Below the pieces are notes generated by a model that was not told the origin of the DNA, ran no database searches, and saw nothing but the letters and a program-made list of their open reading frames with translations. A program made the translations under genes and the position numbers. Shown here in pieces: positions 1 through 37,034 of a stretch of DNA of 37,034 bases; the stretch's first letter is position 1; every line of letters starts with the position of its first letter. The DNA comes from a virus, in the IMG/VR virus record IMGVR_UViG_3300023223_000759, positions 1 to 37,034 of that record. The stretch is one strand, 5' to 3'.

Positions 1-144
1 TTGCCACTATCGACTAATCCTTTTTTTTCTGGGTCGGTAAGTCCACTAAAGAATGTTTTATAAGCATCTATCCCTTTAGCGGCGCAATCCTTTCCGAGGT
101 CATATATTACGGCGGTCATGTCCTCTTCTTCTGGAACCACAATA
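1..144. repeat. Terminal direct repeat, left copy
   Basis: Bases 1-144 are identical to 36891-37034. The repeat lies inside a coding gene that stays open when the ends are joined. This suggests a circular or circularly permuted genome with overlapping contig ends rather than a functional terminal repeat. Unique length is then 36890 bp. Confidence 0.97.
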
Positions 145-560
145 TCCACGACTAACGGCTTTACATTATATAATATTCTCTTGCTTCTTGATGCTGATAA
201 AGGAATATTCATTTCTTTATCCATGTGGGACATATGACTAATTCTAATGCCGCCTACCTTTTTGCCCGCAAATATTACGTTTTGATCACCGTACAATGTC
301 AGAGATTTTCCTGTATATTTCACGGCATCCGGCCCCCATGCGCGAACCATAACGCGCCTCATACTTTTGCATGGCAGATACGGACGCCCATTGTCACCGT
401 CATAATGAACACTGACAGGCTGTTGATCGGTTGATTTTCCGGTGCTTGTTACTTTGGTTATGGTTATTGTTTTGCTGCCGGATACAAAATCTTCAAAATT
501 TTGTTGCTCTGATTTCGGCTCGATTGCCATATTGATGCGGTTTTGTTCTTGGATGGTCAT
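1..560 (-). CDS. Probable recombination partner protein, 5' part (gene continues across the join at 36890)
   Basis: Read leftward from the ATG at 560-558, through base 1 and on from 36890 to the stop at 36833, this is a 205-aa protein. The ATG overlaps the stop of the exonuclease gene (ATGA), so the two are translationally coupled. Conserved-looking blocks are GRPYLPCKSMRRVM (about residues 58-71) and GGIRISHMSHM (about 103-113). I recall this type of protein as a conserved unknown next to YqaJ/lambda-type exonucleases in phages. That position is the usual place for a single-strand annealing protein or ssDNA-binding protein. No Erf, RecT or Rad52 motif is recognisable, so a recombination role is inferred from context. 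The C-terminal third (about 145-205) is acidic and helical. Confidence 0.8.
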   Translation of the reverse strand, partial: MTIQEQNRINMAIEPKSEQQNFEDFVSGSKTITITKVTSTGKSTDQQPVSVHYDGDNGRPYLPCKSMRRVMVRAWGPDAVKYTGKSLTLYGDQNVIFAGKKVGGIRISHMSHMDKEMNIPLSASRSKRILYNVKPLVVDIVVPEEEDMTAVIYDLGKDCAAKGIDAYKTFFSGLTDPEKKGLVDSG

Positions 561-1273
561 ATCATCATCTCCGTTTCTATCTTCCTGCGAGGCGTCTGGG
601 TTAAGCGCGGATCGTTTGCCACGGCTTCCTCATATTTTTTCATATTCTCTTGTAAGGCACATTCGAATTCAATGGACGCTCCCTCTATTGCCTCTTGAAA
701 CTTCTCAATTGGTTCAACGCGAATTGTCACCATCTGGTTACCGTTGCAGAAACTCACAAAATCGCACCATTCCCGGCCCGAAACAAATAAACCAGCCTGA
801 ATCTGCATCATGTATTCGCTCGGGATAATGTCATCGGTGCGGCCCGTGATGTGATCCAAGATTGTTTTTATCTGGTATTTCGGAACCCTGGATTTGACTT
901 CCAACAACCCATCATCGCCAACCAAGGCATCCGGGGAATATCCAATGGGAAAACCCAATGCGGTATTGATAATAAACCCGCAATATTTAGTTTCACGGTT
1001 ATATTCTTTGCCGTATTGCTGGACCGCATATGGTTCGTCTTCGTGGCCCCGCATCATGTCAAATGACATATAGTTCGGATATATGGTTTCGTCGATGCGC
1101 TGCGATAATATTTCATCATAGAAAAGTCTGGTATTTGCAGCCGCCGAAAGTTTGAGGGTTTTCTCGGTTATGACGTTTTTAAAGACACTGGCGGACAATA
1201 TGCCGTGTTTAAGACGGAGCCACTCATCTGTACCTTGGGTTATGTCGTAATAGTATTTTATTTCATCGGTCAT
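557..1273 (-). CDS. YqaJ/lambda-exonuclease-type recombination nuclease
   Basis: A 238-aa protein of the PD-(D/E)XK viral recombinase family (YqaJ/lambda exonuclease). Visible motifs are QGTDEW at 13-18, a SAS block at 27-29, GHEDEPYA at 76-83, and the metal-binding core YSPDAL (D115) followed by LLEVKS (E125, K127). MQIQAGLFVSG near 156-166 matches the helix after the core. Such enzymes resect double-stranded ends to give 3' tails for single-strand annealing, and normally work with a partner encoded next door. Here the stop overlaps the ATG of the 205-aa partner candidate, and its own ATG overlaps the stop of the gene at 1270. Length is normal for the family and all catalytic residues are present. 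Expected use: recombination and concatemer formation for headful packaging. Confidence 0.93.
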   Translation of the reverse strand: MTDEIKYYYDITQGTDEWLRLKHGILSASVFKNVITEKTLKLSAAANTRLFYDEILSQRIDETIYPNYMSFDMMRGHEDEPYAVQQYGKEYNRETKYCGFIINTALGFPIGYSPDALVGDDGLLEVKSRVPKYQIKTILDHITGRTDDIIPSEYMMQIQAGLFVSGREWCDFVSFCNGNQMVTIRVEPIEKFQEAIEGASIEFECALQENMKKYEEAVANDPRLTQTPRRKIETEMMI

Positions 1274-1542
1274 CCGTCCAACCCCTTCGCTTTGGCAATA
1301 GCGGCCTGAATGATTTCCAATTCATGTTCTGCGCTGGCCCAACCCTTAAGCCACTTCTCGGCCTTTTCCAGAGCTTCCAGCATGTCGGGGGCGGCGGCTA
1401 TTAATTTGGCGTTGGCCAACGCTTGATTAAAATTATCATGGCAGGCACTTAAAATATCGTGATTAAGCTCTCGCGTTTCTGAGGCGGTCCCCACAAATGG
1501 CCCGTCTGCAACCCACGGCCCCGGAGTATATTTCTCACTCAT
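1270..1542 (-). CDS. Conserved phage protein of the 'TPGPW' type, unknown function
   Basis: A 90-aa protein beginning MSEKYTPGPW and carrying a central ANAKLIAAAPDMLEALE block, both typical of a widespread phage protein family of unknown function. An upstream in-frame ATG at 1554 exists. I chose 1542 because GGAAAAG precedes it at good spacing and because this ATG overlaps the stop of the small membrane gene at 1539 (ATGA). The C-terminal half is predicted helical and alanine-rich. It is coupled to the exonuclease gene through a second ATGA overlap at 1273. Confidence 0.82.
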   Translation of the reverse strand: MSEKYTPGPWVADGPFVGTASETRELNHDILSACHDNFNQALANAKLIAAAPDMLEALEKAEKWLKGWASAEHELEIIQAAIAKAKGLDG

Positions 1543-1670
1543 TTGCTTTTCCATTCAATTATTGCCTGATTGCCCGGTTCTACCATTGCAAAACATCCAA
1601 AGAGACCGCCGAAGAATACCGGGAACAGAAGCGCACCCCATATCATGTATTTGATAAATTCGCGGGTCAT
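1539..1670 (-). CDS. Small membrane protein, 43 aa
   Basis: Reads MTREFIKYMIWGALLFPVFF and onward, with a single hydrophobic segment of about 20 residues (about 8-30) and a short charged C-terminus ending EWKSK. AAGGA lies 6 bases before the ATG. The stop overlaps the next ATG (ATGA), and the stop of the YopX-like gene is one base upstream. Tight coupling on both sides argues it is real despite its size. No family is recognised. Confidence 0.72.
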   Translation of the reverse strand: MTREFIKYMIWGALLFPVFFGGLFGCFAMVEPGNQAIIEWKSK

Positions 1671-1671
1671 G

Positions 1672-2076
1672 TTAATTCCTTAACAGTTCGGGGTTTTCAT
1701 GGGTGTTGCCGATTACTTTACATTTATCAAGATTATATCTAGAAACATTATATTCACCTCGTTTGAATATCACAGGGACACGACCCATATAATTATATTT
1801 AACATCCAAAATATCCCCCTCATAAATATCAGTGCCGGTCTTGTCCTTTAAACCAGTGAATTGCTCGAGAGATATAATCTCAGCTTCTTCTGATCTTGTG
1901 TATTGCTCATGCTCACCGTTAACACACTCATCAATCAAGTGGTCGATATAGAATACAACCTTTCCATACTCAAAAGTAAGATGGCATTCATTGAAATCTT
2001 CTTTCGCGCCTGTTGACCATTTGCAAAGCTCATCATCCAACATTGCCCAAATTCTAAATTTAAGTTCTCTGCTCAT
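1672..2076 (-). CDS. YopX-family protein
   Basis: A 134-aa protein that opens MSRELKFRIW and carries EQFTGLKDKTGTDIYEGDIL at about residues 71-90. This is the signature of the YopX family, common in phages of many hosts and of unknown biochemical function. Its length is normal. The ATG overlaps the stop of the 86-aa gene upstream, and the start codon context (ATGAGC) is the one used throughout this arm. It probably belongs to the accessory part of the leftward transcript from the promoter at 2378-2406. Confidence 0.88.
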   Translation of the reverse strand: MSRELKFRIWAMLDDELCKWSTGAKEDFNECHLTFEYGKVVFYIDHLIDECVNGEHEQYTRSEEAEIISLEQFTGLKDKTGTDIYEGDILDVKYNYMGRVPVIFKRGEYNVSRYNLDKCKVIGNTHENPELLRN

Positions 2077-2333
2077 GATAATTTGTCCTCCGCTTCTTTT
2101 TCAACCATTGATGCCAACGAAATCATGTCAGTGCTTGCAAATTTACGTATGAAGACGTCCTTAAATTCGCCGTGACAGTCGATGCCATCGTTGCCAATAA
2201 CCTCAATATCATCCATCTGCCATTCCGCATCGTAATCGGCTGACATAGTTTCTGAAAACCGGGAGAAAGTTGCGTTTACGTCCCATGACGCGCCGGCATA
2301 ATGAAATGTGAAACTTGCTGTTTGTGTAATCAT
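2073..2333 (-). CDS. Hypothetical protein, 86 aa
   Basis: The open frame extends to 2387, but the ATG at 2333 is preceded by AGGATAAG at good spacing. The longer start would lie at or upstream of the predicted -10 element, so 2333 is preferred. The sequence starts MITQTASFTFHYAGASWDVN and looks beta-rich in its first half, with a helical acidic tail. It is the first leftward gene after the 2378-2406 promoter. No family is recognised. Confidence 0.72.
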   Translation of the reverse strand: MITQTASFTFHYAGASWDVNATFSRFSETMSADYDAEWQMDDIEVIGNDGIDCHGEFKDVFIRKFASTDMISLASMVEKEAEDKLS

Positions 2334-2377
2334 AATCTTATCCTGTGTGTTGTGAGATTTTCCGTTCTCATAAGAAA

Positions 2378-2406
2378 ACAATAGCAAGATACTTGTTCAG
2401 TGTCAA
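2378..2406 (-). promoter_or_regulatory. Leftward sigma70-type promoter
   Basis: On the minus strand: TTGACA (2406-2401, perfect -35), a 17-bp spacer, then TATTGT (2383-2378, 4 of 6). It sits 45 bp upstream of the ATG at 2333 and is the strongest promoter match in the window. It would serve the YopX, exonuclease and recombination genes and read on across the join. Confidence 0.72.
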
Positions 2407-2460
2407 CAACAAACTTGACTTAAATAAAGTTTTTAATTACATTGTCCATGTTAGAAACAT
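2393..2460. promoter_or_regulatory. Candidate operator region with three inverted repeats
   Basis: Three palindromes lie between the divergent genes: TTGTT-7-AACAA (2393-2409, over the leftward -35), AAACTT-10-AAGTTT (2411-2432, over the rightward -35 and spacer) and ATGTT-AGA-AACAT (2448-2460, near the regulator start). They differ in sequence, so not all need bind the same protein. The product of the gene at 2477 is the obvious candidate ligand. Confidence 0.5.
2415..2443 (+). promoter_or_regulatory. Rightward promoter for the HTH regulator
   Basis: TTGACT (2415-2420), 17-bp spacer, TACATT (2438-2443, 4 of 6). It lies back to back with the leftward promoter, the -35 boxes being 8 bp apart, and 34 bp upstream of the regulator ATG. 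An inverted repeat spans the spacer. Confidence 0.6.
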
Positions 2461-2476
2461 TTAAGGAAACGGCTTT

Positions 2477-2683
2477 ATGACAAAAACACAGAAGATATTG
2501 GTTAAGTTGAAACAGAGGCTTGTCGGATGTCGGCTATCGTTCGCCGATCTTTCCCGATGTTCTGGCATTACTGAAGGCGCAATTTCGAGGGGCTTTAATG
2601 GAAAGACTCTGGCCATGAAGCCCGAAATATTGGAATTGCTTAAACTGAAAACTGACGAATTAACCCAACATAAAAAGGGGTAA
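2477..2683 (+). CDS. Small Cro/CI-type HTH regulator
   Basis: A 68-aa basic protein and the only rightward gene in the left arm. A helix-turn-helix is visible at about residues 20-45 (FADLSRCSGITEGAISRGFN), in the place and pattern of Xre/Cro DNA-binding domains. There is no dimerisation or cleavage domain like that of full CI repressors, so it is closer to Cro or a single-domain repressor. AAGGAAAC precedes the ATG. It is transcribed divergently from the leftward operon with palindromes between, so it probably represses one or both promoters. Whether it supports lysogeny cannot be told: no integrase was found. Confidence 0.78.
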   Translation: MTKTQKILVKLKQRLVGCRLSFADLSRCSGITEGAISRGFNGKTLAMKPEILELLKLKTDELTQHKKG

Positions 2684-2694
2684 TCTGTAATAGG

Positions 2695-3084
2695 TTATTT
2701 CGTTAAATTATACCGGTGCATTATGTCTATGAAATCATCCAGGTTATCAACTATGTAATAGGGCTGGTTTAATGCCTCAACACGGTCCTGAAAAACAATT
2801 TGCGCATCTGACTGGACGCCTCCGCGCTGGTCAACTATTTTCTTTCCGCGCTTACCCATTTTGTAAGTTGTCGGGCGCTTTACTTCAATATAGAGATTAA
2901 TCAGACCGCCGTCATTCCAGACAAATATTAAATCACTCACACCATCAAGTAGCCCTGTAGCCTTAAGCCCGCCCATATTGTGAACAGGGTTTCTCTCATT
3001 CGGGGTTGACCAATAAACAACATCGGGCTTAATTTGCCACGCACACCATTGGATGATTGATTTTTGGACATCGCTTTCTTTCAT
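2695..3084 (-). CDS. VRR-NUC domain nuclease
   Basis: A 129-aa protein of the VRR-NUC branch of the PD-(D/E)XK nucleases. GVSDLIF at 48-54 gives the catalytic Asp (D51), IEVKRP at 66-71 gives Glu67 and Lys69, and QSDAQ at 91-95 is the usual C-terminal motif. Members act on branched DNA or as structure-specific nucleases, so a role in resolving replication or recombination intermediates before packaging is likely. An upstream GTG at 3105 is in frame, but the ATG at 3084 overlaps the stop of the 25-aa peptide gene (ATGA), which fits the coupling seen throughout this arm. Confidence 0.88.
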   Translation of the reverse strand: MKESDVQKSIIQWCAWQIKPDVVYWSTPNERNPVHNMGGLKATGLLDGVSDLIFVWNDGGLINLYIEVKRPTTYKMGKRGKKIVDQRGGVQSDAQIVFQDRVEALNQPYYIVDNLDDFIDIMHRYNLTK

Positions 3085-3158
3085 ATCGCCGCTACCCACA
3101 CCCACACCACGAAAAAGACCACTATCAGGGTTATAAAACTGTGATTATGTCTATGCAT
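3081..3158 (-). CDS. Tiny membrane peptide, 25 aa
   Basis: Reads MHRHNHSFITLIVVFFVVWV then WVAAI: a short His-rich N-terminus and one hydrophobic helix. AAGGAAAG lies 5 bases before the ATG and the stop overlaps the nuclease ATG. It may act as a leader that couples translation, as a membrane-active peptide, or both. Called from context; no family is known. Confidence 0.58.
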   Translation of the reverse strand: MHRHNHSFITLIVVFFVVWVWVAAI

Positions 3159-3216
3159 CGTCTTTCCTTATAAAATATGCAGGAGCTAAATCGCCAAACT
3201 TGCCCCCGCTAGGTGA

Positions 3217-3253
3217 TCACAACATCTGCTTTAGGGTTGGTTTAATGTTGTGA
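3217..3253. repeat. 9-bp inverted repeat / stem-loop in an intergenic gap
   Basis: TCACAACAT (3217-3225) and ATGTTGTGA (3245-3253) are perfect complements with a 19-base loop. The palindrome GTGATCAC (3213-3220) overlaps its left arm. It lies in the 107-bp gap 3159-3265, which has no credible gene. There is no T-run, so an operator or mRNA stem-loop is more likely than a terminator. Confidence 0.55.
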
Positions 3254-3265
3254 GTTTTATGGTCG

Positions 3266-3511
3266 TCACAGTTTATCTCCGTCAATTGAAATAATATCGC
3301 TCCAAGGATATTGGCTTTTGTCATCCGTTACGATTCTGTTCGCGCACAGTCTTGTCATGGTGCTTGCTATTGTTTGATTTGCAGATGCCTCAAAACATGA
3401 AAACCGTTTATGTAGCCGTAACACGCTTAGAACAGCCTCGTCATTGGCTTGGTCTTTTCCGCTTAAATCATCAATACCTACTGAAAAGCTATCTACATGA
3501 ACCACGCTCAT
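3266..3511 (-). CDS. Hypothetical protein, 81 aa, with PWSDIIS C-terminus
   Basis: The frame is open to 3568, but the ATG at 3511 has GGAGAAAC in front and overlaps the stop of the 41-aa gene (ATGA). The middle is helical (QTIASTMTRLCANRIVTDD), followed by YPWSDIIS close to the end. The 111-aa protein at 5931 ends with a similar PWNDIIS block, so the two may share a C-terminal module. Function unknown. Confidence 0.72.
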   Translation of the reverse strand: MSVVHVDSFSVGIDDLSGKDQANDEAVLSVLRLHKRFSCFEASANQTIASTMTRLCANRIVTDDKSQYPWSDIISIDGDKL

Positions 3512-3633
3512 CTTAGTTTCTCCAAATCCGCAATAAGATCTGCTATTGAATATTCTTTTCCAACCCAAACATATTTATTGAATTGAGGATTTTTCCCTTT
3601 GAGCTTACGAATAATTATTTGTAAATCACTCAT
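3508..3633 (-). CDS. Hypothetical protein, 41 aa
   Basis: Begins MSDLQIIIRKLKGKNPQFNK and ends LADLEKLR. AAGGAACTC precedes the ATG. Its ATG overlaps the stop of the gene at 3630 and its stop overlaps the ATG of the gene at 3266, so it fits exactly between two neighbours. A small basic-to-acidic helical protein of unknown role. Confidence 0.68.
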   Translation of the reverse strand: MSDLQIIIRKLKGKNPQFNKYVWVGKEYSIADLIADLEKLR

Positions 3634-3815
3634 CTTTGAGTTCCTTTATATTTTTTCATAAGTTGTTTTTTGGCAATCTTCATAGCCTCAATATGCCACC
3701 GTTTATAATCAGGATAAAAAATATTTGTGGTATGATTATCGCAGGGCAAGTTACGGAGACAAAGCGTGTATATCTCTTTTAAAGTATTGCGGAGATCATT
3801 CTCACGATTGCTCAT
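3630..3815 (-). CDS. Hypothetical protein, 61 aa
   Basis: A basic protein with three cysteine or histidine positions scattered in the middle (CLRNLPCDNHTT). The start ATGAGCAAT overlaps the stop of the gene at 3812. The junction CAAAACAAATGAGCAAT is nearly the same as the junctions at 3997 and 4382. The tail is Lys-rich. No family recognised. Confidence 0.72.
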   Translation of the reverse strand: MSNRENDLRNTLKEIYTLCLRNLPCDNHTTNIFYPDYKRWHIEAMKIAKKQLMKKYKGTQR

Positions 3816-3997
3816 TTGTTTTGGCCTTTTAATATTTCCCTAATGTCAAAAACATCGGATTCCTGTGCTGCGTCATCTATTATCTTTTCAAGACGTTCAA
3901 TTTCATCCGCCGCATTAAATAACCACCTAATATATTTATGAATAGATATATGGTTACCAAGTGCCACACTCCGTAAGTTATCTACAAAATTACTCAT
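3812..3997 (-). CDS. Hypothetical protein, 61 aa
   Basis: The frame extends to 4069, but the upstream part lies in another gene (3994-4134). The ATG at 3997 overlaps that gene's stop and follows GAGGCAAGACAA. The protein begins MSNFVDNLRSVALGNHISIH and contains an acidic helix (ADEIERLEKIIDDAAQ), possibly a short coiled coil. Unknown role. Confidence 0.7.
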   Translation of the reverse strand: MSNFVDNLRSVALGNHISIHKYIRWLFNAADEIERLEKIIDDAAQESDVFDIREILKGQNK

Positions 3998-4134
3998 TTG
4001 TCTTGCCTCGCAATTTCCTGTTTTGATATCTTGTGCTTTAGTCTGGAGAGCTTTTTCACGATGCACCATTCTTTCCAGCGGCCCTCATAAATACATCCCG
4101 GCCCATGCCCTTTACCTTTGGGTTTCCCGCTCAT
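3994..4134 (-). CDS. Hypothetical basic protein, 46 aa
   Basis: Starts MSGKPKGKGHGPGCIYEGRW and continues with a Lys/Arg-rich helix ending EIARQDK. Two tryptophans, two cysteines and the basic tail would suit a nucleic-acid or protein-binding mini-protein. GGAGAAAC precedes it, and TAATG joins it to the upstream gene. Its last codons and the next start share the CAAGACAAATGAG junction found again at 4382. Unknown function. Confidence 0.65.
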   Translation of the reverse strand: MSGKPKGKGHGPGCIYEGRWKEWCIVKKLSRLKHKISKQEIARQDK

Positions 4135-4382
4135 TAGTGTTTCTCCACGAATTGGTTTAAAATCTTCTCATCGAAGAAATGCGGCGAAGGCCAACCCCCA
4201 AATTCGGCTTGCAAATTAAGGCTGGTCACGAATTGACGAAGCTCTGATAATACATCAAACTTTTCACCACCGATTCTTCCGAGAAGATACTTTTCAAGGT
4301 TTTCGCTGTCCTGAAAGCATGTGCTACATTCGGGGTCATCACATATTTTATGATGCTGTACTGGTGAGGTTAAATTGCTCAT
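4134..4382 (-). CDS. Hypothetical protein, 82 aa, Cys/His N-terminus
   Basis: Start at 4382 chosen because this ATG overlaps the stop of the gene at 4379 and follows GTGGGATCAAGACAA; the longer frame to 4397 would add five residues. The N-terminus carries HHKICDDPECSTCFQ, a spacing that could bind zinc. The rest is helical (VLSELRQFVTSLNLQAEF). Unknown role. Confidence 0.7.
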   Translation of the reverse strand: MSNLTSPVQHHKICDDPECSTCFQDSENLEKYLLGRIGGEKFDVLSELRQFVTSLNLQAEFGGWPSPHFFDEKILNQFVEKH

Positions 4383-4654
4383 TTGTCTTGATCCCACTGG
4401 ATAGTCAATTTTTCGTCACGAATTTCGACAGCCCTAATATTTTTCATAGATATTTGTATGAAAGAATTATCTTCTTGTTTGTCAATATGATGCGATGTAG
4501 TTCCAAGCCCGACATCATTAAGGGCGTTTAAAAGAGGAATAGCTTTTTTATTAGCTACAAATTTATTGCCGCCAATTTCGACCACTTTATGACTATTTGT
4601 TAATTCGTGATGGTGGTTGCACCATACGTATTCTTTTGAAGGCTTGGTGCTCAT
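4379..4654 (-). CDS. Hypothetical phage protein, 91 aa
   Basis: Starts MSTKPSKEYVWCNHHHEL. The middle part (ALNDVGLGTTSHH) and the C-terminal strand-rich part (ISMKNIRAVEIRDEKLTIQW) resemble a small conserved phage protein family of unknown function that I cannot name. Its last codons overlap the next start through the CAAGACAAATGAG junction. The Cys-His cluster near residues 12-16 might bind metal. Confidence 0.74.
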   Translation of the reverse strand: MSTKPSKEYVWCNHHHELTNSHKVVEIGGNKFVANKKAIPLLNALNDVGLGTTSHHIDKQEDNSFIQISMKNIRAVEIRDEKLTIQWDQDK

Positions 4655-4662
4655 TAAAAAAC

Positions 4663-4755
4663 CTATCCTATATGTGAAAGAATTGGCGCTATGATGAACG
4701 CGGCAACCGCCGCCGACACTAACGCCACAAATATTATTGATTTAATCATGCTCAT
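4663..4755 (-). CDS. Tiny membrane peptide, 30 aa
   Basis: Reads MSMIKSIIFVALVSAAVAAF and continues IIAPILSHIG: one strongly hydrophobic helix after a short positive N-terminus. GGAGATTT precedes the ATG, which shares one base with the stop of the gene at 4755 (TAATG). It fills the only gap of this size in the array. Could be a membrane-active or host-interaction peptide; no homolog is known to me. Confidence 0.62.
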   Translation of the reverse strand: MSMIKSIIFVALVSAAVAAFIIAPILSHIG

Positions 4756-5030
4756 TAGTATAAATCTCCTTCTGATACATGTTTAAACCATTCTACTTCT
4801 TTTCGGATGTAAGACCACTCAGAAAGTAGGGCGTCTTTATTCACGGTATTGACAACATCCGGCACCATGTCCGTTGCCTGGAATACGCCATTAGAGATTT
4901 TAACTGATGTTATATATTCAATATGAGGATGGGTAGGCAAAGCATTAAGCCATTTTTCAATCTCATCCAACTTTTTTGATATATAAATATTAGCTTCTTC
5001 ATAAAATTCTTTCTGGGTTCTGTCGCTCAT
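4755..5030 (-). CDS. Hypothetical protein, 91 aa
   Basis: Begins MSDRTQKEFYEEANIYISKK; the N-terminal half is an acidic helix and the C-terminal half has ALLSEWSYIRKEVEWF. ATG overlaps the stop of the upstream gene by one base (TAATG). No family recognised; soluble, acidic. Confidence 0.75.
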   Translation of the reverse strand: MSDRTQKEFYEEANIYISKKLDEIEKWLNALPTHPHIEYITSVKISNGVFQATDMVPDVVNTVNKDALLSEWSYIRKEVEWFKHVSEGDLY

Positions 5031-5197
5031 TAGAAATTCCCATAACTTCTGTTGTCTTGTTGAAAATGTTTACGGTCGGCTTCTCGCTGCATTACCTCAC
5101 GCTTGTAGCTGTCCCAAGTATCAACCTCTTTTTGTGCAGCATCGATTACACGCTCAAGCCATTCAGCATTGCCGCTCGTCTTCGTGTTGTCAGTCAT
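5030..5197 (-). CDS. Hypothetical protein, 55 aa
   Basis: Start taken at 5197 (MTDNTKTSGNAEWLERVIDA) because GCGGAGTT precedes it; the longer start at 5215 lies well inside the upstream gene. Charged and helical throughout, with a KREVMQREADRKHFQQ segment. It overlaps the upstream gene by 8 bases. Unknown role. Confidence 0.66.
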   Translation of the reverse strand: MTDNTKTSGNAEWLERVIDAAQKEVDTWDSYKREVMQREADRKHFQQDNRSYGNF

Positions 5198-5423
5198 TTG
5201 GAAACTCCGCTTCACATTTTAAAATTTGAAAAACTTCTTCACGTAACTTGTGCGCAAAGCCGTGTATTATTTCTCCTTGTCCTTCCATCCCCACAACCCT
5301 AAGCCGCTCTCCGTGGCTGTGCATCTCTGCAACAAGCGAATTGAGAAAATTAATACTTGCTTTAAACGCAACTTCTTTTGTTGCGAATGGCAAGCGGTTA
5401 GGCACTGGGGGTATGATGCTCAT
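5190..5423 (-). CDS. Hypothetical protein, 77 aa
   Basis: Starts MSIIPPVPNRLPFATKEVAF, then mostly helical. ATG overlaps the stop of the gene at 5420. The junction (GGAGCAACTCAAATGAGC) matches that at 6266 except for one base. No family recognised. Confidence 0.74.
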   Translation of the reverse strand: MSIIPPVPNRLPFATKEVAFKASINFLNSLVAEMHSHGERLRVVGMEGQGEIIHGFAHKLREEVFQILKCEAEFPND

Positions 5424-5695
5424 TTGAGTTGCTCCATAATTTCATCTAATGATATGGTGGTTTCATCCGCCCCGGCCCGGTTATGAGATATGAGTTCTTC
5501 CAAAGAGTTGCTATAATAACAACTTGTCCCCTTCTTAATAGCTCTGTCAATCCGCGCATCAACTGGTACGGCGCTATATAAACTTCTATGACGTTCTCTC
5601 ATTTGTTTTTCAGTCATAGCATGAGAGACAGGAGCGTCAACTATTGAAGACCACATAAAAAAAACACCATCCTTGTGGCAAATAAATCTACCCAT
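5420..5695 (-). CDS. Hypothetical protein, 91 aa
   Basis: Start at 5695 (MGRFICHKDGVFFMWSSIVD) is supported by GGAGATAATA; the frame is open to 5746, but that part overlaps the upstream gene without a ribosome site. An N-terminal beta hairpin is followed by charged helices. It ends EIMEQLK, similar to the ILEQIK end of the 50-aa gene at 6263, and the DNA around these two stops is alike. Unknown role. Confidence 0.72.
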   Translation of the reverse strand: MGRFICHKDGVFFMWSSIVDAPVSHAMTEKQMRERHRSLYSAVPVDARIDRAIKKGTSCYYSNSLEELISHNRAGADETTISLDEIMEQLK

Positions 5696-5712
5696 TATTA
5701 TCTCCGCTCGTC

Positions 5713-5934
5713 TTATTTGTCGGCATTTTGTAATTCCTTTTTCCACAGTGGTCTAAAAAACCCTCCGCCATTATAAATCATCGGTGTTTCAAAGTTTTTG
5801 TAGCCTCTAAATTTTAAAATTAATGCACCAATAAAAGTCTGATGTGATGCGTATATCCAACGTTTGCCAAGATCATCAAAAGGTATCTTTGAAACCCTGA
5901 TCCCATTCTTTTCAAAGTACGGCTTCACGCTCAT
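5713..5934 (-). CDS. Hypothetical protein, 73 aa
   Basis: The ATG at 5934 overlaps the stop of the gene at 5931. Begins MSVKPYFEKNGIRVSKIPFD and is basic and aromatic-rich (GGGFFRPLWKKELQ near the end). Likely soluble; no family recognised. Confidence 0.7.
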   Translation of the reverse strand: MSVKPYFEKNGIRVSKIPFDDLGKRWIYASHQTFIGALILKFRGYKNFETPMIYNGGGFFRPLWKKELQNADK

Positions 5935-6266
5935 AAGTCTTTCCAATCCTGTTCTGAAATTATGTCATTCCAAGGTGACCAATCCACCCCGTCGGGTTCG
6001 TAATGGTCTTTCTCAACAACCGCCAAGCCTCGCAAAATAACCGATGCTTGATGTAGCAAATCCCTCTTATCGCTGTAGATTAAATCATCCCTAAATTCGC
6101 CTTTAAAACATGTAGTGAAGTTATCCTGCCCTACTGGCCTGTTTTTGCCGTTGTTTTCCCCACAACAAAAGAATGAATTAGGACTTTGTATCTTAGAGAG
6201 CGATCTACAATCATCACGACCTCTAGGGCAGTCATAAGGTATCTCCATTGTGAACTCGTCGCTCAT
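5931..6266 (-). CDS. Hypothetical protein, 111 aa, cysteine-bearing
   Basis: Start at 6266 (MSDEFTMEIPYDCPRG) follows TTGGAGCAAATCAA and overlaps the stop of the 50-aa gene. Cysteines at YDCPRGRDDC, FFCC and TTCFKG could form a metal site. The C-terminus carries SPWNDIIS, like the YPWSDIIS of the protein at 3266. Function unknown. Confidence 0.72.
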   Translation of the reverse strand: MSDEFTMEIPYDCPRGRDDCRSLSKIQSPNSFFCCGENNGKNRPVGQDNFTTCFKGEFRDDLIYSDKRDLLHQASVILRGLAVVEKDHYEPDGVDWSPWNDIISEQDWKDL

Positions 6267-6415
6267 TTGATTTGCTCCAAAATATCCCATAATTCCCACT
6301 CTCCAGCTAATGGCTCATCAGGAAATTCTTCTTTGTGTTTAAGTATTGCTGCCAAAAGCTGCCTTCTTTCGGCCTCATATCTCAGCAGCATGTCGTTCTG
6401 GCTTTCTATGCTCAT
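6263..6415 (-). CDS. Hypothetical protein, 50 aa
   Basis: Reads MSIESQNDMLLRYEAERRQL onward and ends LWDILEQIK: an acidic amphipathic helix likely to form a coiled coil. Both ends overlap neighbours by ATGA. It fills the only gap between 6266 and 6412 in this frame set, which supports it. Confidence 0.68.
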   Translation of the reverse strand: MSIESQNDMLLRYEAERRQLLAAILKHKEEFPDEPLAGEWELWDILEQIK

Positions 6416-6597
6416 TTTAATATTTCACTTTCCACAATAATCTCAAGATTTTTAACAATACCCATTGCCTGTGCTTTTGTTAGGTCTAAAAGTTCAGCGT
6501 GGGTTAAGTTATTTTTGTAAGCGAGGCGCATATTCATCTCGATTAATCTCGCATCGTGTAATGCGTCACCCAATCTTTCTTTAAGGTCGCCGCTCAT
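6412..6597 (-). CDS. Hypothetical protein, 61 aa
   Basis: Start at 6597 (MSGDLKERLGDALHDARLIE) after GTGGAACAC; the upstream in-frame ATG at 6615 overlaps the preceding stop without a ribosome site. All-helical. Unknown role. Confidence 0.7.
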   Translation of the reverse strand: MSGDLKERLGDALHDARLIEMNMRLAYKNNLTHAELLDLTKAQAMGIVKNLEIIVESEILK

Positions 6598-6611
6598 CTT
6601 AGTGTTCCACT

Positions 6612-6944
6612 TCAATTAAATTTCACCGGTAAGGCTTTCTCATCTTCACTTACAACGAACTCTATAACCGCCCCCTTTGAGCCAGGCCATATAATAAAAC
6701 GAGAATTACCTAGTAACTCAATACGGTTGATATGGGCTCCGCTTCCAATAATTACTAACCCGTCTTTGATGGCAATTTTATCAGCATGCCCATTTTCCAA
6801 TATTTCCACTACATTATCACCAAGATAATCATGTAGCACTAAAGCAAATTTAGCCCAAGATTCTTTTTCTTTTAAAGCCGATTGTAACTTACAATTTCTA
6901 ACGGGTTTGTTATTATTTATAAATTCTCTGATTTTAGTAAACAT
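6612..6944 (-). CDS. Hypothetical protein, 110 aa
   Basis: Start at 6944 (MFTKIREFINNNKPVRNCKL) follows AAGGAATA and overlaps the previous stop (TAATG). The middle part is strand-rich with repeated Ile/Val-Gly steps (AIKDGLVIIGSGAHINRIEL, then RFIIWPGSKGAVIEFVV), suggesting a small beta domain. No family recognised. Confidence 0.74.
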   Translation of the reverse strand: MFTKIREFINNNKPVRNCKLQSALKEKESWAKFALVLHDYLGDNVVEILENGHADKIAIKDGLVIIGSGAHINRIELLGNSRFIIWPGSKGAVIEFVVSEDEKALPVKFN

Positions 6945-7150
6945 TATTCCTTCCCTTTCAATTCTGAAATATCCCCACAAGAATTACACCTTGTTTCCGT
7001 TTCACGCATAATACCATCTTTAATTTCGATATTACCTGTCGTAACGTCGTCAGAGCCACATTTTGAGCAACGGAAATTAATATCTGTATCGCTGATGCGA
7101 ACGTCTGCCCCGCAATTTTCTGTTTTAAGACTTCCTATATTTATAGTCAT
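6944..7150 (-). CDS. Small zinc-ribbon-like protein, 68 aa
   Basis: Two CxxC pairs, FRCSKCGSDD and TRCNSCGD, spaced about 26 residues apart, form a zinc-ribbon pattern. Such mini-proteins often bind DNA, RNA polymerase or other proteins, but no specific partner can be named. The ATG at 7150 has AAGGA 9 bases upstream; starts at 7159 and 7168 are also open. It directly follows the degenerate recombinase gene. Confidence 0.75.
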   Translation of the reverse strand: MTINIGSLKTENCGADVRISDTDINFRCSKCGSDDVTTGNIEIKDGIMRETETRCNSCGDISELKGKE

Positions 7151-7151
7151 G

Positions 7152-7670
7152 TCATTCATTCCTTTCATGTTGGATGTTTAAATATTTACCATTAACAATC
7201 TTGCTAACGGCTGTTGTGCTTACTCCAAAGTGTTTGGCAGCGGCCTTTTGTGGATTTCCTTCATTCACATAATCAATGATCTTTGCAGCCTTGGCCGGCA
7301 ACACTTTCTTTTTGCGGCCTTTCAGCACACCATTCATTTTCTCTGCTTGGGATATATCATCAAGCCCTTGCGCAGCCGGGAGACTTGGGACACAGTCTAT
7401 GGTTAGATCGCGCCGCAAAATATGTAGGGATGCCCCAACTTTTGCCAGTCTCTTTATAGTGCTGCTGTACCGCACTCGGCCAATAACAGCCGCCGACCAC
7501 ACAACAAGCTCGTCTCCCTCACTATAGCATGATTTAATGGCCTCCTCGAAGCCATCAGCATCGGTATCGCTGTATATGTGTTCAGAACTGAGGCCATATT
7601 TAATTAATGCGTCGGTTTGCTCTTTAAGACTAAATACGTTTGCGCGGGTTTGAATGTAACCAATTTTCAC
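7152..7670 (-). CDS. Degenerate serine-recombinase (resolvase-like) protein with C-terminal HTH, probable regulator
   Basis: A 172-aa protein with the fold pattern of resolvase/invertase N-terminal domains (IGYIQTRANVFSLKEQ at 3-18, EGDELVVW at 51-58) and a C-terminal HTH (AAAKHFGVSTTAVSKIVNGK at about 143-162). The catalytic serine of the family, in the usual YARVS motif, is replaced: here the motif reads YIQTR. The usual KLDRLGRS is SAAVIGRV, losing the first conserved arginine. It should therefore be unable to cut DNA. As first gene of the leftward arm, beside a 29-bp palindrome, it looks like a DNA-binding regulator made from a recombinase. I chose the GTG at 7670 because AAGGTGA lies ahead of it; a GTG at 7679 is the alternative. 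Confidence 0.8.
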   Translation of the reverse strand: MKIGYIQTRANVFSLKEQTDALIKYGLSSEHIYSDTDADGFEEAIKSCYSEGDELVVWSAAVIGRVRYSSTIKRLAKVGASLHILRRDLTIDCVPSLPAAQGLDDISQAEKMNGVLKGRKKKVLPAKAAKIIDYVNEGNPQKAAAKHFGVSTTAVSKIVNGKYLNIQHERNE

Positions 7671-7695
7671 TTTTTTCACCTTTTTTAAAATAAGC

Positions 7696-7724
7696 TATTG
7701 CAATTGAAACTACGTTATGCAATA
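7696..7724. promoter_or_regulatory. 29-bp palindrome, candidate operator between the two arms
   Basis: TATTGCA (7696-7702) and TGCAATA (7718-7724) are perfect complements 15 bp apart. This spacing suits a dimeric DNA-binding protein such as the neighbouring resolvase-like product. Confidence 0.55.
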
Positions 7725-7735
7725 AACTAAGTCAA
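7707..7735 (-). promoter_or_regulatory. Possible leftward early promoter
   Basis: TTGACT at 7735-7730, 17-bp spacer, TAGTTT at 7712-7707 (3 of 6). The -35 is good and the -10 weak. The palindrome at 7696-7724 covers the -10 and spacer, so binding there would block it. No clear rightward promoter could be fixed in the same gap (7671-7791), though one is expected for the gene at 7792. Confidence 0.4.
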
Positions 7736-7791
7736 GCGAAAAACGAAATGAAATATTAAAACGCCCAATAGCGGCATATAGGAGAAGACAG

Positions 7792-8148
7792 ATGTATAAC
7801 GACCAAAACGATCCACACTCAATCGACCTTCCAACTTGCCGCCATTGTGGCTGTCCCGTTCGTAAAGAAGACAAATCCATCAAGGATGACGGAATCAATG
7901 AAGCTCATGAAAAATGTGCCGATGAAGATTCTTTACGACAAGAACTCGCAGACGATTTGAATTCAGAAGAATACCGGCTTGGTGATGATATATCTTCCGC
8001 TGAATTTTTTATCAAAACAGGCGAAGGTGGTGGTGAATATGAGTGGTGGGCAAAGGAACCCGGTCAAGAAAAAACTGCGCGGCAAATAGCCATTGATGAT
8101 GTAGGCCGTATGAAGAAAAACCTTGAACAATTAAAGGCTGCGGCATAG
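7792..8148 (+). CDS. Hypothetical protein, 118 aa, Cys-cluster N-terminus
   Basis: First gene of the rightward arm, preceded by AGGAG. It carries CRHCGCPV near residue 16 and a further HEKC near 39, which together resemble a small zinc knuckle. The rest is acidic with a helical C-terminus. No family recognised. Its leader contains a version of the AAACGCCC element shared with the following genes. Confidence 0.75.
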   Translation: MYNDQNDPHSIDLPTCRHCGCPVRKEDKSIKDDGINEAHEKCADEDSLRQELADDLNSEEYRLGDDISSAEFFIKTGEGGGEYEWWAKEPGQEKTARQIAIDDVGRMKKNLEQLKAAA

Positions 8149-8177
8149 TTCGCACTAACGCCCGGAAAGGCTACCCA

Positions 8178-8384
8178 ATGAAGATAGATATAAAAGAAGC
8201 GGTCAAATCTGATGTGATGTTCCTCCATTACCGTGATGGTAATCTTTGGTACAGAACAAACCGTGACGAGCAGTTCCCCGTACCCATTAGTGATGTGGGA
8301 AATGCGACCTTTAATGCCAGAGATAGGGGCATCTTGTTTATGCGATATATGCGTAAATGGAATGCACAACAAGAATCAATTTAA
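8178..8384 (+). CDS. Conserved small phage protein, 68 aa
   Basis: The pattern FLHYRDGNLWYRTNRDEQFP followed by PISDVGNATF and FMRYMRKW matches a small protein often seen in phage early regions; function unknown. It looks like a compact beta-hairpin domain. The ribosome site is weak (GGCTACCC). It sits between two copies of the AACGCCCG leader element. Confidence 0.8.
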   Translation: MKIDIKEAVKSDVMFLHYRDGNLWYRTNRDEQFPVPISDVGNATFNARDRGILFMRYMRKWNAQQESI

Positions 8385-8400
8385 ACGCCCGATTGCGGGC
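8380..8400 (+). promoter_or_regulatory. AAACGCCCG leader hairpin upstream of 8414
   Basis: TTTAAACGCCCG (8380-8391), where GCCCG pairs with CGGGC (8396-8400) over a 4-base loop, ending at the ribosome site AGGAG. The same 12-base sequence recurs at 8683-8694, with weaker forms at 7755 and 8153. Confidence 0.6.
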
Positions 8401-8413
8401 AGGAGAAAAGAAT

Positions 8414-8674
8414 ATGGTTATGTATTTAGGGAAACCGCCAAGAGACGATTGTACCATGACTGTATGCGCAAAGGGCCATACACTTGATGGTGAGCCGTGG
8501 GAGGTAATGGAAGACCGACAGCTTAACAGAGAATTTCAGTGGTATTTGAAAGAACAAGAAAGAATTGAAGCGCGAAAAACAACGTGGAGAGATAGCGCAA
8601 TGTTTATCTGGCTTCCAGAGCGAATAATGGTAATAGGTATTATTGTAACAATTGCAATTACATTCTCTATTTAA
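8414..8674 (+). CDS. Small membrane protein, 86 aa
   Basis: The ATG at 8414 is 8 bases after AGGAG, which decides it over the open frame from 8357. The N-terminal 65 residues are charged and soluble; the C-terminus (MVIGIIVTIAITFSI) is a single tail-anchor type membrane helix. No family recognised. Confidence 0.76.
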   Translation: MVMYLGKPPRDDCTMTVCAKGHTLDGEPWEVMEDRQLNREFQWYLKEQERIEARKTTWRDSAMFIWLPERIMVIGIIVTIAITFSI

Positions 8675-8682
8675 TTAATAAT

Positions 8683-8702
8683 TTTAAACGCCCGGAAACG
8701 GG
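8683..8702 (+). promoter_or_regulatory. AAACGCCCG leader hairpin after 8674
   Basis: TTTAAACGCCCG again; CCCG (8691-8694) and CGGG (8699-8702) close a GAAA tetraloop. It starts the 137-bp gap before the GcrA-like gene. Confidence 0.55.
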
Positions 8703-8724
8703 TTAATGAGTCCGCTACGGTGGG

Positions 8725-8783
8725 CGGGCCGGGGATGTTGCATACTGAGCCGTCTGGATAGTGCCAGAGCATTGCCCGGTCCG
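8725..8783 (+). ncRNA. Possible structured RNA in the 5' leader of the GcrA-like gene
   Basis: The gap 8675-8811 has no convincing gene. Bases 8725-8733 pair with 8775-8783 (9 pairs, one G-U), and after a mismatch and bulge ATGTT (8735-8739) pairs with 8768-8771 and 8773, leaving an apical region of about 28 bases. It is GC-richer than its surroundings. This may be a cis-acting leader structure or a small RNA; no known class is recognised. Confidence 0.35.
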
Positions 8784-8811
8784 AATAATTTTAACCGCTA
8801 GGAGACAGAAC

Positions 8812-9225
8812 ATGGCTTGGACTGACCAACAAATAACAGAATTAAAAACCCTTATCCTGGATAAACATACTTTCACGGAAATTGCCAACAAACTCGGGAA
8901 AACTAAAAACGCGATTGCCGGCAAGTGTCATAGATTGGATCTCACATCCATATCTGGGGCAGAATTCCCAATAAGCCACGGACAACCTAAGATATTTATT
9001 AAGGCTGACAAGATGGTGTTATGCCAAATAAAAAAATATACGGATCAGCATGGTTGGGGTTTGGAAATTTCTGAAATCGTTGAATATACAAAACTTCCTT
9101 TCAGAATTGTGACCCGGGCCGTTAAGAGATTAATGAAGTCCGGGCGTATCAACAAGACCATAAGCCACGTTGCCGGGCATATTTTTTACAATAATGCATC
9201 GGTTAAACAAATTGGAGGGGAATGA
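8812..9225 (+). CDS. GcrA-like N-terminal domain fused to a winged-helix domain
   Basis: A 137-aa protein. Residues 1-45 (MAWTDQQITELKTLILDK, then TKNAIAGKCHRLDL) match the DNA-binding N-terminus of GcrA, the alphaproteobacterial cell-cycle regulator that works with sigma70 at promoters affected by adenine methylation. Cellular GcrA has a different C-terminus; here residues 68-127 look like a winged helix (EISEIVEYTKLPFRIVTRAV). AGGAG precedes the ATG. The next gene is an adenine methyltransferase, with only one base between stop and start. It may steer host RNA polymerase to phage promoters or interfere with host GcrA; both are inference. It is also the best pointer to an alphaproteobacterial host. 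Confidence 0.78.
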   Translation: MAWTDQQITELKTLILDKHTFTEIANKLGKTKNAIAGKCHRLDLTSISGAEFPISHGQPKIFIKADKMVLCQIKKYTDQHGWGLEISEIVEYTKLPFRIVTRAVKRLMKSGRINKTISHVAGHIFYNNASVKQIGGE

Positions 9226-9226
9226 A

Positions 9227-9874
9227 ATGAACATACACGACCCCATAACATCCGAAGATGACCCGCGCTTTATCAGTGCGAAGAACGGCATCCTCGAAAT
9301 GGCTCAGAATAGGCCCGCTGGTGGCTATAACGTGATTTATGCGGATTACCCTTGGTTATATGAGAATTGGTCAAGCAAGGGTGCTGACAGAGGCGCATTG
9401 AAGCAATATCCGTGTATGAGCATTGAATTACTTTATAAGTTGCCTGTAGGGGCGCTTGCTTCAAATAATTGCGTTTTTCTCATGTGGTGTACGTGGCCGA
9501 TGATTTTTCATGCTGAGAGCGTTATTGAATCGGCAGGCTTTAAGTATTCCGGACTCGGTTGGGAATGGATCAAGAAAAATCCGGAGACAGGTAAGTTCGC
9601 TTTTGGCGGTGGGTATGGGACAAGAAAGAATTTGGAACCTTGCCTGATCTCGCGCAAGGGAAAGCCGTTTCTTAAATCGCGGTCCGAGAGGGATTTCTTA
9701 TTCGCACCAAGGCGTGAACACAGCCGGAAACCGTTTGAGGCATACGAGAAGATAGAACGCATGTATGATGGGCCCTATATCGAGCTTTTTGGACGCAATA
9801 AGCGCGAAGGGTGGGATGTGTTCGGGAATGAGATTGAAAAATTTGTTGACGAACAACAGGAATCAGGATTATAA
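9227..9874 (+). CDS. MT-A70 family DNA N6-adenine methyltransferase
   Basis: A 215-aa MT-A70 protein. The catalytic motif is DYPW (residues 40-43), a variant of the family's DPPW, and is followed by ENWSSKG. FLMWCTWPM (84-92), REHSRKP (163-169) and YIELFGR (184-190) are the other family blocks, the last being the SAM-pocket strand. The start at 9227 is fixed by GGAGGGG; the open frame reaches 9170 but that part lies in the upstream gene. It probably methylates adenine in phage DNA for protection from restriction or to mark promoters. Proline to tyrosine in the motif could lower activity, though Asp, Pro and Trp remain. Confidence 0.92.
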   Translation: MNIHDPITSEDDPRFISAKNGILEMAQNRPAGGYNVIYADYPWLYENWSSKGADRGALKQYPCMSIELLYKLPVGALASNNCVFLMWCTWPMIFHAESVIESAGFKYSGLGWEWIKKNPETGKFAFGGGYGTRKNLEPCLISRKGKPFLKSRSERDFLFAPRREHSRKPFEAYEKIERMYDGPYIELFGRNKREGWDVFGNEIEKFVDEQQESGL

Positions 9875-9881
9875 ATTACAT

Positions 9882-9934
9882 ACAGGGCTAGACCATGCAA
9901 GTCGAAACCCCGTAGTCTCCGCGGACTGCCCTGT
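9882..9934 (+). ncRNA. Possible structured RNA between methyltransferase and helicase genes
   Basis: ACAGGGC (9882-9888) pairs perfectly with GCCCTGT (9928-9934), and AGTC (9900-9903) can pair with GACT (9924-9927) inside. It occupies most of the gap 9875-9973, with no T-run after it. A leader structure or mRNA processing site is possible; no known class is recognised. Confidence 0.35.
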
Positions 9935-9973
9935 TACCCTTATTTGAGAGACATGCCTACAGGAGATATGGCT

Positions 9974-10138
9974 ATGAATAAAATTACCCAAATACCGACA
10001 GAAAAGACCATGGAAGAGCTTTGGTCTGACTATGTTAAAAAATCAAAACTTGCTCAAGATACCTTGTCTTTAAAGGATGGATTAGAAGCTCGTAGGTCGT
10101 GGATTAGGTTCATGGGGGAATTTAATGATGACAGATGA
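9974..10138 (+). CDS. Small conserved phage protein, 54 aa
   Basis: Starts MNKITQIPTEKTMEELWSDY; helical. AGGAG lies 8 bases before the ATG at 9974, which decides it over upstream ATGs at 9944, 9953 and 9968. Similar proteins (W-DY-AQ-TL--G--A---W-RF pattern) are found in phage early regions next to replication genes; function unknown. It overlaps the helicase start by 14 bases. Confidence 0.74.
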   Translation: MNKITQIPTEKTMEELWSDYVKKSKLAQDTLSLKDGLEARRSWIRFMGEFNDDR

Positions 10139-11573
10139 AAACCCGCCGATGGAAGATCCGCGCTTTGAGGTGCAGATCCTTCCTCATAATCTGGAAGCAG
10201 AGCAAGCCCTCTTGGGTGCCGTGTTGGTCAATAACCTGGCCATGGAAAGAATAATTGATTTCCTTGAGCCTAAGCATTTTGTAAATCCTGCCCACCAAGA
10301 TATTTATGCGGAATGTATTAAACAGTTTTCAGGAAATAAGAAATTTTCTCCTATTACATTCAGCAATAAATTTAAAGATCACCTGGGATTAAAAGAAGTA
10401 GGCAGCGCTGTATATTTGTCTAGGTTGTCCACCGCGGCAATCAGTATTGTCAATACTCCTGAATATGGTCAGCTCATCCATGATTTAGCCGTGCGCAGGA
10501 TGGTTATTGAGGCCGCACAGACGGCTTCTCTGGCCGCTTATGATACTTCTGACAAAACAGGTAGTGAAATTGTCGAGGAGACACAGCAGGCCCTTCAAGG
10601 GATGCATAGTGCCGAAAGTCTGGGCGAGGAATTGCTTCATATTTCCGAGGGCATTGACGAAGAACTTGCGGATATTATTGATGGGATTGAAAACGGTATA
10701 AAATTAAGCGGTATAACCACCGGCTTAAAGGGTTTGGACGCCAAGACCGGCGGCATGGGAGATGGCCAAGTTTGGATACTTGCTGGACGCCCAGGTATGG
10801 GGAAAACAGCGTTGGCACTGAATATATCGAAAGGTGCTTGTAGGGCTGGTTATACCGGAGCTTTTTTTTCCATCGAAATGCAAGGCCCGGAATTGCGCGA
10901 ACGCATGGTTTCAGATTTAATTTATAATTCACATAACCCAATAAAATATTTTGATATTAGAAATCGGAAAGTCGATAAATCGCAGATATACAGATTGAGG
11001 GAAGGTTTCGATGATATGAAAAAAATGCCTTTGTTTATCTCTGATCGTGGCGGGACAACTGTTGAAAGTATTCGCCGGGAAACGCGCCGGCTTAACAGGT
11101 CGCTTCCTGGGGACAAGACTATTGATTTTATGGTTATTGATTATTTACAGCTTATGCAGGGCTCCAATCGCCAGCAACTGAATAGAACTTTGGAGATTAG
11201 TGAAATCACCGGGGCATTAAAGCGTCTGGCCAAGGAACTGAAAATTCCCATCCTTCTTTTGTCGCAATTAAATCGAAGGTTGGAAATGAGGGATGATAAG
11301 CGACCAATCATGTCAGACCTGCGCGATAGCGGGTCTATTGAACAGGATGCCGACACAATAATATTTGTTTATCGGGAACATCATTATATTAAAGACCGCG
11401 AACCCAAAAAAGACCCTGAACAGTGGGCGGATCGAGTGGAAAGATGTGAGAATAAAATCGACCTGATCGTGTCCAAGCAACGGCGCGGCCCAACAGGCAC
11501 GGTGAAGCTGGATGTTTATTTGCACTCGAATGCCGTGCGTGATGGGCTTAATGATAGATTGAATGGTGTGTGA
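10125..11573 (+). CDS. dnaB: DnaB-family replicative helicase
   Basis: A 482-aa protein with full DnaB architecture. The N-terminal helical domain (about 18-120, beginning LPHNLEAEQALLGAVL) is followed by a linker and a RecA-like motor domain. Walker A is GRPGMGKT (221-228), Walker B is MVIDYLQL (336-343), SQLNR is at 380-384 and the arginine-finger region is KQRRGPTG (451-458). It unwinds DNA ahead of the host polymerase. No phage primase or polymerase is present, so host DnaG and Pol III are presumably used. The 291-aa protein downstream is the likely initiator or loader. GGGGGAA precedes two adjacent ATGs (10125 and 10128). Length is normal and there is no intein. Confidence 0.97.
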   Translation: MMTDENPPMEDPRFEVQILPHNLEAEQALLGAVLVNNLAMERIIDFLEPKHFVNPAHQDIYAECIKQFSGNKKFSPITFSNKFKDHLGLKEVGSAVYLSRLSTAAISIVNTPEYGQLIHDLAVRRMVIEAAQTASLAAYDTSDKTGSEIVEETQQALQGMHSAESLGEELLHISEGIDEELADIIDGIENGIKLSGITTGLKGLDAKTGGMGDGQVWILAGRPGMGKTALALNISKGACRAGYTGAFFSIEMQGPELRERMVSDLIYNSHNPIKYFDIRNRKVDKSQIYRLREGFDDMKKMPLFISDRGGTTVESIRRETRRLNRSLPGDKTIDFMVIDYLQLMQGSNRQQLNRTLEISEITGALKRLAKELKIPILLLSQLNRRLEMRDDKRPIMSDLRDSGSIEQDADTIIFVYREHHYIKDREPKKDPEQWADRVERCENKIDLIVSKQRRGPTGTVKLDVYLHSNAVRDGLNDRLNGV

Positions 11574-11757
11574 TGTGAAAACAGTCAGGCAGGTTGGCGA
11601 CAAACATTATATATTTGTTGATAATATAAAACAAAGTGGCCCATATGACAGTAATGCTCTGGCGTGGCGGAAACTTGAGAAATTAGAAGGGGAGGCAGTT
11701 AACGCAGCGGAGCAGCGCAAGATGTGGTCCCAAAAGGAATGGCTTAAATCGGAATAA
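11563..11757 (+). CDS. Hypothetical protein, 64 aa
   Basis: Overlaps the helicase stop by 11 bases. Begins MVCDVKTVRQVGDKHYIFVD and has a beta-hairpin N-terminus and a charged helical C-terminus. A GTG at 11575 is another possible start. No family recognised; the coupling to the helicase suggests a replication accessory role. Confidence 0.68.
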   Translation: MVCDVKTVRQVGDKHYIFVDNIKQSGPYDSNALAWRKLEKLEGEAVNAAEQRKMWSQKEWLKSE

Positions 11758-11768
11758 CAAAGAATTGC

Positions 11769-11796
11769 TTGATATTAAAAACGAATAATATATGAT
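11769..11796 (+). promoter_or_regulatory. Promoter upstream of the replication initiator
   Basis: TTGATA (11769-11774), 16-bp spacer, TATGAT (11791-11796, 5 of 6). It lies in the 145-bp gap before the initiator gene and would allow its separate control. Confidence 0.5.
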
Positions 11797-11846
11797 CCTT
11801 CGTGTGGTGAAAAAATGATCTTGGTAGCTCCATTATCAGGTTTTTG

Positions 11847-11893
11847 CTCTGTTAACCCGCCACATGCTTCCTTTTAAACAGAGTTGAACAGAG
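11847..11893 (+). repeat. AACAGAG direct repeats and complementary CTCTGTT before the initiator start
   Basis: CTCTGTT at 11847-11853, and AACAGAGTT twice in tandem at 11877 and 11887, the second ending eight bases before the ATG. In mRNA the left element can pair with either repeat and could hide the start. As DNA they could be binding sites for the initiator itself. Confidence 0.5.
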
Positions 11894-11902
11894 TTAATAA
11901 TC

Positions 11903-12778
11903 ATGGCAGGAAAATATTTTTTACATATCAAATCTTGGGAAGAAGGCACCGAGGAATTAAACCTTGAGCAAGAGGCCTTTTATCTCCGATTAATCAACCT
12001 CATGTATCGCTATGATGGTGCTCTCCCAGACAATGATCAGCTACTCCATTTTAAGACCCGAACATCAATGAGAATGTTCCGGAGATTGAAAAAAGAACTC
12101 CTAGATAGAGAGAAAATATTTGAAGAAAATGGCCTCTTGATGAACATTAAAGTGAATTTAGAATTGGAACAGATTAATTTAAAATCAATCAAAAATGCAA
12201 CTGCTGCAAAACTAAAACACAACAAATATAAAACTAAACTCGCAAACTCAAAGGCTAAATCATTGAAAAACAACGATAATGGTTCTGCGAACGCACAGCG
12301 AACGCTCTGCATAGACCCCTGCGAAACGCCTGCGATACAGGGGAACAGGGGAACAGGAGATAAAGAAAAAAACATACAAAAAGATTTTGATGAATTTTGG
12401 AATACATGCCTGAGAAAAGAGGCAAAGTCCCAATCCTTCATCAACTACAAAAAAGCCCGTAAAGAATCGAGTAAAGAAATTATCCACAAATCCATGATAG
12501 CGTATTCCCATAAATGTGTAACCGAGAATACCGAAACCAGATATATTAAAAAACCAAACAACTGGCTCACTGCTGAAATGTATCTCGATCAACTGGAATC
12601 ATCTGCTGAGCAAATAAACCATACCGACAAAGGTTGGCAAGTCGTCGTTAAAAAATACCAGCAGACCGGCAAATGGTACGACGAATGGGGGCCACAACCA
12701 GATATGCCCGGAACCAGAGTTCCCCAACCCATCCTGAACGAAAACGGATTTAACCCAACAACGGAGGCAGGAAAATGA
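11903..12778 (+). CDS. DUF1376-type replication initiator / helicase loader
   Basis: A 291-aa protein. Residues 1-90 (MAGKYFLHIKSWEEGTEELN, then EAFYLRLINLMYRYDGALP) match the DUF1376 winged-helix domain common in phage replication proteins. A low-complexity basic linker (about 95-150) follows, and then a C-terminal helical region (FDEFWNTCLRKEAKSQSFIN, ending in ETRYIKKPNNWLTAEMY) typical of O-like initiators. It sits directly after the helicase, as lambda O and P are adjacent, so it probably binds the origin and loads DnaB. The DNA coding for the linker is A-rich and then carries short repeats that may themselves be the origin. The start has a weak ribosome site. Confidence 0.85.
   Translation: MAGKYFLHIKSWEEGTEELNLEQEAFYLRLINLMYRYDGALPDNDQLLHFKTRTSMRMFRRLKKELLDREKIFEENGLLMNIKVNLELEQINLKSIKNATAAKLKHNKYKTKLANSKAKSLKNNDNGSANAQRTLCIDPCETPAIQGNRGTGDKEKNIQKDFDEFWNTCLRKEAKSQSFINYKKARKESSKEIIHKSMIAYSHKCVTENTETRYIKKPNNWLTAEMYLDQLESSAEQINHTDKGWQVVVKKYQQTGKWYDEWGPQPDMPGTRVPQPILNENGFNPTTEAGK
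12288..12357. other. Candidate replication origin inside the initiator gene
   Basis: A cluster of short repeats: GCGAACGC twice, CTGCGAA twice, and CAGGGGAA twice followed by CAGG, with CCCCTG (12316-12321) complementary to CAGGGG (12338-12343 and 12346-12351). An A-rich run at about 12180-12285 lies just upstream. Iterons beside an AT-rich segment within the initiator gene is the lambda arrangement. The repeats are short, so the call is tentative. Confidence 0.4.
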
Positions 12779-13095
12779 AAAAGCACGGAATTCAGGAGTT
12801 CATTGTCGTAATGAAGGACGGTAAGATATTTAGAGAAGGTGCGGAGTACATAACTGAAGGATGGCATACATACCCTATCGGCATTTATGATAAGCCTATG
12901 CACAGCGAGATAAGTTACAGTGAATTTATCAAAGAGCCGGCCCTACTGTTTAAGAGAGGCAAATACGATCATCCCCTTAAAGATGAATTGAATAAGGGAG
13001 AATGTAAAAAGGTCATTGTTAGGACGGAATATACCATTGAAATAGAGGATTTAAAAAATGAAAAACGCACGTTTCCCTTCGTTGGAAGACTTTGA
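12775..13095 (+). CDS. Hypothetical protein, 106 aa
   Basis: Preceded by a very strong site (ACGGAGGCAGGAAAATG), with the ATG overlapping the initiator stop. Begins MKKHGIQEFIVVMKDGKIFR; mixed beta, soluble. No family recognised. The ribosome-site segment is almost identical to the one at 13162. Confidence 0.76.
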   Translation: MKKHGIQEFIVVMKDGKIFREGAEYITEGWHTYPIGIYDKPMHSEISYSEFIKEPALLFKRGKYDHPLKDELNKGECKKVIVRTEYTIEIEDLKNEKRTFPFVGRL

Positions 13096-13177
13096 ATATT
13101 CAGGAAAAGTTTGCTCCACAATTCAAGATGTCGAAGAATTATTTTTAAATATAATACATTTCAACGGAGGTAGGAAA

Positions 13178-13390
13178 ATGACAAATGAAAACAAATACCA
13201 AGAAATCCAAGATGAGTATGAGAAAGAATTATTCCGACTGTGGCAAAACGTTGATGCCAAAATTCCCCGGCCTGATTTCCATGGCGCCGCAGTTCAATAT
13301 GCTTACTGCCGGCGTGAACTTGATAACGAATTCATGAAAGAGTTTTCCGCGCTGAAGCACTTCGATTTGCAAATGTCGGCTAAATCGTGA
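13178..13390 (+). CDS. Hypothetical protein, 70 aa
   Basis: Start at 13178 (MTNENKYQEIQDEYEKELFR) chosen because ACGGAGGTAGGAAAATG precedes it. The frame is open from 13058, where GAGG lies upstream, so a 110-aa form is possible; it would overlap the previous gene by 38 bases. Acidic, helical, probably a coiled coil at the N-terminus. It immediately precedes the terminase genes. Confidence 0.68.
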   Translation: MTNENKYQEIQDEYEKELFRLWQNVDAKIPRPDFHGAAVQYAYCRRELDNEFMKEFSALKHFDLQMSAKS

Positions 13391-13402
13391 TATAGCTCAG
13401 AC

Positions 13403-13975
13403 ATGATCAAACTCACCGACGAGCAAAAAACATTAGCCAAAGCACTCACCACGTTGCAGAAAAAATACGTGATTAATCTGGTTGGTAAGAGCATGAGCCA
13501 GAGGGAAGCTTATATCGCGGCTGGTGGTACGGCGAAGGGGGAGAGTTCACAGGACAACGGTGCAAGCGTTCTTCTAAGCAATTCTAAGGTCCGTGCCTTC
13601 TACGACAGTTTGATGGCCTCAGCGGCCTCTGGAGCCGTCCTCACAAAGCAACGAGCACTTGAGATACTGTCCCGATCAGTGACCGCGACAGTGGCAGATT
13701 TCTGTAAATTTGAAAAAGATGAAGACGGTTCAATCATCATGATGATGAAGAATCCCAGCGAACTGCCTGAAGATCTTGCCCGGTGCATTAAATCGATTAC
13801 TCCGCATGGAGACAGCTTCAAATTAGAACTTCACGATAGTCACGGCGCGATGAAACAGATGGCCGATATGATCGGCTGGAATGTTCCTAGGAAGACAAAG
13901 ATAAGCGGTGACGAAGATGCACCGATTGAACACACGATGACTGTGACGTTTGTTGATGCGGCGACAAAGAAATAG
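13403..13975 (+). CDS. Terminase small subunit
   Basis: A 190-aa protein with the terminase small-subunit pattern of the Terminase_2 type: an N-terminal HTH (QKKYVINLVGKSMSQREAYI, then AGGTAKGESSQDNGASVLLS), a TKQRALEILSRSV helix that continues into the oligomerisation region, and a C-terminal strand-rich tail (EHTMTVTFVDA). It recognises the packaging start site and brings DNA to the large subunit. The large subunit follows after one small gene. The ribosome site is weak. Confidence 0.88.
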   Translation: MIKLTDEQKTLAKALTTLQKKYVINLVGKSMSQREAYIAAGGTAKGESSQDNGASVLLSNSKVRAFYDSLMASAASGAVLTKQRALEILSRSVTATVADFCKFEKDEDGSIIMMMKNPSELPEDLARCIKSITPHGDSFKLELHDSHGAMKQMADMIGWNVPRKTKISGDEDAPIEHTMTVTFVDAATKK

Positions 13976-13978
13976 CCA

Positions 13979-14260
13979 ATGGTTAAACCAATTTCCCTAT
14001 CAGTCCACAAAAACAACCGAGAACAAAAGCGCCGGAAACGTAATCGGCATTTGATGAAACAATCAGCCAAACTCCTTAGTCAAACAGAATGCGTAGAGGG
14101 ATTTTTCTTTATCTCTTGGGATAAGGAAGGGGCATATCAAACTCAAATACATGATCCGCGCGCTGTTATTGGGAAATCATCACTACCTTCTTATGTGGGA
14201 GGTTGTGCCTCGAGACGTGTTGCTGAACGTGATGCAGAAGATCGTGAGAATGACGATTAA
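13979..14260 (+). CDS. Hypothetical protein between the terminase genes, 93 aa
   Basis: Three bases after the small terminase stop. The N-terminus is strongly basic (NNREQKRRKRNRH); the centre (CVEGFFFISWDKEGAYQTQI, then DPRAVIGKSSLPSYVGGCAS) resembles a small phage protein of unknown function. The last 11 bases overlap the likely large-terminase start at 14250. Its frame is distinct from the terminase frame, which is open upstream of 14250 only by chance. Confidence 0.7.
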   Translation: MVKPISLSVHKNNREQKRRKRNRHLMKQSAKLLSQTECVEGFFFISWDKEGAYQTQIHDPRAVIGKSSLPSYVGGCASRRVAERDAEDRENDD

Positions 14261-15707
14261 CCTCAACATCAATTCCAAATTCAAAAGGCTCGTTACCAAG
14301 CACAAGCCGATCAAGGTTATCATTGGAGGTCGAGGCTCCGGAAAATCCATAGCCATTTGCGATATCATGACCGGGCTCAAGATGGGTGTTGAAGGTGAAA
14401 ATATCCTGTGTCTCCGGGAATTTCAGAATACCATCGAGGACAGCATTCACAGCGAAATGAAGCTGAGCATCGACGAGCGCATCAAGCTAAGCGGCTGGCA
14501 GCTGCGACCTAAAACAATTATTGCCCCTAATGGAGCCTATACGACATACAAGGGTGCCAACCGTGATCCGAACAGCGTCAAGTCAATGACCGGTTACAAA
14601 TACGCCATTTTTGAAGAAGCGCAGACGGCATCCAAAGAAAGCCTTGAGAAACTTATCCCCACAATCCTCCGCGAACCGGGCCGGGAATGCTGGTTCGTCG
14701 GCAATCCCCATTCAAGCGGCGATGCCTTCAGCCAAAGATTCATCGTCCCCTTTATGAAAGAATTAGAGCGGGATGGCTATTATGAGGATGACCTTCACAT
14801 GATCGTGGTGGTTAACTGGCGGGATAACCCATGGTGGAATGATGCACAGGAACAAATCAGGCAATATGATTATGACCACATGCCACGCGCTCTGTATGAC
14901 CACATATGGGAAGGCAAATTCAATGATACTGTCGAACATTCCATCATCATGCCGGAATGGTTCGACGCTGCCATTGATGCCCACCTTGATCCGAAGTTGA
15001 AAGCCATGTTCGAGCCTCATGGTGCCATCATTGCAGCGCATGATCCGTTTGACGATGGCGGGGACGCTGGCGGCTTTGCTGTCAGACATGGAAGTATCAT
15101 TCAACAGGTCAGGTCTAAAACATCCGGTGAGATTGATGAGGTGTGCGATTGGGCCACAGACCGGACTCGTAAAGCCGATGCTGACTGGTTTGTCTGGGAT
15201 GGTGACGGCATGGGGACCGGGCTTAAACGGCAAGTGTCGGACGCCTTCAAGGGTACGTCAACCAAGTATCACATGTTCCGGGGCAGCCTGTCCGGTAAGG
15301 CCCAGGACAACGCTTTAAGCATTTATACGCCTGTATCCGGGGATAGCGAAACAGCCAAGCCCAAGACCTATGCCGACACCTTCAAAAACAACCGGGCGCA
15401 GTATTATATCGATCTTGCCCGGCGCTTTCACAACACCTATAAAAGCCGTGTTAAAGGAAAATATATCGACCCCGCCGAAATGATCAGTTTGAATTCTGAA
15501 GGCATTGATGATATGGTTTCGCTCAGATCCCAATTATGCAGGATACCACGCAAGCCAAATTCACAGGGTTTAGAACAGATCATGAGCAAGGTAGAAATGA
15601 AAAAACTCAAGATATCCTCACCGAATGAAGGTGATAGCGTCATGATGACAATGTTCGTCCCGCCTGTTGATGATGATTTTGAAGATATTAAATTTACAGG
15701 ATGGTAA
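14250..15707 (+). CDS. Terminase large subunit
   Basis: A 485-aa terminase of the Terminase_3/PBSX type. Walker A is GGRGSGKS (26-33), Walker B is YAIFEEA (118-124), and GNP (151-153) is the coupling motif. The RNase H-like nuclease has its first Asp in AAHDP (D265) and further acidic residues in WDGDG (316-320). The ATPase pumps DNA through the portal and the nuclease cuts it. I start at 14250 (MTINLNINSKFKRLVTKHKP). The open frame to 14151 overlaps the previous gene and lacks a ribosome site. The portal follows within three bases. Confidence 0.95.
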   Translation: MTINLNINSKFKRLVTKHKPIKVIIGGRGSGKSIAICDIMTGLKMGVEGENILCLREFQNTIEDSIHSEMKLSIDERIKLSGWQLRPKTIIAPNGAYTTYKGANRDPNSVKSMTGYKYAIFEEAQTASKESLEKLIPTILREPGRECWFVGNPHSSGDAFSQRFIVPFMKELERDGYYEDDLHMIVVVNWRDNPWWNDAQEQIRQYDYDHMPRALYDHIWEGKFNDTVEHSIIMPEWFDAAIDAHLDPKLKAMFEPHGAIIAAHDPFDDGGDAGGFAVRHGSIIQQVRSKTSGEIDEVCDWATDRTRKADADWFVWDGDGMGTGLKRQVSDAFKGTSTKYHMFRGSLSGKAQDNALSIYTPVSGDSETAKPKTYADTFKNNRAQYYIDLARRFHNTYKSRVKGKYIDPAEMISLNSEGIDDMVSLRSQLCRIPRKPNSQGLEQIMSKVEMKKLKISSPNEGDSVMMTMFVPPVDDDFEDIKFTGW

Positions 15708-15710
15708 CCA

Positions 15711-17909
15711 ATGCCTGATTATTCCGATTATAAAACTAACATCCGATTACTCGAACAGGCACAAGACGCTGACGAAGACAACAGGAAGCTGTCGAAAGAG
15801 GATCATGTTTTTGTCACCAAGCCAAACGGTCAATGGGAACAAGATATATTTGAGAAGTTCGCAAATAAACCCCGTTATACATTCGATCAGACCACGCCAA
15901 TCATCGACCAGATTGCCGGGGATATTGAGAAATCCAATTTTGATATTACCATCAAGCCAACAGGCGGCGGCGCAACCAAAGAGCTTGCAGATCTTCGCGC
16001 TGGCATGACGCGCAACATCGAGAATATTTCTAAAGCCCAAAGTATTTATTCAACTGCAGGCCGGAACATGGTGACAGCCGGGCTTGATCATTGGATGGTG
16101 GCCACTGAATTTATGGATGAAACAAGCTTTGACCAGGATTTGATCATTAAGCCTATTCATAACTCAATGGACCGTGTGTGGTTTGATTTGGGAGCGCAGG
16201 AACAAGATAAGTCTGATAGTGATCATGGTTGGTTGTTGTCTGCTGTGCCAATTGATGAGTTCAGAGAAAAGAACCCTGGCAGATCAGGAGAGAGCGTTGA
16301 TGATGGCAGAGAATCGGACGTATACCACAACAAAGCTGAAATGGTTATCGTTGGCCATTTATTCTTCAGGAAGAAAACGAAAAAAGAATTGATCAAGACA
16401 ACCCTTGGTCGAGTATTTCTCAACGATGAAAAATTCCAGAAAATTCAAGATGAATTGGCCGCAGGCGGTGAAACCGTCAAAGATACTCGAAATGTTGAGA
16501 TCAGCCAGTTCTTCATGAGAAAGTTTGACGGTGAAGGTTGGATTGGTGAAGCGCAGGAAACAGTCTTTTCAAGTATTCCTTTGGTCCCGGTGTATGGTAA
16601 CTATCAGGTTATTGAAAATAAAATGCTTTATCGTGGAGTTGTGCGAAAGCTGAAAGATTCTCAGCGGGTATTGAACTATTCGCAGTCTCGTGAGATCGAA
16701 GAGGGTGCACTTGCACCACGGAGAAAAATGTGGATGTCAAAAGCACAAGCCAAAGGCCATACAGCCACGCTTGCTACATTGAACACTAACGCTGATCCAG
16801 TTCAGTATTACAATATTAAACCAGATGAAACTCCACCATTTGAAACAGGGGGGGCTCAAATTAATCCCGGCCTTCGTACTATTACCGAAAACATGCGGAA
16901 TCTCATGGGTTCAACTGCTGGCATCTTCGCCGCTGGCATGGGCGATAATCCCGGCCTGCAATCAGGCGTCGCTATCGAAAGACTTCAGAACAAATCAAAT
17001 AATATCACGGTTAATTATTTCTCATCCCTTGAGGTTGGAATTTGCCGGACAGCAACAATCATCAATGAAGCCTATCCTAAAGTTTATGATGCTGAGAGGC
17101 AGCAGCGGATTTTGAACGTTGATGGTTCCGATGAAATGAAGGTGATCAACGAGGTCATCGATCAGGAAACAGGCGACCCGGTTATTTTAAACGATATGTC
17201 AATCGGCAAGTACACGGCGACCTGTAAGGCCGGACCATCGTTATCAAGTCAGCAAAGTGAAACCGTTGAAAGCATTCTGAAGGTTGCCGCCGTTGATCCA
17301 TCTGTCCTGCAAATTGGTCAGGATATTTTCCTTGGCAACATCAACGCGCCGGGTCTGGACAAGGTGGCCGAAAGGTCAAGGCAACAGTTGTTGCAGGCTG
17401 GCGTTATCCCGGAAAGCCAGATGACTGAGGAAGAGAAAGCCGCAGCACAGCAAGCGGCACAGCGGCCACAGGAGCCGAGTGCTGATATGGTTCTTGCGCA
17501 GGCTGAGCAGGCCAAAGCCGATGCACAGGCCGCCAAGGTTCAGGTTGATCTGCAGAAAGTACAGCTTGAAAATCAGAAGGCTCAGAATAATATTGCCCTT
17601 GAAGTTGAGAAGCTAAATCTTCAAAGACAAAAAATCCAATTTGAAGCACAGCAAAAAGATTTTGAACTTTCTGAGAGAATAGCAAAATTGGATCAGGCAA
17701 CACAGAAACAGCAGTTTGATCAGCTTATTGCCCTGCAGGAGCAGCAACGGCAGATTACGAACGACACTATTGATAACCTGAATACCCAGGCAAACACCCT
17801 GAAAACTCTAGCTGAAGGCATTGCAGCTTCACCTATTCAGGGTCCGGGAAATGTTGTTTCTTTCATTGGACAAACGCGAGAAGTAATTGACGCACAAAAC
17901 CAGACCTGA
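15711..17909 (+). CDS. P22-type portal protein
   Basis: A 732-aa protein matching the P22 gp1 portal family, with length and order as expected (P22 gp1 is 725 aa). The core (NKPRYTFDQTTPIIDQIAGD onward) is in the first 450 residues. The C-terminal 170 residues are Gln/Ala/Lys-rich and predicted to be a long coiled coil (EEEKAAAQQAAQRP, then QKVQLENQKAQNN), which in P22 forms the internal barrel that senses DNA pressure and triggers headful termination. It is the dodecameric vertex through which DNA passes. Confidence 0.92.
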   Translation: MPDYSDYKTNIRLLEQAQDADEDNRKLSKEDHVFVTKPNGQWEQDIFEKFANKPRYTFDQTTPIIDQIAGDIEKSNFDITIKPTGGGATKELADLRAGMTRNIENISKAQSIYSTAGRNMVTAGLDHWMVATEFMDETSFDQDLIIKPIHNSMDRVWFDLGAQEQDKSDSDHGWLLSAVPIDEFREKNPGRSGESVDDGRESDVYHNKAEMVIVGHLFFRKKTKKELIKTTLGRVFLNDEKFQKIQDELAAGGETVKDTRNVEISQFFMRKFDGEGWIGEAQETVFSSIPLVPVYGNYQVIENKMLYRGVVRKLKDSQRVLNYSQSREIEEGALAPRRKMWMSKAQAKGHTATLATLNTNADPVQYYNIKPDETPPFETGGAQINPGLRTITENMRNLMGSTAGIFAAGMGDNPGLQSGVAIERLQNKSNNITVNYFSSLEVGICRTATIINEAYPKVYDAERQQRILNVDGSDEMKVINEVIDQETGDPVILNDMSIGKYTATCKAGPSLSSQQSETVESILKVAAVDPSVLQIGQDIFLGNINAPGLDKVAERSRQQLLQAGVIPESQMTEEEKAAAQQAAQRPQEPSADMVLAQAEQAKADAQAAKVQVDLQKVQLENQKAQNNIALEVEKLNLQRQKIQFEAQQKDFELSERIAKLDQATQKQQFDQLIALQEQQRQITNDTIDNLNTQANTLKTLAEGIAASPIQGPGNVVSFIGQTREVIDAQNQT

Positions 17910-18005
17910 TTTTATTAACTTGAAATTGGTTAAATAATTTGATAGTTCTTAAAAATACCTCACGGGCAGGAAGCCCGGAACATCACCTACCAAAAGGGAT
18001 TAAAA
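17910..18005 (+). other. Portal-scaffold gap with a small hairpin
   Basis: Contains CGGGC-AGGAA-GCCCG at about 17963-17977 and the ribosome site AAAAGGG. A weak TTGAAA at about 17930 has no good -10. Nothing else is seen. Confidence 0.5.
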
Positions 18006-18833
18006 ATGGATAATATCCAGAATGAGCCGACAGAGAATACCGATGGTATTCAACTTTCCGATCAGGCCACGGAAGAGCAGAACCTTGACCAAGGCAATGG
18101 CGTTGACAGCGCAACGCCCGGCGAAGGTTCACCGGAAGACCGGATAGTTTTTGACGACCGGCAGCAGGCCAAAGTTAACGAGCTTATCGGCGGTAAGGTT
18201 GCTCAGACGCACAAAGAACGACAACGTGCAGACGAAGCCGAACGCAAATTGGCAGACTTCCAGGCACAGATGCCCCAAGCAGAAGCCCCCGCAATTCCTG
18301 ATATGCCAGACCCCGAAGACTTTTATGGTAATCCTGATGGATTGAAAACCGCCATGGATACACGGGACGAGGCAATCAAGCAACGTGCCACGTTTGACGC
18401 GCAGACAACATGGGAACAGTCCCAACTGCAAGCTCAAGCCAATCAGCAAGCACAGGCGCAGGCTCAGAAGCAACATGAAGTAAATGTAAAATATGGACAA
18501 ACGGCTGAAAGCTTTGGAATTAAAACCGAGCAAATGGCGCAGGAAGCTGCGGTGCTTAGTAATTCCGGGCTTGATTTTGGTGTTCAAAACCATTTGGTAG
18601 AAGATCCACAAGGTCCATTGATCGTGAATTTTTTAGCAAAGAATATGCTGGAATTGGATAAATTAAGATCAATGTCCCCCATGCAGGCCGCCATTCATAT
18701 TGCTACTGAGATTAAACCGAAACTTGCAGGCATTAAGAAACAATCCTCGACCCCGCATCCGCTTGATATGGATGATGGCAAGGGTGTGCCTGAAAAGACA
18801 GATCCAAGGCTGAAAGGGGTCACTTTTTCATAA
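18006..18833 (+). CDS. Scaffolding protein
   Basis: A 275-aa acidic, Gln-rich protein between portal and coat, the place of P22 gp8 (303 aa). The N-terminus is disordered and acidic (EPTENTDGIQLSDQATEEQN), the centre is helical with coiled-coil potential (KERQRADEAERKLADFQAQ and repeated QAQAQ), and the C-terminus has a helix plus a basic stretch (AAIHIATEIKPKLAGIKKQ) as in scaffold proteins that bind coat. It directs procapsid assembly and leaves before DNA packaging. Sequence similarity to gp8 is not obvious; the call rests on position and composition. Confidence 0.82.
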   Translation: MDNIQNEPTENTDGIQLSDQATEEQNLDQGNGVDSATPGEGSPEDRIVFDDRQQAKVNELIGGKVAQTHKERQRADEAERKLADFQAQMPQAEAPAIPDMPDPEDFYGNPDGLKTAMDTRDEAIKQRATFDAQTTWEQSQLQAQANQQAQAQAQKQHEVNVKYGQTAESFGIKTEQMAQEAAVLSNSGLDFGVQNHLVEDPQGPLIVNFLAKNMLELDKLRSMSPMQAAIHIATEIKPKLAGIKKQSSTPHPLDMDDGKGVPEKTDPRLKGVTFS

Positions 18834-18842
18834 GGTGATAAA

Positions 18843-20108
18843 ATGGCCAATTCTTTTGACAGTAACTTTACCCGCAAGGTGATGATGAAGGTTCTAGCAT
18901 CCTTCGAAAGCCAGCGGATGATTTCAAAAAATGTTGATACTCAATTATTCTCAGGGTCATTCGACCCCAACTCTGGCGACAATGTCGATATTAAACGTCC
19001 TACCGATTATCAAACCGTTCGTTCTTCTGATGGTGATATTACCGGCACAAAACGCGACATCATCACCGGTAAGGCAACCGCAACCGTTCAGGACTATATA
19101 ACAATTCCCATTGACTTCGACGAAGCTGATCAAGCCCTTAAAATGGGTACTGATGCTGATCGTTTTTGGGATGATGCCGCAATGCGGATGGTTGTCGATT
19201 TGGAAAAAGACTTCGCCGCATTTGCCGTTAAAAACACCGGTTTGTTATCTGGCACGGTTGGTGAGGGTGTCGATAGTTGGCAAGAAGTTGCCAATGCCGG
19301 GGCTCTTATGCAAAGCACAGGCGTTCCAAAAAACAAGAAATGGGTATATCTGCTTAACCCATTCTCTCAAGTGAAGCTTTCAAATGAGCAGCGATCATTT
19401 GGCAGTGATAAAGGTTTCACGGATGTAAATGCAGACGCAACGGTAGTTGAAAACTTTGCCGGGTTCTCTGTTAAAACAGCGACAACTCTACCGACATATA
19501 CCTCCGGTGCTGGCGCCGACCGTGTTGGAACTCTGCTTGCAAATCCTATTGTAACGTATATCGCCGCCAAAGACACTATGACTCAGGTACTTTCTCTTAC
19601 TGGATTTGATGCGGACTTGCCAATCAAGGCGGGTGAGCAGGTTCAAATTACTGGACGTAATCGCCTAAATCTTTCAACTCGTGATCTTGTGTTGGATGCT
19701 GCCGGCGCGGCGATTGTTTGGACCGGAACTGTTGTCGCTGATGTTACATTGGCTCTTGGTGCCGGTCTAATCACTGTTACTGGCCCCGCTATCTTTGAAA
19801 GCCCTGGCGCTTACAATACTGTTGATAGTGCGCCGGTCGCAACCGATGTTGTCACCATTCTTGGTGCTGCGGCTACAGTCAAACAGCCAAATCTGTTCTG
19901 GCATCCTGATGCCTTCAGTATTACCTCAGTTCCCATTAAAAGACTGTTCGCGACAGATACAATTGCAACCACAAAAGACGGTTTGCAGTTCCGTGTGTCA
20001 CGGTATTCTGACGGTGATGCGAACAAGCAAACAATCCGGTTTGATTTCCGGCCTGCTTATGGTGCAATGAATCCATTCTTCGCCGGTCAGGGCTTCGGCA
20101 CTGCGTAA
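18843..20108 (+). CDS. Major capsid protein, P22 coat family
   Basis: A 421-aa protein matching P22 gp5 (430 aa) in length and pattern. The N-terminal arm and HK97-like core (MANSFDSNFTRKVMMKVLAS, then DTQLFSGSFDPNSGDNVDIK) are interrupted by an insertion domain at about 225-345 (QITGRNRLNLSTRDLVLDAA onward), the place of the P22 I-domain. AAGGTGAT precedes the ATG. It forms the icosahedral shell on the scaffold. A very stable UUCG hairpin follows the gene, in keeping with the need for abundant stable mRNA. Confidence 0.95.
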   Translation: MANSFDSNFTRKVMMKVLASFESQRMISKNVDTQLFSGSFDPNSGDNVDIKRPTDYQTVRSSDGDITGTKRDIITGKATATVQDYITIPIDFDEADQALKMGTDADRFWDDAAMRMVVDLEKDFAAFAVKNTGLLSGTVGEGVDSWQEVANAGALMQSTGVPKNKKWVYLLNPFSQVKLSNEQRSFGSDKGFTDVNADATVVENFAGFSVKTATTLPTYTSGAGADRVGTLLANPIVTYIAAKDTMTQVLSLTGFDADLPIKAGEQVQITGRNRLNLSTRDLVLDAAGAAIVWTGTVVADVTLALGAGLITVTGPAIFESPGAYNTVDSAPVATDVVTILGAAATVKQPNLFWHPDAFSITSVPIKRLFATDTIATTKDGLQFRVSRYSDGDANKQTIRFDFRPAYGAMNPFFAGQGFGTA

Positions 20109-20116
20109 GATATCTA

Positions 20117-20136
20117 TGAGGGGCTTCGGCCCCTCA
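20117..20136 (+). terminator. C(UUCG)G hairpin after the coat gene
   Basis: TGAGGGGC-TTCG-GCCCCTCA: an 8-bp perfect stem with a canonical UUCG tetraloop 9 bases after the coat stop. No T-run follows (ACTCCCCTAATATTTAT), so it is more likely a 3' stabiliser or partial attenuator than a full terminator. Confidence 0.7.
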
Positions 20137-20163
20137 CTCCCCTAATATTTATGAGGTTCTATC

Positions 20164-20292
20164 ATGACAATTTGGATTAAGCCAAGTGGCAAGGAAATCA
20201 ATATAAACGATAATGAGGCAACGGTTAAATATGTCAAAAGCCTTAATTGGAAAAAGAAAGTCGGCAGAAAATCAAAAAAGGCTGCTGAATAA
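20164..20292 (+). CDS. Small basic protein after coat, 42 aa
   Basis: Reads MTIWIKPSGKEININDNEAT and ends KKKVGRKSKKAAE. TGAGG precedes it and the stop shares one base with the gp4-like start (TAATG). Phages commonly carry a short basic protein of this type after the coat gene; role unknown, possibly head-associated. Confidence 0.72.
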   Translation: MTIWIKPSGKEININDNEATVKYVKSLNWKKKVGRKSKKAAE

Positions 20293-20783
20293 TGGCCACA
20301 GCAGCGCAAGTTCTAAAAACAGCATTGTTAAGAATTATTTCCCAAGGCGCCGAAGCAGATTTGCAACCTGATGAATTTGATGATGCTATTTTTGCCATGA
20401 ATAATTATATGTTTGATCTTGATGCTAGGGGTGTTCGTCTCGGATATACTCAGGTCACTAATCTTGCAGATAATATTACAGTCCCTCTTGGAGCTCTTCG
20501 GGGCGTGATCGCCAATGTAGCGATAGAGATTGCCCCTGATTTTGGTGGTGAGATATCGCCCGGACTTGTACGGGCTGCCAAAGAGGGTTTGGAGGCTATG
20601 GAAGAATTAGGCGTTGTCGTAACTACATCGGTTTTCCCTTCCACGTTGCCGATCGGATCAGGCAATGAACATAATGATCACGGATTATCAAACAGATTTT
20701 TTCCTGATCTTGAACGCGAAATATTGGCCGAAACAACTGGCGCAATCGGCTTGGAAGTTGGAACAGAGGAATTCACACTATGA
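20292..20783 (+). CDS. gp4-like tail accessory / head-completion protein
   Basis: A 163-aa protein resembling P22 gp4 (166 aa): TAAQVLKTALLRIISQGAEA at the N-terminus and FAMNNYMFDLDARGVRLGYT in the centre match that family. In P22, gp4 binds under the portal after packaging to make the first adaptor ring. Its place just before the gp10-like module fits. Its stop overlaps the next ATG. Confidence 0.9.
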   Translation: MATAAQVLKTALLRIISQGAEADLQPDEFDDAIFAMNNYMFDLDARGVRLGYTQVTNLADNITVPLGALRGVIANVAIEIAPDFGGEISPGLVRAAKEGLEAMEELGVVVTTSVFPSTLPIGSGNEHNDHGLSNRFFPDLEREILAETTGAIGLEVGTEEFTL

Positions 20784-22372
20784 CCCATACAGGTGGAGAC
20801 GCAAACAGCAGCGCAATATCTCGCGGGCAAGGCGTAAAGAAATCAAGATTCCCCGCACAGTCAACAATCCCGGCTGATGCCTTTTTCGATTTTGTGTCTG
20901 CGGGGCATAATATTCGAATTTCGATTGCCGATCTCCTAACAGCTCTGGGCGTTACGGGATCAATCATCCAAGTCGGTGATGCTGGTGACGTCCCCGTGCT
21001 GGATGATCAAGGTGCCGTGAAGGGCATTCGAAACATTGCCCCGGGCTTTGGTATAGCCGCCCTAATAGATGCACAGAACAGCCTTGAGATATCGACAGAC
21101 TTCACCTTTAATGAAGTTGGGGTGGCCCTTGTCGATGATCCAAATGCTTCGGCGGCTGTTTTCAAATCATTGGTGGCGGGGACCGGGATTAATATCTCAT
21201 CAACACCGGGGCAGATTCAGATAGCGTCAACCACGGCGCCCGCTTCAACCAAGACGGTGGTAGTGGCTCAGAAGTCCGACCTACCAACACCGATTGCCGG
21301 AGTGATTACCCTTGCCGCAAAAACACATTACTTATTCGTGGATGATGTCAGTGTTGCAACTGACCGGTTTCTTCTGAATAACAACGTCTTTTCGGGGGCG
21401 GACAGTACACTTATCAAGCTGACTTATACCGGGACAGGCGACATGTTCACGGCAGTTGGCGGAACCAATGTATTTTCACAAATTGATTTGTCATTCGCAA
21501 ATGGTGCTTTTGGTAATATTGACGGTGTCGGCACAGGCCTTCTGATAATGAAAAATATCGGGATTTCAGCAGGAAAAACTCTAGGAACCTTAAAGGACTT
21601 ACTCGGCACGATTATAAGAAACATCATCACAGATCCAATCACGACAGATGGTTTCTTGTTTACGGGCTCACACGGCTCATTTTTCTGTGTTGAAAACCTT
21701 ATCAATATTGCAGGAGGGACTTTATTTGATCTTGGAACAGCGACTTTCAACGCTTTTTCATATGTCAATTCAGTATTTGCCCCTACCGGTGGCGCGACTA
21801 TGTTATCCGGCCTTGTAGCATCTGGAAACATTAACGCCGGATCATTGGGAACAGTTCAAAATATTCAACAGATCGGCACAGGAACACCTTTGGCGGGGAT
21901 TTCTTCCGATGATGCACAATGGCAATTCTCATTAAACAGTGATATCGCAGACACTCGCCCTGATGCCCTTCTGTCTTTAACAGCGCCCGCCACGACAGTA
22001 ATCGCAACGGTCAATACTCCTGTTCTACTCAACGGTGTTTTCAACCAAGAAACAGGCAGCCAATTTACAACAACAGCAGCAGGCCGTTCTACCTATGACG
22101 GCGTTAAGCCTGCTATTCTTCCTATTACAGTCAGTTTCTCTCAAGAGCCGGTTTCAGGAAATAATAAAGATATCACGCTTTATATTGCGATTAATGGTGT
22201 GGTTCAGACAAATTCAGGCCGTAAAGCCCGACGAAGCACCGGCGCACCGGGAAGCACAACAGTTGTTTGGCAAGAAATTTTCCAGCCCGGAGATTTCATG
22301 GAGGTATTTGTTGAAAACAATACAGACGCAATTAACATTCTTACCAATTCCGGATCAAGCAGGGTGAATTAA
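20780..22372 (+). CDS. Virion protein inserted between gp4 and gp10 homologs, 530 aa
   Basis: This gene has no counterpart at this place in P22. Residues 60-150 carry SIIQVGDAGDVPVLDDQGAV and LVAGTGINISSTPGQIQIAS, sequences typical of phage tail-fibre N-terminal parts. The C-terminal 110 residues (ITVSFSQEPVSGNNKDITLY, then FMEVFVENNTDAINIL) look like a jelly-roll module seen in other phage head or tail fibres. The middle is beta-rich with Gly-Thr repeats. Coupled by ATGA to gp4 and TAATG to gp10. Probably an extra fibre or decoration protein on the tail; evidence is pattern and position only. Confidence 0.68.
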   Translation: MTHTGGDANSSAISRGQGVKKSRFPAQSTIPADAFFDFVSAGHNIRISIADLLTALGVTGSIIQVGDAGDVPVLDDQGAVKGIRNIAPGFGIAALIDAQNSLEISTDFTFNEVGVALVDDPNASAAVFKSLVAGTGINISSTPGQIQIASTTAPASTKTVVVAQKSDLPTPIAGVITLAAKTHYLFVDDVSVATDRFLLNNNVFSGADSTLIKLTYTGTGDMFTAVGGTNVFSQIDLSFANGAFGNIDGVGTGLLIMKNIGISAGKTLGTLKDLLGTIIRNIITDPITTDGFLFTGSHGSFFCVENLINIAGGTLFDLGTATFNAFSYVNSVFAPTGGATMLSGLVASGNINAGSLGTVQNIQQIGTGTPLAGISSDDAQWQFSLNSDIADTRPDALLSLTAPATTVIATVNTPVLLNGVFNQETGSQFTTTAAGRSTYDGVKPAILPITVSFSQEPVSGNNKDITLYIAINGVVQTNSGRKARRSTGAPGSTTVVWQEIFQPGDFMEVFVENNTDAINILTNSGSSRVN

Positions 22373-23838
22373 TGCCAAAAATACAACTTCCCATGACTGG
22401 TGGTTTTTATGCAAGCCGAAGCCTTCCTTTATCTAATCAACGGTGCAGTAATCTTTTTGTTCATATAAATGAGGGCGGCGGGTTGGCAAATGAGGTTTTG
22501 TTTGGTACGGCAGGTATTCCTCTCTTGGCAACATCCGGGACCAATCTCCAAACCAACCGCGGCTCATTTGAAAAGGAAGGCATTGCCTATTTCGTCAATG
22601 GCACAACTCTATTCAAATTAACTCAGATTATAAGCGGCACAGGGGCTGAAAGCTTCACTCTTGACAGTCTAGGCACCATACCCGGCGAGGGACGTGTCAG
22701 CATAGCTGAAAATGGCACCCAACTATGCATTCTTGTTCCTGGTGGTGATGGGTTTATCTTTGATGAGAATGCCGGGACACCTTTTCAACAAATTATCGAT
22801 ACAGATTTTAAAGCAAACGGTAATCCACGACATGTGGTCTACATTGATGGCTTCTTTCTATTCACCACAGACACCAACAAATTTATCATCTCAGCTTTGA
22901 ATAATGGCCTCGCCTATAATGCCCTTGATTTTGCAAGTGCTGAGGCCGACCCTGATAAGATTGTGGTCCCGGTTGTTCTGAATAATGTTCTCTATATTGC
23001 TGGTGCAGAGACAATTGAACCTTTCCGGAATGCCGCCGCAACCACCGGCCCCGGATTTCCCTTTGTCAGAATTGAAGGGGGGGTTGAATCGGTAGGCGTT
23101 TTCGCCGCGTTTTCAATGGTTAAAACCGCTGGCATTGCTGTATTCATTGGTGGATCAAGAACGGATGGCCCGAGTATTTACATTTATGATGGATCCACTT
23201 CCACTCCGATTTCTACGGACGCCATTGATGGCTTGCTTGCAGAATTAACCGAAACGCAGTTAAGTAATGTTTTCGCATGGGAATATTCGCAGGCTGGCGA
23301 CAGATTTGTCGGCTTCACTTTGCCCACGACAACTGTTGTTTATGAATTCAAATCTCAGAAATGGCACGAAAGAAACAGTTTTGACATACTGGATAATGTT
23401 GCCGCCGAAACCCGCTGGCGCGTCAATAGCATTGTGAAGGCATATGGCCGCATTCTCGTCGGTGACAATATTGATGGTCGCGTTGGATCTCTGGACTTGG
23501 AAACTTTTGACGAATATGGACAAAATATCATCAGAACTTTTTCGACTATACCGTTTTCAAATCTCGGAAATAATATCAAATTCCCCTTTGTCGAATTGAC
23601 CACTGAGAGTGGTGTTGGAAATAGTGTTGATCCGGACCCCATGATAAGCATGGCCAGATCGCTGGACGGCAAGACCTTCACTCCGAGGCGGGAGCGGTCA
23701 TTGGGAAAAGTTGGTGAATTTAATAAACGTCAAATCTGGCGGAGGAATGGCAACGCAAGAAGGTTTGAAAGCCTTCACTTTACCATGAGTGCCAAAGTCA
23801 AGGCGGTGTTTATAAAGCTTGAGGCGGATATATTATGA
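22372..23838 (+). CDS. gp10-like packaged-DNA stabilisation / tail hub protein
   Basis: A 488-aa protein matching the P22 gp10 family (472 aa): the N-terminus GGFYASRSLPLSNQRCSNLF is characteristic, and the rest is a run of beta-propeller-like repeats with FDENAGTPFQQI, YIDGFFLFTT and IYDGSTSTPI blocks. In P22, gp10 forms the hexameric hub that closes the portal below gp4 and carries needle and tailspikes. The stop overlaps the following ATG. Confidence 0.9.
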   Translation: MPKIQLPMTGGFYASRSLPLSNQRCSNLFVHINEGGGLANEVLFGTAGIPLLATSGTNLQTNRGSFEKEGIAYFVNGTTLFKLTQIISGTGAESFTLDSLGTIPGEGRVSIAENGTQLCILVPGGDGFIFDENAGTPFQQIIDTDFKANGNPRHVVYIDGFFLFTTDTNKFIISALNNGLAYNALDFASAEADPDKIVVPVVLNNVLYIAGAETIEPFRNAAATTGPGFPFVRIEGGVESVGVFAAFSMVKTAGIAVFIGGSRTDGPSIYIYDGSTSTPISTDAIDGLLAELTETQLSNVFAWEYSQAGDRFVGFTLPTTTVVYEFKSQKWHERNSFDILDNVAAETRWRVNSIVKAYGRILVGDNIDGRVGSLDLETFDEYGQNIIRTFSTIPFSNLGNNIKFPFVELTTESGVGNSVDPDPMISMARSLDGKTFTPRRERSLGKVGEFNKRQIWRRNGNARRFESLHFTMSAKVKAVFIKLEADIL

Positions 23839-24080
23839 TTACAAAACCAGATAGAAATATTGTGGATGCGGTGGGCCGCACAACCGCTCCAATGAATATA
23901 TGGATGGATCAGATAACAGATTTACAAATTGTTACCGGTACTGGAAGTCCTGAAGGTGTTTTTGAGGCTTTAATAACTAGGATTTATATGGATACCGCGG
24001 GAACGGCTGGGAATATTCTGTACATCAAGCGTGATGCCGATATCACCGGGGATAAAACAAAAGGCTGGATTTTAATATGA
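23835..24080 (+). CDS. Small tail protein in the gp26 position, 81 aa
   Basis: Sits where P22 has the tail needle gp26 (233 aa) but is far shorter. The central VTGTGSPEGVFEALITRIYM with NILYIKRD resembles a small domain common in phage tail proteins. It may be a reduced plug or knob, or an accessory to the hub. Coupled on both sides by ATGA overlaps. Confidence 0.7.
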   Translation: MITKPDRNIVDAVGRTTAPMNIWMDQITDLQIVTGTGSPEGVFEALITRIYMDTAGTAGNILYIKRDADITGDKTKGWILI

Positions 24081-24550
24081 AGATTGTTCAGTTATATGAC
24101 ATCAATATTATTCGAGGGGTGATGATGCATGGTGACATCTTGCCAACAATTGTCGATGATACTTGGGATGGATCGGCCCATACGCCAGATATTTCAAATG
24201 GAATTTATCTCGGATGCGTGGTTGATGAAGCATTGATCGGTATTTATTATCTTCATTGGCTTAATGGTGCCACCCTTCAGGGCCATGCTCACATTTTGAA
24301 AGAATTTAGGCGGGAATATAGCATTAAATCATGTCACTCCGTGATGACTTGGTTATTGGAAAAAATCCACAGGTGCAAAAAGGTTGCTTGTTTTGTTCCC
24401 TCAGTATATCCTAATGTCAAGCAATTTCTTGCTGTATGCGGATTAAAAGAGGAAGGAATACTACGCAAATCCTTCGCCCTGAATGGTCAATTACACGATC
24501 AATGGATAATGGGCATAACTCGCGATGAAATGCAGGAGACATTGAAATGA
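24077..24550 (+). CDS. gp14-like protein with GNAT-type fold (DUF2824)
   Basis: A 157-aa protein resembling P22 gp14 in place and pattern. The central strand-helix segments (NGIYLGCVVDEALIGIYYLH, then LQGHAHILKEFRREY) and the later FVPSVYPNVKQFLAVCGLKE follow a GNAT acetyltransferase fold. Whether it acetylates anything is unknown: gp14 in P22 has been linked to tail and ejection-protein assembly. Both ends overlap neighbours by ATGA. Confidence 0.82.
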   Translation: MKIVQLYDINIIRGVMMHGDILPTIVDDTWDGSAHTPDISNGIYLGCVVDEALIGIYYLHWLNGATLQGHAHILKEFRREYSIKSCHSVMTWLLEKIHRCKKVACFVPSVYPNVKQFLAVCGLKEEGILRKSFALNGQLHDQWIMGITRDEMQETLK

Positions 24551-25083
24551 GTGCTATTTTTGGCGGCGGGACAACTGGAGCATCGGAACAAAGCCAAGCG
24601 GCCCAAATTTCGGCGAATGCGGCAACAGAAAGATTTATCAGAGAACAATCGGGCCAAGCGCGTCAGGATGTTTTAAATCTTTTTCCGCAAGCACAACAGG
24701 TAGGCGCTCAGGGTTTTCAGGGTGCTCTAGATGTTATCAGTGGCGGCATTCCTCAACAGTTGGGCGCATTTCAACAGGGAAATGTCGGAGCGCAACAGAT
24801 CACATCACAAACCCTTCCGCAAATTCAAAATGCGATTTTAGGTCTTCCGGTTAACCAGGGTGTCTTTACACCCCAAGAAATCACAACAGATTTATCATTT
24901 TTGAGCGGGTTAACAGTTCCTACTGTTCAGCCTGCCGATCTACCAACTTTTCAGCAGCCAGGCTTTAATTTTGGTGGTGGTGGTCTTAACAATCTATTGG
25001 CGCAAATAGCAGGTCAGCCACAAGGATCGACAGAGGGTCCGGGTAGTTTTGTACGGGGTAACTTTAGCGGAAGAGGGTTTTAA
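24547..25083 (+). CDS. Gln/Gly-rich virion protein, likely ejection-associated, 178 aa
   Basis: Lies in the place of P22 gp7. The N-terminal third is helical (AAQISANAATERFIREQSGQ), a pattern found at the start of internal virion proteins; the rest is low-complexity Gln/Gly/Phe (FQQPGFNFGGGGLNNL). Probably ejected with the DNA or assembled inside the head, but there is no firm homology. Confidence 0.66.
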   Translation: MSAIFGGGTTGASEQSQAAQISANAATERFIREQSGQARQDVLNLFPQAQQVGAQGFQGALDVISGGIPQQLGAFQQGNVGAQQITSQTLPQIQNAILGLPVNQGVFTPQEITTDLSFLSGLTVPTVQPADLPTFQQPGFNFGGGGLNNLLAQIAGQPQGSTEGPGSFVRGNFSGRGF

Positions 25084-25085
25084 TT

Positions 25086-26138
25086 ATGGTTATGACAGTT
25101 TTGCCAGATGGCACAGTGGTTGATATTCCTCAGACCGGTTTAATCGGATCAGAACAAGCCCTTCAAGGCGGGTTACAGGGTGCCTTAAGTGCCGTTGGTC
25201 GTGGCGCAGATGTTGCAGGCGGTGTATTGCAGCCTTTTGCTGGCGGTGGCGGTCAGGCTTTTCAACAACAGGCAGCTCTATCAGGTGCGGCGGGGCCGCA
25301 GGCGCAGCAACAGGCATTCGCGGAATTTCAGGCAAGTCCCGGACAGGAGTTTTTACAAGAGCAAGGTCAGCAAGCTTTATTGCGCGGTGCTTCAGCCATC
25401 GGCGGTCTTGGTGGCGGTAATGTTCGACAGGAATTGGTCAGACAGGGAATTGGATTTGCGGCACAAGATTTTGGTAATCAATTCAACCGCCTTGGGGCAC
25501 TCTCACAAATTGGTGCGGGTGCGGCTGGTCAGCAGGCAGGCATTGCCCAACGTGCCGGTGAATTTGGTGGACAAGCATTCCTTGGCACGGGTCAGGCATT
25601 AGCAGGCGGGCGCACAAGGGCCGGCGAACAGATAGCTGGGGCCACGGGTGCTACAGGTTCGGCTCTTGCAGATCTGATCAGTCGTCAGGGTGCAGGGGTC
25701 TCTGACATCCTTGGACAGGGAACCGGCAGTCTTGCAAATATCCTGGCTGGTGCTGGGCAGACTGGGCAGGCATCACAAGAACAGCTTGCAACCCTATTGG
25801 CTAATATTGCCACGGGTTCAGCCTCACAAAGAGCCGTATTGCCAGACTTGCCGGGCTTTCAACGTGGACCAGGCGCATTGGCTGGTATTGGTCAAGCAGC
25901 GGAAGGTATTGGTACTCTTATTCAGGCATCTGATATTCGACTGAAGAAAAATATTAAGAAAATAGGACAAACCGAAAGAGGCATCAATTTATATTTTTGG
26001 AATTGGAATGAAATTGGTCGTAAGTTAACAGGTCAATTATCCGGTTTTGGTGTGATTGCTCAGGAAGTCCGGAAAATCATTCCAGAAGCTGTTATAGATG
26101 GTGAATATCTCATGGTTGATTATGGAAAGGTATTTTAA
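25086..26138 (+). CDS. Virion protein with C-terminal S74-type chaperone-like domain, 350 aa
   Basis: Ala/Gly/Gln-rich N-terminal 280 residues (AGGGGQAFQQQAALSGAAG and similar) are followed by a C-terminal domain SDIRLKKNIKKIGQTERG, then SGFGVIAQEVRKIIPEA. This is the Peptidase_S74 / intramolecular chaperone signature usually found on tail fibres, where it trimerises and cuts itself off. Its presence on a small protein between gp7- and gp20-like genes is unusual for P22-type phages, though short S74-like tails occur on other phage virion proteins. It is unclear whether this short form is catalytic. Confidence 0.75.
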   Translation: MVMTVLPDGTVVDIPQTGLIGSEQALQGGLQGALSAVGRGADVAGGVLQPFAGGGGQAFQQQAALSGAAGPQAQQQAFAEFQASPGQEFLQEQGQQALLRGASAIGGLGGGNVRQELVRQGIGFAAQDFGNQFNRLGALSQIGAGAAGQQAGIAQRAGEFGGQAFLGTGQALAGGRTRAGEQIAGATGATGSALADLISRQGAGVSDILGQGTGSLANILAGAGQTGQASQEQLATLLANIATGSASQRAVLPDLPGFQRGPGALAGIGQAAEGIGTLIQASDIRLKKNIKKIGQTERGINLYFWNWNEIGRKLTGQLSGFGVIAQEVRKIIPEAVIDGEYLMVDYGKVF

Positions 26139-27371
26139 ATGGCCAACGGATTTTTACAGCCTGAACAAGAACCAAGCACCTTGCAAAGAATAGGCAGCGG
26201 GTTACAAGGCTTTGGCGCTGGTGTTGCAGGACGTGGAGTGCAATTCCTTGCAGGGCAAGAACAGCAACGGCAACAATTATCCTTAGAGCGTCAACAGGCC
26301 GCGGCTGAAGACTTGCGCCGGGCAAAGGGTCTTCTTGACATCGGTGATCTGCAAGGTGTTCGGAATCTTGCTCAGGAACGTGTCGGCATGATCCAGCAAC
26401 TCGGGGGCGATCCTTCTGATACATTGGGAATTCTTCAATTAGCAGACGCAGCTATTTCCGGAGATAGAAACGCCTTTGATGCTTTGAATGCACAAGTCGA
26501 TGCTGGACTGCAAAGTGCGGCTGATCGTGGGGTTATTCAGCCTATTGCGGCACCACAAGACAAGTTTGTCGACATTCAAGGCGGGAAAGCACTATTTCAA
26601 ACACCGGGTGGACAAGTAGAAGCTCGGGACATTGAAGGATTATCCGCTTCTGATCTGAAATCAACTAAATCTGTTCAATCTTCTAAAATTCTTCCAGGGG
26701 GCGTTACCCAGATTACCTTTAAAGATGGCACAACAGAAGTTCGTAAAGTTTCCGGAGAACAATTAAGAATTGTTAAAGATGCCGAAGATAGAGGGGTTAC
26801 CTTAGCCCAAGCGTCCAGTGCTGCCAGAGCAACAGGCACGGGAGAGGCCAGACGTACTCAAAAGACTATTAATGCAGGCGTTGAAGCGGTTCAGGGTATT
26901 CCTATCCTCCGCAGAGGTCTTCAATTGCTTGAAAGAGTGGAAACGGGTGGGGTTGATGCTGTAAGTTTGAGGGCTAAACAATTATTTGGCATTGAAGGTG
27001 CAGATGAAGGTGAGCTTTCTGCAAATTTAGGCCGTGCAGTATTAGGGCAACTCCGAGAAACTTTCGGCGCTGCTTTTACAGAGCGTGAAGGTGCGCGGTT
27101 AGAACGCATGTCTGCGGGTTTTGGTAAATCCCTCGCAAGCAACAAAAGACTTCTCCGCCAAGCCTTGGTACTTATTCAGGGTGCTTCTGATAGAGGTTTA
27201 AAGGCTGCGGGACGTCTTGGTGATGAATCTGCTATAGAACAGATTCTTGATTTCCAAGAGGGCCGGTTTGATTTGACAGATGAGGCGCTTTCCAATGTGT
27301 TCAATCCAATAGAAACACCGCAACAAACTATTATTAGATTTGACGCACAGGGAAACCGAATTAATGGCTGA
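26139..27371 (+). CDS. gp20-like ejection (internal virion) protein, 410 aa
   Basis: Follows the S74 gene without a gap and corresponds by place and composition to P22 gp20 (471 aa). Gln-rich helices at the N-terminus (GQEQQRQQLSLERQQAAAED), mixed central part and helical C-terminus (GQLRETFGAAFTEREGARLE). P22 gp20 is delivered into the cell to help form the DNA channel; that role is inferred here. The last 8 bases overlap the next gene. Confidence 0.74.
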   Translation: MANGFLQPEQEPSTLQRIGSGLQGFGAGVAGRGVQFLAGQEQQRQQLSLERQQAAAEDLRRAKGLLDIGDLQGVRNLAQERVGMIQQLGGDPSDTLGILQLADAAISGDRNAFDALNAQVDAGLQSAADRGVIQPIAAPQDKFVDIQGGKALFQTPGGQVEARDIEGLSASDLKSTKSVQSSKILPGGVTQITFKDGTTEVRKVSGEQLRIVKDAEDRGVTLAQASSAARATGTGEARRTQKTINAGVEAVQGIPILRRGLQLLERVETGGVDAVSLRAKQLFGIEGADEGELSANLGRAVLGQLRETFGAAFTEREGARLERMSAGFGKSLASNKRLLRQALVLIQGASDRGLKAAGRLGDESAIEQILDFQEGRFDLTDEALSNVFNPIETPQQTIIRFDAQGNRING

Positions 27372-29667
27372 TATTCAGGCACAATTACCAGACGGCACTA
27401 TATTGAGTTTTCCAGAAGGAACGCCCGATAGTGTAATTGATAATACTGTCAAACAACAAATTACAGCACAAGGACAACCGGTACCGGCTCCTGCACCGGG
27501 TATAACTGATCCAACTATACAGCCAGCACCACCACCGGCTCCAATCTCAGGCCCCTCAATAGGTGAAAAGCTGCTTGCTGGTACTAGCAGCACCATTCGA
27601 GGTGTCCCGGAAGCCCTGACCACACTGGCGGGCCTTCCTTTCGATGCTTTAACATCTGTAATTAATATTGCTTCGGAAGCCGTAACCGGGCAACGGGCTA
27701 TTGATCCGGAACAAACGGCATTCGGTAGCGCAAGTCAGGAACGATTTATCAGTGGCACAAGGGCCGGGCTTCGTAATGTTGGGCGCGGCTTTGGTCTTGT
27801 GGAACCACAGACAGAAGAACAACGACAGGCAGAACGCACACGGGCAGAACAATCTATTGGCTTTGCAGGTGGTGAATTATTTGGTGAGGTCGCACCTTTT
27901 GCCGGGCCTGCCGGATTAGCTTCAGGTATAAGTTCTTTGATTCCTAGAGCTTTATTTACTGGTGGATTAGCGGCGGCAGAAGGCACAATAGTTTCAAGAG
28001 GAAGAGGATTATCTCGTGAAGATATACAAAAAGCGGCGCTCACTGGCGGTGGATTGGGGGTTCTTTTGGAGACTGTGTCTCCTGTTATTGGTCGCGTTGT
28101 TAGTTCGATCTTTCGAAGGGTAACAGGCAAAGCTCCAGCGGGTCAGCTTGTGGATGCAAATTTAAATCCTACTGAAGAATTACAAAGAGTTCTTGATGAT
28201 GCCGGGATATCTCCGGAAGACGTGCAGGGTCAGGTGATGCGCGAAATCCAGCAGGGAGCCATTCCGGAACAGGCAGAAAGAGCCGCAAGGTTTCAGGCCC
28301 AGGGTATCCCCACAACAAAAGGCGTTATTACTCAGGATGATATCTTGCTTGGCCGGGAAGAAACGCTTCTGGGCCGGGTCGATGAACTTGGTGAATTTAT
28401 AGGTGCGCCGCTTCGGGAAAGAACACGGGCAACCAGCGCAGCCTTTGAAAGAAATGCACAGCAAATCATTGATGATCTTGGCCTGCCTGAAAATATTGGG
28501 AATAGTGTAAAGGATGCATTGACTCAACGGCGGAAACTTCTTGTGAGAGAAAAGAGCGAACTTTACCGCTTGGCCGGTGAAGCAGACCCTGAATTGCTTT
28601 CTGTTCCTATCCTGCCAGACAATATTGTTGAGGCCATCCCAGACCGGAAGACATTCAACCGGATTAAACGGATTAAAGGCAGTCAGGCGGAAGGTGTTCA
28701 GGACTTGCTTGTTGAATTTGGTCTGGATCAAAGTGAAGATCAGGTAGAAGCATTTCTGAGAACATCAGGCAATGAAATTACGCCGTTGAGTTTCAGTAAT
28801 TTTGAGGATTTCCGGCAGGGCTTAAATGCGCTTGGCCGGGCTGATCAGACGGGTGCAACATCGGTTTTGATTAATCCGATCACTGATATTCTTGATAAGG
28901 AGCTTGATACAGCCTTTGAAGCAATCAGCCAGAGTCCGAATGTTCAGGGTAACACGCTTGATTTATTGAAGCAGGCCCGGTCAAAAGTGCGTGAATTAAA
29001 AATTGAATTCGACCCCAAAGGAACAACTGATCGGCTAATCTCATTTAAGAAAGGCGGCAATATCCCGAATGTGGAAGCCTCACAGGTTTATAAATCCATT
29101 GCCGGGCCTTCTGTAAGCAAGGAAGCCACGCAGAGACTTGTTAAATCGCTATCCAAAGGGGGAAAGATTGGACGCAAGGCCCTTGGAGACCTTCAAGCCG
29201 CAACGGTACTGGAAGCCCTTGATAAGGCAATTTCCGCCACATCAAACAGAAGCGGAGGCCAACAATTATTCAGTGCAACAGCTTTTGTAAATCAACTGAA
29301 GAAAATTGATGCGGGGCAACGAAAACTTGATATTATTTTCTCCAACAATCCGGGCATGCTGAAAACACTTCGGAATCTTGAGAAAAGTGCCAGGGAAACC
29401 GTGACGCCTGGAACCACAAAGCCAAAAGGGTCGGCCCCGGCAGTAAACGCCATACTCGGAACTTTAAGCGGTGTTCGTGCGTTGCCTCTATTGAGAGGGG
29501 TTTTTGATGCTATAGAAGTTGGAGTTTCCGGCACCAAAGCAAGAGCGGCTTTAAGTACGGCCCCGCAACAGAGAAAAACAATCGAATTTATATCCCGTGA
29601 ATATCCCGCCCTTGCAAGCGTATTGGGTGCCGGGTTTATTGCAAGAGGTGAAGTGAATGACCAATAG
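27364..29667 (+). CDS. Large ejection (internal virion) protein, gp16-like position, 767 aa
   Basis: Start at 27364 (MADIQAQLPDGTILSFPEGT) is preferred over a TTG at 27340 inside the upstream gene. The N-terminal DG-FPEGTP-VI-VK motif is typical of phage internal virion proteins. A Gly/Ala-rich stretch at about 185-235 (FGEVAPFAGPAGLASGISS, then GLAAAEGTIVSRG) could insert in membranes. The rest is long and helical. No transglycosylase motif is visible, although many such proteins have one. Corresponds to P22 gp16 (609 aa) and probably helps take DNA through the envelope. Confidence 0.8.
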   Translation: MADIQAQLPDGTILSFPEGTPDSVIDNTVKQQITAQGQPVPAPAPGITDPTIQPAPPPAPISGPSIGEKLLAGTSSTIRGVPEALTTLAGLPFDALTSVINIASEAVTGQRAIDPEQTAFGSASQERFISGTRAGLRNVGRGFGLVEPQTEEQRQAERTRAEQSIGFAGGELFGEVAPFAGPAGLASGISSLIPRALFTGGLAAAEGTIVSRGRGLSREDIQKAALTGGGLGVLLETVSPVIGRVVSSIFRRVTGKAPAGQLVDANLNPTEELQRVLDDAGISPEDVQGQVMREIQQGAIPEQAERAARFQAQGIPTTKGVITQDDILLGREETLLGRVDELGEFIGAPLRERTRATSAAFERNAQQIIDDLGLPENIGNSVKDALTQRRKLLVREKSELYRLAGEADPELLSVPILPDNIVEAIPDRKTFNRIKRIKGSQAEGVQDLLVEFGLDQSEDQVEAFLRTSGNEITPLSFSNFEDFRQGLNALGRADQTGATSVLINPITDILDKELDTAFEAISQSPNVQGNTLDLLKQARSKVRELKIEFDPKGTTDRLISFKKGGNIPNVEASQVYKSIAGPSVSKEATQRLVKSLSKGGKIGRKALGDLQAATVLEALDKAISATSNRSGGQQLFSATAFVNQLKKIDAGQRKLDIIFSNNPGMLKTLRNLEKSARETVTPGTTKPKGSAPAVNAILGTLSGVRALPLLRGVFDAIEVGVSGTKARAALSTAPQQRKTIEFISREYPALASVLGAGFIARGEVNDQ

Positions 29668-32600
29668 ATTTATCAATCCCCGCCCCCAATTTCTGGATAC
29701 TTCAGGCAAGCCGCTGAAAAACGGTAAAATGAATTTCTATGAAAATGGTACTTTGATCAGAAAAGACACGTTTGCTGATGTCAACCAAAAAAATAAAAAT
29801 GCCAATCCGGTTCCTCTAAATGCAGATGGGACTTTACCGAATGTATTTTATGCAGGAACAGCCAGAGTAATTTTAACTTTTGATAAAGGATCTGGGGAAG
29901 AACAAAGATTTGATCTCGACGGCGTTGGACAATTCGGAAGTGGCGCTGCTTTTGATGATTTTAATACTCTGACCGAATATGAAGATGGCGCGATTGTAGT
30001 GGCTTCTGATGGTCAAATATATAGGTCATTGCAGAATAATAATCAGGGTAATGATCCTGTTGCATCGCCTACTTTTTGGGAAAGAATACAGTTTATTCAG
30101 ACTTATAATGTCAATGTCACTTATGGTGTAGATGATATTGCCAAGGCAAGTAACGGTTTGATCTTCCGATCTCTTCAGGCCAATAATTTGAATAATGATC
30201 CTATCACATCTCCGTTATTTTGGGGAACACCTGTCGCATTTGTTGATGTTAATATGATTGGTGATCTTTCCTTTGCGGCAACAGAATTGACCATTTCTGC
30301 CGGCTCAGTGGCTGCATTAACCTCGCATCATACAATTGACACCGAAGCTGATGCGGCGGCAGATAATCTGGACACGATTACTGTTGCCGGCGTGGCCGAT
30401 GGAACAATGCTAATTTTGAGGCTTGCAGATGCGGCACGTGTGGTAACTATCAAGGATGGTACGGGCAACATTCAAACAAAGAACAATGCAGATATTATTC
30501 TTGATGTTAATATTCCGACAGTGCTTTTCCGAGTTGGAACAGATTGGTTCGAAGTTCAAAGACCGGTTATTGTTGTCAATCCATTTGATCAATCACTGAA
30601 TACAACTGATAGCCCCAGTTTTGTCGGACTGACGCTTGATAATGCTTTACCTATTGCTGAAGGTGGAACAGGAAGCATAACAGACAATGCCGCAAGAATT
30701 TCTCTCAGTCTTAGTTCGAGCATTGATAATGTAGCTGCATTAATTCTTTTGTCTTTAGAATCCGGACAATCAGTTGAAACAAAATTTTATGACCAGCGCA
30801 AATTTAAAGGCGGCGGATTATATCTTGTTAAAACGGCGGCTGAGGCTACAACGGATGGTGATACAATTGATGAATTTCATAATTTTACTTTAGCCAATAC
30901 CAATGTTGCTGTTTTGCAGCACGAGGGAGTTGTTACAGCCCCTCAATTTGGTGTATTTCCCGATGGTGTTACAAATTGGGAAAGTACCCAGGGCGCCAGG
31001 ATATTAGCTCTTTTTGCTGAAATGAATAAAGGTACAGAGATCAAATGGACTAGGATCGGATCAAATAATCTTTATTTCACCGGCCTCAATATTTTCAATA
31101 ATAAGGCCAATAACTGGACAATGAGTTTCGATGAGGGCGTGGAGTTTGGTAATATCCTACATATTATCAGTTCAGATACCCCGGTTTTTGCTGAACCTCT
31201 TTCTAATATTGATCTGGGAGTTGACCCTACCATTACCACCACAAGCCCACATTTAATGGTTGCAGACCGTTTCTGTGAATTTACAGGGACTGGAACTAAC
31301 CTTGATACCGGAAGCTTTCTAGTCAGCCCAACGGGGGCCGATACAGCGACAGTTACCGCGACAGTCACGGGGACATTTGTTGGCGGCACTATGAATGACA
31401 CGCCAATTAAAGACGTGACCATGAAGGGAACTTATACGACCTATGATCGCTGGGGGCTTATCAATGTTGATGGCCTTAAAGCTGATAGGGTTGTGTGCAA
31501 ATCTGATACCTCAAAAAATACATTAGGATTAGAAGGCGGTGGGGTTCATGTCTTTACCGAATGTAAGAACTTTGATGTTCAGGAAGTTATTATTGAAGAT
31601 ACCCAAAATCAAGCATCGAGCGCTACCATGCACGCTGCTTTTTCTGCTGATGGAATTGGACTTAAAAATCTTAAATTTGGTAAGATTTGGGTCAAAGATA
31701 CAAAAGTTAATGGCGTGATACTTCAAGGGGAGGGTTACCAAATTGGACAAATTGTGGTTGATTCCTATGGCAACGGCGTATTAACCAGCGTGATCCCATT
31801 TGCAGGAACTGCCGACTTATTTGGTGTTACAAGTGCGACAACAGCGCACGGCGTTTGGATGATTCGCGGAACAGGCCGGATTGATCATATTGTGATTGAT
31901 CAAGACAAAGGGTTTTCTGGTCGAGCATTTGCAAAAAAAGATGTTATGTTTGATCGTGATTTCTTGTTATTTGATTCACCGCAACAAACTTCATTTGTCG
32001 ATCTGAAGACAGGCTTTAGTGTAGGGCATATTGAACTTCGTAATCCTCAATATGTTGGGGTTGATTTTGGCAGTTATCAGGGCTGGTGCACTCCCGTAGT
32101 AGACAAAATTACTTTTGGAGTTATTCCTGATGATAATGATGCGGTAATATCTGACCCCCTAAGACTTGAAAGAGGACTGGTTAATTATGGATTTACGCAA
32201 TCAACTGTAGGCCAAATCCGCTGCCAGGATGCGAAAGAAGTGGCATTGGCAATGCATAATGTTATTTATACTGTTGAATCCACTGCAGCAATGATCCGGC
32301 GACCCTCTATAAATATCGGTTTTATTGAATGTGAAACCCATTTCGCCCAATTGATTGTGATGAATACTGCTCATACTATTGGCAGAATACAAACATGGGG
32401 CAGGGGAATTAAGGATTCATTATTCTTGGAACCGGCGATCGTTGTGGGTTCAAGAGCTAAATCTGGAAATATAAATGCCATTAATTCCGAGGCTGCGGCG
32501 GCTGTCAATGCGGCGATTTTGAAACATAGCGGGACGGCCTGTAAGGTTGGGGCGGTAAATACTAATAACTTTATACCCAATATATCTAGCGATGTTGGGG

Positions 32601-32881
32601 TGCTGGACTTTAGAGGATTCCAACTGAAAATTGGTAGTGTTAAAATTGATGCTGATGTTCTTTCAACAACAGGCGTCGGGATTTCTTATAATGGTTGTCA
32701 GAATTCAAGTTTTGATCAAATTCTGGTAGAGAATATGGGTACGGGGGTTCATGAAGGGGCCGCTGGCACAAATGCTAACCTGACCTGTATTCGTTGCATT
32801 GCGATTGGTAATACCACAAATTCAGATTTGCCTGTTGCCCGGCTGGTTAATAACTTTGGTAATGTAACGTGGACGGTTTAG
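29657..32881 (+). CDS. Tailspike with P22-type head-binding domain and mosaic body
   Basis: A 1074-aa adhesin. Residues 1-95 (INPRPQFLDTSGKPLKNGK, then FDLDGVGQFG) match the P22 gp9 head-binding domain. Residues 105-145 and 150-193 are tandem repeats of a module with IYRSLQNNNQGNDP and IFRSLQANNLNNDP followed by SPxFW, resembling small carbohydrate-binding modules. From about 240 comes a short beta domain (RVVTIKDGTGNIQT) and a tail-fibre linker (QSLNTTDSPSFVGLTL). Residues 430-1074 look like a right-handed beta-helix that should bind or cleave host surface glycan. Catalytic residues cannot be assigned. It overlaps the previous gene by 11 bases. Confidence 0.88.
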   Translation: MTNRFINPRPQFLDTSGKPLKNGKMNFYENGTLIRKDTFADVNQKNKNANPVPLNADGTLPNVFYAGTARVILTFDKGSGEEQRFDLDGVGQFGSGAAFDDFNTLTEYEDGAIVVASDGQIYRSLQNNNQGNDPVASPTFWERIQFIQTYNVNVTYGVDDIAKASNGLIFRSLQANNLNNDPITSPLFWGTPVAFVDVNMIGDLSFAATELTISAGSVAALTSHHTIDTEADAAADNLDTITVAGVADGTMLILRLADAARVVTIKDGTGNIQTKNNADIILDVNIPTVLFRVGTDWFEVQRPVIVVNPFDQSLNTTDSPSFVGLTLDNALPIAEGGTGSITDNAARISLSLSSSIDNVAALILLSLESGQSVETKFYDQRKFKGGGLYLVKTAAEATTDGDTIDEFHNFTLANTNVAVLQHEGVVTAPQFGVFPDGVTNWESTQGARILALFAEMNKGTEIKWTRIGSNNLYFTGLNIFNNKANNWTMSFDEGVEFGNILHIISSDTPVFAEPLSNIDLGVDPTITTTSPHLMVADRFCEFTGTGTNLDTGSFLVSPTGADTATVTATVTGTFVGGTMNDTPIKDVTMKGTYTTYDRWGLINVDGLKADRVVCKSDTSKNTLGLEGGGVHVFTECKNFDVQEVIIEDTQNQASSATMHAAFSADGIGLKNLKFGKIWVKDTKVNGVILQGEGYQIGQIVVDSYGNGVLTSVIPFAGTADLFGVTSATTAHGVWMIRGTGRIDHIVIDQDKGFSGRAFAKKDVMFDRDFLLFDSPQQTSFVDLKTGFSVGHIELRNPQYVGVDFGSYQGWCTPVVDKITFGVIPDDNDAVISDPLRLERGLVNYGFTQSTVGQIRCQDAKEVALAMHNVIYTVESTAAMIRRPSINIGFIECETHFAQLIVMNTAHTIGRIQTWGRGIKDSLFLEPAIVVGSRAKSGNINAINSEAAAAVNAAILKHSGTACKVGAVNTNNFIPNISSDVGVLDFRGFQLKIGSVKIDADVLSTTGVGISYNGCQNSSFDQILVENMGTGVHEGAAGTNANLTCIRCIAIGNTTNSDLPVARLVNNFGNVTWTV

Positions 32882-32891
32882 AAGAAACAAC

Positions 32892-33299
32892 ATGACTTAT
32901 TCATATGGTAAAATAAGCGCAGAACGGCTTTCAACATGCCATGAATTGCAGCAAGAACTTTGGAATCGTGTCATCAAATGCATGGATGTTTCTATTTTTT
33001 GTGGTGAGCGCGATGAAAAAGCGCAGACAGAAGCCTTTAACAAGGGTAATAGCCTTGCCCGGTATCCTGAAAGCCCTCACAATACATCACCGAGCCTTGC
33101 AGTTGATGCAGGTCCATATCCAGAAGGTTATTCCAGTATTCCTGCATTCATGAAATTGCGTGAAATTGTTTTGCGCGAATGGTCACAAATGAAAACTGGT
33201 GATTATATTCTTGTTTGGGGTGGTGATTGGGATGCTGACGGGGACTATGGCGACCAAAAACTATTTGATCCCGCACATTGGGAAATTAGAAAGATTTAA
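32892..33299 (+). CDS. Endolysin, M15-type L-alanyl-D-glutamate peptidase
   Basis: A 135-aa single-domain peptidase of the VanY/M15C type. Zinc ligands are H63 in SPHNTSPSLAVD with D72, and H129 in FDPAHWE. The N-terminal GKISAERLSTCHELQQ is the usual M15C opening. It cleaves peptidoglycan stem peptides. No signal peptide or signal-anchor is present, so it needs a holin; candidates follow directly downstream. Length is typical. Confidence 0.93.
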   Translation: MTYSYGKISAERLSTCHELQQELWNRVIKCMDVSIFCGERDEKAQTEAFNKGNSLARYPESPHNTSPSLAVDAGPYPEGYSSIPAFMKLREIVLREWSQMKTGDYILVWGGDWDADGDYGDQKLFDPAHWEIRKI

Positions 33300-33301
33300 C
33301 G

Positions 33302-33874
33302 ATGAAAATATTTGACATTATTAAAAAAGTTGGCGGCGGTATTATAAGCACGGTTGTGCCTGGTGGCGGGGCCATTCTCGGGGTCGTCAATGCTTTATTG
33401 CCTTCTGACAAGCAACTTCCAAACAATGCCACCGGCGCAGATGTTTCTGTGGCCATGGCCGGTCTATCTTCATCTGATCGTCTGGTTTTGGCGGCCAAGG
33501 AATTCGACGTTGATATCACTCAAATCAAAGAAAGTCATTCAACTGTGCGAGCCATGTTAGAAGCAGATGTTGCCAATCCGCATTCGACCCGGCCCCGGAT
33601 TGCTTTAGGATCTTTCTACGTGATTGCCTTTTCTATAGTTGTTGCAGTGGGTGCATGGGCATATGGGGTTGTCACAGGAGACGATATAATGGTCAAGGCC
33701 GTAATGGGGGGGTGGCAGTTCATCTTAGCCATGATTGCGCCACTGGTGACCCTTCTTTGGGCTTATTTCGGGGTATTGAAGGCAGAACATAAGAATAAAC
33801 TTGACGCAGCCAACGGATCTGCCACACCATCGGGCATAACCGGCTTAATATCATCATTGATTTCTAAAAAATAA
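33302..33874 (+). CDS. 3TM-type holin-like protein
   Basis: A 190-aa protein with a Gly-rich hydrophobic N-terminus (IISTVVPGGGAILGVVNALL), then two clear membrane helices (SFYVIAFSIVVAVGAWAYG at about 106-124 and FILAMIAPLVTLLWAYFGVL at about 138-157) and a polar C-terminus. This matches the 3TM holin pattern. Three bases after the endolysin. Candidate for membrane permeabilisation, alongside the gene at 34463. Confidence 0.8.
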   Translation: MKIFDIIKKVGGGIISTVVPGGGAILGVVNALLPSDKQLPNNATGADVSVAMAGLSSSDRLVLAAKEFDVDITQIKESHSTVRAMLEADVANPHSTRPRIALGSFYVIAFSIVVAVGAWAYGVVTGDDIMVKAVMGGWQFILAMIAPLVTLLWAYFGVLKAEHKNKLDAANGSATPSGITGLISSLISKK

Positions 33875-33885
33875 AGGACAATACC

Positions 33886-34002
33886 ATGCCAAGTGATACC
33901 AGAAAAGAACGCGCTAAAAATAAGGCCAAAGCCAAAGCACCGATTAAAATAGCTGTTGGACGCGGAAAGAAAAGACCCAAGAAGAAGAAGAAGAAAACAT
34001 GA
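33886..34002 (+). CDS. Highly basic small protein, 38 aa
   Basis: Reads MPSDTRKERAKNKAKAKAPI and ends RPKKKKKKT; about half Lys/Arg. AAAGGA precedes it and the stop overlaps the next ATG (ATGA). The poly-Lys codons (AAG repeated, then AAA) could slow or slip ribosomes. It may bind nucleic acid, phospholipid or peptidoglycan, but the function is unknown. Confidence 0.7.
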   Translation: MPSDTRKERAKNKAKAKAPIKIAVGRGKKRPKKKKKKT

Positions 34003-34466
34003 TTTATATTCTGGAATTTCTCATGATTGGGGTTCTGTTTTTCCAGCCGAGCCAAAGCCGCTTGTTTGCAGGAAGCATTTTTGTTTTTGCCTTAATGCTT
34101 CATGAGTTATTTTTTGCGCAATCTGAAGGGCTTGCATATTATGGAAGTGCTTCTTTATTTTATATCGGAATTATGATTATTACTTTGGCGGCGGCACCGG
34201 TTACAAGGCTTGTTTTGGATATTCACAAGATTTGTCTGGCGTCTATCTTTATAAATGCGTGCGGCTGGCTTCTTTGGTTTTTGCACTTTCCCCCGGCTGC
34301 ATATAATATTACATATTTAGGACTTCATTGTTGGGCCATATATGCATTGATGCAACGTATCCGAGGAAGAGAAAATGAATTTAGAACTGATTGGGGGAGC
34401 ATTAATTTTCGCATTAGTGTTAGTTCACGGAATAAATATTTACCTCAATACAAAGGCAAGATATGA
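33999..34466 (+). CDS. Integral membrane protein, 155 aa
   Basis: Four hydrophobic segments: MIYILEFLMIGVLFF, then LFAGSIFVFALMLHELFF, GSASLFYIGIMIITLAAAP, and from CLASIFINACGWLLWFLHF into YLGLHCWAIYALMQ. Coupled to the basic protein and, through ATGA at 34463, to the next holin-like gene. The last 92 bases are overlapped in another frame by the gene at 34375. No family recognised; possibly an antiholin or lysis-control protein. Confidence 0.72.
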   Translation: MIYILEFLMIGVLFFQPSQSRLFAGSIFVFALMLHELFFAQSEGLAYYGSASLFYIGIMIITLAAAPVTRLVLDIHKICLASIFINACGWLLWFLHFPPAAYNITYLGLHCWAIYALMQRIRGRENEFRTDWGSINFRISVSSRNKYLPQYKGKI

Positions 34467-34575
34467 ACGCGAAAGAGCATATATTAAACTTTGTCGAGAA
34501 CAAGGTCACTGCCGCCCTGACAAGTGCCGGAACTGTTGCTTCAGGGATAAGCAGTGCAATGGATTGGATACCTGA
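34375..34575 (+). CDS. Overlapping membrane protein with cysteine cluster, 66 aa
   Basis: GAGGAAGAGAAA precedes the ATG. One membrane helix (LIGGALIFALVLVHGINIYL), a charged stretch, then CREQGHCRPDKCRNCCFRDK. It overlaps the 3' end of the gene at 33999 by 92 bases and the 5' end of that at 34463 by 113 bases, each in a different frame. Topology (short N-terminus, one helix, extramembrane tail) is like that of small lysis or spanin-type proteins, but there is no lipobox. Unknown function. Confidence 0.6.
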   Translation: MNLELIGGALIFALVLVHGINIYLNTKARYERERAYIKLCREQGHCRPDKCRNCCFRDKQCNGLDT

Positions 34576-34732
34576 AGTTCTCGGATATACGGCCACTACC
34601 ATCGGCATAATTTTATCATCTATTATGATCTATAATCAGTGGCACAACGGGAAAGCCGAAAGAAAAAAAACCCATTACGAAACTATGGTCTTAAAAGCCA
34701 AGCTTGCTGAGATTGAAGAAAAGCTTAATTGA
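34463..34732 (+). CDS. Small holin-like membrane protein, 89 aa
   Basis: N-terminal amphipathic region, one clear membrane helix (TATTIGIILSSIMIYNQW) and a charged coiled-coil C-terminus (AERKKTHYETMVLKAKLAEI). This layout is seen in several phage holins. AAGGCAAGAT precedes the ATG, which overlaps the previous stop. Last gene of the rightward transcript, followed by the terminator at 34750. Confidence 0.75.
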   Translation: MNAKEHILNFVENKVTAALTSAGTVASGISSAMDWIPEVLGYTATTIGIILSSIMIYNQWHNGKAERKKTHYETMVLKAKLAEIEEKLN

Positions 34733-34749
34733 TTTCCTCCCCAACTAAA

Positions 34750-34777
34750 AAGGCCCCAACTTCTACAGCGGGGCCTT
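34750..34777. terminator. Bidirectional intrinsic terminator between the arms
   Basis: AAGGCCCC (34750-34757) and GGGGCCTT (34770-34777) form an 8-bp stem with a 12-base loop. Rightward it is followed by CCTTTTAT; leftward by TTTTTAGTT. It lies between the convergent ends of the rightward (34732) and leftward (34801) genes. Confidence 0.88.
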
Positions 34778-34800
34778 CCTTTTATCTGGATGCGGTCCAA

Positions 34801-35055
34801 CTATTTCTCCATTGATGGAAACCCGCCACGGCTGTTGTTTTTTCTTGGCAGAGCGCTCTTTTTGGTTACTTCAAGATCATCTTCGTCAAACCAATAACTA
34901 TCAGGCATTTTTTTATCCTCTCCAATGAAGGGTTGAACCATATAGCGATTGCAGCCATGAAGATGGTCGGCTCTTGCGGTTATCATGCCATTAAAACCAG
35001 TGGTCAAGCTTTTCACTTTATCACCATTGTTTAATGTAAAATCTGTTTTTGTCAT
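34801..35055 (-). CDS. Conserved phage protein, 84 aa, probable small beta-barrel
   Basis: Start at 35055 (MTKTDFTLNNGDKVKSLTTG) follows AAAGGAAAAACT; ATGs at 35091 and 35112 are in frame but less well supported. The pattern GDKVKSLTTGFNGMITARAD, then GCNRYMVQP, is that of a small phage protein with an SH3/KOW-like feel. Last gene of the leftward transcript. Function unknown. Confidence 0.76.
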   Translation of the reverse strand: MTKTDFTLNNGDKVKSLTTGFNGMITARADHLHGCNRYMVQPFIGEDKKMPDSYWFDEDDLEVTKKSALPRKNNSRGGFPSMEK

Positions 35056-35092
35056 AGTTTTTCCTTTTGGTTTGTTAAAAAAATTAAACATA

Positions 35093-35257
35093 TCATAGTT
35101 TCTCCATTTCATGTTCGCCGCAGGTATCAGCTAAATATATCATTGGCCTACGCGGTTTCCCGTCATCATACTTATCTATAATATCTGACAATAAGCATAC
35201 GTAAAAGTGACCGTCATGATGATGATTTTTGCAATTGCTGCATTTGTATGTCTCCAT
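35093..35257 (-). CDS. Small Cys/His-rich protein, 54 aa
   Basis: Reads METYKCSNCKNHHHDGHFYV and continues with a later cysteine (ADTCGEHEMEKL). The CSNC-HHH-H-C pattern could bind zinc. A GTG at 35272 in the same frame is another start. No strong ribosome site for either. It fits between the genes at 35055 and 35279. Confidence 0.55.
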   Translation of the reverse strand: METYKCSNCKNHHHDGHFYVCLLSDIIDKYDDGKPRRPMIYLADTCGEHEMEKL

Positions 35258-35278
35258 ATATTTACTGCTCACGGTAAT

Positions 35279-35437
35279 TTAAAAATCTTTCTGTTTTGTA
35301 ACATGCCAACCATCGCACTTTGAGCAATGGTAGGTTGTTGCTTTTATCCGCCTCTTTTTTGCAGATCTATTAGCCGCGCTTTGTGTCGTAAATTTATGCT
35401 TTCGATCACAGCTAAAATATTCAGACATGGCACTCAT
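35279..35437 (-). CDS. Small protein with CxxC, 52 aa
   Basis: Reads MSAMSEYFSCDRKHKFTTQS onward and ends HCSKCDGWHVTKQKDF. The basic centre and YHCSKC-WHVT ending resemble small phage zinc-binding proteins. AAAGAAAG lies before the ATG at 35437; a second ATG is at 35428. Its ATG overlaps the stop of a possible 37-aa frame upstream. Confidence 0.6.
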   Translation of the reverse strand: MSAMSEYFSCDRKHKFTTQSAANRSAKKRRIKATTYHCSKCDGWHVTKQKDF

Positions 35438-35547
35438 TTTAACTTTCTTTGGATATCTGATTTATCTAAATCGTTATTAATCTTCTCTGATTCTATCCAT
35501 GCGGGAATACGAAAAGGTCTTTGTCGCTGGTGGCCCGATGCAAGCAC
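35434..35547 (-). CDS. Possible 37-aa protein (weak)
   Basis: A GTG-started frame ending KSDIQRKLK, whose stop overlaps the ATG at 35437. The content (RPFRIPAWIESEKINNDLDK) looks protein-like, but there is no ribosome site. A 24-codon frame with a good site (ATG at 35567, stop at 35493) overlaps it in another frame and may act as its leader. Confidence 0.3.
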   Translation of the reverse strand: MLASGHQRQRPFRIPAWIESEKINNDLDKSDIQRKLK

Positions 35548-35594
35548 ATCATTTTACTGATTATCATTATCTTTTCCTGTTTAATTAAAGGAGT

Positions 35595-35631
35595 GGGGAA
35601 GCGGTTGGAAGGAGGGAAAACCCGCTTCCCC
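35595..35631 (-). ncRNA. Hairpin with anti-Shine-Dalgarno-like loop
   Basis: GGGGAAGCGG and CCGCTTCCCC form a 10-bp stem with a 17-base loop (35605-35621). In the leftward transcript the loop contains CCTCCTT, the anti-Shine-Dalgarno core of 16S rRNA. No T-run follows, so it is not a standard terminator. A small regulatory RNA or leader element is possible. Confidence 0.45.
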
Positions 35632-35673
35632 GGCGCGGCGGATAAGGACCGCGCTGTTTTGTTCATTTTCGAG

Positions 35674-35958
35674 TTAAACCAGGTTACCTTGGCGATCCAT
35701 CTGTTCATTCATATCGGAACAGGCGTCATGGGCTGCTTCAATAACACGAGTAAGAGATTTCAGTGTACTTGGTGATTCTTCATTAGGACACATTTCTTTG
35801 CCGCACTCGGGTGCTGGACCATATAGCTTGTCGTTAATTTTTTTGAAGTGTTCGGTCACACTGTGTATGCGGCCCACAACATCATTGATCCTGTTTATAG
35901 CAATTGCCAATTCTGCTGACGGCATTACTGTTGATTCTGTTAAAGTTTTCGGTTCCAT
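35674..35958 (-). CDS. Hypothetical protein, 94 aa
   Basis: AAAGGAAATAAAT precedes the ATG. Helical throughout (AELAIAINRINDVVGRIHSV), acidic, two cysteines in the middle (PECGKEMCPN). Likely a small coiled-coil protein; no family recognised. The hairpin at 35595 lies just after its stop. Confidence 0.74.
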   Translation of the reverse strand: MEPKTLTESTVMPSAELAIAINRINDVVGRIHSVTEHFKKINDKLYGPAPECGKEMCPNEESPSTLKSLTRVIEAAHDACSDMNEQMDRQGNLV

Positions 35959-35998
35959 ATTTATTTCCTTTAGTTGTTATACCCAAGCGGGCGGTTAA

Positions 35999-36223
35999 TT
36001 AAGCGTCCAACATTATATGGACAAAATCTTTCCTATCGTGGCAAGCGTTTCTTTCGGGCGCACCAGCTAGAGATTTGTCACCTTCTTTGCGAATGAACCA
36101 CCCGTTTGAAGTTCCGCAAGGGTTCTCTTTTTCAGCGAATGTGGTCACTTGAAAATCATCCCATTCTTTAGGGATGCAGACCTGCATACTAAGCAATCCT
36201 CGTTGTGTAACTTCTGGTATCAT
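35999..36223 (-). CDS. Conserved small phage protein, 74 aa
   Basis: TAGGAGAAGAC precedes the ATG. The sequence PKEWDDFQVTTFAEKENPCG, then NGWFIRKEGDKSLAG, and an ending FVHIMLDA match a small conserved phage protein I have seen in early regions; function unknown. Two hairpins lie in its 119-bp upstream gap. Confidence 0.8.
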   Translation of the reverse strand: MIPEVTQRGLLSMQVCIPKEWDDFQVTTFAEKENPCGTSNGWFIRKEGDKSLAGAPERNACHDRKDFVHIMLDA

Positions 36224-36259
36224 TGTCTTCTCCTATGGGTATTATTTAAATTAATTGGT

Positions 36260-36328
36260 GGTGGACCGCGCTTGGGGGAGACACGGCCCACCGAGGCCGG
36301 AAGATGGGGAAGGGTAAACTCCCGGCCT
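36260..36328 (-). ncRNA. Tandem hairpins with pyrimidine-rich loops
   Basis: First stem 36260-36268 with 36284-36292 (9 positions, one A-C mismatch); second stem 36294-36300 with 36322-36328 (7 bp). On the leftward strand the loops read TGTCTCCCCCAAGCG and GAGTTTACCCTTCCCCATCT, both C/U-rich like the loop at 35605. They occupy the gap between the HNH gene and the gene at 36223. Confidence 0.42.
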
Positions 36329-36342
36329 ATTCTGGTTTCTGT

Positions 36343-36840
36343 TCATATTTCGTTCAAGTGAGCGAACTCACCGTGGTATTTCTTTGCCGCTTTGTTATAG
36401 ATTTTTGCTGCTTCAGTCTTGGATTTAAAAACTCCGAGATATGTTGATTTTTTATTACGCATTATTTGAGCCTGCCATTTTTTGGCATGTTTAAGCCAAC
36501 TTACCCCCTTAAAGCCAGACGTATTGTTTTTATATGCCTTTCCGTTCATAAGGTTTTGAGAATGAGTGCACTCTCTTAAATTGCACCAACGGTTATCATC
36601 CTTTATGTGGTTAATATGATCAACCTGGTCTTTAGGAAATTTACCCATCATATAAAGGAAGGCTATGCGATGTGCTAGATACAGTTTGCAAGATATATTT
36701 ATACGAACGTAACCTTTATGATCACCACCTGCCACCCTACCAACTAATTGTGATTGGAAAGCAGACAGCCAAGTAAATATGCCAGTATCGGGGTCATAAT
36801 GAAGCCGCCTTTTTAGTTCCTCTTGGGTTAATTCACTCAT
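36343..36840 (-). CDS. HNH endonuclease with AP2 domain (homing-type)
   Basis: A 165-aa protein. Residues 55-95 carry the HNH_3 core (AHRIAFLYMMGKFPKDQVDH, then INHIKDDNRWCNLRECTHSQ) and 108-162 an AP2-type DNA-binding domain (GFKGVSWLKHAKKWQ, then YLGVFKSKTEAAKIYN). This is the usual build of free-standing phage homing endonucleases. Its ATG overlaps the stop of the 205-aa recombination-partner gene, so it is fitted into the operon rather than interrupting a gene. All HNH residues look intact. Confidence 0.92.
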   Translation of the reverse strand: MSELTQEELKRRLHYDPDTGIFTWLSAFQSQLVGRVAGGDHKGYVRINISCKLYLAHRIAFLYMMGKFPKDQVDHINHIKDDNRWCNLRECTHSQNLMNGKAYKNNTSGFKGVSWLKHAKKWQAQIMRNKKSTYLGVFKSKTEAAKIYNKAAKKYHGEFAHLNEI

Positions 36841-37034
36841 ACTCTGGCCCCTGGTCTACTGCGGCGGCCAACTCCTTTAATTTATTGTGGTTGCCACTAT
36901 CGACTAATCCTTTTTTTTCTGGGTCGGTAAGTCCACTAAAGAATGTTTTATAAGCATCTATCCCTTTAGCGGCGCAATCCTTTCCGAGGTCATATATTAC
37001 GGCGGTCATGTCCTCTTCTTCTGGAACCACAATA
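36833..37034 (-). CDS. Probable recombination partner protein, 3' part (same gene as at 1-560)
   Basis: This is the C-terminal part of the 205-aa gene whose start codon is at 560. Within this copy the reading frame runs off the window end. A GTG at 37030 looks like a start only because the contig is cut. The stop at 36835-36833 overlaps the start of the HNH endonuclease gene (ATG at 36840). The full protein is made only on the circular molecule. Confidence 0.8.
   Translation of the reverse strand, partial: IVVPEEEDMTAVIYDLGKDCAAKGIDAYKTFFSGLTDPEKKGLVDSGNHNKLKELAAAVDQGPEYE
36891..37034. repeat. Terminal direct repeat, right copy
   Basis: Exact copy of bases 1-144. The junction base 36890 should be followed by base 1. 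The repeat contains no stem-loop or terminase-site signature that I can see. Confidence 0.97.

Follow-up and report, generated by a model that had tools for sequence, protein, structure and literature searches.

The 37,034-base window analysed here, which is an entire IMG/VR virus record, encodes a 137-residue protein (8812..9225, +; ATG start, stop TGA at 9223-9225) that combines a GcrA-type DNA-binding domain with a probable winged helix and has no sigma-interacting domain. We hypothesize, with a probability of roughly 0.4, that it is an early-operon regulator that uses the GcrA DNA-binding domain to address GcrA-type sites without recruiting sigma70. The phage probably infects an alphaproteobacterium, and the domain would most likely bind the same kind of sites as the host GcrA (GANTC, possibly CcrM-methylated), because it is homologous to that domain and keeps its near-invariant residues. 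The sigma2-binding domain appears to have been lost, with the probable winged helix in its place, so recruitment of sigma70 polymerase in the GcrA manner is probably impossible. More likely, it simply binds GcrA-type sites of the phage or the host, as a repressor or competitor there. For the adjacent methyltransferase, the best reading is a common orphan MT-A70 enzyme of phages that would be co-expressed, and not a proven writer for the GcrA-type protein. We place this reading first because the DNA-binding domain is well kept, the GANTC bias is the one seen in hosts with GcrA and CcrM, and the nearest relative of the methyltransferase lacks such a partner. Overall, the locus is an interesting rearrangement of known parts and not a proven methylation switch.

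The GcrA-type (homeodomain-like) domain occupies residues 1-46 (8812..8949, +). PF07750 matches these residues at 6.7e-8 and 33.5 bits (cut-off 26.9), solved GcrA chains in the PDB match the protein at 1.3e-6 (5yiu, the DNA-binding domain of Caulobacter GcrA) and 2e-6, and an HMM built from 66 viral GcrA DNA-binding domains gives 66.9 bits; as judged from sequence, these matches are far above chance. The residues that are near-invariant in aligned viral GcrAs (W3, L11, I24, N33, A34, G37, K38, H40 and R41) are all kept. An AlphaFold model computed with 17 aligned sequences has a pLDDT of about 96 over the domain (the single-sequence model of the protein is poor, pLDDT 44), and by structural alignment with VIA-align its best match is 5yiu (Z 8.3, rmsd 0.8 over 44 residues), with 7ye1 next and other Myb-like and transposase helix-turn-helix (HTH) domains after it at Z about 7. 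Foldseek alone returned no match to the model with E below 0.001. Since the alignment behind the model included GcrA sequences, the structural match is confirmation rather than independent proof. A sequence-only reading of this locus had placed a GcrA-type domain at the N-terminus and expected residues 1-45 to resemble GcrA in structure; both expectations are borne out, by the above-cut-off profile match with its conserved residues and by the GcrA domain being the top structural match.

Beyond this domain the resemblance to GcrA stops. In cellular GcrA, a flexible linker joins the DNA-binding domain (residues 1-45) to the sigma-interacting domain (residues 108-173; PMC7403470). The GcrA profile match in the 137-residue protein ends at profile position 47 of 155, a Cys/His-rich C-terminal pattern found in 53 distinct viral GcrA proteins is absent from it, and the NCBIfam equivalog model NF050816 scores it at 34.2 bits against a cut-off of 280. 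By these sequence measures, the missing sigma-interacting domain and an equivalog score far under the cut-off, it is not a GcrA, and the sigma70-dependent methylation sensing once suggested for it is not supported. The GcrA-type HTH can be regarded as a reusable module, since viruses also encode it without a sigma domain in short stand-alone proteins and in phosphoesterase-like fusions of Lactobacillus phages.

Residues from about 64 to 126 (9001..9189, +) probably form a winged helix-turn-helix. The evidence is weak: profile matches to RPA_C (0.0012) and MarR (0.0079), both under the curated cut-offs, a match to phrog_1687 (0.002), and a low-confidence model in which residues 51-137 stay poor even with 17 sequences. 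Where the protein had been described as a GcrA-type domain joined to a new winged helix, the fusion to a different C-terminal part holds; the winged helix itself, with its sub-cut-off profiles and poor model, is weakly supported. No relatives reaching past residue 62 were found in the databases searched, one tblastn match spans an 80-residue stretch that runs into a canonical GcrA linker, and sequence searches of viral contigs, species genomes and plasmids detected no relatives of the entire protein beyond the HTH. The C-terminal half alone gave only chance matches when searched against phages.

Profile searches of the window indicate a P22-like phage, with a P22-type portal (7.6e-130) and terminases. 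Two arms diverge at 7,680-7,791, one leftward (about 1-7,680) and one rightward from 7,792. At the divergence point, 7152-7679 (-) encodes a possible phage repressor whose C-terminus weakly matches a resolvase/invertase-type HTH. In the rightward arm, the GcrA-type gene is preceded by a Shine-Dalgarno sequence AGGAG (8800..8804, +). Exactly one base separates its TGA from the ATG of the MT-A70 adenine methyltransferase gene (9227..9874, +; 215 residues), the tight adjacency noted in the initial reading, and the methyltransferase Shine-Dalgarno sequence GGAGGGG (9214..9220, +) lies within the 3' end of the GcrA-type gene. With the ribosome-binding site sitting in the upstream gene, translational coupling from the GcrA-type gene to the methyltransferase is plausible. 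Downstream are a small ORF (9974..10138, +), in the same place as a small ORF of Caulobacter phage DMCA, a DnaB replicative helicase (10125..11573, +; PF03796, 1e-78), for which DMCA is the second-best phage match (37%), and a DUF1376/primosomal-type protein (11903-12778). Together, the genes from the 137-residue ORF to the DUF1376 protein look like an early/replication operon. A 23-nt element (AATAATTTTAAACGCCCG...) occurs three times, at 8374-8396, 8677-8699 and 8784-8806, near the ends and starts of consecutive small genes, the third copy reaching into the GcrA-type gene's ribosome-binding site.

The product of the methyltransferase gene, METHYLTRANSFERASE, matches PF05063 across the full length of the profile (1-172 of 172; 1.1e-18, 68.1 bits against a cut-off of 23.9) and phrog_359 at 2.4e-65, and has no separate target-recognition domain. 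The closest solved structures are Tetrahymena MTA1 entries 7f4r and 7f4l (7e-16, a distant similarity). Alignment places catalytic motif IV at 9344..9355 (+), where the enzyme has DYPW in place of DPPW or DPAW. Among 89 MT-A70 sequences including this one, 75 have DPPW, 9 have DPAW and 4 escaped the pattern, which makes DYPW unique to the window enzyme among the 85 readable motifs and a departure from the DPPW of active members. Membership in PF05063 does not need DPPW, as MTA9 is a member with NALW (PMC9852454). The substitution raises doubt about methyltransferase activity, which appears possible, because the Asp and Trp of the motif are kept, but not assured. M.EcoGII was considered as a model for the enzyme and set aside, as it is a beta-class enzyme whose paper does not mention MT-A70. 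A search of 50,697 phage records found MT-A70 relatives in 349. The closest one found (L002, 62% identical) follows a different upstream protein (phrog_2554), and the L002 record contains no GcrA match.

The window is depleted in GANTC to 0.42-0.45 of expectation. We counted 44 sites against 103.6 expected from a higher-order model (0.42), and of the 16 gapped palindromes tested GANTC alone stands clearly apart, the other 15 lying at 0.88-1.11. Dinucleotide shuffles give 139 +- 9 sites; within genes, codon-preserving shuffles give 89.3 +- 7.2 against 40 observed (z -6.8) and show CTNAG to be mildly depleted also (z -3.0). GATC, tried as an avoided site, was rejected for its normal count, with no depletion. 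The GANTC ratio is 0.46 in the L002 phage and 0.44 in Sinorhizobium phage phiLM21, its median over 32 viral loci that carry a GcrA-type gene and span 6 kb or more is 0.47, and an 11-kb stretch of Caulobacter phage DMCA has 6 sites against 17.7 expected. Five stretches of four gammaproteobacterial phages (T5, H6/1, AH02 and PVA1) show no depletion (0.90-1.36), and it is slight in two phages of Alphaproteobacteria, RcKemmy (0.81) and DSS3P8 (0.95). A depletion of GANTC by 2-fold or more has been reported for alphaproteobacterial genomes, with the caution that sequence biases of this kind can have other causes (PMC3973325). An alphaproteobacterial host is likely, if not proven, because the depletion in the window resembles that in those genomes, and it fits a host with CcrM and GcrA. 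Against such a host, the structural genes resemble those of gammaproteobacterial phages, the coat protein being 59% identical to that of Pseudoalteromonas phage H6/1. No portal relatives that could indicate a host were found in species genomes. GANTC depletion could be a useful host clue for unassigned phages. GANTC sites in the phage promoters are not supported: the 4,040 noncoding bases of the window contain 4 sites, which is no intergenic excess, and the region upstream of the GcrA-type gene contains a single one (GAGTC, 8708..8712, +).

The pairing of a GcrA-type gene with an adenine methyltransferase gene ahead of DnaB has been annotated before with other domain choices, as read from the gene order of DMCA: GcrA, an HTH gene, an ORF, an adenine methyltransferase (PF01555), a small ORF and DnaB. 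GcrA and an adenine methyltransferase also lie within a few kilobases of each other in three viral loci (L018, L060 and L230). Co-occurrence with MT-A70 itself is rare. PF05063 was found in 2 of 37 virus records chosen for a GcrA-type gene, and a GcrA match in 2 of about 44 MT-A70 records, apart from one extra listed record that had been picked for its GcrA; many of the records are fragments. A dedicated phage reader/writer pair is not supported, given this scarcity and the closest MT-A70 relative without a GcrA-type partner. HTH genes lie directly upstream of MT-A70 in seven phage loci (L288, L291, L294, L306, L308, L178 and L230). In the first five, which are enterobacterial-type prophage loci, they overlap or abut the MT-A70 start and are candidate methyltransferase partners; the L306 protein has three HTH segments resembling the GcrA DNA-binding domain. 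Shortly after a full GcrA gene, L230 (4812-5788) has a gene for a LexA-type winged helix that extends into the start of a methyltransferase-like gene, whose motif is a degenerate DPPT. Pfam counts over 61 clusters of upstream neighbors and 50 clusters of downstream neighbors reveal no HTH enrichment upstream of MT-A70, and adjacency alone is weak evidence because HTH families are not visibly commoner on one side than on the other.

A serious rival, which we consider somewhat improbable, is that the HTH protein is a nucleic-acid-targeting subunit that docks on the MT-A70 catalytic core and sets its DNA site or directs it to RNA, so that both genes together would make the writer. It owes its standing to two precedents, used here by analogy. 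The stronger is prophage phiPA8, in which an MT-A70 protein and the winged-HTH protein PNB-2, encoded by the adjacent upstream gene, form a 1:1 complex that is redirected to 16S rRNA (PMC10810198). The other is ciliate MTA1, the closest solved structure, which has no nucleic-acid-binding domain and needs the homeobox-like subunits p1 and p2 (PMC9852454). The small size of the window enzyme with its missing recognition domain, the one-base gap, together with a ribosome-binding site that falls within the upstream gene, and the HTH genes directly upstream of MT-A70 in the seven loci all fit a subunit role; the different upstream protein of the 62% relative, in a record devoid of a GcrA-type domain, the unremarkable Pfam counts and the doubtful activity implied by DYPW speak against it. 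A more specific version, in which the GcrA domain would steer the methyltransferase to host GcrA/CcrM sites or to phage copies of them and so rewrite the cell-cycle methylation code, is unlikely.

Less probable than the targeting-subunit explanation in its general form is a generic early DNA-binding regulator, broadly like T5 D5, with no link to methylation and an incidental methyltransferase neighbor. The neighbors of MT-A70 genes are indeed highly variable, the D5 gene of T5 immediately precedes D6, which encodes a DnaB-like helicase, and phrog_323, a profile of D5-like regulators, matches residues 2-117 at 4.4e-10. That profile is unspecific, however, with matches in 11 of 14 control genomes, and homology to T5 D5 was rejected after the alignment proved weak and permuted, with the D5 HTH at the C-terminus. 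The DNA-binding domain also resembles GcrA far more than it does other HTHs. The explanation with which this locus was first singled out, a switch in which promoters of the phage would be methylated by the MT-A70 enzyme and, once methylated, activated by the GcrA-type protein, is very improbable. The gene adjacency, the GcrA domain and the adenine-methyltransferase family are what such a switch would use, and GcrA near an adenine methyltransferase recurs in DMCA and the three loci above; yet the sigma-interacting domain is missing, MT-A70 lies outside the CcrM family, GANTC is not in excess between genes, PF05063 is scarce among GcrA-bearing records, the 62% relative has no partner, and the catalytic motif is DYPW. 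The early-operon regulator with a GcrA DNA-binding domain is the reading we prefer over these.

Phage-borne GcrA (PMC3556154, PMC6630229) and phage MT-A70 enzymes are known already. What is new, and was found nowhere else in the collections searched, is a GcrA DNA-binding domain joined to a probable winged helix and coupled to MT-A70. It has been proposed that GcrA homologues of phages drive the cell cycle of the host. A phage protein that keeps the GcrA DNA-binding domain alone would split site reading from sigma recruitment, and would be a natural tool for studying the function of that domain. If its role is instead to guide the methyltransferase, it would add a case with a GcrA domain to the architecture of MT-A70 plus DNA-binding partner that is represented by ciliates and one prophage, and if the steering version were true, the phage would rewrite the methylation code by which the host cell cycle is timed.

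Among known systems, Caulobacter GcrA (PF07750, NF050816; 5yiu, 7ye1) has an N-terminal domain like that of the window protein, the two being about 50% identical where the structures align (rmsd 0.8); the window protein differs in having neither the sigma-interacting C-terminus nor the long linker, and a probable winged-helix C-terminus of its own. Phage-encoded GcrAs (phiCbK gp222, Atu_ph08 gp5 and that of DMCA) are likewise phage genes with the GcrA DNA-binding domain. DMCA resembles the window in its order of GcrA, adenine methyltransferase, small ORF and DnaB, although its GcrA matches the Pfam profile over nearly the whole length, its methyltransferase belongs to PF01555 rather than MT-A70, and two genes lie in between. 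Lactobacillus phage proteins labelled as GcrA (BH1 gp54, by its published label, and JNU_P9) also join an N-terminal GcrA-type HTH to a different C-terminal domain, but that domain is metallophosphoesterase-like and the HTH is less GcrA-like (27 versus 33.5 bits). In JNU_P9 the fusion is encoded at 838-1986 of its record (L007), in a phage of a bacterial host outside the Alphaproteobacteria. A GcrA-type domain alone does not imply GcrA function, because it also occurs in these fusions, and automatic 'GcrA cell cycle regulator' labels on such proteins may mislead. T5 D5 (phrog_323) shares HTH and winged-helix-like segments and a gene position near a DnaB-like helicase, and differs in its domain order, weak similarity and unspecific profile. 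The ciliate MTA1 complex (MTA1, MTA9, p1 and p2) combines an MT-A70 catalytic protein with small homeobox-like DNA-binding proteins and includes the closest solved relatives of the window enzyme, but is a eukaryotic heterotetramer of distant sequence similarity. Finally, the phiPA8 MT-A70/PNB-2 holoenzyme has, as in the window, an HTH-type gene directly upstream of MT-A70, a likeness of gene layout that suggests a possible analogy.
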